Below are positions 1 to 64,000 of a stretch of 64,000 bases of DNA, one piece after another. The notes under the pieces are model-generated. The model saw only the letters and a program-made list of their open reading frames with translations. It was not told where the DNA came from and ran no database searches. A program made the translations under genes and the position numbers. The DNA is from Pedobacter deserti (lineage in GTDB: Bacteria > Bacteroidota > Bacteroidia > Sphingobacteriales > Sphingobacteriaceae): assembly GCF_024436415.1 (NCBI RefSeq), contig NZ_JAFMZQ010000001.1, positions 1 to 64,000 of the forward strand, in the 5' to 3' direction. Every line of letters begins with the position of its first letter. The first letter of the stretch is position 1.

Positions 1-226
1 ACTTCGATTCCGTACTGTATTACCTCGCTCGCGCTATAAATGACATCTCTTTAATGAACTTCTCGGGTCCCCCGTCGCGGTTCGCCCTTCTATATCAAAA
101 CGGATCTTCTTTTCAGTTTCTTCCCGGTCTATTCCTCCGGAAGTCAGTTTCAAAAAACCCATCCTTTCAATCTTTTCTTTTCTCCTTTCCGGTATCTGCC
201 GGTCAGGTCCCCGTCGTTTGGGATTG

Positions 227-256
227 CAAAGGTAGAAAAAATTCTGCCGCTGTCAA
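227..256 (-). promoter_or_regulatory. Leftward Bacteroidota-type promoter (proximal)
   Basis: On the minus strand TTGAC (252-256) is followed by a 19-base spacer and TACCTTTG (227-234). This matches the primary sigma factor consensus of Bacteroidota, TTG about 19-21 bases before TAnnTTTG. It fires leftwards out of the window. Its -7 context is nearly identical to that of the second promoter 160 bases upstream, which suggests a strong duplicated promoter. Confidence 0.65.
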
Positions 257-386
257 GAACTTTTTTAAAGTTTTTTTTCGTGCCTCAAAGTTTTAAAACC
301 CTTTCTAACACGATCAGCAGATCCTCTACTCAACCTTTCAATCACTGAAGCTTCCCTCAGCCAACCCCTTCCTCCGAAGCGGAGTG

Positions 387-416
387 CAAAAGTAGAAATA
401 AATCCGCTCCTGCCAA
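387..416 (-). promoter_or_regulatory. Leftward Bacteroidota-type promoter (distal)
   Basis: On the minus strand TTG (414-416), a 19-base spacer and TACTTTTG (387-394) fit the Bacteroidota consensus exactly. Spacing and flanking bases (TTTCTAC before and GCA after the core) match the proximal promoter at 227-256. The pair therefore looks like a tandem promoter for one leftward transcript. Confidence 0.65.
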
Positions 417-690
417 AACAAATCAGCCTTTTATTGGTTTATCCCCTCTAACTTGCTAGCTTACAGCAGGGAAATTTTCATCCTTATTTCTCACTTGCTT
501 AAAAGGCGGCAGACTTGTTTAGTTTGTACAGCGGCCCGCTATATCATAACTCATTATATATGCATATAGTATGTCTTTTGTAATTGTAAGGATTTAACCG
601 TTTAAATATCCGGTTCTTGTAAGGGCTATTCAGTATAAGACAACCTGTATAACTATATTAGGATAAGACAAAGTAGCCACCTGGAAGCAT

Positions 691-752
691 GTGAGTCCGC
701 CATGAGTCCGCCATGAGTCCGCCTTTTCCCAGAAAAAAGGCGGACTCATGGC
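691..752. repeat. 11-base tandem repeat ending in an 18-bp hairpin
   Basis: Three consecutive copies of RTGAGTCCGCC lie at 691-701, 702-712 and 713-723. The last copy is the start of a perfect inverted repeat, 710-727 against 735-752, with a 7-base loop. The stem is 18 bp with no mismatch. It sits downstream of the minus-strand CoA-binding gene and could end that transcript, but no clean T-run follows the stem on that strand. A structured RNA or an interspersed palindromic repeat is equally possible. Confidence 0.6.
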
Positions 753-787
753 TCACTCACACTACTCCCAAAGCGGACTTACCTGCC

Positions 788-805
788 ACCTGGTGCACAC
801 CAGGT
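788..805. repeat. Small inverted repeat
   Basis: ACCTGGTG (788-795) and CACCAGGT (798-805) form an 8-bp perfect stem with a 2-base centre. The word GCCACCTGG just before it also occurs at 676-684, so the two sites bracket the larger hairpin. Function unknown. Confidence 0.4.
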
Positions 806-867
806 AGCATCCAAGACAGATTTCGTGAAGTCGTGAATATTGCAGTAAATAATCAGAAAGCCGAGGC

Positions 868-1227
868 TCAGTACTGGCCAGTAGACAGCATCACCAGCGT
901 GCAGGCAACTACCGGCTCTATGGCATGCTCTTTCAGCAAGGCTATGAGTTCGCTGTTTTCGGTCCCCGGATTAAAGATCACTCTTTTGGGATTTGTCTTT
1001 AAGATATAGTCGTAGTATCCTTTTTGCATCTGAGGGTTAACATACAGTGTGATCGTGTGTATATCCTGATGGATTTCCTGAGGTTCCTCAATCTCTACGC
1101 CCGAAACTACACCGCGCTTAATCCCTACGTTTACAATTTTATGTCCCTTACCTGAAAGCATTTCGGCCGCCAGATAGGCATACCTGCTTGGATTTGGCGT
1201 TGCTCCTATAATTAATGTCTTTTTCAC
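868..1227 (-). CDS. CoA-binding domain protein (YccU/CoA_binding_2 type)
   Basis: Small Rossmann-fold protein of 119 residues, a usual length for the stand-alone CoA_binding_2 family. The glycine turn GATPNPSR near residue 8 and the later NPGTENSEL segment fit the nucleotide/CoA-binding fold. The family resembles the N-terminal domain of succinyl-CoA ligases, but the physiological role of free-standing members is not established. The start codon is GTG; no in-frame ATG lies close upstream. It stands alone on the minus strand, followed by the hairpin region and preceded by the flavoprotein gene 87 bases away. Confidence 0.8.
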   Translation of the reverse strand: MKKTLIIGATPNPSRYAYLAAEMLSGKGHKIVNVGIKRGVVSGVEIEEPQEIHQDIHTITLYVNPQMQKGYYDYILKTNPKRVIFNPGTENSELIALLKEHAIEPVVACTLVMLSTGQY

Positions 1228-1314
1228 AGCCTTACTATTAAATAAATCTTGTGTTTACAACCAATTACCTAACAACTGAATCACCTAAGAGTTTTCGGGC
1301 AGACCAACAGCTCA

Positions 1315-2871
1315 TTAGCTACCCGCATTACCTAAAAAGAGCGCAGCAGCATCGGCGCAATTTATTCCGTCTATAGCGGCCGACACAATTCCGCCGGCGT
1401 AGCCTGCGCCTTCGGCACACGGAAACAAGCCTGCTACCTGCGGATGCTGTAAACTAGTTTGGTCACGCGGAATGCGGACTGGCGCAGAAGTCCTGCTTTC
1501 TACGCCAACAATAATCGCCTCATTTGTATAGTAGCCTTTCATCTTACGTCCAAATACAGGCAGCGCTTTACGGAGACTGCCGGCCACAAAATCCGGAAGG
1601 ATGTCTTTAAGCCGCGAAGACTTCGTGCCGGGCAAGTAGGAATTCTTCGGCAGTGTTGCCGAAAGCCGGTCCTCAACGAAATCAATCATGCGCTGGGCGG
1701 GGGCCACCAGGTCTCCGCCGCCGGCCTCAAAGGCCTTTCTCTCAATCTCTGCCTGAAAATGCATCATCTTTAATGGATGATCACCCTCTACGTCGTCCAA
1801 TGTGACCTGAACCACCGTGCCCGAGTTGGCAAATGGATTATTCCTTTTGGAGGGCGACCAGCCATTGACGACGACCTCATTTTCATCGGTCGCGCAAGGT
1901 GCAATGATGCCGCCCGGGCACATACAAAATGAAAACACTCCCCGTTCCCCCACTTGTTCCACCAGGCTATAATATGCCGGAGGCAAAAACTCACTCCGTA
2001 TATCACAGCGGTATTGTGCAGAATCAATAACATTTTGCGGGTGTTCAATGCGCACACCGAGCGCAAAGGGTTTGGGCTCTACAGCGATTCCCTTTTTGAA
2101 AAGCAACTCATATATATCCCTTGCGGAGTGCCCTGTAGCTAAAATTACAGCGTTGGCCGACAATAACTCCGCTCCATTGATTTCTACGCCCCGTATTCTT
2201 CCGTCTGCAACATGCAGATCGGTTACTTTTTTCCCAAACTGCACCTCTCCGCCTGCAGAAAGGATCGTCTCCCTCATCGCGGTTATAATATTGGGCAGCT
2301 TGTTTGTACCAATATGCGGTCGCGCATCTATGAGAATATCCTCTGAAGCGCCGTGCTGTACAAACATGGCCAGCACCTTATTGATATCACCACGCTTATT
2401 AGATCGGGTATATAATTTTCCGTCGGAGTACGTGCCTGCGCCACCTTCACCATAACAATAGTTGGACTCGGTATTAACAACGCCCTCCTTATTAATAGCG
2501 GCAAGATCTCTTCTACGTTGCTTAACATCTTTCCCGCGTTCCAGTACGATTGGCCTAAAGCCGTTCTCGATACATCTTAATGCAGCAAAAAGGCCCGCTG
2601 GTCCGGCGCCCACAATAATTACAGGCAACCCGAGGCTGACATTTTGATAGTGAAAAACCAGAGGCTCTGCCAAATTATCCTCATCAAGAAATACCTCTAC
2701 CTGCATCCTGTACACCACGCGCCTTGAACGGGCATCAATGGAGCGTTTTAGAATTTTATAGGTATTAAGGCGGGAATATTGGCGCCCCAGCGCGCTGGAA
2801 AGCGCCCGACGTATCGCCGCGTCACTTGAAACATCCTCGGGGATTAAAGCGATATCAACTGTTTTTCTCAT
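1315..2871 (-). CDS. FAD-dependent dehydrogenase of the COG2509 type
   Basis: Flavoprotein of 518 residues. An N-terminal region of about 80 residues is typical of this family and precedes the dinucleotide-binding motif GAGPAG at residues 88-93. Downstream come the family motifs YCYGEGGAGTYSDGKLYTR, ATGHSARD and a C-terminal GAGYAGGI segment that closes the FAD site. Family members are called uncharacterised FAD-dependent dehydrogenases, so the substrate is unknown. I start at the ATG at 2871: a longer frame begins with TTG inside a TACCTTTG -7 box (2905-2912), which would be untranscribed. Confidence 0.88.
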   Translation of the reverse strand: MRKTVDIALIPEDVSSDAAIRRALSSALGRQYSRLNTYKILKRSIDARSRRVVYRMQVEVFLDEDNLAEPLVFHYQNVSLGLPVIIVGAGPAGLFAALRCIENGFRPIVLERGKDVKQRRRDLAAINKEGVVNTESNYCYGEGGAGTYSDGKLYTRSNKRGDINKVLAMFVQHGASEDILIDARPHIGTNKLPNIITAMRETILSAGGEVQFGKKVTDLHVADGRIRGVEINGAELLSANAVILATGHSARDIYELLFKKGIAVEPKPFALGVRIEHPQNVIDSAQYRCDIRSEFLPPAYYSLVEQVGERGVFSFCMCPGGIIAPCATDENEVVVNGWSPSKRNNPFANSGTVVQVTLDDVEGDHPLKMMHFQAEIERKAFEAGGGDLVAPAQRMIDFVEDRLSATLPKNSYLPGTKSSRLKDILPDFVAGSLRKALPVFGRKMKGYYTNEAIIVGVESRTSAPVRIPRDQTSLQHPQVAGLFPCAEGAGYAGGIVSAAIDGINCADAAALFLGNAGS

Positions 2872-2904
2872 GTCAACAGTCAGGTTTTTATCCTGAAACT
2901 GTAA

Positions 2905-2912
2905 CAAAGGTA
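2905..2912 (-). promoter_or_regulatory. -7 box upstream of the FAD dehydrogenase
   Basis: Minus-strand TACCTTTG matches the Bacteroidota -7 consensus and lies 34 bases upstream of the chosen start. I see no TTG at the expected -33 position, so this is a half-site only. Confidence 0.35.
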
Positions 2913-2988
2913 CGAAAGTTGAGTTCTAATTTGTAAATTAACCAACAAAAGCGGAGCGTGTAGCGCATCCGTATTAAACACAAAAACA

Positions 2989-3570
2989 ATGAAAAAAGTA
3001 GTATTAGCAGTATTAGGAGTTGTGGTTTTATTAGTCGTTTTCAGCGGTTGCGGGTATAACGATCTTGTAAGACTTGACGAAGATGTTAAGACCAAATGGG
3101 CACAGGTAGAAACACAGTATCAGCGCCGGTCAGACCTGATCCCCAACCTCGTCAGCACCGTAAAAGGTGCCGCAAAGTTTGAGCAGACCACGCTTACCCA
3201 GGTTATAGAAGCACGTTCAAAAGCAAGCCAGATCACTGTTGACCCTGATAAACTCACCGAGGAAAATATGCAGAAATATCAGGCGGCGCAAGGTCAGCTT
3301 AGCCAGGCGCTTGGCCGGCTTATGGTGCTTACCGAAAACTATCCTCAGTTGAAGGCTACCCAACAGTTCAGCGACCTGTCGGCACAGCTGGAGGGTACAG
3401 AAAACCGTATTACAGTAGCGCGTAAAGATTTTAACGACGCCGTACAGGTATACAATACCAAGGTCAGATCTTTCCCCAACAACCTTACCGCCGGAATATT
3501 TGGCTTCAGTCAGAAGGCCGCCTTTAAAGCAGACGCAGGTGCTCAGAATGCTCCAAAGGTAGAGTTCTAG
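2989..3570 (+). CDS. lemA: LemA family protein
   Basis: A 193-residue LemA protein. It has one N-terminal hydrophobic helix ending in a lipobox-like FSGC (Cys21), followed by the long helical LemA domain with the characteristic stretch QYQRRSDLIPNLVSTVKG. It should be anchored in the inner membrane with the helical bundle outside. The biochemical role of LemA is not settled. It is the first gene of a compact cluster with two TPM-domain proteins (gaps of 2 and 3 bases). LemA next to TPM proteins is a recurring arrangement and suggests a joint envelope function. Confidence 0.93.
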   Translation: MKKVVLAVLGVVVLLVVFSGCGYNDLVRLDEDVKTKWAQVETQYQRRSDLIPNLVSTVKGAAKFEQTTLTQVIEARSKASQITVDPDKLTEENMQKYQAAQGQLSQALGRLMVLTENYPQLKATQQFSDLSAQLEGTENRITVARKDFNDAVQVYNTKVRSFPNNLTAGIFGFSQKAAFKADAGAQNAPKVEF

Positions 3571-3572
3571 GG

Positions 3573-4016
3573 ATGGGGTTATTCAGTAAATACGAACAGG
3601 ACCTGATCGCCGACGCGATTGCCAGTGCAGAAAAAAACACCTCGGGAGAGATCAGGGTGGCTGTTGACAAACACTGTCAGGGTGATGCTTTTGAGCAGGC
3701 TACCTCATATTTCACAAAACTCGATATGGATAAAACAGCACGTCACAACGGCGTGCTGATTTACCTTGCTTATGAGGACCATAAATTTGCTATTATCGGC
3801 GACAGCGGGATCAACCGCGTTGTACCCCCCGATTTCTGGGAGACGACCAAGGTAGCCATGCAAGCACATTTTGCCGCTGGAAATCTTGCTCAGGGCATCA
3901 TTGCCGGCGTTACGCTGGCAGGTGAAAAACTGGCTACTTTCTTTCCTTCAGCGCATGACGACATCAACGAACTGCCCAACGATATCGTTTTCATGGATAA
4001 ACCTAAAGATCGCTAA
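3573..4016 (+). CDS. TPM domain protein without membrane anchor
   Basis: 147 residues containing a single TPM (DUF477-type) fold, with no signal peptide and no transmembrane segment. It starts two bases after lemA and ends three bases before a second, membrane-anchored TPM protein, so the three are almost certainly one transcript. TPM domains have been linked to photosystem II repair in plants, where phosphatase activity has been reported; bacterial roles are unclear. This copy is the soluble partner. The TPM core (SGEIRVAVDKHCQGDAF through GVLIYLAYEDHKFAIIGD) is intact. Confidence 0.85.
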   Translation: MGLFSKYEQDLIADAIASAEKNTSGEIRVAVDKHCQGDAFEQATSYFTKLDMDKTARHNGVLIYLAYEDHKFAIIGDSGINRVVPPDFWETTKVAMQAHFAAGNLAQGIIAGVTLAGEKLATFFPSAHDDINELPNDIVFMDKPKDR

Positions 4017-4019
4017 GCC

Positions 4020-4787
4020 ATGAAAAAACTATGTATAGCAGCGGTCTTTAGTTTCATCGCCTGTTTCGCATTTGGCCAGGACCTCCCGGTCAAGCCGTCA
4101 AAACTGGTGAACGATTATACGGGTACCTTATCGGCCCAGCAACTCAACAGTCTGGAACGGAAGCTCGTTGCTTTTGACGACTCCACCTCCACGCAAATTT
4201 CGATTGCCATTGTGAAGACGGTGGGCGACTACGACATCAATGAATATGCCCTTGAACTGGGCAGAAAGTGGGGCGTGGGCGGCGCTAAGAATAACAATGG
4301 CGTGATGATCGTTGTGGCCTTGGGCGACAGGAAAATCTCTATACAGACGGGATATGGCTTAGAGGGCGTGCTCCCGGACGTGTATGCCAAGCGTATCATC
4401 GAAAACGACATCAAGCCCTTTTTTAAACAGGAAGATTATTACGGCGGACTCGAATCGGGAACCAATGCGATCATCAGCTACACCAAAGGTGAGTACAAGC
4501 AAGACAAACCCAGGGGTAGAAAAGGTGGAGGGATTCCATCGGCAGCTATACTCTTACTGATCATTGTGATCATTGTTATCCTCATCAAAAGAGGTGGCGG
4601 CGGCGGTGGTGGCCGACAGGTCATTGGCAGTCGCGGCGTTGCGGATGCATTGTTCTGGAGTATGCTACTCGGCGGAGGACGAAGCTCTGGCCACGGCGGA
4701 GGCTGGGGAGGCGGAAGCAGCGGCGGTGGTTTCGGTGGTTTCGGCGGAGGAAGTTTTGGAGGTGGCGGAAGCAGCGGAAGCTGGTAA
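4020..4787 (+). CDS. Secreted, membrane-anchored TPM domain protein with glycine-rich tail
   Basis: 255 residues. A cleavable signal peptide (about 1-20, ending FGQ) is followed by a TPM domain (about 25-150), one transmembrane helix (about 172-190) and a tail dominated by Gly and Ser from about residue 192 to the end. This YgcG-like layout puts the TPM domain in the periplasm and the glycine-rich tail in the cytoplasm. Third gene of the LemA cluster. The GGC/GGT-rich tail produces long artefactual open frames on the other strand and in other frames, which I ignore. Confidence 0.9.
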   Translation: MKKLCIAAVFSFIACFAFGQDLPVKPSKLVNDYTGTLSAQQLNSLERKLVAFDDSTSTQISIAIVKTVGDYDINEYALELGRKWGVGGAKNNNGVMIVVALGDRKISIQTGYGLEGVLPDVYAKRIIENDIKPFFKQEDYYGGLESGTNAIISYTKGEYKQDKPRGRKGGGIPSAAILLLIIVIIVILIKRGGGGGGGRQVIGSRGVADALFWSMLLGGGRSSGHGGGWGGGSSGGGFGGFGGGSFGGGGSSGSW

Positions 4788-4802
4788 TCCAAAAAAGCAC
4801 AC

Positions 4803-5354
4803 ATGGAACTACATAAATGGAAAACACTTTCCACCAGATACCTGGTGAAAGAGAAATGGGCGACACTTCGTGTCGATACCTGCGATCTGCAGAACGGACA
4901 AATAAAAGACGACTATTACGTGCTGGAATACCCCAACTGGGTTAATGCTGTTGCCCTAACCGAAAACAACACCATCCTGATGGTGCGGCAATACCGCCAT
5001 GCGGGCGACATTATATCCCTGGAAATACCAGGCGGAGTGATCGATGGAGATGAAGATCCGGAAACTGCGATAAAAAGGGAAATGCTGGAAGAAACCGGTT
5101 ATACCTTTCCGAGCATCGAATTACTGGCCACCTCGTATCCCAATCCGGCTACGGCAAACAACATCACTTACATGTACTTACTTACCGGAGGGGTTAAAAC
5201 ACATGAGCAACATCTTGATCAGCATGAGGTACTGGAAGTAGAGGAATATACCATTGAGGAGGTAAAGCAATTACTACTGGATAACCAGATTGCACAGTCG
5301 CTGCACACTACAGCGCTATTTTATGGATTAATGAAGTTAGGGGTGCTGAAATAG
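4803..5354 (+). CDS. NUDIX hydrolase, ADP-ribose pyrophosphatase-like
   Basis: 183 residues. The Nudix box runs from about residue 77 to 99 (GGVIDGDEDPETAIKREMLE followed by ETG) and carries the REMLEETG metal-binding core. The overall pattern, with VRQYRHA before the box, resembles ADP-ribose/ADP-sugar pyrophosphatases (NudF-like), which hydrolyse nucleoside diphosphate sugars. The exact substrate cannot be read from sequence. It follows the TPM gene by 15 bases and ends five bases from the dnaA stop codon on the other strand; I see no terminator in that gap. Confidence 0.88.
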   Translation: MELHKWKTLSTRYLVKEKWATLRVDTCDLQNGQIKDDYYVLEYPNWVNAVALTENNTILMVRQYRHAGDIISLEIPGGVIDGDEDPETAIKREMLEETGYTFPSIELLATSYPNPATANNITYMYLLTGGVKTHEQHLDQHEVLEVEEYTIEEVKQLLLDNQIAQSLHTTALFYGLMKLGVLK

Positions 5355-5359
5355 CCTCC

Positions 5360-6790
5360 CTAACTCATCTTTAATTTCTTCTGTATGTCGTTGACATACC
5401 CTTTGAATTTCTTATCTGTATCAATCAGATCTTCTACGGTCTGACATGCATAAATTACCGTAGAGTGGTCGCGGCCGCCAAAGAAAGCCCCGATAGTTTT
5501 CAGGGAAGATTTTGTATGGCTTTTCGACAAGTACATGGAGATTTGACGCGCCTGAACGATTTCACGCTTGCGGGTCTGCGACTTTACCATATCTACAGGC
5601 ACCTCGAAGTATTCACAAACAAGCTTCTGGATATATTCCATAGATATCTCTTTCGAAGTGTTCTTTATGAAATTTTTCAGCATTTGCTTGGCAAGCGCCA
5701 GGTCTATATCCTTTTTATTGAGTGTAGACTGTGCAAGCAGGGACACCATTGCGCCTTCCAGCTCACGAACGTTGTTATCAATATTATGCGCTACGTATTC
5801 TATCACTTCCGTCGGAAGATCAATACCGTCAGCATACATCTTTTTCCTTAATATGGCAATCCTTGTCTCCAGATCCGGAATCTGCAAATCTGCAGACAGA
5901 CCCCATTTAAATCTGCTGAGCAAGCGCTCCTCAAGTCCGGCCAGATCTTTAGGCGCCTTATCAGAAGTAAGGATCACCTGCTTGCCCGACTGGTGAAGAT
6001 GATTGAAAATATGGAAGAAGATATCCTGTGTCTTTTCCTTGCCCGCGAAGTTATGAACATCATCCATAATGATCACGTCCATCGCCTGGTAAAAGTTCAC
6101 GAAATCATTGATGGTGTTGTTTTTCAGTGAGTCTACAAACTGCTGGCAAAACTTCTCACATGACACATAGATCACCAGCTTATCCGGCACATTGCGCTTA
6201 ATCTCATTTCCGATGGCCTGCGCGAGGTGTGTTTTACCCAAACCCACTCCTCCATAGATCATCAGCGGATTAAAAGAAGTACCCCCAGGTTTCGCGGCTA
6301 CGGCGTAACCGGCAGACCTTGCAAGCCTGTTGCAGTCGCCTTCAATATAGTTCTCAAAAGTATAGTTGGAATTTAATTGGGGATCAACGTTCAGCTTCTT
6401 TAAACCAGGAATGATGAAAGGGTTCTTGATATCCTTGTTGATGGACACCGGAATCGGCATCGACTGACGTTTAGCTTCCGCACCATTGCCATTGCTCGGC
6501 ATGTTTGTCGTGTAAGGAGAACCCGAGTTGGAAGACTTGTCGACCACTATATTATACTCGAGCCGTCCTTCCTCGCCCAGCTGCTTCTTCACCGTCTTGC
6601 GCAACAGCCCTACATAATGCTCTTCCAACCACTCATAGAAGAATAAACTTGGCACCTGTATAGTCAAAACGTTGCCTTCCAGTTTCAATGCGGATATCGG
6701 CTCAAACCAGGTTTTGAAACTCTGGTTTGGAATGTTATCCTTTATGATTTGGAGACAGTTTTTCCATACTTCTGTACAAGTTTTTTCCAT
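5360..6790 (-). CDS. dnaA: Chromosomal replication initiator protein DnaA
   Basis: 476 residues with the full DnaA layout. Domain I is N-terminal (about 1-80), a variable linker follows, and the AAA+ domain carries Walker A GGVGLGKTH (180-188) and Walker B IIMDDVHNF. C-terminal domain IV has the DnaA-box recognition signature GGRDHSTVIYACQTVED. It binds DnaA boxes and melts oriC. I start at the ATG at 6790 (MEKTC), the usual position for this family; a longer frame upstream adds 26 residues without homology. The upstream gap has DnaA-box-like sites, which could serve autoregulation or oriC. Confidence 0.97.
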   Translation of the reverse strand: MEKTCTEVWKNCLQIIKDNIPNQSFKTWFEPISALKLEGNVLTIQVPSLFFYEWLEEHYVGLLRKTVKKQLGEEGRLEYNIVVDKSSNSGSPYTTNMPSNGNGAEAKRQSMPIPVSINKDIKNPFIIPGLKKLNVDPQLNSNYTFENYIEGDCNRLARSAGYAVAAKPGGTSFNPLMIYGGVGLGKTHLAQAIGNEIKRNVPDKLVIYVSCEKFCQQFVDSLKNNTINDFVNFYQAMDVIIMDDVHNFAGKEKTQDIFFHIFNHLHQSGKQVILTSDKAPKDLAGLEERLLSRFKWGLSADLQIPDLETRIAILRKKMYADGIDLPTEVIEYVAHNIDNNVRELEGAMVSLLAQSTLNKKDIDLALAKQMLKNFIKNTSKEISMEYIQKLVCEYFEVPVDMVKSQTRKREIVQARQISMYLSKSHTKSSLKTIGAFFGGRDHSTVIYACQTVEDLIDTDKKFKGYVNDIQKKLKMS

Positions 6791-6983
6791 TGTTATCATA
6801 TAATTTGTTGGTTTACAGTGGCGATACGACATAAAAAAAAGCGGCGTTTCGACAGATCGAATATTCAAAAAATTATCAACAAAAAAAACATAATTTTCAA
6901 TTATTCGGTAACTGTCTAACCAGCAATATCATACTACTCTTAACCTCAATTTTTTCTGTGGATAACTATTTTTTAACACATTT
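6791..6983. promoter_or_regulatory. AT-rich dnaA upstream region with DnaA boxes (possible oriC or autoregulation)
   Basis: Between dnaA and the mutase gene the sequence is very AT-rich. It contains TGTGGATAA at 6957-6965, an exact match to the DnaA box read on the opposite strand, and TTATCAACA at 6873-6881, one mismatch from consensus. Such sites upstream of dnaA are used for autoregulation and, in many bacteria, for the origin. Two boxes are too few to call oriC with confidence. Confidence 0.4.
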
Positions 6984-8531
6984 TCAGTACTCGCCAAAAA
7001 TACTTCTTAACGTGTCAGAAACCTCCCCTAAGGTAGCGTAGGCCTCGACGGCGACCACTATATAAGGCATCAGATTAGCTTCTCCACGTGCTGCTGAAGC
7101 CAGATCTGACAGGGCTTTATCTACCGCCGCCTGGTCGCGCTCCGCCCGCAGCTTTTTCAGCTTCTCCATCTGCACCAGCCGTATCGATTCATCTACAGCA
7201 AAGACCTCGCCCGAAGCCTCTTGATCCTGCACATATTTATTCACACCTACAATGACGCGGTCGCCCTTTTCTACCTCCGTCTGGTACTGGTAGGCTGCCT
7301 CGGCAATCTGCTCCTGAATATACCCCTGCTCTATCGCATTCACCGCCCCGCCCATCGCATCGATCTTATCCAGGTAGACCTTGGCCGCAGCTTCCATGTC
7401 ATTGGTAAGCGTCTCCACAAAATACGAGCCCGCCAGCGGGTCGACCGTATCTGTTACCCCGCTCTCATGCGCAATGATCTGCTGGGTGCGCAGGGCTATC
7501 CGGGCGGCCGACTCGGTGGGGAGCGACAAGGCTTCGTCGTAGCCGTTCGTGTGGAGCGACTGCGTTCCGCCAAGTACCGCAGCCATCGCCTGATTTGCTA
7601 CCCGCACTACGTTATTTAAAGGCTGCTGTGCCGTTAAGGTAGAGCCACCGGTCTGTGTATGAAACCGCAGCATCTGCGCCTTGCTGTCGGTAGCCCCGCA
7701 ATCTCTTGTAATGCCGGCCCACATGCGCCGGGCAGCCCTGAACTTTGCGATTTCCTCAAAAAAGTTATTGTGACAATTGAAAAAGAAAGAAAGCCTCTTG
7801 GCAAACACATTGATATCTAAGCCTTTCTCCATGGCGGCTTTCAGATAGGCCTTGCCATTGGCCAGTGTAAAAGCCAGTTCCTGCACGGCGGTCGACCCCG
7901 CCTCGCGGATATGATACCCTGATATGGATATGGTATTCCATTTCGGAACCTCCTTTGCGCAGTACTCAAAGATATCCGTAATGATGCGCATAGAAGGCTT
8001 AGGTGGATATATATACGTACCCCTTGCAGCGTACTCCTTTAGTATATCGTTTTGTATAGTACCCGAAAGCTGACTAAGATCGGCCCCCTGCTTCCTTGCA
8101 AGCGCGATATACATGGCAAGCAAGATGGAGGCTGTCGCGTTGATCGTCATGGAGGTCGTGATTTTCTCTAGCGAGATCCCATCAAACAACAGCTCCATAT
8201 CCTTAAGCGAATCAATCGCCACCCCAACCTTGCCTACCTCTCCATCAGCCATCTCATGGTCAGAGTCGTATCCAATCTGCGTCGGAAGATCGAATGCCAC
8301 AGACAGACCGGTAGTGCCCTGAGCAAGCAGGTAGTGGTATCGTTTGTTTGAAGCCTCGGCCGTGGAAAACCCGGCATACTGCCTCATGGTCCAGAGCCTG
8401 CCCCTGTACATATCTTTTTGAATACCCCGCGTAAAGGGAAACGCTCCCGGCTCTTCGTTCATCGGCGCCGCCTCCCTGTACACATCCTTAATCACAATAC
8501 CCGAACTGGTCGTAAATTTTTTCTCACTCAT
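6984..8531 (-). CDS. Methylmalonyl-CoA mutase large (alpha) subunit, TIM-barrel part only
   Basis: 515 residues covering the substrate-binding TIM barrel of acyl-CoA mutases. RQYAGF (Tyr at residue 52) and the [11 protein letters not shown] segment keep the Tyr and Arg that distinguish methylmalonyl-CoA mutase from isobutyryl-CoA mutase, and SGYH keeps the histidine near the cobalt. The protein stops after the barrel: no C-terminal B12-binding domain (DxHxxG) is present, so a separate small subunit must supply cobalamin. I use the ATG at 8531, which overlaps the upstream gene by eight bases and shows coupling; a longer frame adds 17 non-homologous residues. Confidence 0.88.
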
Positions 8532-9063
8532 ATGAATAAACCTTGTGAATATGCTTTCTGATAAGCTCCTGTGCCGCCGCATAAGGTGCTTCGTCTATAC
8601 CCGCCAGCTGAATTAGAATCTGCCTGCCCAGGTCTGTACCGCTTGCGTCTTCCGGCAAAGTACGGCTCACATTATTGACGAGGGCTATGGTATCCTCTTT
8701 CAACTTAAGGACGGTTTGCCACAAGCCACCACTCACATAAAGCTGCTGCGAGACGTTGTGCTGATACTCTGCCCGGATCTGTTCAAGCAAAACCGCCTGC
8801 ATCCCCGCCTTGCTGAGCGCCTTATCATGCACAGCCAAAAGCAAATTGGCAGGATTTATCCGCTCAGCAAACAGGATGAGCCGTTCGTGTGCCTGCAGGC
8901 GCAGCGACAATACATATTGGCTGTCCGTATTCCGGTACTGAGCGGCTTTAATTTTCAGGTAACGGTCCACATCGGTTTTAACGATATAATAAGCTGCCAC
9001 CACAATAATAACCCCACTGCATGCAATCCGGGCAATATCAAAAATAATAGGTTCTACTTGCAT
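8524..9063 (-). CDS. Conserved Bacteroidota membrane-anchored protein next to mutase (DUF7935-like)
   Basis: 179 residues when started at the ATG at 9063. One transmembrane helix near the N-terminus (about residues 8-28, [19 protein letters not shown]) is followed by a helical, charged domain. I do not recognise a catalytic motif. Its stop overlaps the start of the mutase gene by eight bases, so the two are co-translated. This type of protein is commonly found beside the mutase gene in Bacteroidota, which hints at a role linked to that enzyme or to the membrane; this is inference. Confidence 0.65.
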
Positions 9064-9152
9064 TTGTATTGTTTGGATACGGTAATAAATTAGTCGCTGT
9101 AAAGGCAAAAGTGTGTAAATTATTTATATTTACATGATAAAAATAATACACC

Positions 9153-9506
9153 ATGAGTAGTACAGTTGATACAGCGTTTGCACCGGTTACTTTCACGGAA
9201 GGAGCAGTAAAAGAACTGCTGAAACTAAAAGACCAGCAGGAAATATCTGAGGAATTTGGGTTACGCGTTGGGGTCGAGGGCGGTGGTTGCTCCGGGATGA
9301 GCTACGTTCTGGGCTTTGATCAGAAAAAGGAGGGCGATCAGGAGTTTATCATAGACGGAATTAAAGTGTTTATGCACAAGGCTCATCAGATGTACCTGTT
9401 AGGCATGCAGGTCGACTGGCAGGATGGGCTTAATTCAAGGGGATTCACATTCAGCAACCCAAATGCAAGCAGCACCTGCGGATGCGGTACCAGCTTCTCC
9501 GTTTAA
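9153..9506 (+). CDS. HesB/IscA family iron-sulfur carrier protein
   Basis: 117 residues of the A-type iron-sulfur carrier family. The three conserved cysteines are Cys46 (GGGCSGMSY) and Cys109/Cys111 (CGCG) near the C-terminus. Such proteins accept [2Fe-2S] or [4Fe-4S] clusters and pass them to target enzymes. It is a monocistronic gene on the plus strand, divergent from the mutase pair, with a TATATTTAC sequence upstream that resembles a -7 box. A clear terminator follows at 9527. Confidence 0.93.
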   Translation: MSSTVDTAFAPVTFTEGAVKELLKLKDQQEISEEFGLRVGVEGGGCSGMSYVLGFDQKKEGDQEFIIDGIKVFMHKAHQMYLLGMQVDWQDGLNSRGFTFSNPNASSTCGCGTSFSV

Positions 9507-9526
9507 AAAACATGTAACATATAAGC

Positions 9527-9557
9527 AGTCCCGTTGTCTTAACAGCGGGACTTTTTA
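9527..9557 (+). terminator. Rho-independent terminator after the IscA gene
   Basis: AGTCCCGTTG (9527-9536) pairs with CAGCGGGACT (9543-9552) through a 10-bp stem with one G-U pair and a 6-base loop, followed by TTTT. It lies 21 bases past the stop codon. Confidence 0.85.
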
Positions 9558-9591
9558 GTTTTCGTCCCGCAAACAGCTTTTATCATCTCAG

Positions 9592-10824
9592 ATGACCTAT
9601 ACCGAGAACATCAAGCTTGCCCTGCAGTCTATAAGCAGCAACCGGCTAAGAACATTACTGACAGCACTCATCATCGCCATCGGTTTATCGGCACTTGTAG
9701 GTATACTCACCACACTTGATGCGGTAAAGAAGAACATGACCGATACCTTTTCGAGCATGGGTTCAAACTCCTTCACCATCCGTAACCGGGGCACCGGCAT
9801 ACGCATAGGCGGGGGCGGAAAAAGACCAAAGCCTTTTCCACCCATCCGGTACGAACATGCCATCAGCTTCAAAGAACAGCTTAATGCCCCCGCCACAGTA
9901 GCCGTCAGCGTCTTTGCAACGGGCGGAGCTACGGTCAAACGCGGAGAAAACAAAACGAATCCGAACATCAACATTCAGGGGATCGACGAAAACGGACTGA
10001 ACGCACAGGGTCTTAGCCTGGCCTCCGGCAGAAACTTCAGCATTAAAGAAGTAACCTCGGGCAACAACGTATGCATTATCGGCAAAGAAGTATCCGATAA
10101 ACTGTTTCGTAACGAAGACCCGCTCGATAAAGTGATCAATGTAGGAAACAGCCGGCTGAAAGTTATCGGCATACTCGCATCTAAGGGTCAAAGCATGGGC
10201 TTCAGCGGCGACCGTGCCGTGTATATTCCGCTGCTCAAAGCAAAGCTGATTAACCCCAGCAGCAATCCATCGTACACCATCACCGTTACTGTGCCTAGAA
10301 ATGACCAGATGGACAATGTCATTGGTGAAGCTACTGCACAGTTCCGGAATATCCGTAAAGTGAAGATCACTCAGCCCAACAATTTCGAGATCACCAAGAG
10401 TGATGCCATGGCACAAACGCTGTTTGAGAACCTGCGTTACGTTGTTTTGGGCGGCATTGCCATAGGCGGCATTACGCTCATAGGTGCGTCTATCGGACTC
10501 ATGAACATTATGCTTGTATCCGTAACCGAGCGCACCCGGGAAATCGGACTTCGCAAAGCCATCGGTGCCAACCCAGCCGTTATCCGCAAGCAGTTTCTTA
10601 TCGAAGCCGTGATCATCTGCCTCATTGGCGGTGCTTTCGGAATCCTTCTCGGCATATCCATCGGAAACCTCGTATCCTTAAGCATGGGCGGTACTTTCAT
10701 TGTTCCCTGGAAGTGGATATCTATAGGTTTTGCCTTATGCGTGGGTGTAGGAATTATATCTGGATATTACCCCGCCAAAAAAGCCTCTAAACTTGATCCG
10801 GTAGAGGCGCTGCGGTATGAATAA
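9592..10824 (+). CDS. ABC transporter permease, MacB/FtsX type
   Basis: 410 residues. The order is an N-terminal transmembrane helix (about 20-40), a large periplasmic MacB_PCD domain, then a three-helix FtsX domain (about 285-400) with the typical stretch RTREIGLRKAIGA and the closing PAKKASKLDPVEALRYE. MacB-type permeases couple cytoplasmic ATP hydrolysis to periplasmic work on lipoproteins, peptides or drugs. No ATPase or membrane-fusion gene adjoins it, so its partner must be elsewhere. Its last 38 bases overlap the convergent gene on the minus strand. Confidence 0.9.
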   Translation: MTYTENIKLALQSISSNRLRTLLTALIIAIGLSALVGILTTLDAVKKNMTDTFSSMGSNSFTIRNRGTGIRIGGGGKRPKPFPPIRYEHAISFKEQLNAPATVAVSVFATGGATVKRGENKTNPNINIQGIDENGLNAQGLSLASGRNFSIKEVTSGNNVCIIGKEVSDKLFRNEDPLDKVINVGNSRLKVIGILASKGQSMGFSGDRAVYIPLLKAKLINPSSNPSYTITVTVPRNDQMDNVIGEATAQFRNIRKVKITQPNNFEITKSDAMAQTLFENLRYVVLGGIAIGGITLIGASIGLMNIMLVSVTERTREIGLRKAIGANPAVIRKQFLIEAVIICLIGGAFGILLGISIGNLVSLSMGGTFIVPWKWISIGFALCVGVGIISGYYPAKKASKLDPVEALRYE

Positions 10825-11350
10825 CATCCTTGTAAGGAGCAGCTTTCAGTAACAGCGCATTCATGTCGTCTTTCAGGTCATACTGAATGTCTTCATGAAG
10901 TTTTCGATAGCCTGCTAGCAGCGAAGCCACAGCTTTGATGAAATATATGCTTAGCTTCTCGTTGAACCGGGACATGGCGCTGAATCTCCCTACTTTGTAG
11001 TCGACCGGTATGTGCAGCAAAAGATGCAATTTCAGTTCAAAAGCCGACAATGCATCTTTAGTTACCTTAGCATGATGATTTACTGAGCTCATCAGTTTCC
11101 TGAACTGGGAAAGCGCGCTTTTGGGATCGCGCATCCCCTGGGCGGCTATCTGGCTTAGCACTTCATCTATGACAGAAGTTAGTGCCTCCTGCCTTAATGC
11201 AAGATCCTCTTCATTCTCAAGAAGCTTAAAATGCAGATGCTCTGTCAGCACCTTATCTTTTGCGATGAGACGCAGTAAAAGCTTATCCTTCTCCTTCTCC
11301 GGCAGCGCCTTTATCTCTTCCTTAAGCTCCTTATGCGCACTTAAAAGCAT
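10787..11350 (-). CDS. Conserved hypothetical helical protein
   Basis: 187 residues, predicted soluble and almost all helical, rich in Lys, Glu and Leu, with no signal peptide or membrane segment. I do not recognise a domain. The N-terminus (AHKELKEEIKALPEKEKDKLLLRLIAKDK, read in two parts) looks like a coiled coil or helical hairpin. It begins two bases before the galE stop on the same strand, that is, it follows galE closely and is probably co-transcribed with it, and it overlaps the convergent permease gene by 38 bases. Confidence 0.7.
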   Translation of the reverse strand: MLLSAHKELKEEIKALPEKEKDKLLLRLIAKDKVLTEHLHFKLLENEEDLALRQEALTSVIDEVLSQIAAQGMRDPKSALSQFRKLMSSVNHHAKVTKDALSAFELKLHLLLHIPVDYKVGRFSAMSRFNEKLSIYFIKAVASLLAGYRKLHEDIQYDLKDDMNALLLKAAPYKDVIHTAAPLPDQV

Positions 11351-11352
11351 TT

Positions 11353-12375
11353 TTAAAATGGATTATCCCGGATATACTGCTCCCACTTCCAGGCCGAAGA
11401 CATCATATCTTCAATACCAAGTTCAGCAGTCCAGCCCAGGTCTCTCGACGACTTCGACACATCACCCCAAACCTGTTCCACGTCACCTTCCCTTCTTGGC
11501 CCAATCTGGTAGTTTAGTTTCTGACCGGTAGATGCCTCGAAAGCATGAATAACCTCAAGCACAGAAGTACCCCGACCGGTACCAAGGTTAAATACCTCGT
11601 AGTTTTCAGCAGCACGCTTCTCTTCAAGTCGCCTTATCGCGGCCACATGAGCTTTAGCCAGATCCACCACATGGATATAATCCCGGATCGCCGAGCCATC
11701 GGGCGTGTTGTAATCGTTGCCATACACGGTAATAGGTCCGCGCTTACCAATGGCCGACTGCGTAATGAACGGCACCAGGTTTTGCGGTACACCTATCGGA
11801 AGCTCACCGATCAGGGCAGTTTCATGCGCGCCGACCGGGTTAAAATACCGCAGGGAAATGACCCTAAGCTCCTCACTAACCGCACAGGTCTCTCTCAGTA
11901 TTTCTTCCGAAACCTGCTTGGTATTGCCATAGGGCGACTCCGCCCGTTTTACCGGCGCTTCCTCGGTAACCGGAAGTTCGTCTGGCTGTCCGTATACCGT
12001 ACAAGAAGACGAAAACACCAGGTTCAGTGTGCTGTTATAGGCATTGATCAGGTTGATCAGTGAATAAAAGTTATTTTTGTAATATTTTAAAGGCTCGCGT
12101 ACCGATTCACCCACAGCCTTAAAAGCCGCAAAATGGATCACCCCTGAGATGTCCCGGTGCGCTTCCGCGAAAGCATTCACAGCAGCCTCGTCACACAAAT
12201 CCAGCGAGGCGAACTCCGGTCGCTTTCCCGTAATCGCTTCAATCTGGTCCAGCACCTTAGGGTGCGAGTTAGACAAGTTATCTATCACAACAACATCGTA
12301 GCCGGCATTGTACAGTTCAACCACCGTATGCGAACCAATGAAACCGGTACCCCCGGTTACCAAAATCTTAGACAT
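11353..12375 (-). CDS. galE: UDP-glucose 4-epimerase
   Basis: 340 residues, the normal GalE length. NAD-binding GGTGFIGSH starts at residue 8, the catalytic Ser lies in FSSSCTVYG (about 122-129), and the YxxxK pair is Tyr149/Lys153. The enzyme interconverts UDP-glucose and UDP-galactose in the cytoplasm for surface polysaccharides and galactose use. It follows a UDP-glucuronate decarboxylase gene by five bases, making a nucleotide-sugar pair that probably feeds envelope glycan synthesis. Confidence 0.95.
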   Translation of the reverse strand: MSKILVTGGTGFIGSHTVVELYNAGYDVVVIDNLSNSHPKVLDQIEAITGKRPEFASLDLCDEAAVNAFAEAHRDISGVIHFAAFKAVGESVREPLKYYKNNFYSLINLINAYNSTLNLVFSSSCTVYGQPDELPVTEEAPVKRAESPYGNTKQVSEEILRETCAVSEELRVISLRYFNPVGAHETALIGELPIGVPQNLVPFITQSAIGKRGPITVYGNDYNTPDGSAIRDYIHVVDLAKAHVAAIRRLEEKRAAENYEVFNLGTGRGTSVLEVIHAFEASTGQKLNYQIGPRREGDVEQVWGDVSKSSRDLGWTAELGIEDMMSSAWKWEQYIRDNPF

Positions 12376-12380
12376 CCAAA

Positions 12381-13388
12381 TTATCGGTTATAAGTAGAAA
12401 AATCTTTGTGTTCAATATTTACGAGCGCTTCTTTGGGTAAAGACTTGAAGTATTCATAGGTGATCTTCAAACCCTCAGCCCTGCTCACTTTAGGCTCCCA
12501 GCCCAGTATCTCTTTAGCTTTTGTGATGTCCGGTCTGCGCTGTTTCGGATCATCCACCGGCAAGTCACGAAGCACAAGCTTTTGCTTGGTACCCGTCAGT
12601 TTAATGATCTCCTCGCCAAACTGCCTGATCGTAATCTCATCGGGGTTACCAATATTTACCGGCTGGGCATAATCACTCAGCAGCAAACGGTAAATTCCCT
12701 CAATAAGGTCATCCACATAACAGAAAGAACGCGTCTGTGAGCCGTCCCCAAACACCGTCAGGTCTTCGCCGCGCAAGGCCTGCCCGATAAAAGCCGGGAG
12801 CACCCGGCCATCGTTCAGCCGCATCCTTGGTCCGTAGGTATTAAATATCCTCACAATGCGCGTTTCCAGTCCGTGAAATGTATGGTAAGCCATCGTCATA
12901 GCCTCCTGAAAACGCTTCGCCTCATCGTAAACCCCTCTCGGGCCAACCGGATTCACATTGCCCCAGTACTCCTCAGGCTGCGGATTGACATTCGGGTCAC
13001 CATACACCTCAGAAGTAGAAGCAATCAGCATCCGTGCATTCTTGTTCTTGGCAAGGCCAAGCAGGTTGTGCGTACCCAGCGAACCCACTTTAAGCGTCTG
13101 AATCGGGATTTTAAGGTAATCGATCGGACTGGCAGGTGATGCGAAATGCAGGATATAGTCCAGTTCGCCCGACACGTAGACGAACTTAGAAACGTCATGA
13201 TGCGCAAACTCAAAATTCTCGAGCCCGAACAAATGTTCAATATTTCTAAGATCCCCGGTAATGAGGTTATCCATGCCGATCACATGGTAACCCTCGTTAA
13301 TAAACCTGTCGCACAGGTGAGAGCCAAGAAAGCCCGCAGCACCAGTAATCAACACACGTTTTCTCCTCGATCCGTCAGCTATTTTCAT
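12381..13388 (-). CDS. UDP-glucuronate decarboxylase (UDP-xylose synthase-like SDR)
   Basis: 335 residues of the extended short-chain dehydrogenase family. The NAD motif TGAAGFLG lies at 15-22, Ser in ASTSEVYG at about 123-130, and the YxxxK pair is Tyr154/Lys158. The PASP/DYLKIP region and NTYGPRMR are typical of UDP-glucuronic acid decarboxylases, which make UDP-xylose. A related dTDP-glucose dehydratase activity is less likely on these motifs. Paired with galE downstream. Confidence 0.85.
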
Positions 13389-13450
13389 CTTTTGATAATC
13401 AGTTTAACGATATTAAAGTATCTTCGGCTAAGATAACAAAAAACAACAAA

Positions 13451-14686
13451 ATGCTTTGGCTATATAACATCTCCATTCAGCTTTACAGCCTGGCCCTGCG
13501 CTTGTTTTCTTTGTTCCATCCAAAAGCCAGATTACTTGCCCGGGGCAGAAAGCGTACCTTCCCTGAAATAGAACGCCGTTTAGACGGCAGCACTAAGCAC
13601 ATCTGGTTTCATTTCGCCTCGCTGGGCGAGTTTGAGCAAGGACGGCCGGTACTTGAAATGCTCAGGGAGCAACACCCTGAAAAGCCTGTGGTTATCACCT
13701 TCTTTTCACCCTCCGGATACGAAGTACGAAAGAATTACCCGAATGCGGAGGGCGTGTTCTACCTTCCCGCCGATACCGCGGCCAACGCCCGGAAGTTTGT
13801 AAGACTGGTGAACCCCGAAATCGCGGTGTTCACCAAATATGAATTCTGGTATCATTATTTCAGCGCACTGCACGCCCGGCAGATTCCACTCATCCTGATA
13901 TCGTGCATCTTCCGGCCCAATCAAATATACTTTAAGTGGTACGGCGGATTCAACCGGAAGATTCTGCGTTTCGTCTCGCATTTCTTTATTCAGAACGTGG
14001 AAAGCGCCTTTCTGCTTCGCCGCATCAAAGTCAGCAATCTCACGCTGAGCGGCGACACACGATTTGATCGCGTAGCTCAGCTTGCAGATACGGCAGCGCA
14101 AATTCCTCTTGCAGCGCGTTTCTCTATGGGGCAACCTGTACTCGTTGCCGGAAGCACCTGGGAGGCCGATGAAAACCTGCTCTTCGAACTGGTTCAGGCA
14201 TACCCCATATGGAAATTCATTATTGCGCCGCATGAGGTAGGAGCGGCTAATATCGGGCGACTGTTAAAACAGTTTCCGGCCAGCAAAACCTTTACCCAGC
14301 TTCAAGCTGAAGAATCTGTCGCGGAAAAACTGGACACGCAAGTGCTTATTATTGATAGCATCGGTATGCTGTCGTCACTCTACCGCTATGGAAATATTGC
14401 CTATATCGGGGGGGGCTTTGGCGCTGGTATTCACAATACGCTTGAAGCCGCAGCTTTCGGTCTCCCAATAATATTCGGACCTAAATACCAGAAATTTCAG
14501 GAAGCAAAAGACCTGATCAAGGCCGGGGCAGCCATAAGCATTCATGATGCAAACGACCTTAAACTGGCCTTTGAACACTTTATTCAGACACCCGAAGTCG
14601 GCGATACAGCAAAAACTTATGTAGAAGATAATACCGGTTCAACCAGACAAATCACCGGTCACCTGAAAACGCTGCTCAAGCCTTAA
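13451..14686 (+). CDS. kdtA: 3-deoxy-D-manno-octulosonic acid transferase
   Basis: 411 residues of the KdtA/WaaA glycosyltransferase family (GT30). It starts with a membrane-associated helix, then the N-terminal half with FHFASLGEFEQGRPV, where the conserved Glu is expected to be catalytic, and a C-terminal half with the donor-site motif YIGGGFGAGIHNTLEAAAFG. It adds Kdo from CMP-Kdo to lipid A at the inner face of the inner membrane. The gene is divergent from the nucleotide-sugar pair and its last 11 bases overlap the convergent hemH gene. Confidence 0.93.
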   Translation: MLWLYNISIQLYSLALRLFSLFHPKARLLARGRKRTFPEIERRLDGSTKHIWFHFASLGEFEQGRPVLEMLREQHPEKPVVITFFSPSGYEVRKNYPNAEGVFYLPADTAANARKFVRLVNPEIAVFTKYEFWYHYFSALHARQIPLILISCIFRPNQIYFKWYGGFNRKILRFVSHFFIQNVESAFLLRRIKVSNLTLSGDTRFDRVAQLADTAAQIPLAARFSMGQPVLVAGSTWEADENLLFELVQAYPIWKFIIAPHEVGAANIGRLLKQFPASKTFTQLQAEESVAEKLDTQVLIIDSIGMLSSLYRYGNIAYIGGGFGAGIHNTLEAAAFGLPIIFGPKYQKFQEAKDLIKAGAAISIHDANDLKLAFEHFIQTPEVGDTAKTYVEDNTGSTRQITGHLKTLLKP

Positions 14687-15689
14687 CCATTCCGATCAGC
14701 GCATCCACAAAGCGCGGATCGTCGTTCAGGCTCTCCACAAGCTGCACATGCTCTCCGCCCAGGGCCTTGAATTCTTCGTGATATTCTACAGTGATCTCAT
14801 AAATCGTCTCGAGGCAGTCGGCCACAAAAGCGGGACTAAACACCAGCAGGCGTTTCTTGCCTTCAGCGGCCAGTCGCTTTAAAACATCGGTGGTATAAGG
14901 CTGAACCCAGGGCTCCTTGCCCAAGCGCGACTGGAAGCAGACGGTATAACCGCTGCGCGGAATACCCAGCTTAGCCGCAATCAGACGGGCAGTAGCGTGA
15001 CCCTGAGCAGAGTAGCAAAATTTATTCACCTCGGTGATCGTATCGCAGCAGCCCTCTTTCTTCAGGCAGTGCGAACCGGTGATATCGCATTTCAGCAACT
15101 GACGTTCCGGGAGTCCGTGAAAACTGAACAAAACATGGTCGTAAGTTTCCGGCTGATACTTTCGGGCGTTGTCGGCAAAGGTCTCAATAACCAGATTATT
15201 ATCGTAAAAAGAATTCACGAAAGATATCTCCGGTATCGTTGGCCACACACTCACCTGCTCCATCACATTCTGAATCACTGATCCCGTACTTGCCGAAGCA
15301 TATTGTGGAAACAAAGGAATAACCTTAATACTATCCACCAGGCCAGCCCTCAGCTTTTCAAGCGCAGCGCCAATGGAAGGGTTCTGGTACCGCATGGCGA
15401 GTTCAACCTGGTACTCATCGCCCAGCTTTTGCTGAACCAGATCGGCCTGTATTTTACTGTAATAAAGAAGCGGAGAACCGTTCTCGTCCCATATCTCCCG
15501 GTAAAGTTTGGCTGTTTTCGGACTTCTGAAAGGAACGATAATGCCCTTTACAAGCAGCGTCCTTTTAAAGGCGTTGATATCAATAACCCGACCGTCCATC
15601 AAAAACTGGTCGAGGTATTTACGCACGTCACTCACTTCCGGACTGTCCGGAGTTCCCAGGTTCACCAACAAAACACCCTTTTTTCCCAT
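14676..15689 (-). CDS. hemH: Ferrochelatase
   Basis: 337 residues. LLVNLGTPDSPE at the N-terminus, the catalytic histidine in FSFHGLPERQL and the conserved glutamate in the C-terminal FVADCLETIYEI segment identify the enzyme, which inserts iron into protoporphyrin IX to make heme. Several cysteines (CDITGSHCLKKEGCC) lie after the histidine region; some bacterial ferrochelatases carry an iron-sulfur cluster, but the ligand pattern here cannot be proved by eye. Its stop overlaps kdtA by 11 bases. Confidence 0.95.
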   Translation of the reverse strand: MGKKGVLLVNLGTPDSPEVSDVRKYLDQFLMDGRVIDINAFKRTLLVKGIIVPFRSPKTAKLYREIWDENGSPLLYYSKIQADLVQQKLGDEYQVELAMRYQNPSIGAALEKLRAGLVDSIKVIPLFPQYASASTGSVIQNVMEQVSVWPTIPEISFVNSFYDNNLVIETFADNARKYQPETYDHVLFSFHGLPERQLLKCDITGSHCLKKEGCCDTITEVNKFCYSAQGHATARLIAAKLGIPRSGYTVCFQSRLGKEPWVQPYTTDVLKRLAAEGKKRLLVFSPAFVADCLETIYEITVEYHEEFKALGGEHVQLVESLNDDPRFVDALIGMVKA

Positions 15690-15751
15690 AATTGCGTGCG
15701 AATTTAAATTTTAAAGGCTATAAGAAGCTGTGTTAAAACAATAATTACTTT

Positions 15752-16600
15752 TTAATGATCGAGCAGGTAAGTTTTTACCTCCTCCATGAGCCACATCGGT
15801 GTGGAAGTAGCCCCGCAGATACCCACTTTGTCATGCGGATTGAACCAGGACATATCTATTTCTTCCCTATTCGAGATGAAATAAGTATTGGGATTGTATT
15901 TTTTGCAAACGTCGAAAAGCACCTTGCCATTGGAAGACTTCTTTCCGGACACGAATATGATCTTATCATAGTTCACCACAAACTTCTCCAGATCCGAATA
16001 ACGGTTAGACACCTGTCTGCATATCGTATCATTGGCCTTCACATCATATCCCCGGTTCTGCAATTCCTCTTTGATCTGGTAGAATTTATCCGTGCTCTTG
16101 GTGGTCTGGCTATAAAGTGTAAACCGCTGAGGCAACTCCATTTGGTCAAGTTCAGCGATATCCTGGAAAACAATGGCCTTTCCGTCTGTCTGACCCTGCA
16201 GACCGATCACTTCGGCATGCCCGTGCTTGCCAAAAATAAGGATCTGCTCCTCCTCATCATGGGAGTTTTTGATCCGGTTCTGAAGTTTAAGCACTACCGG
16301 ACAAGACGCATCAATCAGCGTAAGCTCATTTTCCAGGGCCAGCCTGTACGTATCCGGAGCCTCCCCATGCGCCCTTATCAGCACCTTTTCCCGGCGAAGC
16401 TCTTTCAACTTATCATGATCAATGATCCGCAAACCCTTGTCGGTCAGACGCTTTACCTCCTCATCGTTGTGCACGATATCGCCCAGGCAATACAAATGAT
16501 CTTCATGATCCAGGATATCCTCTGCCATATCAATAGCATAAACCACCCCGAAGCAGAAACCTGAACCTTTATCAATGGTAACCGTCAAATCGTATTTCAT
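15752..16600 (-). CDS. ispH: 4-hydroxy-3-methylbut-2-enyl diphosphate reductase
   Basis: 282 residues, last step of the non-mevalonate isoprenoid pathway. The three cysteines for the iron-sulfur cluster are visible in GFCFGV, DASCPVV and NDTICRQV, along with the substrate histidines in IVHNDEEV and RAHGEAP. The Bacteroidota form is slightly shorter than the E. coli enzyme. I start at the ATG at 16600, since the frame further upstream begins with TTG and adds only two residues. Preceded by a 65-base gap that holds no obvious regulatory site. Confidence 0.93.
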   Translation of the reverse strand: MKYDLTVTIDKGSGFCFGVVYAIDMAEDILDHEDHLYCLGDIVHNDEEVKRLTDKGLRIIDHDKLKELRREKVLIRAHGEAPDTYRLALENELTLIDASCPVVLKLQNRIKNSHDEEEQILIFGKHGHAEVIGLQGQTDGKAIVFQDIAELDQMELPQRFTLYSQTTKSTDKFYQIKEELQNRGYDVKANDTICRQVSNRYSDLEKFVVNYDKIIFVSGKKSSNGKVLFDVCKKYNPNTYFISNREEIDMSWFNPHDKVGICGATSTPMWLMEEVKTYLLDH

Positions 16601-16665
16601 GTGCAAATCAGCTGATGCTAACTACAAAAATAAAGAAAAAGAGTTTGATATCATTGAATACAGCA

Positions 16666-17523
16666 TCATAACCTGCGGATATCTACATAAATACGACGAA
16701 GCAGTCGCCCTGCAAGCAAAAGCATCTGCAAAGGATGCAGCACCAGATTGAGCAGCGGGTTCTGCCTGGTCATAAACGACACCATGATCCTGCTGAGGAA
16801 GATCAATCCGAACGGCAAGGCCAGCAAGTTAAGATCCGATACCAGGCCCAACGCCACCGGTCCGCCAATGAGCAGCACCACATAGATAAGCGCTGCAAGC
16901 ATATTATGACTCAGAAAACCATACATCCGCTCCCCTTGCTTCCCAGCATCGGCAAGCGGGGCTGAGTATGCGAACTTATTTGCGAGGAGTACTTCCGAGC
17001 GCTCGCCCTTACTGCTGGTCATGACCACACTGCGTTCCAGACCCGGCGAAATAGGTAGCCTTACGTACCTGGCCAAACGAAGCGGGAAGAGATTGAGCAG
17101 CATAAAATCACTTAACGGATCATATAAGTAGTCGCGCCAACGCCTTAACGACCGGCGGGGAACTAAGGACAGAGAACCTAAACCGAACAATTTCATGCGG
17201 TACAGCATGTTGTTGATCAAGCCTTTCTGAATCAGGATATCTGCGTCGAGGGTAAGCGTATAGCCGGCCCGCGTTTGCGGCTCCACCTGCTCATCCGGAG
17301 CATTGCGCACCACTACCTCTATATGCTGATAGTCCTGCTCACGGATTGAAGCCAGCAGCTTTTCCGGCGAGGCAGACGAACCATAATTACGTATCACGAT
17401 AAGCACATGGTCGGTAAAGTGCCGGCCGTAATAGCCTAGTCTGGGGTTCGACAAAAAATTAAATAGCGTTACTGAGAATCTCAGCACGAGGAATAATAAT
17501 GCGATATATAGGAAAAGGATCAA
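16666..17523 (-). CDS. GT2-like membrane protein (degenerate glycosyltransferase)
   Basis: 285 residues. One helix at the N-terminus and at least two near residues 210-255 enclose a short GT-A-like domain with a DAD motif (TLDADILIQKG) that could bind a nucleotide-sugar metal. The usual acidic acceptor and QxxRW motifs of processive GT2 enzymes are missing and the domain is shorter than normal, so activity is uncertain. The start codon is TTG, sharing bases with the TGA stop of the upstream phosphoribosyltransferase gene, which implies coupled translation. No nearer ATG would keep the first helix. Confidence 0.6.
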   Translation of the reverse strand: MILFLYIALLFLVLRFSVTLFNFLSNPRLGYYGRHFTDHVLIVIRNYGSSASPEKLLASIREQDYQHIEVVVRNAPDEQVEPQTRAGYTLTLDADILIQKGLINNMLYRMKLFGLGSLSLVPRRSLRRWRDYLYDPLSDFMLLNLFPLRLARYVRLPISPGLERSVVMTSSKGERSEVLLANKFAYSAPLADAGKQGERMYGFLSHNMLAALIYVVLLIGGPVALGLVSDLNLLALPFGLIFLSRIMVSFMTRQNPLLNLVLHPLQMLLLAGRLLRRIYVDIRRL

Positions 17524-18029
17524 CTCAGATACACTCTATCCTCCTCGCCTTCCACATCCATAACCACATCCACATGTTCTTTAAGTACAGTAGCCAATTG
17601 CAGGCCAACGTAATCGGTAGCAATAGGAAATATTTTATGGCTACGGTCTACCAGCACTACCGTGCGGATCTTCTTATGAGGCGTATTCAGAAAAACACCT
17701 AAGCCATAGGCCAGCGTCTTGCCGCTGTTCAGCACATCATCCACCAGGATAATGACCTTGTCCTTCCATTGCGTTTCATCCAGGTCGGTCGCCGCTACAA
17801 GCTTACTGTTGTACCGGTCCAGATCAATTTTCAGCAAAGTAATTTTTAAAGAAGATATCTCAGAAAGTACCTTTTGCAGGCGCTGTGCCAGCTTGTACCC
17901 GCGTTCCCAGATACCCGCAAGCACTACTTCTTCCTCCTCCAGGTTATCTTCCAGGATCTGATAAGCAATGCGGTTAATTTTTTGCTGTATCTGCGTTTTA
18001 TTAAGAATCAGTAATTGAGAATCTGCCAT
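17520..18029 (-). CDS. Phosphoribosyltransferase, PyrR-like
   Basis: 169 residues when started at the ATG at 18029. The PRPP-binding loop VIILVDDVLNSGKT is intact in the middle and the fold matches type I phosphoribosyltransferases, closest in layout to PyrR. In Gram-positive bacteria PyrR also regulates pyrimidine genes; in Bacteroidota the function is not established, so uracil/other base salvage or regulation are both open. It ends inside the start of the GT2-like gene. A longer frame with 19 extra residues at the N-terminus has no homology. Confidence 0.8.
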   Translation of the reverse strand: MADSQLLILNKTQIQQKINRIAYQILEDNLEEEEVVLAGIWERGYKLAQRLQKVLSEISSLKITLLKIDLDRYNSKLVAATDLDETQWKDKVIILVDDVLNSGKTLAYGLGVFLNTPHKKIRTVVLVDRSHKIFPIATDYVGLQLATVLKEHVDVVMDVEGEEDRVYLS

Positions 18030-18115
18030 GCTTTTTACGTTTATGCGCAATACAAAAGAACGATTTTCGGCAGTATTATCAAACACCCCGGCAACGAATT
18101 GAGGGGCCTCAGCCT

Positions 18116-18520
18116 TTATTTCGTTTTATAAGGATAAAAGATAAAGTTTGCACCCTCAGGTACGATCACAAAAACACACATAAAAGCCTTTGGATCCTTA
18201 TAGTTCTTCAAAAACAACGCTTTTTTTTCGGCCGCAATAATGCCCTTCTCTACAAACTCCTCAAAAGTAGAAGCCTGTATGGTCCAGCCTGTATTCAGTT
18301 CCGTGCGGTCCAGGATCACCTCACCAATACTCACGGTATGCTGGTGCGCAATAAAGATCGGCTGTGCAGATATGCCTTCAACCATAATATCGACAGCCAC
18401 TTCGCGGATGGAAGGAGCATAAAACTCCAGATCCTTTTCCAGGCTTACCAAGGGACTCACCGGCTTAGCCTCCGGCTTGTTCTGTTCCGGCTGCTGCGGA
18501 AGTAATTCTTCTAAATCCAT
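18116..18520 (-). CDS. Conserved hypothetical protein
   Basis: 134 residues, predicted cytoplasmic, with an acidic and proline-rich N-terminus (about 1-25) and a compact alpha/beta rest. No signal peptide or membrane helix. I do not recognise the family. The gene begins three bases after the rlmD stop on the same strand, so it is likely co-transcribed with that rRNA methyltransferase gene. Confidence 0.65.
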   Translation of the reverse strand: MDLEELLPQQPEQNKPEAKPVSPLVSLEKDLEFYAPSIREVAVDIMVEGISAQPIFIAHQHTVSIGEVILDRTELNTGWTIQASTFEEFVEKGIIAAEKKALFLKNYKDPKAFMCVFVIVPEGANFIFYPYKTK

Positions 18521-18523
18521 GTC

Positions 18524-19978
18524 TTAACCATTTACCGCTGCTCCCTTTAAACGAAGCAACACCACATTTTCTACATGCTGCGTATGCGGGAACATATCTA
18601 CCGGCTTAATCCGCAGCACCTCATATTTCCCCGTCAGCAAGGCCAGGTCTCTCGCCTGGGTAGCCGCATTACAACTCACATACACAATCCGCTCGGCCTC
18701 CATCTCCAGCAGGCGCTCCACCACATCAGCATGCATGCCCGCCCTCGGCGGATCCGTGATCACCACATCAGGCCTACCATGCTGCGCAATAAAATCGCGC
18801 GTCAGGATGTCTTTCATATCGCCTGCATAAAACAAGGTATTGCCGATGCCGTTCAGTTCGGAATTGAACTTCGCATCCTCAATGGCTGTTGGCACATACT
18901 CAATACCCACTACCTGCCGCACACTGCGTGCCACAAAGTTGGCTATCGTTCCGGCGCCGGTATACAGATCGTATACCAGCTCGTCGCCTTTAAAGCCGGC
19001 AAACTCCTTCGTGATTTTGTACAATTCAAAAGCCTGCTCAGAGTTGGTCTGGTAAAAAGACTTCGGCCCTATCTTAAATCGAAGTCCGTCCATCTCCTCA
19101 AAAATATAGTCACGCCCCGCATAGGTAATCACCTCCTGATCGAAGATCGTATCATTTCTTTTCTGATTGACGATATACAGCAGCGAAGTGATTTCAGGGA
19201 AACGCGCCTGAAGAAAAGCCATCAGTGCCTCGATCTGTTCCTGCTCCACATAGGCAAACACCACGGCCACCATAATTTCACCTGTGGACGAAGTACGGAT
19301 AATCAGGTTACGCAGGTTGCCCTCATGATTGCGGAGGTCATAAAAACTAAGTTTATGCGCCAGCGCATAATCGCGCACCGCATTCCTGATATCATTTGAG
19401 GGCTCTGCCTGCAGATAGCAATGCTGAATATCCAGAATCTTATCAAAGCGTAGCGGCACGTGAAAACCCAGGGCATTCATCTCCAATTCAGGAGTCGGAC
19501 CATCATAACCTTCGGTGCGCTCTGTCATATCCTGTTTGTCAAGCCAGCGCTTATTAGAGAATGTATACTCCAGCTTGTTGCGGTAATAGGTATTCTGCGC
19601 CGAACCCAATATGGGCTCCATCGCCGAAGTATCTATTTTACCCAGACGCTGCAAGGCAGCCTCCACATTTTTCTGCTTAAACTTCAGCTGCGCATCATAA
19701 CCCATGTGCTGCCATTTGCAGCCCCCGCAGGTACCAAAATGCAAACAGAAGGCAGGCATACGCAGATCAGAGGCTTTTGCCAACCGCTCTATAACACCCT
19801 CGGCAAAATTCTTTTTCTTTTTCGTCAGCCGTACATCAACCACATCGCCGGGAACAGCCCGTTCCACGAAAACCACCAGTTCATCAGCCTTTGCCACACC
19901 CTTACCTTCTTCCGCAATATCAATAATGCTAAGATTGGGAATGATGGTTACCGTTCCCGATTTTCTGTTTCTACTCAT
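18524..19978 (-). CDS. rlmD: 23S rRNA (uracil-5-)-methyltransferase, RlmD type
   Basis: 484 residues. An N-terminal TRAM domain (about 10-70) is followed by the cysteine cluster CLHFGTCGGCKW that ligates a [4Fe-4S] cluster, and a C-terminal SAM-dependent methyltransferase domain with YDLYTGAGTI, DPPRAGMH and the catalytic cysteine in YVSCNAATQARDL. It methylates a uridine of 23S rRNA. RlmD, RlmC and RumA-like members are close, so the exact target base is inferred. A TAAATTTG box just upstream could be its -7 element. Confidence 0.88.
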   Translation of the reverse strand: MSRNRKSGTVTIIPNLSIIDIAEEGKGVAKADELVVFVERAVPGDVVDVRLTKKKKNFAEGVIERLAKASDLRMPAFCLHFGTCGGCKWQHMGYDAQLKFKQKNVEAALQRLGKIDTSAMEPILGSAQNTYYRNKLEYTFSNKRWLDKQDMTERTEGYDGPTPELEMNALGFHVPLRFDKILDIQHCYLQAEPSNDIRNAVRDYALAHKLSFYDLRNHEGNLRNLIIRTSSTGEIMVAVVFAYVEQEQIEALMAFLQARFPEITSLLYIVNQKRNDTIFDQEVITYAGRDYIFEEMDGLRFKIGPKSFYQTNSEQAFELYKITKEFAGFKGDELVYDLYTGAGTIANFVARSVRQVVGIEYVPTAIEDAKFNSELNGIGNTLFYAGDMKDILTRDFIAQHGRPDVVITDPPRAGMHADVVERLLEMEAERIVYVSCNAATQARDLALLTGKYEVLRIKPVDMFPHTQHVENVVLLRLKGAAVNG

Positions 19979-20029
19979 TATCCGGCAAATTTAGCCAAAA
20001 CAACGGAGCAATTATGAAATAAAAATAAA

Positions 20030-20605
20030 CTAGAGCGCGGCCTTGACCAGGAAGGGCAGCATCTCCTTCTGAAAGCTCACGAAATTCTTACGCACGTCGG
20101 CATCGCTCACCGAGGTAAAGGCGAAGGAGAACACGATGCTTTTGCTTGCCTTGAGCAAGAAAGCGAGCCCCTCTTTTCTCGAAGGATTATGTTTAAAATG
20201 GTCAAGTTCAAGATAAGCCGAAAGGAGAAGCGACTCCAACTGGTCGGAAAGATGTTTCAGAAACTCCTGCGAGTTGGCATTCTCCCGCACAAAGTCCCAG
20301 CCAATAAACTCATTGCACACCGTATAGGTCAGCCGGCAGGTCTTCATCACCAATGCCTTCAGATGCTCTTCCTCATTGGCAAACTGCACCTTGTTCTGCA
20401 AAATCTCCCGCAGGTTCAGGTCAAGATAGTTCATCAAAATGGCATCCAGGATCTGCACTTTGCTTTCGAAGTACTTATACATCGTTGCCTTGGCTATACG
20501 CGCCTTCCGTGCAATTTCGTTGACACTGGTTTTATGATAACCGTATTTCCTGAAAAGCTCTTTCGCAGCCCTGATAATACTTTCTTTAATTTTATCCGGT
20601 TCCAT
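20030..20605 (-). CDS. TetR family transcriptional regulator
   Basis: 191 residues with an N-terminal helix-turn-helix (about 10-55; TSVNEIARKARIAKATMYKYF) and a ligand-binding helical C-terminal part of unknown specificity. Its ATG overlaps the stop codon of the Rieske-like lipoprotein gene by one base (TGATG), so it is translated with it and with pheS upstream. What it controls is not visible; I see no obvious operator palindrome beside it. Confidence 0.88.
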   Translation of the reverse strand: MEPDKIKESIIRAAKELFRKYGYHKTSVNEIARKARIAKATMYKYFESKVQILDAILMNYLDLNLREILQNKVQFANEEEHLKALVMKTCRLTYTVCNEFIGWDFVRENANSQEFLKHLSDQLESLLLSAYLELDHFKHNPSRKEGLAFLLKASKSIVFSFAFTSVSDADVRKNFVSFQKEMLPFLVKAAL

Positions 20606-21012
20606 CAGTTACGCACGTTTATCATCTGTCCGCCCAGCAGCACGGTTCTGTATTTTTTTAAATATTTAACGGCTGGTGCCTTTTGCGGACTGCCGTCCGT
20701 CAGCAAAAACTTAGCCCCTGTACATGGGTCGGTAGCCGTCACGCCGCTTTCGTCGGGCGACACCTGGCAGCCCTCCTGCGGGTTCACAGAACTGCAGCGG
20801 TCGAACGCCACATACTCCCCGCCGATCGCTACGATCATCAGCCCCTTTACGCCCTGATTAGGCACCAGCACCACATTATTCACCTTTTTCAGGTTAAACT
20901 CCTGTATGGTAATATTGAAATTTACCGGAACCTCCGGAATATAGTTTTCTGCCTTTCCGCAACTGCACAGCAGCGCCAGACCTAAGAAAACCATACCCCA
21001 TGCCCGGTTCAT
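20605..21012 (-). CDS. Rieske-like lipoprotein with degenerate cluster ligands
   Basis: 135 residues from the ATG at 21012. A lipoprotein signal peptide ends at Cys18 (LLCSC). The rest has the shape of a Rieske domain, with the landmarks DRCSS (canonical CxH), DPCTGAKF (canonical CPxHG) and LTDGS. Only the first cysteine (Cys73) is kept: the histidines become Ser75 and Thr98 and the second cysteine becomes Asp95. It should therefore not bind a standard [2Fe-2S] cluster, although extra cysteines at 82 and 97 remain. The start overlaps the pheS stop and its own stop overlaps the tetR start, one base each. Confidence 0.7.
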   Translation of the reverse strand: MNRAWGMVFLGLALLCSCGKAENYIPEVPVNFNITIQEFNLKKVNNVVLVPNQGVKGLMIVAIGGEYVAFDRCSSVNPQEGCQVSPDESGVTATDPCTGAKFLLTDGSPQKAPAVKYLKKYRTVLLGGQMINVRN

Positions 21013-22064
21013 CAAATTAAAGCCGATTTATATTGCTTAAGGAAACGCACATCGTTCTCAGAGAACAAGCGCAGATCCTTAATCTCAAACTTCAGGTTCG
21101 CGATACGTTCTATACCCATGCCAAAAGCAAAACCGCTGTATTTATTGCTGTCTATACCGCAGTTTTCCAGCACGTTGGGATCAACCATCCCGCAGCCCAA
21201 TATCTCTACCCAGCCGCTTTGCTTGCACATCTGACAGCCATCGCCTTTGCAGATTGTACAGGATATATCCATCTCCGCAGAAGGTTCCGTAAAAGGAAAA
21301 TAAGAAGGGCGGAAACGTACCTTGGTACCTTCACCGTACAACTCCTGAACGAAATAGAACAAGGTCTGTTTCAGATCAGCGAACGACACGTTTTCGTCTA
21401 CATACAGCCCCTCCACCTGATGGAAAAAGCAATGTGCCCTGGCTGAAATAGCCTCGTTGCGATATACCCGCCCAGGCATAATAGCGCGGAAAGGTGGCTT
21501 GCCCGATTCCATCATACGCACCTGCACAGATGAGGTATGCGTACGCAAGGCGATATCCCCCTTGCCATCGTCTTCTCCCGGCTTCGCTTTGCGGATAAAG
21601 AACGTATCCTGCATGTCGCGCGCCGGATGCTCCTCCGGAAAGTTCAACGCAGAGAAGTTATGCCAGTCGTCTTCGATCTCCGGCCCTTCGGCCACCACAA
21701 ACCCAAGCTTGTTAAAGATCTCCACGATCTCCCGGCGTACCAGGGCCAGCGGGTGTCGCGTACCCAGTTCGAAACCCTCTCCGGGCAGTGTCAGGTCCAT
21801 GTCGGCCGACTTCCCGGTATCCACCGCGCTGCTGCTGTCTTTAAGTTCCGCATACTTAGCCTCGGCAAGCTGTTTAAACTCATTTAAGACCTTACCAAGT
21901 GTACGCTTTTCTTCGGGTGAAACCGCTTTAAACGCATCGAACAAATCCTTAATGATCCCTTTCGTTCCCAAAAACCTGATCCGGAACTGCTCCAGTTCGT
22001 CTGCATTGTTCGTCGTAAAGGCCGAAACCTCCGAAGTATATTGTGTTATCTTATCTTGCAACAT
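21012..22064 (-). CDS. pheS: Phenylalanyl-tRNA synthetase alpha subunit
   Basis: 350 residues. The N-terminal coiled-coil arm (about 1-90) is followed by the class II catalytic core with RTHTSSVQVR, the motif 2 region, and the closing motif 3 FGMGIERIAN. It charges tRNA-Phe together with PheT, which is not in the window; in many bacteria pheS and pheT adjoin, so here they are separated. The next two genes overlap it by single bases. A TATATTTG sequence lies only six bases upstream of the ATG, which could imply a very short leader. Confidence 0.96.
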   Translation of the reverse strand: MLQDKITQYTSEVSAFTTNNADELEQFRIRFLGTKGIIKDLFDAFKAVSPEEKRTLGKVLNEFKQLAEAKYAELKDSSSAVDTGKSADMDLTLPGEGFELGTRHPLALVRREIVEIFNKLGFVVAEGPEIEDDWHNFSALNFPEEHPARDMQDTFFIRKAKPGEDDGKGDIALRTHTSSVQVRMMESGKPPFRAIMPGRVYRNEAISARAHCFFHQVEGLYVDENVSFADLKQTLFYFVQELYGEGTKVRFRPSYFPFTEPSAEMDISCTICKGDGCQMCKQSGWVEILGCGMVDPNVLENCGIDSNKYSGFAFGMGIERIANLKFEIKDLRLFSENDVRFLKQYKSALI

Positions 22065-22090
22065 GGGGTCAAATATACGCTTTTACAATC

Positions 22091-23278
22091 CTATATCACG
22101 CCTAAAGCCTTACCAACCTTGGTAAAGGCAGCAATAGCCTTATCCAGGTGATGCTGCTCATGCGCTGCAGAAAGCTGCACCCTGATCCGGGCCTTGCCCT
22201 GCCCAACTACCGGATAGTAAAAACCGATGACATAAATGCCCTCTTCCAGCATCTTTGCGGCAAACTCCTGCGCCAGTTTGGCATCATAAAGCATCACGGG
22301 AACAATCGGGTGAACACCCTCTTTAATATCGAAACCAGCAGCTTTCATGTTTTCGCGGAAATATTGTGTATTGCGTTCCAGCTTATCGCGCAGATCAGTC
22401 GTCTCGCTCAGCAGGTCGAGCACCGCCACAGAAGCACCCGCAATGGCTGGAGCCAGGGTGTTGGAGAACAGGTACGGCCGTGACCGCTGCCTGAGCATAT
22501 CAATAATTTCCTTTTTTCCCGATGTGAAACCGCCTGAGGCACCACCCAATGCCTTACCCAGCGTACCGGTGATGATATCTACCCGGTCCATCACGTTGAA
22601 ATGCTCGTGGGTACCGCGACCAGTCTTGCCAATAAAACCTGTACAATGCGACTCATCGATCATGACCAGCGCCTCATATTTGTCGGCCAGGTCGCAGATC
22701 TTATCCAACGGTGCAATAACACCGTCCATCGAAAAAGCACCATCGGTAACGATAATGCGGTGACGCGCATCTTTCGCTGCGATCAGCTGCTGCTCCAGGT
22801 CGGCCATGTCCGCATTCTTGTAGCGGAAACGCTTTGCTTTGCACAGACGCACACCGTCGATGATCGACGCGTGGTTCAGTTCATCAGAAATGATCGCGTC
22901 CTGATCGCCAAACAAAGGTTCAAATACCCCGCCGTTTGCGTCGAATGCCGCAGCATACAAAATCGTATCTTCTGTACCGAGAAACTCCGAAAGCTTAGCC
23001 TCAAGCTCCTTATGCACATCCTGCGTACCGCAGATGAACCGCACGGACGACATACCGTATCCATATTGATCGATCGCCTTCTTGGCGGCCTCGATCACAG
23101 CCGGGTGTGATGAAAGTCCCAGATAATTATTTGCACAAAAATTTACGACTTCCTGACCGGTACTGACCTTGATATCGGCGCCCTGAGGGGTTACAATAAT
23201 ACGCTCGCGCTTATATAGACCGTCTTTTTCTATTTGTTCAAGTTCCTGTTGCAGTGCAGGCTGTAAAGTTTTGTACAT
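22091..23278 (-). CDS. kbl: Glycine C-acetyltransferase (2-amino-3-ketobutyrate CoA ligase)
   Basis: 395 residues, PLP enzyme of the alpha-oxoamine synthase family. The pyridoxal lysine sits in [10 protein letters not shown], with DESHCTGF and DGAFSMDG before it. It cleaves 2-amino-3-ketobutyrate with CoA to glycine and acetyl-CoA, the second step of threonine breakdown. The first enzyme, an SDR-type threonine dehydrogenase, lies at 51030-51971 in this window rather than next door. A TAACTTTG -7-like box lies upstream on the minus strand. Confidence 0.93.
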
Positions 23279-23384
23279 AATAAGTTGTTTTTTGTTGGCG
23301 GCAAAGTTATGAAATTATACCTTTAGGTGGTACTGTCAGCGCAGCGTCATCAAACTTTAATCAAATATTACTGTTACCTTGTTA

Positions 23385-25832
23385 ATGAAACACATCTGTA
23401 CCGCACTTTTTTGCTTTTTTATTACCATCGGAGCGCTTGCCCAGCAATTTAAACTTAGCGGATACATCACCGATGACGCCGGGAAACCCGTACCTTTTGC
23501 ATCCGTGTACATCCGGAACACGACCAAAGGCACCTCCGCTAATGTCGACGGCTATTACAGTTTTACCATACCTGCAGGAACCAGCACCATCGTTTACAAA
23601 GCCATAGGCTATAAGCCTGTAGAAAAAGCGCTCAATCTGAGCGGCAACCATACCGAAAACACCGTACTGAAGGAAGAAAGTTACAGTCTTGCGGGGGTTA
23701 CCATACGGAGCGATGGTCGCGATCCCGCCTACCGGATCATCAGGCAGGCCATCAGAAGACGGCTGGAGCATAAGACAGAGGTTAAAAGTTATACGGCCGA
23801 TGTCTACATTAAAGGTGCCCAGAAGCTTGTAGGCGCTCCAAAAAAGTTCTTTGGCCGCGATATTCAGAAAACGCTCGACCTGGATACCAACCGCAAGGGC
23901 ATTATCTACCTTTCGGAGTCGACCTCCAAACTGGCTTTTGAGCGACCAAACAAGATCCATGAAGAAATGATCTCCTCGAAGGTTGCGGGTCAGAACAATG
24001 CTTTCAGCTTTAACAAGGCTTCCGACCTGATGGTCAATTTCTACGAGAATGTGGTGATGGAGAACATCCTGAGCGCAAGAGGATTTGTGTCGCCCATAGC
24101 CGAGGATGCCATGCTCTATTACCGTTATAAATTGTTGGGTACCACCACAGAAAATGGTGCCACGGTCAATAAGATCCAAATCATCCCCAGGCGTGAACAC
24201 GACCCGGTTTTCAGGGGCGTTGTTTATATCCACGACGAAACCTACCACTTGCTTAGCGCCGATGTGTATCTGACAAAAAGCACCGGAATAAACCTGCTCG
24301 ACACGCTCAACATCTCTCAGCAGTTTCTGCAGAGCGGCAAGACCTATATGCCCTCCAGCATCAACCTGCAATTCAGCGGCGATGTACTCGGCTTCCAGTT
24401 CCAGGGCTACTATATAGGAGTGTACAGCAATTATGATATTGACCCGGAACTGCCCAAGGGGTATTTCAATGGAGAGCTGCTTCGCGTAACCAAGTCGGTC
24501 AACAAGAAAGACTCCTCCTTCTGGAACATGGCCCGGCCTATACCGCTTACCGCAGAAGAGCGGGCCGATTACCGGCGTAAAGACAGCATTGCGGCATATC
24601 GCAACTCCGACCGCTATCTGGATTCTGTAGAACGGGCGGGCAACAAATTCAATGCACTTAAGTTTGTGGTGGCCGGCCATACCATCAGCAACCGCCGGAA
24701 GGAGTCTACCCTCCGTTTCGATCCGCTTTACAAGTCTATTTTCTATAATACAGTGGAGGGCGTTACGCTGCGGCATGGGGTTACGTATACCAAGCAGTTG
24801 GAAGACTGGCGCTATCTGACTTTACGGCCTGAGCTTCGCTATGGCTTTTCTAACGAAACCCTAACCGGGAGTCTCACAGCTACCTACCACTACAAGCCCG
24901 AGAAGCGTGCAAGTTTAAGTGTGAGCGCGGGAACCGGGATATACGACCTCAATAACTTTGGTTCCATGAGCCTGTTTGGCAACAGCATCAACTCCCTGTT
25001 CTTCGAGACCAACTTCTCTAAATTCTATAAAAAAGCCTTCGCGAATGTGTCGACCACCAGGGAATTGTTTAACGGTTTTCAAGCAACCTTAATGGCCGAT
25101 TTCTCGGAAAACTACAACCTGGTGAATACCACACGCTTTAAGATCAAGGACCTGAAGGGGGAAACCTTTACCTCCAACAACCCTTTTACGCCCGACTCAG
25201 AAACGCCGCTTTTTCCAACATATAACGCCTTTAACCTAAGCGCTACCTTAAGTTACACGATCGGGCAGACCTATATCACCCGCCCCGAAGGGAAGTTTTA
25301 TCAACCAGCTAGATACCCCGTTATCGACCTCCACTATCGCAAAGCGGTTAAGGGCATATTGGACAGCGAGGTAGAGTACGACCTGCTGGCGCTGGAGGTT
25401 TCACAAAACCGCATCCGGACAGGCATGTTTGGCTATTCCTCTTTCGTTGTTGGCGTAGGAAAGTTCCTGAACCGGAACACCATCTACTACCCCGAGTTTA
25501 AGCATTTCAGGGGCAACAACAGTTTACTGGGACAACCCGATCTGCGCAAGTTTCTTTTCCTCGATTTTTACCTGTACAGCACCGATCAGCAGTATGCGGA
25601 ACTGCATTACGAACATAATTTCAGCGGAATGCTCAGCAATAAAATGCCATTCCTGCGCAAACTTAAACTTGAGGAATTTATCGGCGCCGGCTATCTCACC
25701 CAGCCCGTGAAACGCAACTACACTGAGTTCTATTTTGGCTTGCAGCGACTCATCCTGCGTGTGGCCTATGGCTTTGCTTACGACGGCAATAAGAAAGTCG
25801 ACCACGGCTTCAGGCTTTCGTACGGCTTCTAA
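23385..25832 (+). CDS. DUF5686 family outer-membrane protein with carboxypeptidase-like regulatory domain
   Basis: 815 residues from the ATG at 23385. A signal peptide (to about residue 20, ending LAQ) is followed by a CarboxypepD_reg-like beta domain (about 23-105; GYITDDAGKPVPFASVYI), a central region, and a long beta-rich C-terminal half ending in aromatic-alternating strands and a final Phe (RLSYGF), as expected for an outer-membrane barrel. DUF5686 proteins are common in Bacteroidota; function unknown. Monocistronic and followed by a strong bidirectional terminator. Large open frames exist on the opposite strand but follow this gene's codon structure. Confidence 0.88.
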   Translation: MKHICTALFCFFITIGALAQQFKLSGYITDDAGKPVPFASVYIRNTTKGTSANVDGYYSFTIPAGTSTIVYKAIGYKPVEKALNLSGNHTENTVLKEESYSLAGVTIRSDGRDPAYRIIRQAIRRRLEHKTEVKSYTADVYIKGAQKLVGAPKKFFGRDIQKTLDLDTNRKGIIYLSESTSKLAFERPNKIHEEMISSKVAGQNNAFSFNKASDLMVNFYENVVMENILSARGFVSPIAEDAMLYYRYKLLGTTTENGATVNKIQIIPRREHDPVFRGVVYIHDETYHLLSADVYLTKSTGINLLDTLNISQQFLQSGKTYMPSSINLQFSGDVLGFQFQGYYIGVYSNYDIDPELPKGYFNGELLRVTKSVNKKDSSFWNMARPIPLTAEERADYRRKDSIAAYRNSDRYLDSVERAGNKFNALKFVVAGHTISNRRKESTLRFDPLYKSIFYNTVEGVTLRHGVTYTKQLEDWRYLTLRPELRYGFSNETLTGSLTATYHYKPEKRASLSVSAGTGIYDLNNFGSMSLFGNSINSLFFETNFSKFYKKAFANVSTTRELFNGFQATLMADFSENYNLVNTTRFKIKDLKGETFTSNNPFTPDSETPLFPTYNAFNLSATLSYTIGQTYITRPEGKFYQPARYPVIDLHYRKAVKGILDSEVEYDLLALEVSQNRIRTGMFGYSSFVVGVGKFLNRNTIYYPEFKHFRGNNSLLGQPDLRKFLFLDFYLYSTDQQYAELHYEHNFSGMLSNKMPFLRKLKLEEFIGAGYLTQPVKRNYTEFYFGLQRLILRVAYGFAYDGNKKVDHGFRLSYGF

Positions 25833-25843
25833 CTCTTTAAAAT

Positions 25844-25881
25844 AAAAAATCCCTTGCCTACCGTCAGACAAGGGATTTTTT
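25844..25881. terminator. Bidirectional terminator between two convergent genes
   Basis: AAAAAATCCCTTG (25844-25856) and CAAGGGATTTTTT (25869-25881) are perfect complements, 13 bp with a 12-base loop. The flanking A and T runs let it end transcription from both the DUF5686 gene and the convergent C1 peptidase gene. Confidence 0.92.
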
Positions 25882-25912
25882 GCGTCTTATTAATACGAGC
25901 TCCGAGTACTCC

Positions 25913-27106
25913 TTAGATGCTTAGTTTCTTTTTGATATCAGCAGGGATACCTTTTTTATGCAGTAGAAATGCTGTGGTCTTATACTTCACGAAGTTCTTG
26001 GTAACGTACAAATAACCCTTATAGTCGTTTGTAGCACCCCACGAGTTTTTCACCACATAGTACTCTTTACCGTTCTGATCTTTCGCAATACCAGTGATCT
26101 GCATACCATGATCGTCGGTTGTCTTATATTGATCAAAAGCTTCCTGGCGCATATCTACGGTGATTTCCCTTTCAGGCTTCGGCCCGTTAAACAGATTTTT
26201 CTGCTCCTCGCCGCTCATGTTTTCGATTTCCTTTTCAGGAACGAAAGCGATACCGTTTTTCCAGCTGAAATATTTCTCGCTTACGTCGGTAGCCCAGGCT
26301 ACAGTGTAGCCGCCTTTCAATGCGTTATCTATGATCTTAGTGATATCGTCCATAGGTACATTATATACCTGATCGAACGACCAGTTGTCCGGAACCATCA
26401 GAACAGCCTTGGTGTAATACGGCGAGGTATTGAAAGAAGAAAGCTCCACATAGTCGGCCGGATTGATGCCTACCACCTCTTTCGCAAAAGTCTGCGGCGT
26501 ATACTCCTTACCTTCAAAAGTGAATTTCTCAGGAACTGCACCCATGCAAGAATCGATGGTGCGGATATATCTTGCTTTCCAGGTGGCGTCAAACTTACCG
26601 TCAGGTGCGTTAACCGCCTTTTCCAGGATCGCCTTGGTCAGCTTGTTCATACGGTCGGACGAGCCAGGGCTGCCATAATCATTACCATTATATACTTCCT
26701 GTGGCAATGCACCATATTTAGCAAACATGTTGATTACGTCGTGACAAGCACCGCCGTCGCCCAAAGTAAGCGCGCCGTGCATACGTACATAATTCATCCC
26801 TTTTTCGATGTAGGCGTTTCTTGCCGTGAACAAGTCGGCCAGATCCACAGGCTTTTTACCCATACGGATCATTTCCGACTCCAGGAAAGAGTTGGTGCTG
26901 TAGCTCCAGCAGGTACCCGATGATTTCTGGTTCTTTACCGAAGTCGCTTCGGTGCTCACTACCGGTGTGAAAGTAAAACTGTTTTTGCTGGCCTCGCTTT
27001 GGTTGTTTTTAAGCGAATTTACCAGGTTGTCTTGCGCAAAGCCCGAACCAGCGGCCAACAGCAATGCTGCGCCTACCCAGGCAGATTTCATAAAGTTTGT
27101 AGTCAT
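25913..27106 (-). CDS. Secreted C1 family peptidase (bleomycin hydrolase/PepC-like)
   Basis: 397 residues. A signal peptide (about 1-24, ending GFAQ) leads to a papain-fold peptidase of the C1B class. The catalytic triad is visible: Cys66 in SGTCWSYS, His in DDHGMQITG and Asn in VKNSWG near the C-terminus. Cytoplasmic PepC relatives lack a signal peptide, so this one acts in the periplasm or outside; it is a typical Bacteroidota aminopeptidase C. Monocistronic, convergent with the DUF5686 gene. Confidence 0.9.
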   Translation of the reverse strand: MTTNFMKSAWVGAALLLAAGSGFAQDNLVNSLKNNQSEASKNSFTFTPVVSTEATSVKNQKSSGTCWSYSTNSFLESEMIRMGKKPVDLADLFTARNAYIEKGMNYVRMHGALTLGDGGACHDVINMFAKYGALPQEVYNGNDYGSPGSSDRMNKLTKAILEKAVNAPDGKFDATWKARYIRTIDSCMGAVPEKFTFEGKEYTPQTFAKEVVGINPADYVELSSFNTSPYYTKAVLMVPDNWSFDQVYNVPMDDITKIIDNALKGGYTVAWATDVSEKYFSWKNGIAFVPEKEIENMSGEEQKNLFNGPKPEREITVDMRQEAFDQYKTTDDHGMQITGIAKDQNGKEYYVVKNSWGATNDYKGYLYVTKNFVKYKTTAFLLHKKGIPADIKKKLSI

Positions 27107-27207
27107 TTGTATGTTTAACAGTTAGTTTGTTGATTTATAAACGCAGCAAACTTAATAATAATCTTGCACATCAAACAGATCTGCAATAATGTTACATCTG
27201 CCCTGAG

Positions 27208-28377
27208 TTACCACTGTCGCACTTGACCATTCTCTACCAGCAGCACCGCAGAAAACACCCGGTCGGGGTCTAATGCTGCTGCCGTCTGCGTTATGACCCT
27301 TTTATCGCGCTTTACCCGCTTGTTGAACAGCGTTTTTCCCTGATATGTCACTTTCACCTTTTTATCGAGGTTTAGCAGTTCATCGTTCAGGTAGATCAGC
27401 AAAGCCGGGTGTGTATTGTGTTCGATCTGTACCGTATTCCCCGAAACAGAAACCGTAGCCAGAGCGCCGGCTTTTCCCTTTCCGCGTGGTGCGCCCAGCC
27501 AGTAAAACTGATCGCGCAGCACATCATCCTGCTGCCAGGACACCCGCGAAGGCAAAGTTTTTCTGCGGAAAGAAGCCAGCCATGGCATGGCAACTGTATC
27601 CTTTCTGTTCATCCAATGCGGCATATCCGGATAAATCTCCACCTCATGGATAAAATCTCCCGGATTGGCTGCAGCCAGGCTATCCAGTTTTTTGCCCCAT
27701 ACCGCGGCCAGCTCATTACGCTTGTAAGCCGCGTCTTTACCACCCATGTAGATGGCAAAAGGCAGGTTGCGGAGATTAATGGCCGCAGCGTCGCCGGGGT
27801 GACCCGCCATCATGGCTGCAGCAGCCCAGTAGGGCGCTAAGCGAGGGGCAAGCTGAAAAGTGCCGTCGCCCCCCGCCGAATAACCCGTAATATAAATCTT
27901 ATTCGGATTTACGTCCTCCATTAGCATCGCCGCCTTAATCACTTCCGTAAACAGGGTGTCTATATGCTCCTGATGCCACAGGTTCCAGGTATCTGTAGGT
28001 GCCCTTGGTGCCAGATAGATACCCTCTTTCGGGGTATACAGCCCAATTTGATTCTTCCACTGCTGATCATTGGCTGCAGCGGTAGTGCCCCCACCCCCAT
28101 GCATCGAGATATAAAGGCTCCGCCCATCCGCAGGCTTCTCGCCCAATACCCGGTACTGAAACTTAAGGGTATATTCCCCATTGCGTGCCACCTTCTGTTG
28201 CCACACAGATGCCAGATGCACCTTCTGAAGCGCCCGCTGCTTCTCCAGCTCGGCCGCGGCGAACTGCTCCGCCTCGCCTTTTTTAAGTTGAGCAAGCAGG
28301 CTTATCGGAGACAGCGAAAACAACATCACTATGGCCACGCACAGGCACGGCAAGGAGGAAATACGGAAAGACATCAT
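27208..28377 (-). CDS. Secreted alpha/beta hydrolase, esterase/PHB-depolymerase-like
   Basis: 389 residues with a signal peptide (about 1-29). The alpha/beta-hydrolase core has the oxyanion stretch MHGGGGTT and the nucleophile elbow GYSAGG, and a PHWM segment may hold the catalytic histidine. The last 100 residues form a separate beta-rich domain (from about 290). Similar proteins are annotated as feruloyl-esterase or polyhydroxybutyrate-depolymerase-like; the substrate cannot be read from sequence. It is preceded by the DUF6266 pair, 45 bases away on the same strand. Confidence 0.8.
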   Translation of the reverse strand: MMSFRISSLPCLCVAIVMLFSLSPISLLAQLKKGEAEQFAAAELEKQRALQKVHLASVWQQKVARNGEYTLKFQYRVLGEKPADGRSLYISMHGGGGTTAAANDQQWKNQIGLYTPKEGIYLAPRAPTDTWNLWHQEHIDTLFTEVIKAAMLMEDVNPNKIYITGYSAGGDGTFQLAPRLAPYWAAAAMMAGHPGDAAAINLRNLPFAIYMGGKDAAYKRNELAAVWGKKLDSLAAANPGDFIHEVEIYPDMPHWMNRKDTVAMPWLASFRRKTLPSRVSWQQDDVLRDQFYWLGAPRGKGKAGALATVSVSGNTVQIEHNTHPALLIYLNDELLNLDKKVKVTYQGKTLFNKRVKRDKRVITQTAAALDPDRVFSAVLLVENGQVRQW

Positions 28378-28422
28378 ACGAGCTGGAGTTTAATGGCCTA
28401 AAATAAACAATTAAAGCCCGTA

Positions 28423-29067
28423 TTATAAAATCAAAGCACCGGCATATACCGTGTCGCCCGTCCTTCCACCGTCCGCGGAATCAAAGTTCATGTAACAATG
28501 CAGGGTAAAGCCCGCAAGGTACCGTGGCACCAGCACGTCGCAAGCACAGGCACGACGGTTTACCACATGAACACTGCTGACTCCTGCATTCCTTTCCGGA
28601 GAATAAATCAGGAAAGTACCCCGGTCGGCATACTGGCAGTTGGGCGACTGCGGCTGCGCTGCCCAGGTAAACCTGAGCTTGCGCATATGACCGGTACCCT
28701 CATCGGCCAGCGCCGTAACCTGCACCCCGCAGGGTATGGACACCGGTCCGCGACTGTAAACCAGCCGTGTATAATCCAGATAGTCTTCCTTGAAAACCCG
28801 CGGGTAGTTGTAAGAAAACGCCGTGCCTATTATCTCTTTGCCCTTGGCGGCCGACTTAAAACCCGCCGCAACCAGATCGGCATTCCTATGAAGAAAACGG
28901 CCTAATTCCGCGAAACGTTCCTGTTGCTCAAGCTGTATTTCGGTGGGTTTCGCTTTACTCCGCTTATGAAGCCCGGTCATAACATTTCTGCGCTTGCCAC
29001 GGCGACCGATCACCACTCCAGCCTTTTTAAAAAAAGTGCCGAGCAATCCATTATTTACAATAGCCAT
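28423..29067 (-). CDS. DUF6266 family protein (downstream copy)
   Basis: 214 residues from the ATG at 29067; a longer frame adds 35 residues that run into the preceding gene and show no homology. The short N-terminal motif (IVNNGLLGTFFKKAGVVIGR) matches the start of the upstream paralogue, and the rest is beta-rich with a final aromatic strand pattern. Cysteine-rich spots (RRACACD) are unusual among its neighbours. DUF6266 is a Bacteroidota family of unknown function. It starts four bases after the upstream copy ends. Confidence 0.75.
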   Translation of the reverse strand: MAIVNNGLLGTFFKKAGVVIGRRGKRRNVMTGLHKRSKAKPTEIQLEQQERFAELGRFLHRNADLVAAGFKSAAKGKEIIGTAFSYNYPRVFKEDYLDYTRLVYSRGPVSIPCGVQVTALADEGTGHMRKLRFTWAAQPQSPNCQYADRGTFLIYSPERNAGVSSVHVVNRRACACDVLVPRYLAGFTLHCYMNFDSADGGRTGDTVYAGALIL

Positions 29068-29071
29068 GTGC

Positions 29072-29710
29072 TTACAGATTAAAGTTACCCAGATACGTGC
29101 TATTGGCCGTCGCCTTACGGTCGGCCGATACGAACGATATATACACTTCCATATAGCTTCCCTGAAGTGCATCCGGAATCACCAGCAGATCTCTGCCCGC
29201 TTCACGCCTGTTCCCGAACAAACTGAGATAGCTACCCTCTGTTTCAGGAAAGTACGCCAGCATCATGACCTGGTCCGAACTGCGCTCCCAGGAGAGTTCT
29301 GTATCTGCGGCCCAGCTGAATTCCAGTCCGGCAGACACCTGCATCACTGCCGGATCCTGCGCAGGTAAAAGCGTACCCTGACTGACCCTCAGCCGATCGT
29401 AAGCGACCGTAGCATTCGGATAATCTCCCTGAAGGGCATTCCTGCGGTTGTAGCTCATCGCTTCATTAAAACAATTTAAATCTTTCCCTACAATCTCCGG
29501 CGCAAAGCCCACGTTAATAAACGGAAGCAGTTTGCTCAGGAGCGGACTCATTAGCTCTACCTGCTGTCGCGATGCCAACTGCTTTTCCGTCGGCGGATTT
29601 AAATTCACCCCTATTGTCCGTGCAATATTTTTTCCCTTCCGGGTATAGTAGACCAAATTGCCTACCTTCCCGGTTACCTCCCCGTGGAGGCCATTTTTAA
29701 TAATACCCAT
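29072..29710 (-). CDS. DUF6266 family protein (upstream copy)
   Basis: 212 residues. It begins GIIKNGLHGEVTGKVGNLVYY, the short N-terminal motif typical of DUF6266, followed by a helical middle and a beta-rich C-terminus with FVSADRKATANSTYLG near the end. No signal peptide or membrane helix. It forms a tandem pair with the next gene; the two proteins are clearly diverged, so the duplication is old or each has its own role. A candidate promoter lies at 29759-29790. Confidence 0.78.
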   Translation of the reverse strand: MGIIKNGLHGEVTGKVGNLVYYTRKGKNIARTIGVNLNPPTEKQLASRQQVELMSPLLSKLLPFINVGFAPEIVGKDLNCFNEAMSYNRRNALQGDYPNATVAYDRLRVSQGTLLPAQDPAVMQVSAGLEFSWAADTELSWERSSDQVMMLAYFPETEGSYLSLFGNRREAGRDLLVIPDALQGSYMEVYISFVSADRKATANSTYLGNFNL

Positions 29711-29758
29711 GGTTTTTTTAATAGATTGTTAATTTCCCACAATACTGGGGATTTTTGG

Positions 29759-29790
29759 TAAATATAACCAAAAAGCCTTTAACTGGCCAA
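29759..29790 (-). promoter_or_regulatory. Candidate promoter of the DUF6266 pair
   Basis: On the minus strand TTG (29788-29790), a 21-base spacer and TATATTTA (29759-29766) resemble the Bacteroidota consensus, with one mismatch at the end of the -7 box. It lies about 50 bases upstream of the first DUF6266 start. Confidence 0.4.
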
Positions 29791-29868
29791 GTACATGTTC
29801 GGGAAAATTAAAAATATTCTTTTGATAATCAACAATAAAACCTCCGACCTACATGACCATTGCGTTAT

Positions 29869-29920
29869 GTTTGGGAGGGGTTTGGAATACCCCCTGGGGT
29901 ATATCAAACCCCTCCCAAAC
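29869..29920. repeat. 52-base near-perfect palindrome
   Basis: GTTTGGGAGGGGTTTG (29869-29884) is the exact reverse complement of 29905-29920, a 16-bp outer stem. Inside it ATACCCC (29887-29893) pairs with GGGGTAT (29896-29902) around a 2-base tip, separated from the outer stem by one 2x2 mismatch. It sits between two divergent genes, so it is not a terminator for either. A palindromic interspersed repeat, an operator or a cruciform are possible. Confidence 0.8.
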
Positions 29921-30051
29921 CCCAGCCAATCATAAATCAATTCTCCTGATATAAGAAGCTTTATAAATAGTTACGATATAAAATTGCCGTGCTTATCCCG
30001 AACAAGGAGAGCACTGTGGTAAATGCAATGAAATTCCTACATTCGGGTAAG

Positions 30052-30729
30052 ATGAAGAAACTGGTAGTATTAACGGGCGCTGGCATCAGCGCAGAAAGCG
30101 GATTAAAAACGTTCAGAGACTCTGACGGGCTGTGGGAAGGCTACGACATTGAAGAAGTAGCTACGCCCGAAGGCTGGAGGCGAAATCCGGAACTGGTACA
30201 GCGTTTTTATAACGAGCGGCGCAAATCGGTGCTGGAGGCGCAACCGAATGCCGCGCATCTGGCCCTGGCCGCAATGCAGGAGCATTTTGAGGTACAGATT
30301 ATTACACAGAATATTGACGACCTGCACGAGCGCGCGGGCTCAAAAAATGTATTGCATCTTCACGGACTCATCACCATGTCGCAGTCGGACGCCGATGCCA
30401 GCCTGACTTACCCTATTGATGGCTGGGAAATTAAGATGACCGACCTGTGTGAATACGGCAAGCCCTTGCGCCCGCATGTCGTTTGGTTTAGCGAAAACGT
30501 CCCTAACCTCCTGCCTGCAGCGGAACTATGCGCCGAGGCCGACGTTTTTGCTGTGATCGGCACATCACTGGCGGTGTACCCGGCAGCGGGACTTACCGAC
30601 TATGTGCCTTATGATATCCCTAAATATGTGGTCGACCGCAAAGTACCTTACATTAGCGGCGACTATATCAAGATTGAAGCTCCGGCGACCGTTGGTGTTC
30701 CGCGACTGGCGGAGTTACTGCTTTCGTAG
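30052..30729 (+). CDS. Sir2-type NAD-dependent deacylase without zinc cysteines
   Basis: 225 residues from the ATG at 30052 (a further ATG lies at 30028). NAD-binding GAGISAESG starts at residue 9, TQNIDDLH follows, and the catalytic His is His104. Tyr53 and Arg56 (YNERR) match the Tyr/Arg pair of SIRT5/CobB-type deacylases, so desuccinylase or demalonylase activity is likely besides deacetylation. The zinc ribbon is gone: of the usual four cysteines only Cys133 remains. Such zinc-free sirtuins occur in Bacteroidota. The gene's end overlaps the convergent polyamine operon by 62 bases. Confidence 0.88.
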   Translation: MKKLVVLTGAGISAESGLKTFRDSDGLWEGYDIEEVATPEGWRRNPELVQRFYNERRKSVLEAQPNAAHLALAAMQEHFEVQIITQNIDDLHERAGSKNVLHLHGLITMSQSDADASLTYPIDGWEIKMTDLCEYGKPLRPHVVWFSENVPNLLPAAELCAEADVFAVIGTSLAVYPAAGLTDYVPYDIPKYVVDRKVPYISGDYIKIEAPATVGVPRLAELLLS

Positions 30730-31774
30730 CTCTGGATTTTTTCCAAATAAAGCCGTCTAGAACATAGTGTGTCATTTGCGGCAGGGCCAGAAGGGGAACA
30801 AGCAGTGCCAGCACATCCTTTTCATGTATAGCGGGAAGAAAGGAAAATATCCCGAATACCGATGCGTTTTCCCGCCAAACAAATCCGTCCCACAAACCTT
30901 CCTCTAAATAAGCGAATAAAATAATTGAGCCGATAAAGAACAGTAAGCCGTACCGTGTGGAGGTCGCGTTCTGTAAAGGGCCCGATTCTGAGCGGGGCCT
31001 GACTTTTTGTTTCTCAAAAAACCATATAAGCGCCATGTAGGGAATTCCATGAGATATTACGTTGAGCATTGTAAAGGCCATATCGCCATTAAAATAGACG
31101 ATACCAAAGTACCAGGAAAGAAAAGTTCCTGCTATGACAAGATTTCGGGGAATATTGATTTCCGAATACCGAAAGATAATGAGGCCCTCCTTTAAAAAAT
31201 AAATCAGGATGACCGCAAGATATAAGACAAAAGAGATTTCCCGCAATGGGGCGGAGTTGAAATACAGGAAGTCGCCGGCGATAAACCAGTTGAAGTTGCG
31301 GTCGGCCGACAGATGCCAATAAAGCAGCGGATAAAGGGTGGCTGTATAAATTGCCACCTTGTCGACCGCCTCAAAGAACATTCCATTGTTTTCCTTTCTG
31401 GAATAAAGGCGCATGATGCCATACTGCTGGCGTACAAAGTGAAAGACCGCAAGGTAGGCGAGAATCCGCCAAAACCACATATCATTTGCATGATAAAGCA
31501 GCACAGCCATAACATAGCAAGCCAAAGGAACGGTAAGGAGCAGGTTTCGCCTGGTGCCCATGCCAGCGGGGTTAAAGTAAGTGCGGTATAGTGTTGAATA
31601 AACATGAGCCACGTCGATAAACACCACCAGGATTACCCAATAAAGCACCGGCATACCTGCCGCGTTTTGAAATTTTGCTGGCATAAGGCTTACAATAAGC
31701 AGCGACAAAAAGGGTGGCGACAATATAAAGATACTGTCGGACAACGGCGAGTTGAGCCATGGCTGCTTAGGCAT
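30668..31774 (-). CDS. Polytopic membrane protein, last gene of the polyamine-type operon
   Basis: 368 residues from the ATG at 31774, with about ten hydrophobic helices. I do not recognise the family. Histidines in or near the helices stand out: DVAHVY, VFHFVRQQYG, VISHGIPY and MTHYVLDG. This pattern could suit a heme- or metal-bearing membrane enzyme or a lipid-active protein, but that is speculation. Its start overlaps the stop of the flavoprotein gene by eight bases, so it belongs to the operon. Its 3' end overlaps the convergent sirtuin gene. Confidence 0.7.
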   Translation of the reverse strand: MPKQPWLNSPLSDSIFILSPPFLSLLIVSLMPAKFQNAAGMPVLYWVILVVFIDVAHVYSTLYRTYFNPAGMGTRRNLLLTVPLACYVMAVLLYHANDMWFWRILAYLAVFHFVRQQYGIMRLYSRKENNGMFFEAVDKVAIYTATLYPLLYWHLSADRNFNWFIAGDFLYFNSAPLREISFVLYLAVILIYFLKEGLIIFRYSEINIPRNLVIAGTFLSWYFGIVYFNGDMAFTMLNVISHGIPYMALIWFFEKQKVRPRSESGPLQNATSTRYGLLFFIGSIILFAYLEEGLWDGFVWRENASVFGIFSFLPAIHEKDVLALLVPLLALPQMTHYVLDGFIWKKSRATKAVTPPVAEHQRSPELQS

Positions 31775-33395
31775 TTCGTGTAGCCAACAGCTCCTTCGCT
31801 GCGCGTATTCCCTGATGAAATCCCTCCTCAAACAAGGAAATCCCGCTCAGGTCGGTGTGACCAAAAAAAACTTTTCCGCCAATATGCTGCCTTGCTTTCC
31901 GGCGATCTTCTCCCCAGATGTAGCCCGTGGTCGGACTCACCATACCATGGCCCCACACCCAAACATCTATCCGCATTATCAAGCGAGTAATACCGGGGTG
32001 CATGTATTCCATTTCCGGTATAATTATGTCCAGCCACTGCTCGTATGTCCGCGCGTATGCCGCAAGGCGGGCTACGCGTGGACTTTGCTTGCATAAGGGC
32101 AGATAAAACGTCAGCACCTTTGGTCCGGCAGACATACCGGGCTGCTGATGTCCGGCGTATACATAGCCGACGGAGGGCTTACCAAACGGCACATTGTCCC
32201 ACGACGGCGGACCGGATGGCAGATCCTGAACAGTAATGTTGGCGACCATCCAGGGTGCATAGGTGATCTTAGCCGCATCGAAGGGCCGGGATATTCCTTC
32301 GAGAATACGGTTATTTACAAACTGCGGCGTTGCCATGATGACTTGATCAGCTATTATGTTGACCGTGCTGGCTGTTTTAAGGTCATACACGAGGGCTTGC
32401 ACCTTGCCATCAGTCCCGAAGCTTATCTTGTGGGTCATAAACGACGTTTTGATATGCTTATCAAGCTTTTCACGTAGTTTACGGATCAGCCAGCCGTTTC
32501 CCTCCGGCCAGGTGAGTACAGCTCCCTGATCGGCATTGGCCGCGCGGCCCTTGTGACCCGAAAAGTAATTCAGCCCGGCCCAAGCAGATATATGATCCAA
32601 GGTAAGACCGTAGTCGTCTTTACAGCAATACTCGAGGTACCACAGAAGATACGGCGATTGGTAGCCTTCCCGTTTGAGATAATCTGCAAAGGAAATGGTA
32701 TCGAGCTTACGAAAGGCCGGATCATCAGACGACTGGTCTACCGGTATATAAAATGCATATTTGCCGTCTGATCCCCGTGCATCCCGAAGCTGGTCGGCCA
32801 GATTTAAAAACTTATTTATCTCTAAGGTATCGCCTGGATTCACACCGAAGCGCGGAATCAGTCCATCCTGCCATTGCCCGTTAATAAGCAACCGCTCTTC
32901 AGGATCGAAACAAAGGTAAAATTCGTTATATAAAGGCAGACCGTTCTGATAGCCGGTGATAACACCCGACTCTTCCAGAAATTGCAGCAGTTCTTGATCG
33001 TCATTATTGGCAATGGTGATGTAGTGCGCGCCGAGGGGATAACGAGAAACACGGTTCTGCTGATGATGGGCATTGCCGCCAACGTGATCTTCAAGTTCCA
33101 GGATTACAAAGTTTGACATCCCCTGCTTCTGGAGCCAGCGCCCTGCGGAAAGACCGGATACGCCCGCTCCAACTACGAGGACATCGACCTCCTGACTTCC
33201 TGTGGCGGGGGGCAACGGCGACTTGTCCCGGAGCATGTGACCCGCACGGGCATCGGGCCCGCCCAAGCCTCCGGAAATATGCTTATATTTTTGTGTCTGT
33301 CCTGTGATCTTGCCCATGCAGCCGTTGAGCATTACCGCGCCAACAGCCAGGGCGGCTTGCATCAAGAATCTTTTTCTGCTGATCGGCTCCCTCAT
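31767..33395 (-). CDS. Lipoprotein FAD-dependent amine-oxidase-like enzyme
   Basis: 542 residues from the ATG at 33395. The N-terminus has a Tat-like SRKRFL followed by a hydrophobic stretch and a lipobox (LNGC), so it should be exported, perhaps folded with FAD, and lipid-anchored. The dinucleotide-binding VVGAGVSGLSAG follows at about residues 75-87, then an FAD-linked amine oxidase-type body (GGNAHHQ, PLGAHYI) and a C-terminal FFGHTDLSG segment closing the flavin site. Polyamine or related amine oxidation is the natural guess from context. It starts one base after the SpeE-like gene ends. Confidence 0.82.
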   Translation of the reverse strand: MREPISRKRFLMQAALAVGAVMLNGCMGKITGQTQKYKHISGGLGGPDARAGHMLRDKSPLPPATGSQEVDVLVVGAGVSGLSAGRWLQKQGMSNFVILELEDHVGGNAHHQQNRVSRYPLGAHYITIANNDDQELLQFLEESGVITGYQNGLPLYNEFYLCFDPEERLLINGQWQDGLIPRFGVNPGDTLEINKFLNLADQLRDARGSDGKYAFYIPVDQSSDDPAFRKLDTISFADYLKREGYQSPYLLWYLEYCCKDDYGLTLDHISAWAGLNYFSGHKGRAANADQGAVLTWPEGNGWLIRKLREKLDKHIKTSFMTHKISFGTDGKVQALVYDLKTASTVNIIADQVIMATPQFVNNRILEGISRPFDAAKITYAPWMVANITVQDLPSGPPSWDNVPFGKPSVGYVYAGHQQPGMSAGPKVLTFYLPLCKQSPRVARLAAYARTYEQWLDIIIPEMEYMHPGITRLIMRIDVWVWGHGMVSPTTGYIWGEDRRKARQHIGGKVFFGHTDLSGISLFEEGFHQGIRAAKELLATRNA

Positions 33396-33396
33396 T

Positions 33397-34911
33397 TTAC
33401 TGATAGGTAACGGCGCCCCATTCTTCTTCAAAATATTTGACAAGGGCCTGGTTGTTCAATTTATTTACATCCGTTTGCACTTTTTTCATGTCATCAGGAA
33501 AATGCATCATCTGTGCAAGTGTAGAAGTCGACACAAACCGCAGATTTGGGGGAAACGCTGAGGGTAGCCTATATGCTGGCTGCATGGTGGCAAGAATGTA
33601 TCCCCATTCGCCGAAAGAAGGAACGTAGTTATGATATGGAACAGTAAAAAAACCAACGGACCGCAGGGTCTCGTCGATGCACCAGAATGATTTCGGGGCT
33701 ACGTAGGGCGAGGTTGACTGCACTACAACCGCCGCGTTCGGTGCAGCCACGTTACGGAGCTCCCTGTAGAAAGTGTTGGTGTATAATTTACCTACGGCGT
33801 AGTTGGAAGGATCTGGGAAGTCGACGACTATAAAATCATATTTTTTTGCGGCTGATCTGATCCAGGTAAACGCATCACCATTGACTACGGTAACGCGGGG
33901 CGACAACAGCGATGACTGGTTCAGTTCAGTGAGCATCAAATTTGACCGAAACAAGGATGTCATGCCGGGATCGAGATCTACGAGGGTGATATCTTCCACG
34001 TTGGGATACTTAAGTATTTCACGCACGGCCAGTCCGTCGCCTCCGCCCATTACCAGAACATGCCTCGCCTGCGGTAAGGCTGCCAGTCCGGGGTGAACAA
34101 GCGCCTCATGATAGCGGTACTCGTCGTCGGCACTGAACTGAAGATTTCCATTCAGGTAAAGTTTTAAAACTTTACCGCGTTTAGTGAGTACAATACGCTG
34201 ATAAGAAGTGCTTTTTGAATAAATAATGGTGTCGTTATAGCTCAGACTCTCTGCATAACTGGTTATCTGCGCAGCCATTACAAAACCCGCCAGCAACGCA
34301 AGCAGAGAAACCACAGATGCGGTTTTAAGATAACCCGGTCGGCTTATCTCTTTCTGAAATGCAAAACATACCAGTAAGGCGACGCCTACATTCAGCATGC
34401 CAAAGAGAAATGATGTTTTCACCAGTCCGAGATATGGTATAAGCAGCAGCGGAAAAATAATGGATGCAAGCAGCGCTCCAATGTAATCGAAAGTAAAAAC
34501 GCGGGAAACCAGGTCTTTAAATTCATACCGGTCTTTGAGAATTCGCATAAGCAGTGGTATCTCGAGCCCTACAAGTATTCCGGTAATACCCACGAGGCTG
34601 TACAGGATAATTCGGAAGGAGGCCGCACTCTCAAAAACCAGGTAAAGGATGCTGGAACTGACGCCGCCAACCAGACCTACCAAAATTTCAATCTGGATAA
34701 ACCAGAATAGGATATTCTTCTCGAAATACCTGGACATCCATGATCCGATGCCCATGGAAAAAAGATAAAGCCCGATGATGATGGAAAACTGGGTAACGGA
34801 ATCTCCCAGCAGGTAACTGGCCAGTGTACCGGCGATTAACTCATAGATGAGTCCGCAGGTGGCAACAACGAATACGGACAGCAGTAATAATATGGGTAGT
34901 TTATTACTCAT
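33397..34911 (-). CDS. Membrane-bound spermidine synthase-like aminopropyltransferase
   Basis: 504 residues. Seven hydrophobic helices fill about residues 6-217, and the rest is a SpeE domain with the SAM-type GGGDGLAVRE motif, the acidic VDLDP, NGDAFTW, and the VDFPDPSN active-site loop. Spermidine synthases transfer an aminopropyl group from decarboxylated AdoMet to a diamine. Positive residues concentrate in the loops after helices 2, 4 and 6, which by the positive-inside rule puts the N-terminus inside and the catalytic domain outside the cytoplasm. Fifth gene of the operon, 11 bases after the DUF350 gene. Confidence 0.9.
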   Translation of the reverse strand: MSNKLPILLLLSVFVVATCGLIYELIAGTLASYLLGDSVTQFSIIIGLYLFSMGIGSWMSRYFEKNILFWFIQIEILVGLVGGVSSSILYLVFESAASFRIILYSLVGITGILVGLEIPLLMRILKDRYEFKDLVSRVFTFDYIGALLASIIFPLLLIPYLGLVKTSFLFGMLNVGVALLVCFAFQKEISRPGYLKTASVVSLLALLAGFVMAAQITSYAESLSYNDTIIYSKSTSYQRIVLTKRGKVLKLYLNGNLQFSADDEYRYHEALVHPGLAALPQARHVLVMGGGDGLAVREILKYPNVEDITLVDLDPGMTSLFRSNLMLTELNQSSLLSPRVTVVNGDAFTWIRSAAKKYDFIVVDFPDPSNYAVGKLYTNTFYRELRNVAAPNAAVVVQSTSPYVAPKSFWCIDETLRSVGFFTVPYHNYVPSFGEWGYILATMQPAYRLPSAFPPNLRFVSTSTLAQMMHFPDDMKKVQTDVNKLNNQALVKYFEEEWGAVTYQ

Positions 34912-34922
34912 TGTTAACCTGG

Positions 34923-35147
34923 CTATCCATGGATAGATGAGCTTACAATCATCGCTATCGCTATAATAAACGCTGCAAAAACAACAGCCAGTGCCATATT
35001 CCGCTTCTCAAGAATTTCTTTCCAGAGATTCTCAGGGGTGATCTTTTCAATGATCCAGAATGAAATAAGCAGGATAAAGATACCAAGGAATGAGTACAGC
35101 ACTGAGGCTACTACATATTTGATGTTAATTAATTCGTATAAGCTCAT
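34923..35147 (-). CDS. DUF350 (YjfL-like) small membrane protein
   Basis: 74 residues with two hydrophobic helices (about 10-32 and 50-70) joined by a short charged loop (EKITPENLWKEI). The fold matches DUF350, normally present as one or two copies of a two- to four-helix unit; this one is a single unit. DUF350 genes travel with aminopropyltransferase, SpeD-like and DUF4178 genes in several phyla, and with yjf-type envelope-stress loci. Function unknown, perhaps a membrane scaffold or channel for the neighbouring enzymes. It starts nine bases after the small-protein gene. Confidence 0.85.
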   Translation of the reverse strand: MSLYELINIKYVVASVLYSFLGIFILLISFWIIEKITPENLWKEILEKRNMALAVVFAAFIIAIAMIVSSSIHG

Positions 35148-35156
35148 ATTTTATAA

Positions 35157-35327
35157 TTATTTATGATGAAACCTGTTTCCGTGTCCATATGTCCGGACGC
35201 TGCTGGGTTCGCTGTTTCGCCGGAGATTTTCCTGCCAGGCCGCCCGCCCCACATAGGAGGCGTAGACATAGGATACCACAACCATGGCGATGAAAACAAT
35301 GTAAATGTATTTTATAGTCAACTTCAT
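35157..35327 (-). CDS. Small 56-residue single-TM protein
   Basis: A short open frame between the DUF4178 and DUF350 genes. It begins with ATG at 35327 that overlaps the DUF4178 stop by one base (TAATG) and ends with TAA at 35157-35159, nine bases before DUF350. The protein is MKLTIKYIYIVFIAMVVVSY for its first 20 residues: one transmembrane helix (about 5-24), then a basic tail rich in Arg, Asn, Gly and His. The overlap and position argue strongly that it is real. It may be a membrane anchor or regulator within the system; no known family is recognised. Confidence 0.75.
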   Translation of the reverse strand: MKLTIKYIYIVFIAMVVVSYVYASYVGRAAWQENLRRNSEPSSVRTYGHGNRFHHK

Positions 35328-36640
35328 TATCCCTGGCTAAAAGGTGAGTAATTACTGTTAGACCAGCGCCGCTTTTCAAAGTAGTAAGCGCGTATAAGAT
35401 TGGTGATAGGAACGATACTGATCAGCAGTACGGCAACGAATATATTCCGCCACATGACGGGGTTTGCGGTAACACGAATATCGACAGCACCATTCCGTAT
35501 ATCCCCGCCTGCGGCATAAACGTTGAGATGGTACTTACCTTCGGGTATCTCCGAAATCATCATTGCTGCCACCCGGCTACCCTCCGACCAGTGCTCACCG
35601 CCTTCATAACCCTGATAGAACTCTATGCCTTTGGTCACCTCCCAGGATTGATTGCTGGCCTCGTTGACCAACACGATGGTCGCTTCAAGCCAGTTATTAT
35701 CTAGCATGGAACTGACCTCCATTTCAAGTGCGGATGAGCCATGAATCTCGAAAGAAGAAGTCACGAACGGGTTGAACTCATTAACCGGCTTTACACTATC
35801 GGCCATGAGATAGTATGTTTTATCAAGGAGCGTACGTTCAGGCCTTAACGAGCTAATCAAAAATTCCGATACAAAAATGAACATCGCCGCGATAAGCGCG
35901 ATCTTTATTGTCCACGACCAGCTTTCATATCCTTTGGATGGCTGGTTGGAGACGACGCCCTCTTTGCTTGGAAAATCATTAATATCCAATTTGAACGCCT
36001 CAGCTATAACCTGAGGCTCTGTATACTCCCCATTATAGTACTGCGTCTTACCATGAAGTCCCTTTTCCGTTTCCTGGGATATGACGAAGGGTGGAGATAT
36101 AAATTCAGATATATGTATTTTTTCGCCCCGAATGTCCCAGTCAAATTCGCCGATCATGGCGATAATTGCAGGTGTGTACTTATGGAAGAGCTTATACTGC
36201 GTTGAGCCGCCCTGATAAGAGAGCGTTTTTCCGGACTGAACCATGCTTTCCAACTCAGGTTGAAAGTTGGCTCCTAAGATGAGATTCCAATGGCCGTCGA
36301 ACTCAGAAAGGAAAGCATAGCCCTTCTCATAATGGTAAAGGATATATTCGCGCCATCTATAGAGGGGATCGTTTTCACGTTTTTCTATGTAGGCAATCAC
36401 CTTAAACCGGTAACCTTTTAAGACACCTTCGCTTCCGATGGGTATTAAAGGCGTTTGCGCCTTCTTTCTGGCTTTGTATATCACTTCGGGCGTCTCACCT
36501 GAAAACCTGATGTAGGCGGCGCATGACCCACAGGCGCAGTATTCGCTGCCTTGCGGATCGTATAGCGTGATTGTTGCCCGGCACGTTGGGCATTCGAAGG
36601 TTTCGGGCACTGGAAAAGAAGAGAGTGAGAGGCTGGCCAT
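35327..36640 (-). CDS. DUF4178 membrane protein with N-terminal zinc ribbon
   Basis: 437 residues. A zinc-ribbon-like knuckle uses Cys17/Cys20 (ECPTC) and Cys37/Cys40 (CGSC). A DUF4178 domain with the repeat-like YRWREYILYH and FDWDIRGEK segments follows to about residue 210. Then comes one transmembrane helix (about 247-268), an extracytoplasmic beta-rich domain (about 270-400), and a second helix near the C-terminus. The zinc ribbon and DUF4178 would face the cytoplasm. Function unknown; the family recurs with SpeD-like, DUF350 and SpeE genes. It starts one base after the SpeD-like gene ends. Confidence 0.82.
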   Translation of the reverse strand: MASLSLSSFPVPETFECPTCRATITLYDPQGSEYCACGSCAAYIRFSGETPEVIYKARKKAQTPLIPIGSEGVLKGYRFKVIAYIEKRENDPLYRWREYILYHYEKGYAFLSEFDGHWNLILGANFQPELESMVQSGKTLSYQGGSTQYKLFHKYTPAIIAMIGEFDWDIRGEKIHISEFISPPFVISQETEKGLHGKTQYYNGEYTEPQVIAEAFKLDINDFPSKEGVVSNQPSKGYESWSWTIKIALIAAMFIFVSEFLISSLRPERTLLDKTYYLMADSVKPVNEFNPFVTSSFEIHGSSALEMEVSSMLDNNWLEATIVLVNEASNQSWEVTKGIEFYQGYEGGEHWSEGSRVAAMMISEIPEGKYHLNVYAAGGDIRNGAVDIRVTANPVMWRNIFVAVLLISIVPITNLIRAYYFEKRRWSNSNYSPFSQG

Positions 36641-36641
36641 A

Positions 36642-36995
36642 TTATCGTATCAATTCTGACTTTCCATACTCATGTCCTTCAAAAAAAAGAAGCACCGCTT
36701 CGTAGATTATCCTGACCTTTTCGGAATTATCACGTCTGTAATTGGAGAGAAACACGTCGAAGGTCGCTCTCCCAAACTCCGGCCAGGTGTGAATAGACAT
36801 ATGTGATTCGGACAGGCAGACCACTGCGGTAAACCCTCCGCCCGGGAAGTCATGGTACACCTCCCCGACCTTAACCAGTCCATACGCATCGATCAGTTCA
36901 TCAAAGCGTTGCTTGCATGCGACATGTTTTAAGAGATATTCTTCCTTTTTGCTAGTAAACTCCGAGAGGATATGCAGGCCCGGCTGGTAAGTCAT
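36642..36995 (-). CDS. SpeD-like pyruvoyl-dependent decarboxylase, Cys to Ser at the acid site
   Basis: 117 residues from the ATG at 36995; another ATG at 37007 adds four residues but leaves almost no leader after the promoter. The AdoMet decarboxylase processing site is intact: Ser64 in SESHMSIHTWPE becomes the pyruvoyl group and His69 follows. Spacing to the next key site matches the Thermotoga enzyme (Ser63, His68, Cys83), but here the residue is Ser84 (DVFLSN), so the catalytic-acid Cys is missing. Altered SpeD homologues can decarboxylate amino acids such as ornithine or arginine instead, so the substrate is open. First gene of the operon. Confidence 0.85.
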   Translation of the reverse strand: MTYQPGLHILSEFTSKKEEYLLKHVACKQRFDELIDAYGLVKVGEVYHDFPGGGFTAVVCLSESHMSIHTWPEFGRATFDVFLSNYRRDNSEKVRIIYEAVLLFFEGHEYGKSELIR

Positions 36996-37018
36996 TGTTG
37001 AAAGCATTAATTCAAACT

Positions 37019-37047
37019 CAAAAATAATAAAGTTTTATTTAGTTCAA
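37019..37047 (-). promoter_or_regulatory. Promoter of the polyamine-type operon
   Basis: On the minus strand TTG (37045-37047), an 18-base spacer and TATTTTTG (37019-37026) fit the Bacteroidota consensus. Transcription should begin around 37012, giving an 18-base leader to the ATG at 36995 but only about six bases to the ATG at 37007. Confidence 0.6.
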
Positions 37048-37071
37048 AGATTCAACTTCGCACTGACCTTG

Positions 37072-39288
37072 TTACCATAGAAGCGTGACGTTAATACCCT
37101 CCGGACTATTATCGAACCCCAGATGCAATGTACGGGAAGCCGCATGCCAGTTATGTTTTGCACCGGAAAGTTCCGCGCCTGAGGCATTGGTAACCTTTAC
37201 GCTACGTGGCTCGGCCGGCAACAATACTCGCATGCTGTTGATGGTGTTGGCCGGACTCTTACAGGTGAAGCTATAGGTCTTGTTTCCTGTCTCCTCATTG
37301 TACACACGTGCCGCAGCAGCCAGTACCTGGGGCTTGTTCTTATCCGCGACTCTGTTCAGATTGTATAGAAACGCTTGCTCGCCGGGTTTCACTACCTTTT
37401 CGGTTAGCACAGGAAGCTCTGGATCGAAAAGATCGATGACGAGTCCTTTGACGGTATGAGGCTCCGTGTTCACACTTTCATCCATGACGGCAACGATATC
37501 ATAGGGCCCTCTTTGCAGAAAAAGGTTGTTTTTAAAGTCCAGTTTACCGGCCCTGGCTTCCTGTTCAAATGCCTGCTTCACAGTGTTCAGAAAGACTGCA
37601 TCGCCATTGGCTTCCATAGCAAATTCCTTAGGGTTCTTTCTAATCACGTACACCGCTCCTTTACCTGCTTTGAAATACTGGGCGTTATTGTGGTTGTCTG
37701 CCGCAGCGCCGGTCTGTGCAGGCTGAATGCCGAGCAGCTTAAAGAGGTGGTCGGACGGCGCCTTGAAAGCATTGCCCTTGGTATTCCACCATTCCATGAC
37801 GCTTTGGTAGGGGTCGTTATCGCGACCGCAGTACACGAGTACACCACCCGCTTTAACCCATTCGGCTAAATGTTCATGTGCCGCCGCAGCATCGGGCTTC
37901 ATGTTGGCATAGCTCATGATAAGCACTTTGATGTCTTTAAGTGTGTTCCTGAAGGCCAGGTTTTCCATATGTACGGTTTGTACCGGCACTCCGTTTTTGA
38001 GCAGCGGCAAGGTTTGTCCGTAAAAATTAGAGAAGCGCGGATCGCTGTACCCGGCGTGTTCGGGAAACTGCTGGAACATGAGGCTGTTGCCCATCAGTAC
38101 ACCGATGGCATTGGTGCCGTTGACACGGTTGGCCGACAAAGGCATGTGGTTTAGCGCGTTGACCATCACCTGCATCTGGGTAGAATAGTATTTCGGGATC
38201 AGCACTTCCTCCTCGCTGTTGGCCAGCCGGTACGGGCGGGTATAAATGCGCTCAGGCCATGGCATCACCTCATAGTCGGCGACCATAGGATATAGCAGCT
38301 TGGCGGTGAAGGTGGCCTGGTAGTTCAGTTTATAGTCTAACCAGTCCTTCGGCCTGTCTTCAATCGGATCGGTCAGGAAAAACACTTTACGCCCGGTTGG
38401 CGCGGTCATGGACACCATAGATCCATATTCCAGGAAAGCGTTTTCAAACACGCGCTCCCTGACCTTGCCTTTATAAAAGTTCGGTTCACGCGAAGTGCCG
38501 GTCCACACCTGTGCAATATACCCATCTATACTCTTTAATGAAGCCAGACTGGCTTCGGGACTGACGATTCGCCAGGAGGCGTAGTTGACCAGCGAGTGTG
38601 TGGGAATATATACTTTGACGTCGAGCCCTTTACTTTTGCCGTAGGACTTGGCATATTCGGATACTTCTTTAATCGCATTATAATAAAGCTGGTACTTGAG
38701 CTTTTGCGAGAGATAGGTGTTCTCGGGTGATTCATGCTGCGGGCGCCAGTCGAAGCCATAAAACTTTTTCCATTCCTGCTTGAAAACCTCACTGTATCCG
38801 GCCCTTGCCCAAAACTCAGGCTCCTCGAGATGAATTGCCGTGATGCCGGCATCGATCACCTTTTTTACAACCGCAGTTTTCATATAGTCGATATAGGAGG
38901 CCACAGGTACGATGTAAGGCACCACATCCTTATCGTGCCAGATGATTTCGCCGTTGCGTTCTACCTGCCCAATGTCCTGATGGTTCTTGCCATCCCATTT
39001 ACCGAGGAAGTAGTCCTGATAACCGCCCCAGGCTATGCCTGTCATAAAATGCGTCTGATAGCCGCGGTCGCGCCACGATTTAACACGCTCTTCGAAAGTC
39101 ATTCCCCGGCGGTCGCCCGCCCCATACACAATGGCAATGTCCGACCGCACGTCAATTTCTGGTCGCCATGCACTGCCGGTTTGAAATGCTGTTTTTTCCG
39201 CAGGTTTCGGATTGGTTTGAGCCACTGCATGCCTCATTAGGATGGGCATGGACGCAGCAAGGCATAAAGAAAAGAGTTTGGTGTTCAT
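37072..39288 (-). CDS. Secreted glycoside-hydrolase-like protein (GH42-type layout)
   Basis: 738 residues. A signal peptide (about 1-23, ending VAQ) precedes a TIM-barrel-like half with the acidic segment GITAIHLEEPEFW, a possible catalytic pair. Next is a domain resembling the beta-galactosidase trimerisation/GATase fold (about 440-560; VLIMSYANMKP, VYCGRDND), and a C-terminal beta domain closes the protein. It resembles GH42-type beta-galactosidases in layout, but I cannot name a family with certainty. It is upstream of, and on the same strand as, the polyamine-type operon, 64 bases away, with that operon's own promoter in the gap. Confidence 0.6.
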   Translation of the reverse strand: MNTKLFSLCLAASMPILMRHAVAQTNPKPAEKTAFQTGSAWRPEIDVRSDIAIVYGAGDRRGMTFEERVKSWRDRGYQTHFMTGIAWGGYQDYFLGKWDGKNHQDIGQVERNGEIIWHDKDVVPYIVPVASYIDYMKTAVVKKVIDAGITAIHLEEPEFWARAGYSEVFKQEWKKFYGFDWRPQHESPENTYLSQKLKYQLYYNAIKEVSEYAKSYGKSKGLDVKVYIPTHSLVNYASWRIVSPEASLASLKSIDGYIAQVWTGTSREPNFYKGKVRERVFENAFLEYGSMVSMTAPTGRKVFFLTDPIEDRPKDWLDYKLNYQATFTAKLLYPMVADYEVMPWPERIYTRPYRLANSEEEVLIPKYYSTQMQVMVNALNHMPLSANRVNGTNAIGVLMGNSLMFQQFPEHAGYSDPRFSNFYGQTLPLLKNGVPVQTVHMENLAFRNTLKDIKVLIMSYANMKPDAAAAHEHLAEWVKAGGVLVYCGRDNDPYQSVMEWWNTKGNAFKAPSDHLFKLLGIQPAQTGAAADNHNNAQYFKAGKGAVYVIRKNPKEFAMEANGDAVFLNTVKQAFEQEARAGKLDFKNNLFLQRGPYDIVAVMDESVNTEPHTVKGLVIDLFDPELPVLTEKVVKPGEQAFLYNLNRVADKNKPQVLAAAARVYNEETGNKTYSFTCKSPANTINSMRVLLPAEPRSVKVTNASGAELSGAKHNWHAASRTLHLGFDNSPEGINVTLLW

Positions 39289-39400
39289 GGTCTATCTGGT
39301 TACAGTTGTGTTGCCTAAAAATAGTATTTAAAAATAGGATTGCGATTTTTTTTATATTTGCAGCGCATTAAACGCCGTTTGCAGCGGTATCAATGGATTT

Positions 39401-40333
39401 ATGACCACTTATCAGACTTTACTTTACTACTGCTATACGCCTATAGCAGAGGCGGAGCAGTTCGCCGCGGACCATCTTGCTTTTTGTAAATCATTAAACC
39501 TTACAGGCCGTATTATTGTGGCCGACGAGGGGCTGAACGGTACCGTTTCGGGTACGCGGGAGGCTTGTGAGGCGTACATGAGCGCCATTAAGGCCGATGA
39601 GCGATTTGCGAAAACAGATTTCAAGATAGACGATGTGCCCGAGCCTTCCTTTATCAAAATGCACTGCCGTTATAAGGCGGAGATTGTGCATTCGGGCCTG
39701 CGCGACCCGAACATTATTGACCCGAATAAACAAACGGGCAAACATCTGGAACCTGCCGAGTTTCGGGATATGATAGACCGCGACGATGTTGTGGTGCTGG
39801 ATGTGCGTTCGAATTATGAGCACAATCTGGGCCGGTTTAAGAATGCGGTTACGCTGGATATTGAGAACTTCAGGGATTTTCCGGCTAAGATCAATGAGCT
39901 GGCGCAGTATAAGGACAAAAAGGTGCTGACCTATTGCACCGGCGGTATTAAATGCGAAAAAGCTTCTGCCCTGCTGCTTCACCATGGGTTTAAAGATGTG
40001 TACCAGTTGCACGGCGGCATCATTAAGTATGGGAAGGAAGTTGGCGGAGAGGATTTTGAAGGCAAATGCTATGTGTTTGACAACCGCGTGGCGGTAGACG
40101 TAAATACGGTGAACCCAAAGGTGGTTTCTACATGCTATAACTGCGGCAAAACTACGCCTAAGATGATCAACTGCGCCAACCCGGAATGCAACGAGCACAT
40201 TACGCAATGTGATGAGTGCGGCGAGGCCTTGCAGGGATGCTGTTCGGAAGCATGTACCACGAATCCGCGTAAAAGAAAATACGATGGAACGGGGTATTAT
40301 GTGAAGGTACCGCAGCCGGTTGCCGCGAAGTAA
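39401..40333 (+). CDS. trhO: tRNA uridine(34) hydroxylase, rhodanese type
   Basis: 310 residues. An N-terminal acylphosphatase-like domain (about 1-95, with DEGLNGTVSGT), a rhodanese domain with the active-site loop CTGGIKCEKAS, and a C-terminal cysteine-rich region (CYNCG, CANPEC, CDECG) match the YceA/TrhO family. The enzyme makes 5-hydroxyuridine at position 34 of certain tRNAs using oxygen. A TATATTTG -7-like box lies 41 bases upstream without a clear -33. A hairpin with a T-run follows at 40407. Confidence 0.93.
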   Translation: MTTYQTLLYYCYTPIAEAEQFAADHLAFCKSLNLTGRIIVADEGLNGTVSGTREACEAYMSAIKADERFAKTDFKIDDVPEPSFIKMHCRYKAEIVHSGLRDPNIIDPNKQTGKHLEPAEFRDMIDRDDVVVLDVRSNYEHNLGRFKNAVTLDIENFRDFPAKINELAQYKDKKVLTYCTGGIKCEKASALLLHHGFKDVYQLHGGIIKYGKEVGGEDFEGKCYVFDNRVAVDVNTVNPKVVSTCYNCGKTTPKMINCANPECNEHITQCDECGEALQGCCSEACTTNPRKRKYDGTGYYVKVPQPVAAK

Positions 40334-40406
40334 TACGGGGACTGAAACAGGTATAAATACAATGCCGGTTTCTAAACAACTCTTCTGTTCATCTGTTTAT
40401 AGTTAG

Positions 40407-40449
40407 CGGGCATTCTGCCGGGCCTAACCCGGTTTGCCCGTCTATTTTT
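40407..40449 (+). terminator. Terminator-like hairpin between trhO and susC
   Basis: CGGGCA (40407-40412) pairs with TGCCCG (40435-40440) and, inside it, CCGGG (40418-40422) pairs with CCCGG (40428-40432), with a small internal loop. TCTATTTTT follows. It is 70 bases past the trhO stop and 30 bases before susC, so it can end trhO transcription or act as a leader hairpin for the glucan locus. Confidence 0.65.
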
Positions 40450-40471
40450 CACTAAAACTAACTTAAACAGC

Positions 40472-43400
40472 ATGAAAAGAATCCCTACTAAGCTTTCTGT
40501 TTTTGTATTCCTTTTACTTTTGTTTGCCGGAACTGCCTCAGCGCAGAACATCACCATTACCGGTACGGTGATTGATGCGGCCGATAAGAGTCCGCTACCC
40601 GGTGTGGGCGTATTGGTAAAGGGAACACAGATCGGAACTACGACAAGTTCATCGGGTGCATACAGTATTAACGCACCTGCAGACGCAACGCTCGTTTTTA
40701 CTTACATCGGTTTTACCACGCAGGAAGTGGCTGTGGGCAACCGGACAACGATCAATATCACACTGGCCGAATCGGCCCAGGACCTGGAGGCCGTGGTGGT
40801 TGTGGGTTACGGTACGCAGAGAAGGCGCGACGTGACGGGGTCTATTTCGACGGTGAGCGGAGATGAACTGGCTAACAGACCAGCCACTAACCCGATATCA
40901 TCTCTTCAAGGCCGTGTGGCGGGGCTCACGGTCGTCAACTCCGGGAGTGCAGGTGAAACACCTACAGTTCGTATTAGAGGTGTAAACAGTACAAACAGTG
41001 CAAACCCTATATATGTGGTTGACGGCATTATCCAGGATAACATCGACTACCTTAATCCGGGCGACATAGAAAGCATAGATTTATTACGCGACCCATCCTC
41101 CATCGCTATATACGGATTGCGAGGCGCCAATGGGGTAATTGCCGTGACTACAAGAAAAGCTGCAAGGGGAAAGACTACCGTTAATTTACAAAGCCAGGTT
41201 GGTTTACAACATGTCTCGAAAAGAATTGGCGTTGCAAATGCCCAGGAGTTCCAGCGCTTGTATAACACTCAGCTGGCAAACCTGAATGCTGCGCCTTTCG
41301 ACTTCTCAAATTATACGGGTAATACAAACTGGCAGGACTTGATTCTTCGGAGCGCAGCTACGACAACGAATACACTTACCATCTCGAACGGAGGTGAAAA
41401 GAGTAGTACACTCATAAGTCTTGGCTATAATAATCAGGAGGGCGTCGTAAAGTACAATAATTTCAAGAAGTACATTGCCCGAATAAACGAAGAAATAAAC
41501 GTTACCAATGGCATCAAACTGGGGGCAAATCTTACCGGTTTCCATTGGAACAGAAATCCCTCATCAAATGCCCTGTTAAACAACGCAATTTGGGCCGCTC
41601 CGGTTGTTCCGGTCAGAGAAGGAGATTTGTATTATGCGATGCCCTCGTTTCAACGCGCTCAAGTGGGAAACCCTGTTGCTGCGCTTGACCGGAATAACAG
41701 AACTTCAATAGAAAGAGGATACCGTTTTACAGGGAGTCTTTTCGGAGAGATCAAATTCCTGGATAATTTTACCTGGCGATCCACTGTTTATACCGACTTG
41801 GGCTTTAATAACGTCCGGGGATATTCGCCCCTGCCTTTCTCTTTTATTAATGTTGGCGAGAACGGCAATCCCAATCAGGTAACTTTTGACGAAACGGTCA
41901 ACACTAGCGTTCGACAATCCGCTGATGAGTTTCGCCGATATCAACAAGATCACACATTAACGTATGACAAAGACTTTGAAAACGGGCATCGTTTAACGGG
42001 TGTAATAGGATTTACCACTGTGTCAACATCGCAAACACTATTAAATGCATCAAGAACAGACACCACATTGAATGTACCTAACAACCCCAATTATTGGTAC
42101 CTGGGTGTGGTAAATTTAAATAATGTGCTCTCCAACGGCGGCAGTGGCGCTGCGGAATCTAACGCCGGTGCCTTTGCCAGATTGAGCTATAGCTTCCAAA
42201 ACAAGTACCTTTTAAACGCAACCATAAGAAGGGACGGCAGCTCTAAGTTCGCTCCGGAAAATAGGTGGGGTACATTTGGAAGTGTAGGACTAGGCTGGGT
42301 ACTCAGCGAGGAAGACTTCTTTAAGACTGCTATAAGCGGCATTGAGTTCATGAAGATTCGCGGAGCCTGGGGCAGGCTTGGCAATTCAAATATAAGTGGT
42401 AACAATCTTTATCAGGCCGGGTTGTCTGTATCATCGACTGCTGTGTTTGGAGATAACGTTTATGGTGCGGTACAGCCTGCTTATACCCCTGACCCTAATC
42501 TGCATTTTGAAATTGTACAAGGAATTGATCTGGGCCTCGACATACGGGCGCTGGACTCAAGGTTTAATACAGAACTGAACCTGTACAACAAAACCACTAA
42601 TGGTATTTTAACGACTTTCCCACTTCCCGGGGGCTTGCCTTCTTACTTCACCAATTTGGGCAAGATAACAAATAAGGGTATTGAAGTGAACATGGGTTGG
42701 AATGATGCTATTGGCGAGAATATTACCTATGGCGTTTCAGGTAACTTCAGTTATAATAAGAACATTGTTAATTCCCTCGGAAATGCCACTAATTTCCAAA
42801 TTTTAGGAAACGGCGGCATCAATGTTACGGAAAGCGGGCGGTCGATAGGGTACTTCTTTGGTTACCGACAAGCCGGGATATACCAGTCGGCCGAGGATAT
42901 CGCTCAGAGACCTGCTCTGTCAAACTCGAGGCCTGGTGACATCGCTTATGAAGATACGAACGGTGACGGAACAATAACCACGGCCGACCGAGTATATCTT
43001 GGAACCCCATTCCCTCCATATAGCTTTGGTCTAAACTTATCTTTTGGTTACAGGGGTTTTGATGCCCTTATTGAAGGGCAGGGCGTAGCTGGAAATCATA
43101 TTTACACACAGCGAAGAACCGCACAGTTTGCCGTACTAAACTATGAGAGCAACCGGCTGAACGCGTGGACCGGTCCCGGCACAAGCAACACCGAACCAAT
43201 TCTAGATAACACTCGAGGTAACAACTATTTATTCAGCACCTATTTTCTGGAGCCTGGCGATTACTTCCGCCTTAGGACTGTTCAGTTGGGCTACACTTTC
43301 GATAAGAATACCTTTTCAAAAATAGGCATTCAGAATGCGAGGATTTTTGTAAGTGCTCAAAACCTGGCAACGTGGACCAAGGTTAGCGGATATTCGCCTG

Positions 43401-43495
43401 AGGCCCAAATCGGCAATATTACTGCAGGTGGTGCTGATAACGGGGTATATCCGGTTCCAGCGATATACTCACTCGGGTTAAACGTAAACTTTTAA
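40472..43495 (+). CDS. SusC/RagA-type TonB-linked outer-membrane transporter
   Basis: 1007 residues. A signal peptide (to about 24, ending SAQ) is followed by a CarboxypepD_reg-like domain (about 28-105; GTVIDAADKSPLPG), a plug domain with VVVVGYGTQRRRDVTGS and NPIYVVDGI, and a 22-strand TonB barrel ending in a terminal Phe (LNVNF). It lacks an N-terminal STN domain, so it is not a FecI/FecR-signalling form. It imports oligosaccharides with its SusD partner, whose gene follows 23 bases later. The neighbouring GH144 and GH3 genes point to beta-1,2-glucan as substrate. Confidence 0.96.
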   Translation: MKRIPTKLSVFVFLLLLFAGTASAQNITITGTVIDAADKSPLPGVGVLVKGTQIGTTTSSSGAYSINAPADATLVFTYIGFTTQEVAVGNRTTINITLAESAQDLEAVVVVGYGTQRRRDVTGSISTVSGDELANRPATNPISSLQGRVAGLTVVNSGSAGETPTVRIRGVNSTNSANPIYVVDGIIQDNIDYLNPGDIESIDLLRDPSSIAIYGLRGANGVIAVTTRKAARGKTTVNLQSQVGLQHVSKRIGVANAQEFQRLYNTQLANLNAAPFDFSNYTGNTNWQDLILRSAATTTNTLTISNGGEKSSTLISLGYNNQEGVVKYNNFKKYIARINEEINVTNGIKLGANLTGFHWNRNPSSNALLNNAIWAAPVVPVREGDLYYAMPSFQRAQVGNPVAALDRNNRTSIERGYRFTGSLFGEIKFLDNFTWRSTVYTDLGFNNVRGYSPLPFSFINVGENGNPNQVTFDETVNTSVRQSADEFRRYQQDHTLTYDKDFENGHRLTGVIGFTTVSTSQTLLNASRTDTTLNVPNNPNYWYLGVVNLNNVLSNGGSGAAESNAGAFARLSYSFQNKYLLNATIRRDGSSKFAPENRWGTFGSVGLGWVLSEEDFFKTAISGIEFMKIRGAWGRLGNSNISGNNLYQAGLSVSSTAVFGDNVYGAVQPAYTPDPNLHFEIVQGIDLGLDIRALDSRFNTELNLYNKTTNGILTTFPLPGGLPSYFTNLGKITNKGIEVNMGWNDAIGENITYGVSGNFSYNKNIVNSLGNATNFQILGNGGINVTESGRSIGYFFGYRQAGIYQSAEDIAQRPALSNSRPGDIAYEDTNGDGTITTADRVYLGTPFPPYSFGLNLSFGYRGFDALIEGQGVAGNHIYTQRRTAQFAVLNYESNRLNAWTGPGTSNTEPILDNTRGNNYLFSTYFLEPGDYFRLRTVQLGYTFDKNTFSKIGIQNARIFVSAQNLATWTKVSGYSPEAQIGNITAGGADNGVYPVPAIYSLGLNVNF

Positions 43496-43518
43496 AGAAT
43501 CTGTTAATAGCAAATATC

Positions 43519-45063
43519 ATGAAAACCATAAACAATATATACAGATACATTTCCCTGGTGATTGTTATCTTTAGTTGCTTCTCGATGGCAGGTTGCAGGA
43601 AATTTTTGGACACGCAGAAACAGGGTGAATATACGGAAGAGGACTATCCATATCCTGGCGGCGCGGGGCCCTATGATACCTTTGTTTTCAGTGCTTATAA
43701 TTTCCTGAGAGATTACAATGTGCATGCCGACGCATTCATCGTTGCCACCAGCATCCGCAGCGATGATGCTGATAAAGGAAGTACACCTTCGGATGGCGGA
43801 GCGGATGTTATCAACATGGACAACTTTCCTGTACTTCCAACAAGTGGCCGGGCCAATTCTTTGTGGACGGCATATTATACCTTGATTAACCGGTGCAATA
43901 CGGCCATTGATCAGATCAGGAACAACGCGGATATTGAAGCTCCCGATGCGGTGAAAGATAGATCGGAAGCGGAAGTCAGATTTATAAGAGGATATGGTTA
44001 TTTTATGCTGGTTCGCCTTTTTGGAAGGGTCCCGATTATCGAAAAAGTGCTGGATGTTTCGCAGACTAACGTGCCACAAAGCGAGTCGGCACAGGTGTAT
44101 GCTTTTATTGAGGAAGACCTTAGATTCGCCGCATCCAACCTGCCACCAAGCTGGGAACCCCGCTTCATCGGACGCATTACAAGTGGAGCGGCGAATGGAA
44201 TGCTGGCAAAAGTATACCTGACACAGCAAAAATGGAGCGCAGCAATGAGTGCCGCCAGCCTAGTCATGAATTCAGGTCAATACGACCTTAGTACACCGTA
44301 CGAGAGGATTTTCAGTGAAGCAGGTGAAAACAGCAGAGAATCCGTATTTGAAGTTCAGGCAACATCAAGTGCCACGGTACCCACTGACAACGGCGTTCAA
44401 TATGCCAACATACAGGGTGTCAGGGGAACCGGGGATTTCAATATGGGGTGGGGATGGAATACACCTAGTGAGCAGTTGGAAGCCGCGTATGAGCCAAACG
44501 ATCCGCGGAGAAATCGCACCATCCTCTACACAGTGGTGAACGGTGAACCTGGCGTTAGCTTATATGGTGAACGTTTTCCTGCGGGGTTACCCAATCCAAG
44601 ATATAACAACAAGGTTTACACCAACCCGTCCTACCGGTCGCTTTACCGAAACCGCGGCGGGTGGTGGATGAACGTGCGCATCCTCAGATATGCCGATATA
44701 GTTCTGATGTATGCTGAGGCGGCCAATGAGGTGGGAGGACAGCAAAATATCGCCAATGCGGTTGAGGCCCTCAATTCTGTCAGACGGCGGGCCCGAGGCT
44801 CTAATCCCGGAATCCTGCCCGATATTGTTACTACTGATCAAACTGTAGCTCGGGAAGCGATCCGCCATGAACGGAGAATCGAGCTGGCGATGGAGCATGA
44901 GCGTTTTTTTGATATAGTAAGATGGGGTATCGCTGAGGAAGTACTGCATGCGGCAGGAAAAACTGCATTTGATGAGGACCGCGACGGATTACTACCAATA
45001 CCTCAAACACAAATTGACTTAAGTAAAGGCGTATTAACACAAAATCCTTATTATAATAATTAG
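43519..45063 (+). CDS. SusD/RagB-type surface glycan-binding lipoprotein
   Basis: 514 residues. A lipoprotein signal peptide ends at a cysteine in FSMAGC (about residue 26). The N-terminal helical part and the SusD-like C-terminus with REAIRHERRIELAMEHERFFDIVRWG are typical of the family, which caps the SusC barrel at the cell surface and captures the ligand. Ligand residues cannot be assigned from sequence. Second gene of the glucan locus. Confidence 0.96.
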   Translation: MKTINNIYRYISLVIVIFSCFSMAGCRKFLDTQKQGEYTEEDYPYPGGAGPYDTFVFSAYNFLRDYNVHADAFIVATSIRSDDADKGSTPSDGGADVINMDNFPVLPTSGRANSLWTAYYTLINRCNTAIDQIRNNADIEAPDAVKDRSEAEVRFIRGYGYFMLVRLFGRVPIIEKVLDVSQTNVPQSESAQVYAFIEEDLRFAASNLPPSWEPRFIGRITSGAANGMLAKVYLTQQKWSAAMSAASLVMNSGQYDLSTPYERIFSEAGENSRESVFEVQATSSATVPTDNGVQYANIQGVRGTGDFNMGWGWNTPSEQLEAAYEPNDPRRNRTILYTVVNGEPGVSLYGERFPAGLPNPRYNNKVYTNPSYRSLYRNRGGWWMNVRILRYADIVLMYAEAANEVGGQQNIANAVEALNSVRRRARGSNPGILPDIVTTDQTVAREAIRHERRIELAMEHERFFDIVRWGIAEEVLHAAGKTAFDEDRDGLLPIPQTQIDLSKGVLTQNPYYNN

Positions 45064-45110
45064 ATCTGGCGTATTAATATTCTAAATTAGCAGTTCAGCA
45101 AGATTTAAAC

Positions 45111-46460
45111 GTGAGCAAATACTTAAAAACAATACCTCTGTTACCGTTACTATTTTTACTGACGGCGGCAATTGCCCAGCAAAAGCAGTCAGGTAAGATC
45201 CCCGTTTCGATAAAAATCGATAAAAACCTGACGGACGAACAACTGCTTGACTTGGTTCAGCGGCAGACGTTCAGGTACTTCTGGGATTTTGCGCATCCGG
45301 TGAGCAATATGGCGCGCGAGCGTAGCAATAAGTCGTTCAGTTACGGACATGAGGTGGTAACTACCGGCGGGACGGGCTTTGGGGTGATGGCTGTTGTTGT
45401 GGCTACCGAACGGCAATGGATTGCCCGGGATACGGCCGCGCGGTTTTTGCTGAAGATGGTAAAGTTTCTGGGCAAGGCGGATGCGTATCACGGTGTGTTT
45501 GCGCATTGGCTGGATGGGGCCACCGGAAAGACGATCCCGTTCAGCCGTAAGGATGATGGGGCGGATCTGGTGGAGAGTTCTTTCCTGTTCCAGGGCCTGC
45601 TTACGGCTCAGCGGTACTTTAATGCCAATACGCCTGCAGAAAATGAACTTCGCGGCCGTATCAATTCCTTGTGGAACGATATTGAATGGGACTGGTTTAC
45701 CCGCGAGGGCCAGGACGTTTTGTACTGGCACTGGAGTCCGAATAACGGCTGGGCGATGAATTTCCCGCTAAGGGGCTTCAATGAAGCATTGATTACCTAT
45801 GTGCTTGCGGCTTCTTCTACGCGTTATCCGGTCCCTGCTTCGGTGTATCATAACGGCTGGGCGCAGAGTAATTTCTTTAAGAATGGCCGGGAGTTTTATG
45901 GACATAAGCTGCCGCTTGGGTTTGATTACGGCGGACCGCTGTTCTTTTCTCATTACTCGTTTCTGGGATTGGATCCACGCGGGCTCAAGGACAGGTATGC
46001 CGACTATTGGGAGCAGAACAGAAACCATACACTGATAAACCGTGCGTACGTACTGGAAAATCCGAAGAAGTATAAGGGCTATGGGGCCAACAGTTGGGGA
46101 TTGACGGCCAGCGACAGCTGGCAGGGTTATGCTGCGCACTCCCCTACTGAAGATCATGGGGTGATCACGCCTACGGCGGCATTGTCTGCCTTCCCCTACA
46201 CGCCGGAGTATTCTATGCAGGCGCTGAAGCATTTCTATTTTGATCTGGGCGATAAGCTCTGGACTGAATACGGTTTTGTGGATGCGTTCAGCGAGCATCA
46301 TAACTGGTATGCAAAATCACACCTGGCTATAGACCAGGGACCGATCATTGTGATGATAGAAAATTACCGGACGGGGCTGCTGTGGAAGCTTTTCATGAGT
46401 CACCCGGACGTGCAGGGCGGATTAAGGAAACTTGGCTTTACGAGTCCGGCGCTGAAATAA
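45111..46460 (+). CDS. GH144 endo-beta-1,2-glucanase
   Basis: 449 residues, (alpha/alpha)6-barrel enzyme of the GH144 type. A signal peptide (to about 24, ending IAQ) precedes the catalytic region with RQTFRYFWDFAHPVSN, GGTGFGVMAV, WHWSPNNGW and NWYAKSHLAIDQGPI. Founding members of the family cleave beta-1,2-glucan to sophorooligosaccharides. The start codon is GTG at 45111. With the downstream GH3 enzyme it would give a complete degradation route to glucose. Confidence 0.88.
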   Translation: MSKYLKTIPLLPLLFLLTAAIAQQKQSGKIPVSIKIDKNLTDEQLLDLVQRQTFRYFWDFAHPVSNMARERSNKSFSYGHEVVTTGGTGFGVMAVVVATERQWIARDTAARFLLKMVKFLGKADAYHGVFAHWLDGATGKTIPFSRKDDGADLVESSFLFQGLLTAQRYFNANTPAENELRGRINSLWNDIEWDWFTREGQDVLYWHWSPNNGWAMNFPLRGFNEALITYVLAASSTRYPVPASVYHNGWAQSNFFKNGREFYGHKLPLGFDYGGPLFFSHYSFLGLDPRGLKDRYADYWEQNRNHTLINRAYVLENPKKYKGYGANSWGLTASDSWQGYAAHSPTEDHGVITPTAALSAFPYTPEYSMQALKHFYFDLGDKLWTEYGFVDAFSEHHNWYAKSHLAIDQGPIIVMIENYRTGLLWKLFMSHPDVQGGLRKLGFTSPALK

Positions 46461-46489
46461 TTGATATATTGGGTATCTAAATTTTGAAT

Positions 46490-47146
46490 ATGCATATGAA
46501 ACTAAAACTGGCAGCGCTGTTTGTGCTGTTTACCACCGGGCTTTTTGCCCAAAACCGACCCTTTTGGAATGAAATCCAGCAGTTCCGGAAATCAGACAGT
46601 GTGTCGATGCCCGCGCCTAACGGGATCGTGTTCGTTGGAAGTTCTTCGCTCCGGATGTGGACAGATCTGGGGTCGGTTTATAAAGATTATCAGGCCATCA
46701 ACCGGGGCTTCGGAGGTTCAACGCTTCAGCAGGCCAATATGTATATAGACGATCTTGTACTTAAATATAAACCCCGGCAGGTGGTGATTTACAGCGGTGA
46801 GAACGATATTGCAGAGGGCGCTACGGGCGAAGAGACCTATAAGAGGTTTGTGACATTTTATGAGAATCTGCGTACGGGCTTGCCTAAGGCGCATGTCCTG
46901 TATGTTTCGATGAAGCTTAGTCCTTCGCGTACTAAGTTTGCCGACGAGATGATCAAGGGAAATGAAATGATCAGGGCTTATCTGAAGAAACAGAAAAATG
47001 CTAAGTATGTGGATATTAACCCTGCGATGAAAGACAAGGCGGGCAACCTGCGGCCTGAACTTTTTAAGTCGGACATGCTTCATATGCAGCAGGCCGGATA
47101 TGATATTTGGATTAAAGAAATTACGCCTTATTTGAAAAAGAAATAA
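46490..47146 (+). CDS. Secreted SGNH/GDSL-family hydrolase
   Basis: 218 residues. A signal peptide (about 1-20, ending LFAQ) precedes an SGNH core. Block I holds the nucleophile in FVGSSSLRMW, block II is RGFGGST, block III is GENDIAEG, and block V is the DMLHMQQAGY Asp-His pair. It is a lipase/esterase-type fold, in such a locus probably removing acetyl or other ester groups from the glycan. Starts at 46490 or 46496 are both possible; the earlier frame opens with TTG. Eight bases before the GH3 gene. Confidence 0.85.
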   Translation: MHMKLKLAALFVLFTTGLFAQNRPFWNEIQQFRKSDSVSMPAPNGIVFVGSSSLRMWTDLGSVYKDYQAINRGFGGSTLQQANMYIDDLVLKYKPRQVVIYSGENDIAEGATGEETYKRFVTFYENLRTGLPKAHVLYVSMKLSPSRTKFADEMIKGNEMIRAYLKKQKNAKYVDINPAMKDKAGNLRPELFKSDMLHMQQAGYDIWIKEITPYLKKK

Positions 47147-47154
47147 TCGCAGCT

Positions 47155-49452
47155 ATGAAAAATACACGCCTGTACCTTCCGATTTTGCTTTTGGCCGGCC
47201 TGACCAGCACGGCCCAGATGAAAAAGCCATCTGCCGCTGATGCTAAGATGAACGCATTCATAAGCGGCCTGATGTCTAAAATGACTATAGATGAAAAGAT
47301 TGGTCAGCTAAACCTGCTTACTGGCGGTGAGGCTACCACAGGTTCGGTTGTGAGTACGGGGGTGGAAGAAAAGATTAGAAAAGGTCAGGTGGGCGGCATG
47401 TTCAGTATGACGACACCGGCGCGTATACGCCGGGTACAGGAAATTGCGGTAACGCAGACCCGGATGAAGATCCCGATCATTTTCGGTCAGGATGTGATCC
47501 ACGGTTATAAAACAACCTTTCCTATTCCGCTTGCACTGTCCTGCACATGGAATTTACCTATGATTCAGGAAACAGCACGCATTGCCGCAGTGGAGGCTAC
47601 GGCCGATGGCCTGAACTGGACGTTCTCACCAATGGTAGACATATCGAGAGACCCGCGCTGGGGACGCATCTCTGAAGGCTCGGGCGAAGACACCTACCTG
47701 GGTTCGCAGATCGCGAAGGCTATGGTGCGCGGATATCAGGGCGATGACCTTGCAAAGTATAATACGATGATGGCCTGCGTGAAGCATTTTGCACTATACG
47801 GAGCTGCCGAAGCGGGCCGCGATTATAATGTGACGGACATGAGTCTGGACCGGATGTATAACGAGTATCTTCCGCCGTACAGGGCAGCCATCAACGCGGG
47901 TGCGGGCAGTGTGATGACATCGTTCAACGATATCAATGGTGTGCCTGCTACGGCCAACAAATGGCTGATGACAGACGTGCTGAGAAAACAATGGGGCTTT
48001 AAAGGTTTTGTGGTAACGGATTATACGGCAGTGAATGAGTTGATTGAACACGGACTGGGTGATTTGCAAACGGTATCTGCCCTTTCATTGAAAGCCGGTG
48101 TAGAAATGGATATGGTTGGAGAAGGATTTCTGACCACCTTGAAGAAGTCGCTCAACGAAGGAAAGGTGACCAGGCAGCAGATAGACAATGCATGCAGACT
48201 GGTACTGGAGGCTAAATATAAGCTTGGGTTGTTTGATGACCCTTTCCGTTATTGTAATGAAGAGCGTGCAAAAACAGAGATATTGAAACCTGAACATCTG
48301 AGATTTGCCCGCGAGGTGGCTGCGGAATCTTTTGTATTGTTGAAAAACGATAACCAGCTGCTGCCTTTGAAAAAAAGCGGTACGATCGCTTTGATTGGCC
48401 CGCTGGCCAACACAGGTGCGAACATGCCGGGTACATGGAGTGTAAACAGTGATCTGGCCAATACCAAATCGCTGCTGCAGGGTATGCAGGATGTTTTGGG
48501 CGATCAGGTGAAGATATTGCACAGCATGGGCGCCAATCTGTTATCTGATGCGGAGTATCAGAAACGTGCGACCATGTTTGGAAGGGACATCGCAAGGGAT
48601 GAGCGCCCGGAACAGGAGATTATAAATGATGCGCTTTCAGTAGCGAAAAAAGCTGATGTGATCGTTGCCGCCCTTGGAGAGAGTTCTGAGATGAGCGGTG
48701 AATCTTCGAGCAGGACGAACCTGGATATACCCGATACGCAGAAACGCCTGCTGGAAGCTTTACTGAAGACTGGCAAACCGGTGGTGCTGGTGCTCTTTGC
48801 CGGAAGACCACTTACGCTGAGCTGGGAGCAAAAGCATGTGCCTGCCATCCTTAATGTATGGTTTGGAGGTACGGAGACGGGACATGCGGTCGCAGATGTG
48901 CTGTTTGGCGATGTCAATCCTTCGGGCAAACTGACCGCAACCTTCCCTCAGAACGTAGGACAAATACCGCTTTATTACAGCCATAAGAATACGGGCAGAC
49001 CACTGCCTGAAGGTGGCTGGTTTTCTAAGTTCAGATCGAACTATCTGGATGTGACCAATGAGCCTCTGTATCCTTTTGGCTATGGGTTAAGTTATACAAG
49101 TTTTGCGTACAGTGACCTCGTGCTGAATGGGAAATCTTTTAAACGGGGTGGCGCACTAACCGCCAGCGTAACAGTCAAGAACACCGGTGCCAGGGAAGGC
49201 AAGGAAGTGGTGCAGCTGTATCTCCGGGATATGGTGGGCAGTTCGACCCGGCCGGTTAAGGAGCTGAAAGGTTTTCAGAAGATCAGTCTGAAACCGGGCG
49301 AGTCTAAGCAAGTCAGCTTCCGTATTACCGAAGAAGATCTGAAGTTTTATAATAAAGATCTGAAGTTTGCTGCAGAGCCGGGTGCGTTTAAGGTATTCAT
49401 TGGCAGCAGTTCGAAAGACAACCTGCAGGCTGACTTCAATTTCGTGCTTTAA
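47155..49452 (+). CDS. GH3 beta-glucosidase, BglX-like
   Basis: 765 residues. A signal peptide (to about 21) precedes the GH3 N-terminal barrel. The nucleophile is Asp289 (KGFVVTDYTAV), followed by the alpha/beta sandwich domain with GESSEMSGESSSR holding the likely acid/base Glu, and a C-terminal fibronectin-type domain (from about residue 660). It removes glucose from oligosaccharide ends. GH3 members beside GH144 genes act on sophorose and longer beta-1,2-glucooligosaccharides, which is the likely activity here; other beta-linkages cannot be excluded. Confidence 0.92.
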   Translation: MKNTRLYLPILLLAGLTSTAQMKKPSAADAKMNAFISGLMSKMTIDEKIGQLNLLTGGEATTGSVVSTGVEEKIRKGQVGGMFSMTTPARIRRVQEIAVTQTRMKIPIIFGQDVIHGYKTTFPIPLALSCTWNLPMIQETARIAAVEATADGLNWTFSPMVDISRDPRWGRISEGSGEDTYLGSQIAKAMVRGYQGDDLAKYNTMMACVKHFALYGAAEAGRDYNVTDMSLDRMYNEYLPPYRAAINAGAGSVMTSFNDINGVPATANKWLMTDVLRKQWGFKGFVVTDYTAVNELIEHGLGDLQTVSALSLKAGVEMDMVGEGFLTTLKKSLNEGKVTRQQIDNACRLVLEAKYKLGLFDDPFRYCNEERAKTEILKPEHLRFAREVAAESFVLLKNDNQLLPLKKSGTIALIGPLANTGANMPGTWSVNSDLANTKSLLQGMQDVLGDQVKILHSMGANLLSDAEYQKRATMFGRDIARDERPEQEIINDALSVAKKADVIVAALGESSEMSGESSSRTNLDIPDTQKRLLEALLKTGKPVVLVLFAGRPLTLSWEQKHVPAILNVWFGGTETGHAVADVLFGDVNPSGKLTATFPQNVGQIPLYYSHKNTGRPLPEGGWFSKFRSNYLDVTNEPLYPFGYGLSYTSFAYSDLVLNGKSFKRGGALTASVTVKNTGAREGKEVVQLYLRDMVGSSTRPVKELKGFQKISLKPGESKQVSFRITEEDLKFYNKDLKFAAEPGAFKVFIGSSSKDNLQADFNFVL

Positions 49453-49482
49453 ACTGATTGCTGTTCTTTTTATATTAGTTGT

Positions 49483-50268
49483 ATGATAAGATCTAAATTA
49501 TTGACAGCGCTCGTGATAGCTTTGACTGGTTTTGCCGCGAAGGCACAGGATTTTAATAAGTACGACCGCGACAGCTTTGTGAAACGCAAAGACACCATTC
49601 AGTATCGTATTCTCTTTCCAGAGCAGTTTGATGCACAAAAGCAATATCCTATCGTGTTTTTCCTTCACGGCTCGGGAGAACGGGGCAGCGATAATCAGAA
49701 GCAGCTGACGCATGGCGGGAAACTTTTCCTGCAGGATAAAGTGAGAAAGGAATTTCCGGCGATTGTGGTATTTCCGCAATGCAGTAGTGACAGCTTTTGG
49801 GCAAACGCAGATTTCAGTACAGATGCTAAAGGCAAAAGGCAGCGTATTTTTAAGACGGGTGGCAAGCCAACAAAATCAATGCGGGCGCTGCTTGGCATGA
49901 TTGACAATTTGCTCGATAAGCCTTACGTAAACCGGGATCAAGTGTATGTAGGCGGCTTATCGATGGGCGGAATGGGCACGTATGAATTACTAAGAAGAAA
50001 GCGTAAGACTTTTGCAGCGGCTTTTGCGATATGCGGAGGCGACAATGTGGCGAATGTTCGAAAATACAATCATACACCGTTATGGATATTTCATGGGGAG
50101 AAGGATGATGTGGTACCTGTGGCTCTTTCTACTGCAATTGCGGATCAGTTGAGGGTGCTGGGTGTGGAACCGAAGATTACTTTATATCCGAACGATAATC
50201 ATAACAGCTGGGATTCCGCATTTGCAGAACCCGAGCTGTTGCCATGGTTGTTTTCAAACAAAAAATAA
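49483..50268 (+). CDS. Secreted alpha/beta hydrolase (carboxylesterase/prolyl oligopeptidase-like)
   Basis: 261 residues. A signal peptide (to about 21, ending AKAQ) precedes an alpha/beta hydrolase with the oxyanion stretch FLHGSGERG, the nucleophile elbow GLSMGG, the Asp of HGEKDDVVP and the His of NDNHNSWD. Proteins of this type are annotated as phospholipase/carboxylesterase or CE1-like, and it likely hydrolyses esters. Last gene of the glucan locus, 30 bases after GH3 and converging on yebC; no terminator is visible in the 26-base gap. Confidence 0.82.
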   Translation: MIRSKLLTALVIALTGFAAKAQDFNKYDRDSFVKRKDTIQYRILFPEQFDAQKQYPIVFFLHGSGERGSDNQKQLTHGGKLFLQDKVRKEFPAIVVFPQCSSDSFWANADFSTDAKGKRQRIFKTGGKPTKSMRALLGMIDNLLDKPYVNRDQVYVGGLSMGGMGTYELLRRKRKTFAAAFAICGGDNVANVRKYNHTPLWIFHGEKDDVVPVALSTAIADQLRVLGVEPKITLYPNDNHNSWDSAFAEPELLPWLFSNKK

Positions 50269-50294
50269 GGTGTTTTTGCCTGTTAGGCTGTTGG

Positions 50295-51023
50295 CTACTC
50301 GGCCATGTTATGGTATACGGCCTGAACGTCATCGTCCTCCTCAAGCTTGTCGATAAGCTTAAATACATCGGCTGCCTGTTCTTCGGTGACCTCGTGATGT
50401 GATAATGCGATTCGTTCCAGCTTGGCGCTTTTTACTTCTACGCCTTTTTCTTCAAGGGCCTTTTGCAGCGAGCCGAAACTTTCGAATGATCCTTGTGCTA
50501 CTGCAATGTCGTTTCCTTCTTCGTCGGCCTCTACATATAGTTCTTCCAAGCCGGCATCAATTAACTCGAATTCCAGCTCTTCCAGATCGATATTGTCTGA
50601 GGGTACGAAACGGAATACAGACTTGCGGCTGAAGACGAAATCGAGTGATCCGGTCTTACCTAGTGTTCCGTTTGTTTTATTGAAATAGCTCCGCACATTG
50701 GCTACGGTACGGTTGGTATTGTCGGTCGCAGTTTCAATAAGTATGGCAACACCGTGCGGCGCATAGCCTTCATAAACAATCTCTTCGTAGTTGGCCATGC
50801 TCTTGTCGGACGCCCTTTTGATTGCGGCATCTACCCGATCCTTGGGCATGTTTACTGCCTTAGCGTTCTGTATGGCCGTACGCAGCCGGGAGTTGGTTTC
50901 GGGGTGAGGTCCACCCTCTTTTACCGCGATAACGATGTCTTTACCTATACGCGTGAACTGCACGGCCATTTTGGCCCAGCGTTTAAATTTTCTTTCTTTT
51001 CTAAACTCAAATGCTCTTCCCAT
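50295..51023 (-). CDS. YebC/PmpR-family transcription-related protein
   Basis: 242 residues with the family's N-terminal MGRAFEFRKERKFKRW and TRIGKDIVIAVKEGG, the central RASDKSMANYEEI segment and the acidic C-terminus. YebC proteins have been described both as DNA-binding regulators and as ribosome-associated factors that help with polyproline stretches, so the role is not fixed. It follows the threonine dehydrogenase gene by six bases on the same strand. Confidence 0.93.
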   Translation of the reverse strand: MGRAFEFRKERKFKRWAKMAVQFTRIGKDIVIAVKEGGPHPETNSRLRTAIQNAKAVNMPKDRVDAAIKRASDKSMANYEEIVYEGYAPHGVAILIETATDNTNRTVANVRSYFNKTNGTLGKTGSLDFVFSRKSVFRFVPSDNIDLEELEFELIDAGLEELYVEADEEGNDIAVAQGSFESFGSLQKALEEKGVEVKSAKLERIALSHHEVTEEQAADVFKLIDKLEEDDDVQAVYHNMAE

Positions 51024-51029
51024 TGTACT

Positions 51030-51971
51030 TTATTTCTTTAAATTCTTTAACATCTCTGTGGTCATAGCCGCCAGGTCGAACTGTGGTTTCCAACCCCAGT
51101 CGGCCGCCGCATAGCTATCGTCTATAGACTTTGGCCAGCTGTTGGCAATCTGCTGACGCGGATCATTTTCGGTGTAAGTTAGCTGAAATTGCGGAATGTG
51201 TTTCCTGATTTCGGCAGCCAGCGTTTCCGGTGTGAAACTGACGCCCGTGAAATTATAGCTTGACCGGATACTGATTTTACTGGCTTCTGCATCCATCAGT
51301 TCAATGGTTCCTCTAATGGCATCGTCCATATACATCATAGGCAGTTCAGTTTCGGCATTAAGGAATGAGGCGTACCCCCCCTTTTTCAGCGCATCATGAA
51401 AAATATGGATGGCGTAATCTGTTGTACCGCCACCGGGGGCTGCTTTCCAACTGATGAGTCCGGGGTAGCGAATGCTCCGGACATCGAGGCCAAATTTCTG
51501 ATTGTAGTATTCGCACCAGCGTTCACCTGCCAGTTTACTGATCCCGTACACGGTGTTTGGATCCATAACGCAGTATTGTGGTGTGTTGTCTTTAGGTGAA
51601 GTTGGCCCGAATACAGCGATAGAACTGGGCCAGTACACTTTGGCTGTTTTGTATTCTATGGCAAGCTCAAGAATGTGAAGCAGGCCGTTCATATTTAAGT
51701 CCCATGCCAGCTTAGGGTTTTGTTCGCCGGTTGCTGAGAGCAGCGCGGCCAGCAGGTATACCTGCGTGGGTTTATACTTTTTGAAGAGGAGGTGTAAGGT
51801 GTCTCTTTCCAGTACGTTTACAAACTCAAAAGGTCCGGAATTTTTGATGTCATAATCCGGCCTCCTTATATCACAGGCAACAACATTTTGTTCTCCGTAG
51901 ATTTTACGCAATGCCATTACCAGCTCGGTTCCGATCTGTCCGTTGGAACCTAGTACGATTATTTTTTCCAT
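51030..51971 (-). CDS. SDR-type L-threonine 3-dehydrogenase
   Basis: 313 residues of the extended SDR family. The NAD motif GSNGQIGTEL starts at residue 8, Ser is in YWPSSIAVFG and the YxxxK pair in NTVYGISKLAGE. The overall pattern (RYPGLISWKAAPGGGTTDYAI) is that of the SDR-type threonine dehydrogenases, which oxidise L-threonine to 2-amino-3-ketobutyrate with NAD+, unrelated to the zinc-dependent Tdh. kbl at 22091-23278 would take the product. Co-directional with yebC downstream. Confidence 0.85.
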   Translation of the reverse strand: MEKIIVLGSNGQIGTELVMALRKIYGEQNVVACDIRRPDYDIKNSGPFEFVNVLERDTLHLLFKKYKPTQVYLLAALLSATGEQNPKLAWDLNMNGLLHILELAIEYKTAKVYWPSSIAVFGPTSPKDNTPQYCVMDPNTVYGISKLAGERWCEYYNQKFGLDVRSIRYPGLISWKAAPGGGTTDYAIHIFHDALKKGGYASFLNAETELPMMYMDDAIRGTIELMDAEASKISIRSSYNFTGVSFTPETLAAEIRKHIPQFQLTYTENDPRQQIANSWPKSIDDSYAAADWGWKPQFDLAAMTTEMLKNLKK

Positions 51972-52041
51972 TAGCTTGTCTCGATTTGGGCAAAAGTAAA
52001 TAAAATATTGGCATGCGGGTAATACGCCAATGTTGGTTGAA

Positions 52042-52072
52042 TTGATTTAGTAACAAAAACATTATATATTTA
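52042..52072 (+). promoter_or_regulatory. Candidate promoter of the oxidoreductase/isomerase cluster
   Basis: TTG (52042-52044), a 20-base spacer and TATATTTA (52065-52072) resemble the Bacteroidota consensus, with one mismatch in the last -7 base. It lies about 120 bases upstream of the first gene of the cluster, so it would give a leader of that length. Confidence 0.4.
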
Positions 52073-52193
52073 CCTTAATTGTGTATCAAAGACACTAACT
52101 AAGGTTTTTTTGCCTAATATTACCGCAAAAAAACAGATGCTTAAAAGCTTTAGCAAAAGCTCCTGACACACAAAAGTTATACTTACGACATAC

Positions 52194-53354
52194 ATGAAGA
52201 CTAGAAAAATTAGAATGGGCATGGTTGGCGGTGGTAAAGATGCGTTTATCGGCGCAGTACACCGCATTGCTGCAAACATGGACGGACAAATCGAATTCTG
52301 CTGCGGTGCGCTTAGCATCAATCCGGAGATCGCGAAAGAGTCGGGCGAAATGCTGTTCCTTCCTGAAGACAGGATTTACATGAATTTCGAAGAGATGATT
52401 GAGAAGGAGAGCAAACTGCCTGCTGATCAGAAGATCGATTTTGTGACGATCGTTACACCCAACTTTGCGCATTTTGCTCCTGCGATGATGGCTCTTGATC
52501 ATGGTTTTAATGTGGTGATTGAAAAGCCGATTGCGCTTTCGCTGGATGAAGCAAGGCAATTGCAGAATAAGGTGGAAGAAACAGGTCTTATCTTGTGCCT
52601 TACGCATACTTACTCTGGCTACCCTATGGTGAAGCAAGCCAGGCAAATGGTTAAAGAAGGGAAACTCGGCGCCATCAGGAAGGTTATGGTGGAGTACCCG
52701 CAGGGATGGCTGAGCACCCTGACCGAACGTGAAGGTAATGCGGGGGCTGCCTGGAGAACGGATCCGAAGAAAAGTGGAAAGAGCGGTTGTATGGGTGATA
52801 TTGGTACTCACGCGGCGCAGCTGGCCGAATATATTTCAGGCTTACAGATCACTAAGGTTTGTGCTGACCTGAACATTGTGGTTCCGGGTCGGGGACTTGA
52901 TGACGACGGAAACGTGCTGCTGAAGTTTAACAACGGTGCAAACGGTGTACTGATCGCCTCGCAGGTGGCGGCAGGTGAAGAAAATGCTTTGAAAATAAAA
53001 GTTTACGGTGAAAAAGGAGGCCTTGAATGGCATCAGATGGAACCAAATACGCTGATGGTGAAATGGCTCAACGAGCCTGCACAGGTGTATCGTGCCGGAC
53101 AGGCATATTTGTCGGACGCAGCAAAACATAACACACGTGTACCTGGCGGCCACCCGGAAGGTTATCTGGAAGCTTTTGCCAATATATACCGGAATTTTGC
53201 GTTAACTGTATCAGCTAAAATACATGGAACGGAGCCCACTGAAGCGATGCTCGACTTCCCAAGAGTTGAGGATGGTGTTAGAGGTATGACGTTCATTGAA
53301 ACTGTGGTGGAATCGAGCGGTTCTGATCAGAAATGGTTTGATTTTAAGGCATAA
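52194..53354 (+). CDS. Gfo/Idh/MocA-family oxidoreductase (cytoplasmic)
   Basis: 386 residues without a signal peptide. The N-terminal Rossmann motif MGMVGGGKDAFIG starts at residue 8, EKPIALSLDEA (about residues 110-120) holds the conserved Lys, and DIGTHAAQLAEYI carries the catalytic His-type residue. Such enzymes oxidise or reduce sugars, inositols or keto-sugars with NAD(P). First gene of an eight-gene cluster, three bases before a TIM-barrel isomerase-like gene, so its product and substrate probably match that enzyme. Confidence 0.9.
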   Translation: MKTRKIRMGMVGGGKDAFIGAVHRIAANMDGQIEFCCGALSINPEIAKESGEMLFLPEDRIYMNFEEMIEKESKLPADQKIDFVTIVTPNFAHFAPAMMALDHGFNVVIEKPIALSLDEARQLQNKVEETGLILCLTHTYSGYPMVKQARQMVKEGKLGAIRKVMVEYPQGWLSTLTEREGNAGAAWRTDPKKSGKSGCMGDIGTHAAQLAEYISGLQITKVCADLNIVVPGRGLDDDGNVLLKFNNGANGVLIASQVAAGEENALKIKVYGEKGGLEWHQMEPNTLMVKWLNEPAQVYRAGQAYLSDAAKHNTRVPGGHPEGYLEAFANIYRNFALTVSAKIHGTEPTEAMLDFPRVEDGVRGMTFIETVVESSGSDQKWFDFKA

Positions 53355-53357
53355 CGT

Positions 53358-54416
53358 ATGACAACGATTAAAGGACCTGCGGTATTCCTGGCGCAGTTTA
53401 TCAGTGATGAAGCCCCGTTTAACAGCCTCGATGCTATATGTGAATGGGCTGCGGGCTTAGGATTTAAAGGAATTCAGATGCCAACGCTTGATCCACGCTT
53501 TATTGATCTGCAAAAAGCGGCGGAAAGCAAAACCTATGCGGATGAGCTAAAAGGCAAGGTGGCTGCTCACGGCCTTGAGATATCTGAGTTATCTACCCAT
53601 CTTCAGGGCCAGCTTGTTGCTGTAAATCCGGCATATGATCTTGCCTTTGATGCCTTCGCACCGGATCAATATAAGAATAACCCTAAAGCGAGGACAGAAT
53701 GGGCCGTGCAGCAGTTGAAGTATGCAGCAAAAGCTTCGGAAAATCTTGGCTTGAAAGCACACGCTACCTTTAGCGGCTCACTGTTATGGCACATGTTTCA
53801 TCCCTGGCCGCAACGCCCTGAGGGATTGGTTGAGGCAGGTTTTACAGAACTTGCCAAACGCTGGACACCGATCCTGAATGCTTTTGACGAAAGCGGGGTT
53901 GACGTTTGCTATGAAATTCACCCGGGCGAAGACCTCTTTGACGGTATCACTTATGAGATGTTCCTGGAGAAGGTAAACAACCATCCCAGAGCGTGTCTGC
54001 TTTATGATCCATCGCATTTTGTATTGCAGCAATTGGATTATATTGAATACATCGATCTGTACCATGAGCGGATCAGGGCCTTCCACGTGAAGGATTCTGA
54101 ATTCAATCCCTCAGGCCGACAAGGCACTTTTGGCGGCTACCAGAGCTGGGCTAACCGCGCAGGCCGGTACCGTTCTCCGGGCGATGGGCAGGTAGACTTT
54201 AAGACAATTTTTAGTAAATTGGCACAGTATGACTACAAAGGCTGGGCGGTGATGGAGTGGGAATGCAGCATTAAGGATGCACAGGTTGGTGCACAGGAAG
54301 GTGCTGAGTTCATTAAGAAACACATCATTAAAGTAACTGACCGGGCATTTGACGATTTTGCGGCTTCTGGAGGTGATGAGAGCTTTAACAGAATGATACT
54401 GGGGCTGGATAAATAA
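53358..54416 (+). CDS. Sugar phosphate isomerase/epimerase-like TIM-barrel protein (cytoplasmic)
   Basis: 352 residues, AP-endonuclease-2/xylose isomerase-like fold, no signal peptide. Acidic and histidine residues for a metal site are seen in ELSTHLQG, VCYEIHPGED, LLYDPSHFVLQQ, FHVKDSEF and AVMEWECS. Family members isomerise or epimerise free sugars, ketosugars or inosose derivatives. The cluster has three such barrels; this is the cytoplasmic one and probably acts on the product of the upstream oxidoreductase. Confidence 0.86.
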   Translation: MTTIKGPAVFLAQFISDEAPFNSLDAICEWAAGLGFKGIQMPTLDPRFIDLQKAAESKTYADELKGKVAAHGLEISELSTHLQGQLVAVNPAYDLAFDAFAPDQYKNNPKARTEWAVQQLKYAAKASENLGLKAHATFSGSLLWHMFHPWPQRPEGLVEAGFTELAKRWTPILNAFDESGVDVCYEIHPGEDLFDGITYEMFLEKVNNHPRACLLYDPSHFVLQQLDYIEYIDLYHERIRAFHVKDSEFNPSGRQGTFGGYQSWANRAGRYRSPGDGQVDFKTIFSKLAQYDYKGWAVMEWECSIKDAQVGAQEGAEFIKKHIIKVTDRAFDDFAASGGDESFNRMILGLDK

Positions 54417-54450
54417 TAATAGTTAGCTAAATATAATAAACAATATACAC

Positions 54451-54963
54451 ATGAAAAACCAATTATTTTTCGCTGCATGCCTGGCTATAGGTATGGCGTC
54501 GTGTCAAAGTCCGGAACAACGGGCAAATGGTGGGGATACTGCAGAAGTTAAGACGCTTGACAGCGCGAAAAGCATAACAACTGACGCAAATACACAGGAC
54601 GCCGATTCGAGCGGTACGGCACCTGTCAGCGGACAGGATGAGGCTGCGCCTGCACCTGTTAATGCGGCTACTGCTCAGGCACCGGCACCTGAAAAACCAA
54701 AGAAAGATATGCCCGGAAAGGGGCTTATCGCTAAATCTGATTGTCTGGCTTGCCACCATGAGACCAAAAAACTTGTGGGTCCGGCTTACGTGAACGTGGC
54801 TAAAAGATATCCAAACACTGACGAGAATGTGAATATGCTGGCCGGAAAGATCATTGAAGGCGGTTCTGGCGTTTGGGGCGCAGTGCCTATGAGCCCGCAC
54901 CCTGACCTGAGCAAGGAAGATGCTAAGGAAATGGCGAAATATATCCTTTCTTTGAAACAATAA
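54451..54963 (+). CDS. Lipoprotein c-type cytochrome
   Basis: 170 residues. A lipoprotein signal peptide ends at Cys19 (MASCQ). A low-complexity linker rich in Ala, Pro, Thr and Asp (about 25-85) leads to a compact class I cytochrome domain with the heme motif CLACHH (about 95-100) and a likely Met ligand in VPMSPH. It sits inside a sugar-oxidation-type cluster, so it could take electrons from a periplasmic dehydrogenase, perhaps the flavin-free Gfo/Idh/MocA partner or an enzyme encoded elsewhere. Confidence 0.9.
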   Translation: MKNQLFFAACLAIGMASCQSPEQRANGGDTAEVKTLDSAKSITTDANTQDADSSGTAPVSGQDEAAPAPVNAATAQAPAPEKPKKDMPGKGLIAKSDCLACHHETKKLVGPAYVNVAKRYPNTDENVNMLAGKIIEGGSGVWGAVPMSPHPDLSKEDAKEMAKYILSLKQ

Positions 54964-54988
54964 CACAACCTAACCAAAGACTTGAACC

Positions 54989-56443
54989 ATGAATGAGACA
55001 GAAAAAAATCAGGAGACTACGTCGAGACGGAGTTTTCTGAAAACAGGCGCTATTGCCGCTTCAGCCTTTATGATTGTGCCGAGGCACGTGCTCGGCGGAA
55101 GTGGTTTTATTGCACCTAGTGATAAACTGATTGTTGCTGGAATCGGCGTGGGCGGAAAAGGGCAGTCTGATATTGCTTCTTTCGCCAAAAGTGGAAAAGC
55201 GGAGATCGGATTTTTATGTGATGTGCATGATTCGCGCGCAGCTGCGAGTGTGAAAGCGTTTCCTAAGGCTAAGTATTATCGCGACTGGCGTGAGATGATG
55301 GATAAAGAGTCCAAAAATTTCGATGCCGTTTCTGTCTCAACACCCGACCATAACCATGCAATTCAGGCATTGGCGGCAATGCAGCGTGGAAAGCATGTTT
55401 ACGTGCAGAAACCGCTAACACATGACATCTACGAAGCAAGAGCGCTGACTGCTGCTGCGAAGAAGTATAAGGTGGTAACCCAGATGGGTAACCAGGGCGC
55501 ATCTAACGATGGTCCGCGTATTATGAAGGAATGGTACGATGCTGGCTTGATTGGAGATGTGCATACGATATATGCATGGACGGACCGGCCGGTTTGGCCT
55601 CAGGGTATCCCGTGGCCTTCTACCAAGGCACCTGTGCCGTCTGATCTGGACTGGGACCTTTGGCTGGGAACTGCTCCTTACCGTGAGTATGTTCCGAAAC
55701 TTGTCCCGTTCAACTGGCGGGGCTGGTGGGATTATGGCACCGGCGCTTTGGGCGACATGGGCTGCCACCTGCTTGAGGCTCCTTTCAGCGTGCTTAACCT
55801 TAAGTATGCAAATGAGGTGCAGGCTAGTGTTGGCTCAGTGTATGTAGACGAGTTCAGACGGGGGTATTTCCCTGACAGCTGTCCGCCATCAAGCCATGTA
55901 ACCTTGAAATTCCCTAAAACAAACAAGACTAAGGGAGAAGTAACGGTACACTGGATGGACGGCGGAATACAACCGGAGAGACCTGAGGAACTGCAGGCCA
56001 ATGAGACCTTTGGGGATGGAGGAAACGGAACGCTGTTTATTGGAACGAAGGGTAAGATGATGTGCGAAACGTACAGTCATAATCCTAAGCTTCTTCCACT
56101 AAGCAGAAATAAAGACATCAAGGTTGCTCAGAAGTTTGCACGTGTACCTGGTGGGGCTAACGGACACTATGCGCAGTGGGTTGAGGCTGCTATTGCCGGT
56201 TACGGTAAGCAGGAGGTTAGTTCTCCTTTTGAGATTGCAGGTCCTTTAACGGAAGCTTTGCTCATGGCTAACCTGGCTATCAGGGGTGTGGACGTTCAAC
56301 GCAAGGAAGGCGACAGGGTTACTTATCCTGGCCGTAACATCAAACTTCTTTGGGATAACGACGCGATGAAAGTGACAAACCTTGACGATGTAAATCAATT
56401 TGTAAAACGCGAATACCGAAGCGGATGGACGCTTGGCGCATAA
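54989..56443 (+). CDS. Exported Gfo/Idh/MocA-family oxidoreductase (Tat signal)
   Basis: 484 residues. A Tat signal SRRSFLKTG begins at about residue 12 and the hydrophobic core ends near residue 38. The Rossmann motif VAGIGVGGKG and YVQKPLTHDIYEA (conserved Lys) follow, with the catalytic region in ALGDMGCHLLEAP. A Tat signal means it is exported folded with its cofactor bound, acting in the periplasm. Exported Gfo/Idh/MocA proteins in Bacteroidota often bind NAD tightly and work on glycosides. Fourth gene of the cluster. Confidence 0.9.
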   Translation: MNETEKNQETTSRRSFLKTGAIAASAFMIVPRHVLGGSGFIAPSDKLIVAGIGVGGKGQSDIASFAKSGKAEIGFLCDVHDSRAAASVKAFPKAKYYRDWREMMDKESKNFDAVSVSTPDHNHAIQALAAMQRGKHVYVQKPLTHDIYEARALTAAAKKYKVVTQMGNQGASNDGPRIMKEWYDAGLIGDVHTIYAWTDRPVWPQGIPWPSTKAPVPSDLDWDLWLGTAPYREYVPKLVPFNWRGWWDYGTGALGDMGCHLLEAPFSVLNLKYANEVQASVGSVYVDEFRRGYFPDSCPPSSHVTLKFPKTNKTKGEVTVHWMDGGIQPERPEELQANETFGDGGNGTLFIGTKGKMMCETYSHNPKLLPLSRNKDIKVAQKFARVPGGANGHYAQWVEAAIAGYGKQEVSSPFEIAGPLTEALLMANLAIRGVDVQRKEGDRVTYPGRNIKLLWDNDAMKVTNLDDVNQFVKREYRSGWTLGA

Positions 56444-56463
56444 ATTAACAATACAACACATAA

Positions 56464-57168
56464 ATGAAGCAATACATTTTTTCAGCGCTATCTGCACTGG
56501 CAATTACAGCCGTAGTGGGATGCAGCACCACAAAAAGCCAGACTAGCACAAAAGGTTTTACCCCCTTGTTTGACGGCAAAACCACGACCGGCTGGCATAC
56601 TTACGGCAAAACGACGGCAGGCAGCAAATGGGAAATCCAGGATGGTGCGCTGTACCTGAACTCTAAGGGTCCGCGCAATGGAGGCGGAGACCTGGTAACA
56701 GATAAAGAATACAGCAATTTCCATTTGAAATATGACTGGAAAGTTTCTCCAGGCGCTAATAGCGGACTTATTTATTATGTACACGAAGACAAGGCCAAAT
56801 ATGGTGCGACCTACAGCACAGGCTTGGAGATGCAGGTGATTGACAACGAGGGTCACCCTGATGGAAAGTACCCAAAGCACCGCGCCGGAGATCTTTATGA
56901 TGTAATTAAGAGCAGCTCAGAACCTGTAAAACCTGTTGGACAATGGAATACCGCGGAGATCATCAGTAAGAACGGCAAGCTTGAGCATTATTTGAACGGT
57001 GTTAAAATCGTTTCCACTACCTTATGGGATGAAAACTGGAAACAACTGATCGCGCAAAGCAAGTTTAAAGGCTGGGAAAACTGGGGTACTTTTAAATCTG
57101 GTAAGATCGCACTTCAGGATCATGGTGATGATGTTTGGTACCGCAACATCATGATTAAGGAGTTGTAA
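56464..57168 (+). CDS. DUF1080 lipoprotein (3-keto-disaccharide hydrolase type)
   Basis: 234 residues. A lipoprotein signal ends at Cys20 (AVVGC). The rest is the DUF1080 beta-jelly-roll: FTPLFDGKTTTGWH at the start, DYDW-like FHLKYDWKVSPGANSGLIYYV, and GKIALQDHGDDVWYRNI near the end. Members of this family cleave 3-keto-glycosides by elimination or hydrate 3-keto-glucal, so this enzyme may split glycosides after C3 oxidation. Its place between the exported oxidoreductase and the MFS gene suits such a pathway. Confidence 0.88.
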   Translation: MKQYIFSALSALAITAVVGCSTTKSQTSTKGFTPLFDGKTTTGWHTYGKTTAGSKWEIQDGALYLNSKGPRNGGGDLVTDKEYSNFHLKYDWKVSPGANSGLIYYVHEDKAKYGATYSTGLEMQVIDNEGHPDGKYPKHRAGDLYDVIKSSSEPVKPVGQWNTAEIISKNGKLEHYLNGVKIVSTTLWDENWKQLIAQSKFKGWENWGTFKSGKIALQDHGDDVWYRNIMIKEL

Positions 57169-57192
57169 GAGAAATTTAACCAAAAAACCAAT

Positions 57193-58407
57193 ATGAACTT
57201 AAACAACCGAATTAAATTATCGACCATGATGTTCCTGGAGTTTTTTATCTGGGGCTCCTGGTTTGTTACAATGGGTACATACCTTGGGAAGAACCTGTCT
57301 TCCGGTGGTGTTGATATCGGCTCCGCTTACAGCACGCAGTCGCTGGGCGCGATCATTGCTCCTTTTATCATAGGATTGATTGCCGATAAATTTTTTGCTG
57401 CTCAGCGCATACTTGGCGTATTGCACCTTATTGGTGCCGCATTATTATGGTTTGCTGCTGATGCACTGGATTTTGACAGTTTTTTCCCTTTCATCCTAGG
57501 ATATATGATCGCGTATATGCCTACCCTGGCCCTGGTTAATTCTATCTCATTTAAGCAGATGACAGATCCGGGAAAAGAGTTCCCGTCTATCCGTGTATTT
57601 GGGACGATTGGATGGATAGTAGCCGGTTTGACTATTGGCTGGCTTAACTGGGAACAGGACGGCAATTTAGTGCTTACCTTTAAAATGGCCGCAATAGCTT
57701 CGCTGATCCTGGGCCTTTTCAGTTTTGTATTACCACATACGCCTCCTGTTAAGAAGGGCGAGAAAACCAGCTTTGGCGATATCATCGGCCTGGATGCAAT
57801 TGGCTTATTGAAAAACAGATCTTTCCTGATCTTTTTCCTTTCCTCCGTTGCGATCTGTGTACCACTGGCTTTTTACTATAATTTCACCAATCCTTTCCTT
57901 AATGAGGTTGGTATGAAAGGTGCCGCCGGCGTCCAATCGCTGGGACAGGTTTCAGAAACGTTGTTTATGCTTTTGATGCCCCTATTCTTTGTGCGGCTTG
58001 GCGTGAAAAAGATGCTGGCCATCGGTATGATCGCCTGGGTAGTGCGGTATCTTTTCTTTGCCTTCGGAAATGCTGATGCGAATTACTGGATGCTGATTGG
58101 AGGAATTGTTCTGCATGGTATCTGCTATGACTTTTTCTTTGTAACCGGACAGATTTATACAGACAGGCTGGCGGGGGATCGCTTCAAGAGTGCAGCACAG
58201 GGCTTTATCACCCTGGCTACGTATGGTGTGGGTATGCTTATCGGGTCTATCATTTCAGGTATGGTGGTAGATGATCATGTTGTTGGCAGCGGTCACGACT
58301 GGTATAGCATATGGATTGTTCCTGCGTCCATTTCTGCCGGAGTAGCCCTGTTGTTCCTGCTCCTTTTTAAAGACAATAACAAAGCTGAAACAACTACGGC
58401 GTCTTAA
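57193..58407 (+). CDS. MFS transporter, nucleoside:H+ symporter-like
   Basis: 404 residues with twelve hydrophobic helices. The N-terminal FLEFFIWGSWFVTMGTYL segment and the later KEFPSIRVFGTIGWIVAG motif match the nucleoside permease (NupG-type) branch of the MFS. In Bacteroidota carbohydrate clusters such proteins appear to import sugars or sugar derivatives, so the ligand may be a keto-sugar or monosaccharide released in the periplasm rather than a nucleoside. Confidence 0.85.
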   Translation: MNLNNRIKLSTMMFLEFFIWGSWFVTMGTYLGKNLSSGGVDIGSAYSTQSLGAIIAPFIIGLIADKFFAAQRILGVLHLIGAALLWFAADALDFDSFFPFILGYMIAYMPTLALVNSISFKQMTDPGKEFPSIRVFGTIGWIVAGLTIGWLNWEQDGNLVLTFKMAAIASLILGLFSFVLPHTPPVKKGEKTSFGDIIGLDAIGLLKNRSFLIFFLSSVAICVPLAFYYNFTNPFLNEVGMKGAAGVQSLGQVSETLFMLLMPLFFVRLGVKKMLAIGMIAWVVRYLFFAFGNADANYWMLIGGIVLHGICYDFFFVTGQIYTDRLAGDRFKSAAQGFITLATYGVGMLIGSIISGMVVDDHVVGSGHDWYSIWIVPASISAGVALLFLLLFKDNNKAETTTAS

Positions 58408-58417
58408 TAATACCAAG

Positions 58418-59305
58418 ATGAATCCAGAGAACAGCAGAAGAACTGCATTGAAAAATATTGTTGCCGGAACTGCCGCCTTAGGTGTTTCGGCAGCATTGCC
58501 GGCGCTGGCATTAGATTCAGAAACGAATGCCACCCGGGCTTTGAAAGGAAACGTAAATCATTCTGTATGTCGCTGGTGCTTTGGGGGCGTAGACCTTGAC
58601 ACACTGTGTATCGAAGCAAAAAAGATCGGCATTAAAGCTATCGATCTGGTTGGTCCGAACGATTGGGCGACGCTTAAAAAACATGGTCTTGATTCGTCCC
58701 TTTGCAATGGCGCAGAACTTAATCTGGACGACGGATGGAATGATACGAAGTTTCATGCGCAGCTTATTAAAAACTATTCAGAAATGATTCCGAAGGTTGC
58801 TGCTGCAGGCTACAAGCAGTTGATCTGTTTTAGCGGGCGCAGACGGGGTAAGGATAATGAGACCGGTTGGAAGAATTGCGTGGAGGGATTGAAGCAAGTA
58901 TTACCCATTGCCGAAAAGCACAATGTGATCCTTGTGATGGAACTGCTGAACAGTAAAGTAGACCATAAAGACTATCAGTGCGACAATACACCCTGGGGCG
59001 TTGAATTGTGCAAACGCCTGGGTTCTGAGCACTTCAAGCTGTTGTACGATATTTATCATATGCAGATCGATGAGGGTAACGTGATCAGTACGATAAGGAA
59101 TAACCATCAATACATATCCCACTACCACACCGCTGGTGTCCCGGGAAGAAATGAGCTGGATGAAACCCAGGAGTTAAACTACCCTGCAATCATCAAAGCC
59201 ATTGTTGCGACGGGCTTTAAAGGATATCTGGCACAAGAGTTTCTGCCTAAAAAGCAAGACAAATTCCAGTCGCTTAAAGAAGCTGTTAATATTTGTGATG
59301 TTTAA
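58418..59305 (+). CDS. Exported hydroxypyruvate isomerase-like TIM-barrel protein (Tat signal)
   Basis: 295 residues. A Tat signal SRRTALKNIV starts at about residue 6, with the hydrophobic core ending near residue 31. The barrel carries RWCFGGVDLD, MELLNSKVDH, LYDIYHMQIDEGN (metal-site Glu/His/Asp) and AGVPGRNELDE, the pattern of hydroxypyruvate isomerase-type enzymes. Being exported, it must act on a periplasmic sugar derivative, and the name isomerase is a family label only. Starts 10 bases after the MFS gene. Confidence 0.82.
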   Translation: MNPENSRRTALKNIVAGTAALGVSAALPALALDSETNATRALKGNVNHSVCRWCFGGVDLDTLCIEAKKIGIKAIDLVGPNDWATLKKHGLDSSLCNGAELNLDDGWNDTKFHAQLIKNYSEMIPKVAAAGYKQLICFSGRRRGKDNETGWKNCVEGLKQVLPIAEKHNVILVMELLNSKVDHKDYQCDNTPWGVELCKRLGSEHFKLLYDIYHMQIDEGNVISTIRNNHQYISHYHTAGVPGRNELDETQELNYPAIIKAIVATGFKGYLAQEFLPKKQDKFQSLKEAVNICDV

Positions 59306-59312
59306 TCGATCT

Positions 59313-60185
59313 ATGAACTCCAGAAGAACATTTATAAAGCAAAGCGCTATCGCTTTAGCAGGTGCGGCAATATTACCAGGATTCGCCTGCTCAGCTGCGA
59401 AAAATGACGTGGTTGGACTGCAACTCTATACCTTGAGGGATTTGCTGCCTAAAGACGTAAAAGGGGTTATTGAGAAAGTCGCCGCCGCCGGCTACCGGGA
59501 GGTAGAAACTTATGGCTACACCGCTGAATCGAAATTCTGGGGGATGGACATTAAGTCTTTCAAATCGCTTCTGGAGGCAAACGGCTTAAAGGCGCCTAGC
59601 GGACACTTCGGGCTGGATAATTATATCAAAACGGGCGACACAGAAGAGCTGAAGACGCTGATAGAAGGGGCTGCAGGACTGAATATGTCTTATCTGACCT
59701 GTCCTTACCTGGATCAGTCTCTGCGATCGAACGCTGAAGACTACAAACGGGTTGCTGAACGTCTTAACGAGGCAGCAGCACTATGTAAACAGTCGGGCCT
59801 TCAGCTTGCTTACCATAACCATGACTTCGAATTTCAGAAGCATGGCGAAAGGACTGGCTATGATATTCTTCTTGAGGAAACAGACAAAGACCAGGTGCAG
59901 TTTGAGATGGATCTCTATTGGGTAGTACGTGCAGGACTGGATCCAAAGGATCTATTTGACAAGCATCCCGGACGTTTCGTCATGTGGCATGTGAAAGATA
60001 TGGATAAGGCGGACAACACGCTTAATACGGAAGTTGGCGACGGAAAAGTGGACTTTAAAACCATTTTTAAACACGCTAAACTTGCAGGCTTGAAACACGC
60101 CATCGTTGAGCAGGAAAACTTCTCCATCGATCCTTATGTAAGTATTAAGAAGAGTTTTGATTATGTAGACCGCCAGCTGTTATAA
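59313..60185 (+). CDS. Exported sugar isomerase/epimerase-like lipoprotein (Tat signal)
   Basis: 290 residues from the ATG at 59313; a longer frame overlaps the previous gene and has no homology. A Tat-like SRRTFIKQS at residues 3-11 leads to a lipobox (GFAC). The TIM barrel shows LQLYTLRD, SGHFGL, YHNHDFEFQKHG and MWHVKDMDK, with residues for a metal site. Last gene of the cluster, seven bases after the hydroxypyruvate isomerase-like gene, and followed by a terminator at 60208. Confidence 0.85.
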   Translation: MNSRRTFIKQSAIALAGAAILPGFACSAAKNDVVGLQLYTLRDLLPKDVKGVIEKVAAAGYREVETYGYTAESKFWGMDIKSFKSLLEANGLKAPSGHFGLDNYIKTGDTEELKTLIEGAAGLNMSYLTCPYLDQSLRSNAEDYKRVAERLNEAAALCKQSGLQLAYHNHDFEFQKHGERTGYDILLEETDKDQVQFEMDLYWVVRAGLDPKDLFDKHPGRFVMWHVKDMDKADNTLNTEVGDGKVDFKTIFKHAKLAGLKHAIVEQENFSIDPYVSIKKSFDYVDRQLL

Positions 60186-60207
60186 AAACATTAAAACAGA
60201 GATAAAC

Positions 60208-60240
60208 AAGGGAAGTGGTCGGAAAGGTCACTTCCCTTTT
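60208..60240 (+). terminator. Rho-independent terminator of the oxidoreductase/isomerase cluster
   Basis: AAGGGAAGTG (60208-60217) and CACTTCCCTT (60229-60238) are perfect complements with an 11-base loop, followed by TT. It lies 22 bases past the last stop codon of the cluster and separates it from asd. Confidence 0.85.
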
Positions 60241-60394
60241 CGTTTATAATAAGCGCGTTAGGCCATTATATTAGAAAAAATGCTGATATTTGTCCACTTA
60301 TTATTGAACACTATTCATTAAACTAAAAAACAATTAACCGGGTCATCTGCGAAAAGCCGAGCCCAAACACAATTTAAACAATTATAAAAAAATC

Positions 60395-61387
60395 ATGAAA
60401 ATCGCAGTAGTAGGTGCAACCGGTCTGGTTGGTACCGTAATGTTAAAAGTATTGGAAGAGCGTAATTTTCCGTTGACCGAATTGATCCCTGTAGCTTCTG
60501 AGAAGAGCGTTGGCAAGGAAATTTCTTTCAAGGGTAAGAAGTATGCTGTTGTAAATATGGATACAGCTATTGCGATGAAACCGGACATTGCACTTTTTTC
60601 TGCTGGCGGAAGTACCTCTTTGCAGGAAGCGCCACGGTTTGCGGAGGCGGGAACTACAGTGATCGATAATTCATCGGCATGGCGTATGGACCCTGACAAA
60701 AAACTGGTTGTCCCTGAAGTAAACGCTGATGTACTTACAAAGGCAGACAAGATCATTGCAAACCCCAACTGTTCGACAATACAGATGGTGGTTGCTTTGA
60801 AGCCACTTCATGACAAATATAAAATCAGACGGGTTGTGGTATCTACCTATCAATCGGTGACAGGAACAGGCGTTAAGGCTGTAGACCAGTTGATGGATGA
60901 GCGTAATGGTGTTAAAGATGGCCCTAAAGCCTATGCATATGAAATCGACCTGAACGTTATTCCACATATTGACGTATTCCAGGATAATGGATACACCAAA
61001 GAGGAGATGAAGATGATATTGGAGACCAATAAGATTATGGGCGACGATAGCATCCGCGTAACCGCTACAACGGTACGCATTCCGGTAATGGGCGGACATT
61101 CAGAGTCGGTGAACATTGAGTTCGAAAACGATTTTGACCTTGCAGAGGTAAGAAACATCCTTGAAGAATCGGAAGGCATTATTGTGGTTGACGACATAGC
61201 CAACCTTCAGTATCCAATGCCTAAAGATGCGCATGAAAAGGATGAAGTTTTTGTGGGACGTATACGCCGGGATGAGTCTCAGCCTAAAACACTGAACATG
61301 TGGATTGTGGCAGACAATCTGCGCAAAGGCGCTGCCACAAATGCTGTACAGATCGCTGAATACCTGGTGAAGAATGACTTAATTTAA
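60395..61387 (+). CDS. asd: Aspartate-semialdehyde dehydrogenase
   Basis: 330 residues, common enzyme of lysine, methionine and threonine synthesis that reduces aspartyl phosphate to the semialdehyde with NADPH. The N-terminal GATGLVGTVML binds NADP, the catalytic cysteine is in NPNCSTIQM, and a His in GGHSESV completes the site. Monocistronic, with terminators on both sides. A region of about 200 bases upstream holds AT-rich sequence; I found no clear -33/-7 pair and no recognisable riboswitch there. Confidence 0.96.
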   Translation: MKIAVVGATGLVGTVMLKVLEERNFPLTELIPVASEKSVGKEISFKGKKYAVVNMDTAIAMKPDIALFSAGGSTSLQEAPRFAEAGTTVIDNSSAWRMDPDKKLVVPEVNADVLTKADKIIANPNCSTIQMVVALKPLHDKYKIRRVVVSTYQSVTGTGVKAVDQLMDERNGVKDGPKAYAYEIDLNVIPHIDVFQDNGYTKEEMKMILETNKIMGDDSIRVTATTVRIPVMGGHSESVNIEFENDFDLAEVRNILEESEGIIVVDDIANLQYPMPKDAHEKDEVFVGRIRRDESQPKTLNMWIVADNLRKGAATNAVQIAEYLVKNDLI

Positions 61388-61419
61388 TTAGAACCAGCGC
61401 CGGAATGGTGCGTTAATTG

Positions 61420-61456
61420 ATGCAGGGCTGGAAAACCAGTCCTGCATTTTGTTTTT
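61420..61456 (+). terminator. Terminator after asd
   Basis: ATGCAGGGCTGG (61420-61431) pairs with CCAGTCCTGCAT (61436-61447) around an AAAA loop, a 12-bp stem with one G-U pair, followed by TTTGTTTTT. The next gene starts nine bases later. Confidence 0.87.
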
Positions 61457-61464
61457 ATAATCTT

Positions 61465-62871
61465 ATGTTTGAAAAACTCCTGACCTCTATTCTTTTTATA
61501 GCAGTATTTAACGGTGCTCTTCTGGCGCAGGCTCCTTCGGAGCGCCTTAGGAAAGCTTTTGCTGACTTTGAAAACGACCCGCAAACCAGGCATGCGATCA
61601 CTTCGATCTGTATTCTTGATGCAAGTACGGGCGACAAAATCTTTGCGAAGAACGAGGACATCGGGCTGGCACCCGCATCGATACTAAAGACCATCACTTC
61701 AGCAACTGCCCTGGAACTGTTAGGCCCGGATTTCCGATACAGCACAAGTCTGGTTTATTCGGGAAGCATCAGCGCCGACGGCACATTGCAGGGCGACCTG
61801 ATCATCAAAGGTGGTGGCGACCCGACCCTGGGCTCCTGGCGTTATCCGAACACGAAGGAAAAGAACATTCTGGACCAGTGGGTAACGGCAGTGAGGCAAG
61901 CTGGGATCAGGAAAATAACCGGCCGCATCATCGGTGACGATCTGGTCTGGGGATCGCCACAGACGCCGGATGGCTGGATATGGCAGGATATTGGAAACTA
62001 CTATGGAGCGGCTGCCTCGGGCCTGAGCTGGAGGGAAAATCAATTTGACATCCATCTGTCAACCACCGGCGGCAAAGTGTCGGTAACCCGCATTGTACCG
62101 GAAATGCCTTACATCCGGATCGTCAATGAGATCTCAAGCGGAGCAAGGGGTTCCGGGGATCAGGTGTATGCCTATCTCCCACCGCTGTCGAATACCGCCT
62201 ATTTGCGCGGTACCTGGGCTTCAGGGATCGCAAAGTCAGGAATTTCAGTGGCATTGCCCGAACCGGCTTATGATGCTGCGCTGCGGTTGCGGGACACCTT
62301 GAGCCGGTTGGGTATTCCGGCGACGGGGGATCCGAGTACCGGAAGGCGCCTCACTTTAGCAGGGAAAAAAATTCCGGCTGCTGGAAGAGCGCTGGTAACG
62401 CTGAACTCCCCTTCCTTAGCGGATATTGTTTATTTGTTCAATCAGAAAAGCATTAACCTGTACGGCGAGCATCTGATACGTACTCTAGCCTGGAAAGCCG
62501 GTAAAAAGGCTACAACGGCAGCTGGCGTTGACTTAATTGTAAACCATTGGGTTGGCCGGGGCGTGGCGCGCGGCTCGTTAAAGATGCTTGACGGAAGCGG
62601 CCTGAGTCCGGCGAACAGGGTGTCGACCGCCGCAATGGCTACGGTTCTGTACCGGGCGCAATCAGCGCCTTGGTTTACAGACTTTTTAAAGTCGCTGCCT
62701 CTGAATAATGGTATGAGGTTGAAAAGTGGAACCATTAGCGATGTATTAGCTTATGCAGGATATCATACTACCGGTGCCGGTCGCAAATACGTTGTCGTTA
62801 TTAATGTAAACAACTACTCAGGATCTGGTATTAAAAGCAAACTATTTGCAGTTCTTGATGCATTGAAGTGA
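61465..62871 (+). CDS. dacB: D-alanyl-D-alanine carboxypeptidase/endopeptidase, S13 family (PBP4-like)
   Basis: 468 residues from the ATG at 61465; the longer frame reads through the asd terminator and is not plausible. A signal peptide (about 1-21, ending LLAQ) precedes the S13 penicillin-binding domain with SxxK in PASILKTIT, SxN in KSINLYGE and KSG in LKSGTISD. The DGSGLSPANRV segment is a family hallmark. It trims or cleaves peptidoglycan peptides in the periplasm. Confidence 0.93.
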   Translation: MFEKLLTSILFIAVFNGALLAQAPSERLRKAFADFENDPQTRHAITSICILDASTGDKIFAKNEDIGLAPASILKTITSATALELLGPDFRYSTSLVYSGSISADGTLQGDLIIKGGGDPTLGSWRYPNTKEKNILDQWVTAVRQAGIRKITGRIIGDDLVWGSPQTPDGWIWQDIGNYYGAAASGLSWRENQFDIHLSTTGGKVSVTRIVPEMPYIRIVNEISSGARGSGDQVYAYLPPLSNTAYLRGTWASGIAKSGISVALPEPAYDAALRLRDTLSRLGIPATGDPSTGRRLTLAGKKIPAAGRALVTLNSPSLADIVYLFNQKSINLYGEHLIRTLAWKAGKKATTAAGVDLIVNHWVGRGVARGSLKMLDGSGLSPANRVSTAAMATVLYRAQSAPWFTDFLKSLPLNNGMRLKSGTISDVLAYAGYHTTGAGRKYVVVINVNNYSGSGIKSKLFAVLDALK

Positions 62872-62914
62872 AGGGTTCGGAATTTATGACTATTTTTACG
62901 AATTACGTGACATT

Positions 62915-64000
62915 ATGAAAAAACTCCTTATCCTTGCTTGTCTCTTAACGCTGGCTTTTCAAAGTAATGCACAGACAAAGCCTGAAATCGCCATTATACC
63001 TGAACCTGTATCTGTTACTAAGCTGGAAGGTTACTTTATATTGCCTGAAAACGTTGTGATACAGTCGCCCGCGCTCCCTGAACTAAAACAGGTGACGGCG
63101 TTTTTACAGGAGCGTTTTTCTAAACCAACGGGCAGTTTTGTTTCGGTGGTACAGCACGCAGAGCGACCGGTTATTGTGCTGGAACTGAATAACCGGGCCA
63201 ACCCGGCGCTGGGCGATGAAGGTTACCAACTTAATGTGACGCCTGAAAAGGTTACCATCAAAGCCAATAAAGCGGCTGGATTATTTTATGGCGCGCAAAG
63301 CCTGATACAGCTTTTCCCAGCGGAAATTGAAAGCATGGAAAAAGTGACGAATGTGGACTGGCAGGCACCCTGCGCAGATATAACGGATTATCCGAGACTA
63401 GGCTGGCGTGGACTTATGTTTGATGTTTCCCGTCATTTCTTCACCAAGGAAGAGGTTAAACAGTATATAGACGCGATGGTTAGGTATAAATACAATATCC
63501 TTCATTTGCATCTGGCCGACGACGAAGGATGGCGTATTGAAATTAAAGGGCTTCCCAAACTTACTGAAGTAGGTGCCTGGCGGGTTAAACGCGTTGGTGA
63601 GTTTGGTTATTTTGCTCCACCTGCGGCAGACGAGCCGAGAGATTACGGAGGCTTTTATACACAGGATGATATCCGGGAGCTGGTGCAGTACGCACAGGAG
63701 CGTTTTGTGAATATTTTGCCTGAAATCGATGTGCCTGGGCATAGTCTGGCAGCTATTGCAGCCTATCCGGAACTTTCCTGCACTCCGGAAGCCGTCAATT
63801 ACCGTGTGCGGTCGGGTGAACAGATTATGGACTGGTCGAGAGGCGCGCCACCGATAGCGTTGGTAGACAATACACTATGTCCGGCAAACGAACGCGTTTA
63901 CAGCTTCCTTGACACGGTGGTCACGCAGATCGCAGCGTTGTTTCCCTTCCAGTATATACATATGGGTGGCGATGAAGCGCCGATAAATTTCTGGCAGAAG
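62915..64000 (+). CDS. GH20 beta-N-acetylhexosaminidase (partial, cut by window end)
   Basis: The frame runs from the ATG at 62915 to the last base, 362 codons without a stop, so the 3' end is missing. A signal peptide (to about 20, ending NAQ) is followed by the N-terminal GH20b domain (about 25-145; AIIPEPVSV, GLFYGAQSLIQL) and the catalytic barrel with DVSRHFFTKEEV, HLHLADDEGWR and ILPEIDVPGHS. The catalytic pair is Asp353-Glu354 in HMGGDEAP. It removes terminal beta-GlcNAc or GalNAc residues. No gene for a partner is visible to its left. Confidence 0.93.
   Translation, partial: MKKLLILACLLTLAFQSNAQTKPEIAIIPEPVSVTKLEGYFILPENVVIQSPALPELKQVTAFLQERFSKPTGSFVSVVQHAERPVIVLELNNRANPALGDEGYQLNVTPEKVTIKANKAAGLFYGAQSLIQLFPAEIESMEKVTNVDWQAPCADITDYPRLGWRGLMFDVSRHFFTKEEVKQYIDAMVRYKYNILHLHLADDEGWRIEIKGLPKLTEVGAWRVKRVGEFGYFAPPAADEPRDYGGFYTQDDIRELVQYAQERFVNILPEIDVPGHSLAAIAAYPELSCTPEAVNYRVRSGEQIMDWSRGAPPIALVDNTLCPANERVYSFLDTVVTQIAALFPFQYIHMGGDEAPINFWQK

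Follow-up and report, generated by a model that had tools for sequence, protein, structure and literature searches.

The window, a 64,000-nucleotide stretch of Pedobacter deserti DNA, contains an operon of seven tightly packed genes, all on the minus strand (Table 1). From SpeD to the polytopic protein its junctions are a 1-base gap, a 1-base overlap, gaps of 9, 11 and 1 bases and an overlap of 8 bases, in agreement with the initial annotation, which had described seven genes on one strand, overlapping or at most 11 bases apart. The starts of the flavoenzyme and the polytopic protein were set at ATG; the mechanical ORFs of both open earlier, at TTG. All five Pfam matches (PF02675, PF13785, PF03994, PF01564 and PF01593) are above the Pfam cut-off. 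NCBIfam has no match for the 56-aa protein or the polytopic protein. The gene of the latter shares 62 bases with a convergent sirtuin gene (29989-30729).

Table 1. Features of the seven-gene operon in the window, in the direction of transcription
Feature	Position	Strand	Basis or best family match
Possible Bacteroidota-type promoter, TTTG-N18-TATTTTTG (weak)	37019..37048	-	read from sequence
speD-like gene (P0001), 121 aa	36642..37007	-	PF02675, 72.3 bits, 4.8e-20
DUF4178 protein (P0002), 437 aa	35327..36640	-	PF13785, 38.5 bits, 1.6e-9
Microprotein (P0003), 56 aa, single helix	35157..35327	-	no Pfam match better than E 0.27
Codons of the microprotein C-terminal Phe-His-His-Lys	35160..35171	-	the final His-Lys forms the conserved tail
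DUF350 protein (P0004), 74 aa	34923..35147	-	PF03994, 53.3 bits, 3.9e-14
7TM-SpeE (P0005), 504 aa, membrane domain followed by a SpeE-like aminopropyltransferase domain	33397..34911	-	PF01564, 131.2 bits, 4.2e-38; NF002956, 679.5 bits
Flavin amine-oxidase-like enzyme (P0006), 542 aa	31767..33395	-	PF01593, 53.8 bits (cut-off 19.8), 2.6e-14
Polytopic protein (P0007), 368 aa, five invariant histidines	30668..31774	-	no Pfam match

The single consensus promoter of the initial annotation was rejected. A sigma-70 scan (to 38500) found no minus-strand site upstream of SpeD, and the window has 44 copies of TAnnTTTG where 45.5 are expected, which is chance level. The TTTG-N18 element at 37048-37019 resembles a Bacteroidota promoter motif.

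Distribution of the gene order

The operon is patchy, being present in 5 of 198 sampled Bacteroidota genomes. Its gene order recurs, with losses, in the loci of the 80 best relatives of the window 7TM-SpeE. The order is shared by many genera of Bacteroidota, and because it is found again in other genera and families, the arrangement of the seven genes is beyond chance. At testable loci among these 80 (as defined by distance thresholds chosen for this analysis) the flavoenzyme is present in 78/78, the DUF4178 protein in 76/77 and SpeD in 69/75; the polytopic protein was found at 64/70 loci and DUF350 at 67/80. The exact string from the first to the seventh gene was recovered by HMM alone at just 24/80 loci, since the small-protein profile misses many members, certain loci are truncated and there are split or duplicated genes. 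In one scan, at least 536 confirmed loci encode a relative of the membrane-fused SpeE. The co-occurrence check proposed in the initial annotation thus found an order kept across genera, and its idea of a conserved membrane-linked unit is borne out, with the flavoenzyme as the fixed partner.

The core of the operon has already been published, and the seven-gene Bacteroidota form is a variant of it. The excerpts of PMC11237479 used here describe 7TM-SpeE/DUF350/DUF4178 operons, with a CesT/Tir-PspA group and a band-7/SHOCT variant carrying an AdoMet decarboxylase and a polyamine oxidase. The P. deserti operon has 7TM-SpeE, DUF350, DUF4178, SpeD and an amine oxidase in common with them but, unlike them, has no PspA, CesT/Tir or band-7/SHOCT protein, either among its seven proteins or in six scanned neighbours. 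No description of the His-Lys microprotein, of the polytopic protein or of the SpeD with serine at position 83 was found in those excerpts. A Novosphingobium locus (L137) resembles the published band-7 variant; a 48-aa protein ending in -HK is encoded there too. 

The operon also resembles the SpeD/MFS-SpdSyn fusion clusters that Li et al. described in 2019, in which a functional SpeD reportedly accompanies a membrane-fused SpeE and DUF350 and a role outside polyamine synthesis is reportedly suspected; it differs from them in its seven-gene form, with the microprotein, the polytopic protein and the Ser83 SpeD.

Properties of the encoded proteins

Aligned with the T. maritima structure in the PDB, the window SpeD keeps S63, H68, E72 and F49, and C83 is replaced by Ser (S88). 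The pyruvoyl serine S63 and H68 are thus shared with class 1b AdoMet decarboxylases, whereas the catalytic C83 is not; F49 and E72 are AdoMet-site residues. All four residues are kept in 70/70 operon SpeD relatives, and Ser occupies the C83 position in 69/70 and in the window; Cys is present in L111, G174 and G002. According to the part of PMC10407285 consulted, C83 is involved in processing and catalysis, and a literature search found no paper describing a Cys-to-Ser AdoMetDC mutant. The window SpeD scores 66.3 bits against TIGR03330, below the cut-off of 75.65.

Six of the 75 testable loci lack SpeD, and in their genomes a single canonical SpeD is encoded at another place, as a fusion with SpeE. 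In the other operon genomes a single SpeD match was detected in 35/35, scoring 65-85 bits as the operon type does and counted per genome, not by individual position (genomes of 35 of 37 loci, L065 and L108 being left out). These searches, like those for nspC, covered chosen loci, a subset of the 80. The swap is confined to one clade and represents one loss. Since the sole clade without the operon SpeD has the canonical SpeD-SpeE fusion, the Ser83-type SpeD probably still supplies decarboxylated AdoMet. That it is instead a regulator or the enzyme of another reaction would fit the serine and the low TIGR03330 score, but is quite improbable given the four conserved residues, the 35 genomes with nothing beyond one low-scoring SpeD, and the loss of SpeD from the locus only where the genome holds a canonical one. 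An ornithine or arginine decarboxylase is also unlikely, as it retains F49 and E72 and seems to be replaceable by canonical SpeD.

In 7TM-SpeE, hydropathy averaged over 90 aligned proteins gives seven peaks; in the window protein alone six segments exceed the threshold set for this analysis. The donor side is that of canonical SpeE, with GGGDG, the acidic ribose site and D312, D314, D346, Y237, Q238 and Q398 kept in 83/83. The acceptor-side loops differ: canonical SpeE has DS(S/T/A)DP and PTYP, whereas DFPDP and PSFG are found in 83/83 operon proteins. Six operon genomes also encode canonical SpeE in a separate fusion, and there the loops read DSADP and IPTYPTG. Charge bias predicts the SpeE domain to be outside in 83/83, and decarboxylated AdoMet is not expected outside the membrane. 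A literature search found no paper naming the acceptor of membrane-fused SpeE.

The flavoenzyme has a Tat-like start, with R7 and F10 in 46/46 aligned proteins, and TatC is encoded in the P. deserti genome. The window protein has a lipobox-like LNGC; the lipobox pattern matches 31/46 flavoenzymes, and in L055 and L058, for example, the stretch inspected has no cysteine. The model of the window flavoenzyme (pLDDT 92.2) aligns with putrescine oxidase (Z 29.6, rmsd 3.4, 421 aligned). The fold and the FAD-binding N-terminus are common to putrescine oxidase, MAO and SpdH, from which the flavoenzyme differs in its Tat-like start and in an identity of 15-20% in structural alignments.

The polytopic protein (model pLDDT 89.5) has H57, H112, H154, H242 and H336 in 45/45 aligned members, and a family search with these 45 gave scattered matches (best E 0.0045). 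Its profile had no PDB match at E up to 1, and none of 284 Foldseek matches with E up to 10 reached 0.001. The best VIA-align 2 hits were microbial rhodopsins (Z 6.2, rmsd 5.5, 169 aligned), with a caveat that Z below about 13 may reflect only a common helical-bundle arrangement. The DUF4178 protein consists of an N-terminus with CxxC pairs, the DUF4178 domain, a TM segment, a further stretch and another TM segment, with two hydrophobic segments. For the zinc ribbon suggested in the initial annotation, the CxxC pairs align, but the match to a LysW-like zinc ribbon (0.014) is under the cut-off.

The 56-aa protein looks like a one-helix membrane microprotein that was previously overlooked. An ORF ending in -HK was found at its place in 79/80 loci when this end was sought within 1.5 kb before SpeE, the exception being L119; in the background, 88/6701 ORFs of 40-130 aa end in -HK, true microproteins included. 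The small protein noted in the initial annotation is therefore a real conserved component. All 62 matches of the microprotein HMM, in 60/80 loci, end in His-Lys, which is partly circular because the HMM was built from three proteins ending in -HK. The tail is mostly (Y/F/H)HK, and the microproteins have a mean pairwise identity of 28% (48 aligned). A named family was rejected for P0003 and its 48 relatives: no family model matches more than 3 of them (best E 0.0069). The His-Lys codons were likewise rejected as a DNA-level signal to the gene that follows, as the codons, the stop and the spacing to the next gene all vary between loci.

In one genome (G002) the tail is fused to DUF4178. Ends in -HK also occur in Proteobacteria (Novosphingobium L137 and L141, Burkholderia L136), and a terminal Lys occurs at operons of Gemmatirosa, Ensifer and Tritonibacter. 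Of seven further 7TM-SpeE operons in Bacteroidota, five have a lipoprotein-like protein ending in -GK and two (L027, L028) one ending in -YGG; the terminal-Lys searches in other operons used self-made patterns and hand-picked ORFs, several with uncertain starts. In the charge test the N-flank is more positive in 67/81 microproteins, equal in 11 and less so in 3, and the tail is thus predicted to be mostly outside; the window microprotein is a tie (+2 and +2).

Candidate acceptors and the role of the operon

The operon looks like a membrane machine that applies polyamine chemistry to a cell-envelope target. Judged from these sequence patterns, it would be, with a probability of roughly 0.6, an envelope aminopropyl-transfer module acting on a membrane-held or envelope acceptor rather than on free putrescine. 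The operon SpeD would decarboxylate AdoMet, a step backed by the gene swap; 7TM-SpeE would move the aminopropyl group from decarboxylated AdoMet onto this acceptor; and, on the outer side of the inner membrane, the exported flavin amine oxidase would work on the resulting amine. The complex may be held or steered by the DUF4178 protein, by the microprotein with its His-Lys tail and, in loci that have it, by DUF350, and the polytopic protein may be an additional membrane enzyme or transporter.

The conserved order, the kept donor side beside changed acceptor motifs, the SpeD swap, the other spermidine routes in some operon genomes and the flavoenzyme, with its Tat-like motif and its presence at every testable locus, all argue for such a module, and the excerpts of PMC11237479 propose polyamine monitoring or aminopropylation of other substrates. 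Against it stand the predicted outside position of the SpeE domain, where its donor is not expected, the loss of C83, and a swap that amounts to one loss in one clade. To our knowledge, no activity has been described for any of the seven proteins.

Two narrower readings are special cases of the aminopropyl-transfer module. In the first, which is possible but tentative, the acceptor is a lipid: by analogy with MprF, which makes and flips lysyl-phosphatidylglycerol, the 7TM domain would position and flip an aminopropylated membrane lipid, and the flavoenzyme would trim it. A membrane domain fused to a transferase with its donor site kept, and several partners with hydrophobic segments or an export motif, are consistent with this, but we know of no such lipid, and the conserved His-Lys tail would be left unexplained.

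In the second, somewhat more doubtful, the microprotein would itself take the aminopropyl group, on its C-terminal Lys (or His), giving a hypusine-like end product or passing it on as DltX does. The persistence of -HK at 28% identity and with varying codons, stop and spacing favours this, as do the DUF4178 fusion and the terminal Lys in other genera and in the -GK proteins. A precedent is DltX, a microprotein handing on D-alanine; in the portion of PMC12148441 consulted, it is likewise a tiny membrane protein with a conserved C-terminal motif outside, accompanied by a membrane transferase and by an enzyme on the outer side. The microprotein, however, has no FXYXXF motif and no significant sequence match to DltX (PF12459 in 2/48, best E 0.22), and no MBOAT or SGNH family is found among the seven proteins. 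The E. coli operon yjfIJKLMC (L142) similarly combines DUF350 with an enzyme that uses polyamines and with an anchored protein whose tail is rich in Gly and Ser (P0008). Its enzyme is YjfC in place of SpeE, and the annotation of YjfC as a peptide-spermidine ligase speaks for a tail acceptor; YjfM ends in -HWGG, not Lys, which speaks against it. The -YGG ends, the lack of the ORF in L119 and the tie of the window microprotein also count against a tail acceptor. Tail and SpeE domain would need to share one side of the membrane, and both are predicted outside, where the donor is not expected.

Ordinary spermidine synthesis, with a free polyamine made by SpeD and SpeE and then exported or used by the flavoenzyme, is unlikely. 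It accords with the name of NF002956, polyamine aminopropyltransferase, and with the P. deserti genome, where a single SpeD and a single P0005 match were found and nspC was not found over the cut-off. A speA search of that genome gave matches under the cut-off only. In 22/29 operon genomes searched nspC (CASDC) matches were likewise only under the cut-off, so the operon could make free polyamine there, which also weighs against the aminopropyl-transfer module. Dyadobacter fermentans, whose main polyamine is spermidine (PMC3035232) and whose genome lies outside those searched here, also speaks against the module. However, the acceptor-side motifs are changed in 83/83, and other spermidine routes coexist with the operon in some genomes (nspC over the cut-off in 7/29, including both Dyadobacter genomes; canonical SpeD-SpeE fusions in 6). 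Fusions of the 7TM-SpeE type reportedly do not complement an E. coli speE deletion (Li 2019). The surface spermidine of Pseudomonas aeruginosa, invoked in the initial annotation, is disfavoured by the same motifs and routes and by a deoxyhypusine-synthase-like gene in the P. deserti genome.

A periplasmic relay is a long shot: the 7TM domain would export decarboxylated AdoMet, the SpeE domain, itself periplasmic, would load the C-terminal Lys or His of the ribosomally synthesized microprotein, and the flavin amine oxidase and His-rich polytopic protein would turn the product over. A covalent wall tether, analogous to Braun's lipoprotein with its C-terminal Lys joined to peptidoglycan, would suit a small anchored protein with its terminal Lys mostly predicted outside, but is highly improbable, as the preceding His is also conserved, no L,D-transpeptidase family occurs among the seven proteins, and the SpeD-SpeE chemistry, left to another purpose, would go unused.

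New here are the conserved -HK microprotein, the Ser83 SpeD with its swap, the altered SpeE acceptor motifs and the outside and export predictions. The swap suggests which donor 7TM-SpeE takes, and with its conserved His-Lys end the microprotein offers a concrete candidate acceptor for membrane-fused SpeE. Should the tail prove to be the acceptor, it would connect polyamine chemistry with the modification of proteins in the bacterial envelope. If the relay is true, the tail would represent a novel protein modification of the polyamine type and would extend the shuttle idea of DltX to a second case, one without an acyl group.

Layout and distribution of the operon

The seven genes described in the initial annotation as lying tightly packed on one strand are found exactly so: neighbouring genes overlap by at most 8 bases or lie at most 11 bases apart. 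Family scans back the assignment of SpeD, DUF4178, DUF350, 7TM-SpeE and a flavin amine-oxidase-like enzyme (the flavoenzyme), and gave no family of weight for the 56-aa protein (the microprotein) or the polytopic protein. The claim of a single consensus promoter before the operon is weak. The surroundings are listed in the table, together with a gene of a related Novosphingobium operon; the occurrence of rhodanese genes near both operons is possibly a chance coincidence.

Table. The operon, its neighbours in the window and a rhodanese gene of Novosphingobium
Feature	Position	Strand	Remarks
Seven-gene operon	37007 to 30668	minus	SpeD, DUF4178, microprotein, DUF350, 7TM-SpeE, flavoenzyme, polytopic protein
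Two adjacent DUF6266 genes	28423-29710		PF19781; ORFs as called overlap
Sir2-family gene	29989-30729	convergent with operon	PF02146, 141.7 bits; 62-base overlap with last operon gene
738-aa gene	37072-39288	same as operon	directly upstream of operon; start signal-peptide-like (by eye); no Pfam family at E 0.001
UPF0176/rhodanese gene, 310 aa	39401-40333	opposite to operon	two genes upstream of operon
Rhodanese-related sulfurtransferase gene, Novosphingobium	L137:11445-12377		after SpeD; length equal to window's 310-aa gene

Among 198 genomes of the phylum the distribution of the operon is patchy. In 12 of them there are SpeE fusions at least 37% identical along most of their length; strong relatives of the flavoenzyme were seen in 5 and of the polytopic protein in 4. 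Each of these counts includes the window's genome (3.95 Mb in 4 contigs). Another 10 genomes hold distant polytopic-protein relatives. The window's family is represented by six genomes, and three of these, one of them from the window's genus, have neither SpeE nor SpeD. In a neighbourhood comparison, where small ORFs were identified by place and tail, the complete gene order was present in G080 (same genus), G166 and G174. In G002 the polytopic gene is missing, and SpeD, a DUF4178 protein, DUF350, SpeE and the flavoenzyme are present.

When GTDB was scanned with the SpeE alignment, at least 536 relatives were confirmed, and the best 80 were retained. Presence was counted only at loci with enough sequence on the side concerned (testable loci). 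Conserved co-occurrence across Bacteroidota, which the initial annotation had proposed to look for, was found: among the best 80 of at least 536, the flavoenzyme is present at 78 of 78 testable loci, DUF4178 at 76 of 77, SpeD at 69 of 75 and the polytopic protein at 64 of 70, and DUF350 at 67 of all 80. On the SpeE tree the gaps require one change for SpeD, three for the polytopic protein and four for DUF350. Named genera in this set include Pedobacter, Mucilaginibacter, Chitinophaga, Hymenobacter and Spirosoma, and the operon is carried, for example, by Pedobacter soli (L047) and Chitinophaga filiformis (L079); two loci belong to an Oligoflexia bin (L111) and a Nitrospinota bin (L119), the latter on a 6.6 kb contig where SpeE and the flavoenzyme are the only operon genes seen. 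The DUF4178-microprotein-DUF350 block is duplicated within the operon at L055 and L122. At L062, L064, L067 and others the DUF4178 protein is 625-650 aa long.

The microprotein and its His-Lys tail

An ORF ending in His-Lys precedes DUF350 or SpeE at 79 of the best 80 loci (of at least 536); at L119 no such ORF was found before SpeE. L119 apart, the microprotein is kept at all 12 loci lacking DUF350. All 62 microprotein ORFs found by profile (in 60 loci) end in His-Lys, and the preceding residue in the 79 loci is Tyr (61), Phe (9), His (7), Leu (1) or Gly (1). The protein is otherwise poorly conserved: pairs among 48 aligned sequences average 28% identity, and the invariant positions are limited to a single Gly plus the His and Lys of the tail. 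Across loci, His and Lys are each encoded by both their codons, the stop codon varies, and the spacing to the following gene (by called starts) ranges from an overlap to more than 100 bases; selection therefore operates at the protein level. At most 3 of the 48 are matched by any one family model (best E 0.0069). No published description of the microprotein was found in a literature search that was not aimed at the tail and had most subscription papers outside it, so that a published account may still exist.

The microprotein contains one hydrophobic helix. The N-terminal flank is the more positive in 67 of 81 proteins, ties in 11 (the window's own included) and is less positive in 3, which favours a tail lying outside. 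In G002 no separate microprotein was found; there, the DUF4178 protein carries an additional, third hydrophobic stretch and has the C-terminus ...SGSHK. Outside Bacteroidota, -HK ends occur in Burkholderia stagnalis (L136) and at two Novosphingobium loci (L137, L141), and other terminal-Lys ends in Gemmatirosa (L135, -HGK), Ensifer (L138, -SGK) and Tritonibacter (L140, -RVK); in Alteromonas (L139) a 536-aa protein ends in -SGK. Seven further 7TM-SpeE operons from the phylum were compared: five contain a lipoprotein-like protein ending in -GK, and two (L027, L028) a protein ending in -YGG.

Enzymes, donor supply and topology

Donor-site residues are retained in all 83 operon SpeE proteins. All 83 carry DFPDP and PSFG, where six canonical fusions have DSADP and IPTYPTG; we take these loops to face the acceptor. 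In SpeD, residues F49, S63, H68 and E72 (T. maritima numbering) are retained in 70/70 relatives. C83, which has a part in processing and catalysis according to PMC10407285, is replaced by Ser in 69 of 70 relatives and in the window, where it is Ser88. Cys83 is retained in L111, G174 and G002, and likewise in proteobacterial L137, L138 and L139.

The six testable loci without SpeD (Pontibacter, Adhaeribacter, Botryobacter and three Rufibacter) form one clade on the SpeE tree (support 1.0), and each of their genomes encodes a single canonical SpeD at another site, scoring 142-146 bits, as a fusion with canonical SpeE. All 35 operon genomes searched in which the locus keeps SpeD gave a single SpeD match each, of 65-85 bits; one match each is also found in the window's genome, G080, G166, G174, G002 and the genomes of L063 and L111. 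The simplest reading is that operon and canonical SpeD share one job, the supply of decarboxylated AdoMet; it is only suggestive because the swap is a single event.

Other triamine routes exist in some operon genomes. nspC is above the cut-off in 7 of 29 operon genomes, and the weak matches in the other 22 are probably other decarboxylases. A further route is the canonical SpeD-SpeE fusion, in 6 operon genomes. The window's genome has a deoxyhypusine-synthase-like gene (140.9 bits); no nspC was found there, and its speA matches all fell under the cut-off. Spermidine is the main polyamine of Dyadobacter fermentans (PMC3035232). Both Dyadobacter genomes searched (D. fermentans not among them) contain nspC, and the genus therefore has another triamine source.

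Averaged hydropathy of the 7TM-SpeE membrane domain gives seven peaks; the window protein alone has six segments over our own threshold. The K+R bias puts the N-terminus and loops 2-3, 4-5 and 6-7 inside in 83/83 window-type proteins (mean 11.0 versus 1.9) and 7/7 others (10.1 versus 0.9). With the N-terminus inside and seven helices, the SpeE domain is predicted to lie outside the cytoplasm. This is at odds with the cytoplasmic origin of its donor, decarboxylated AdoMet. The conflict would disappear if the seventh segment did not span the membrane, if the membrane part carried the donor out, or if the charge rule were misleading here.

An outside location is predicted for the flavoenzyme as well: R7 and F10 of a Tat-like motif show no variation in 46/46, a lipobox (our own pattern) is found in 31/46, and the window's genome encodes TatC. 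The flavoenzyme's structure model (pLDDT 92.2) matches putrescine oxidase (Z 29.6, rmsd 3.4, 421 aligned), spermidine dehydrogenase SpdH (Z 27.0, rmsd 4.2, 450 aligned, from model residue 42) and also MAO; in these model comparisons the Z values choose no substrate. Distant, nearly full-length relatives of the flavoenzyme (25-31% identity) with no SpeE match nearby occur at L035-L039 (G105, G027, G043, G059 and G101), and in all but G043 they adjoin two genes with Tat-like starts. In the polytopic protein five His, three Asp and two Glu of the residues tallied are invariant in 45/45, and four of the five His recur in three distant relatives aligned; a metal site is our guess.

Relation to known systems

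The operon core is already known and the idea of a non-polyamine acceptor is already in print, since both are found in PMC11237479. In the operons presented there, 7TM-SpeE, DUF350, DUF4178 and a lipoprotein accompany PspA-CesT/Tir; a band-7/SHOCT variant contains AdoMet decarboxylase and polyamine oxidase. As a role the paper proposes either the monitoring of polyamines or the aminopropylation of other substrates. The Novosphingobium locus contains an SPFH-domain gene and looks like the band-7/SHOCT variant. In E. coli the DUF350 operon includes YjfC, whose RefSeq name is peptide-spermidine ligase. The same name stands in the title of Pederick 2023. For the microprotein tail as a shuttle, DltX serves as a mechanistic model (PMC12148441).

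The operon is real, conserved and patchy, and its core is known. The analysis adds three things, namely the microprotein tail, the swap involving a Ser83 type of SpeD, and the topology, and these make the target of the membrane SpeE a testable question.
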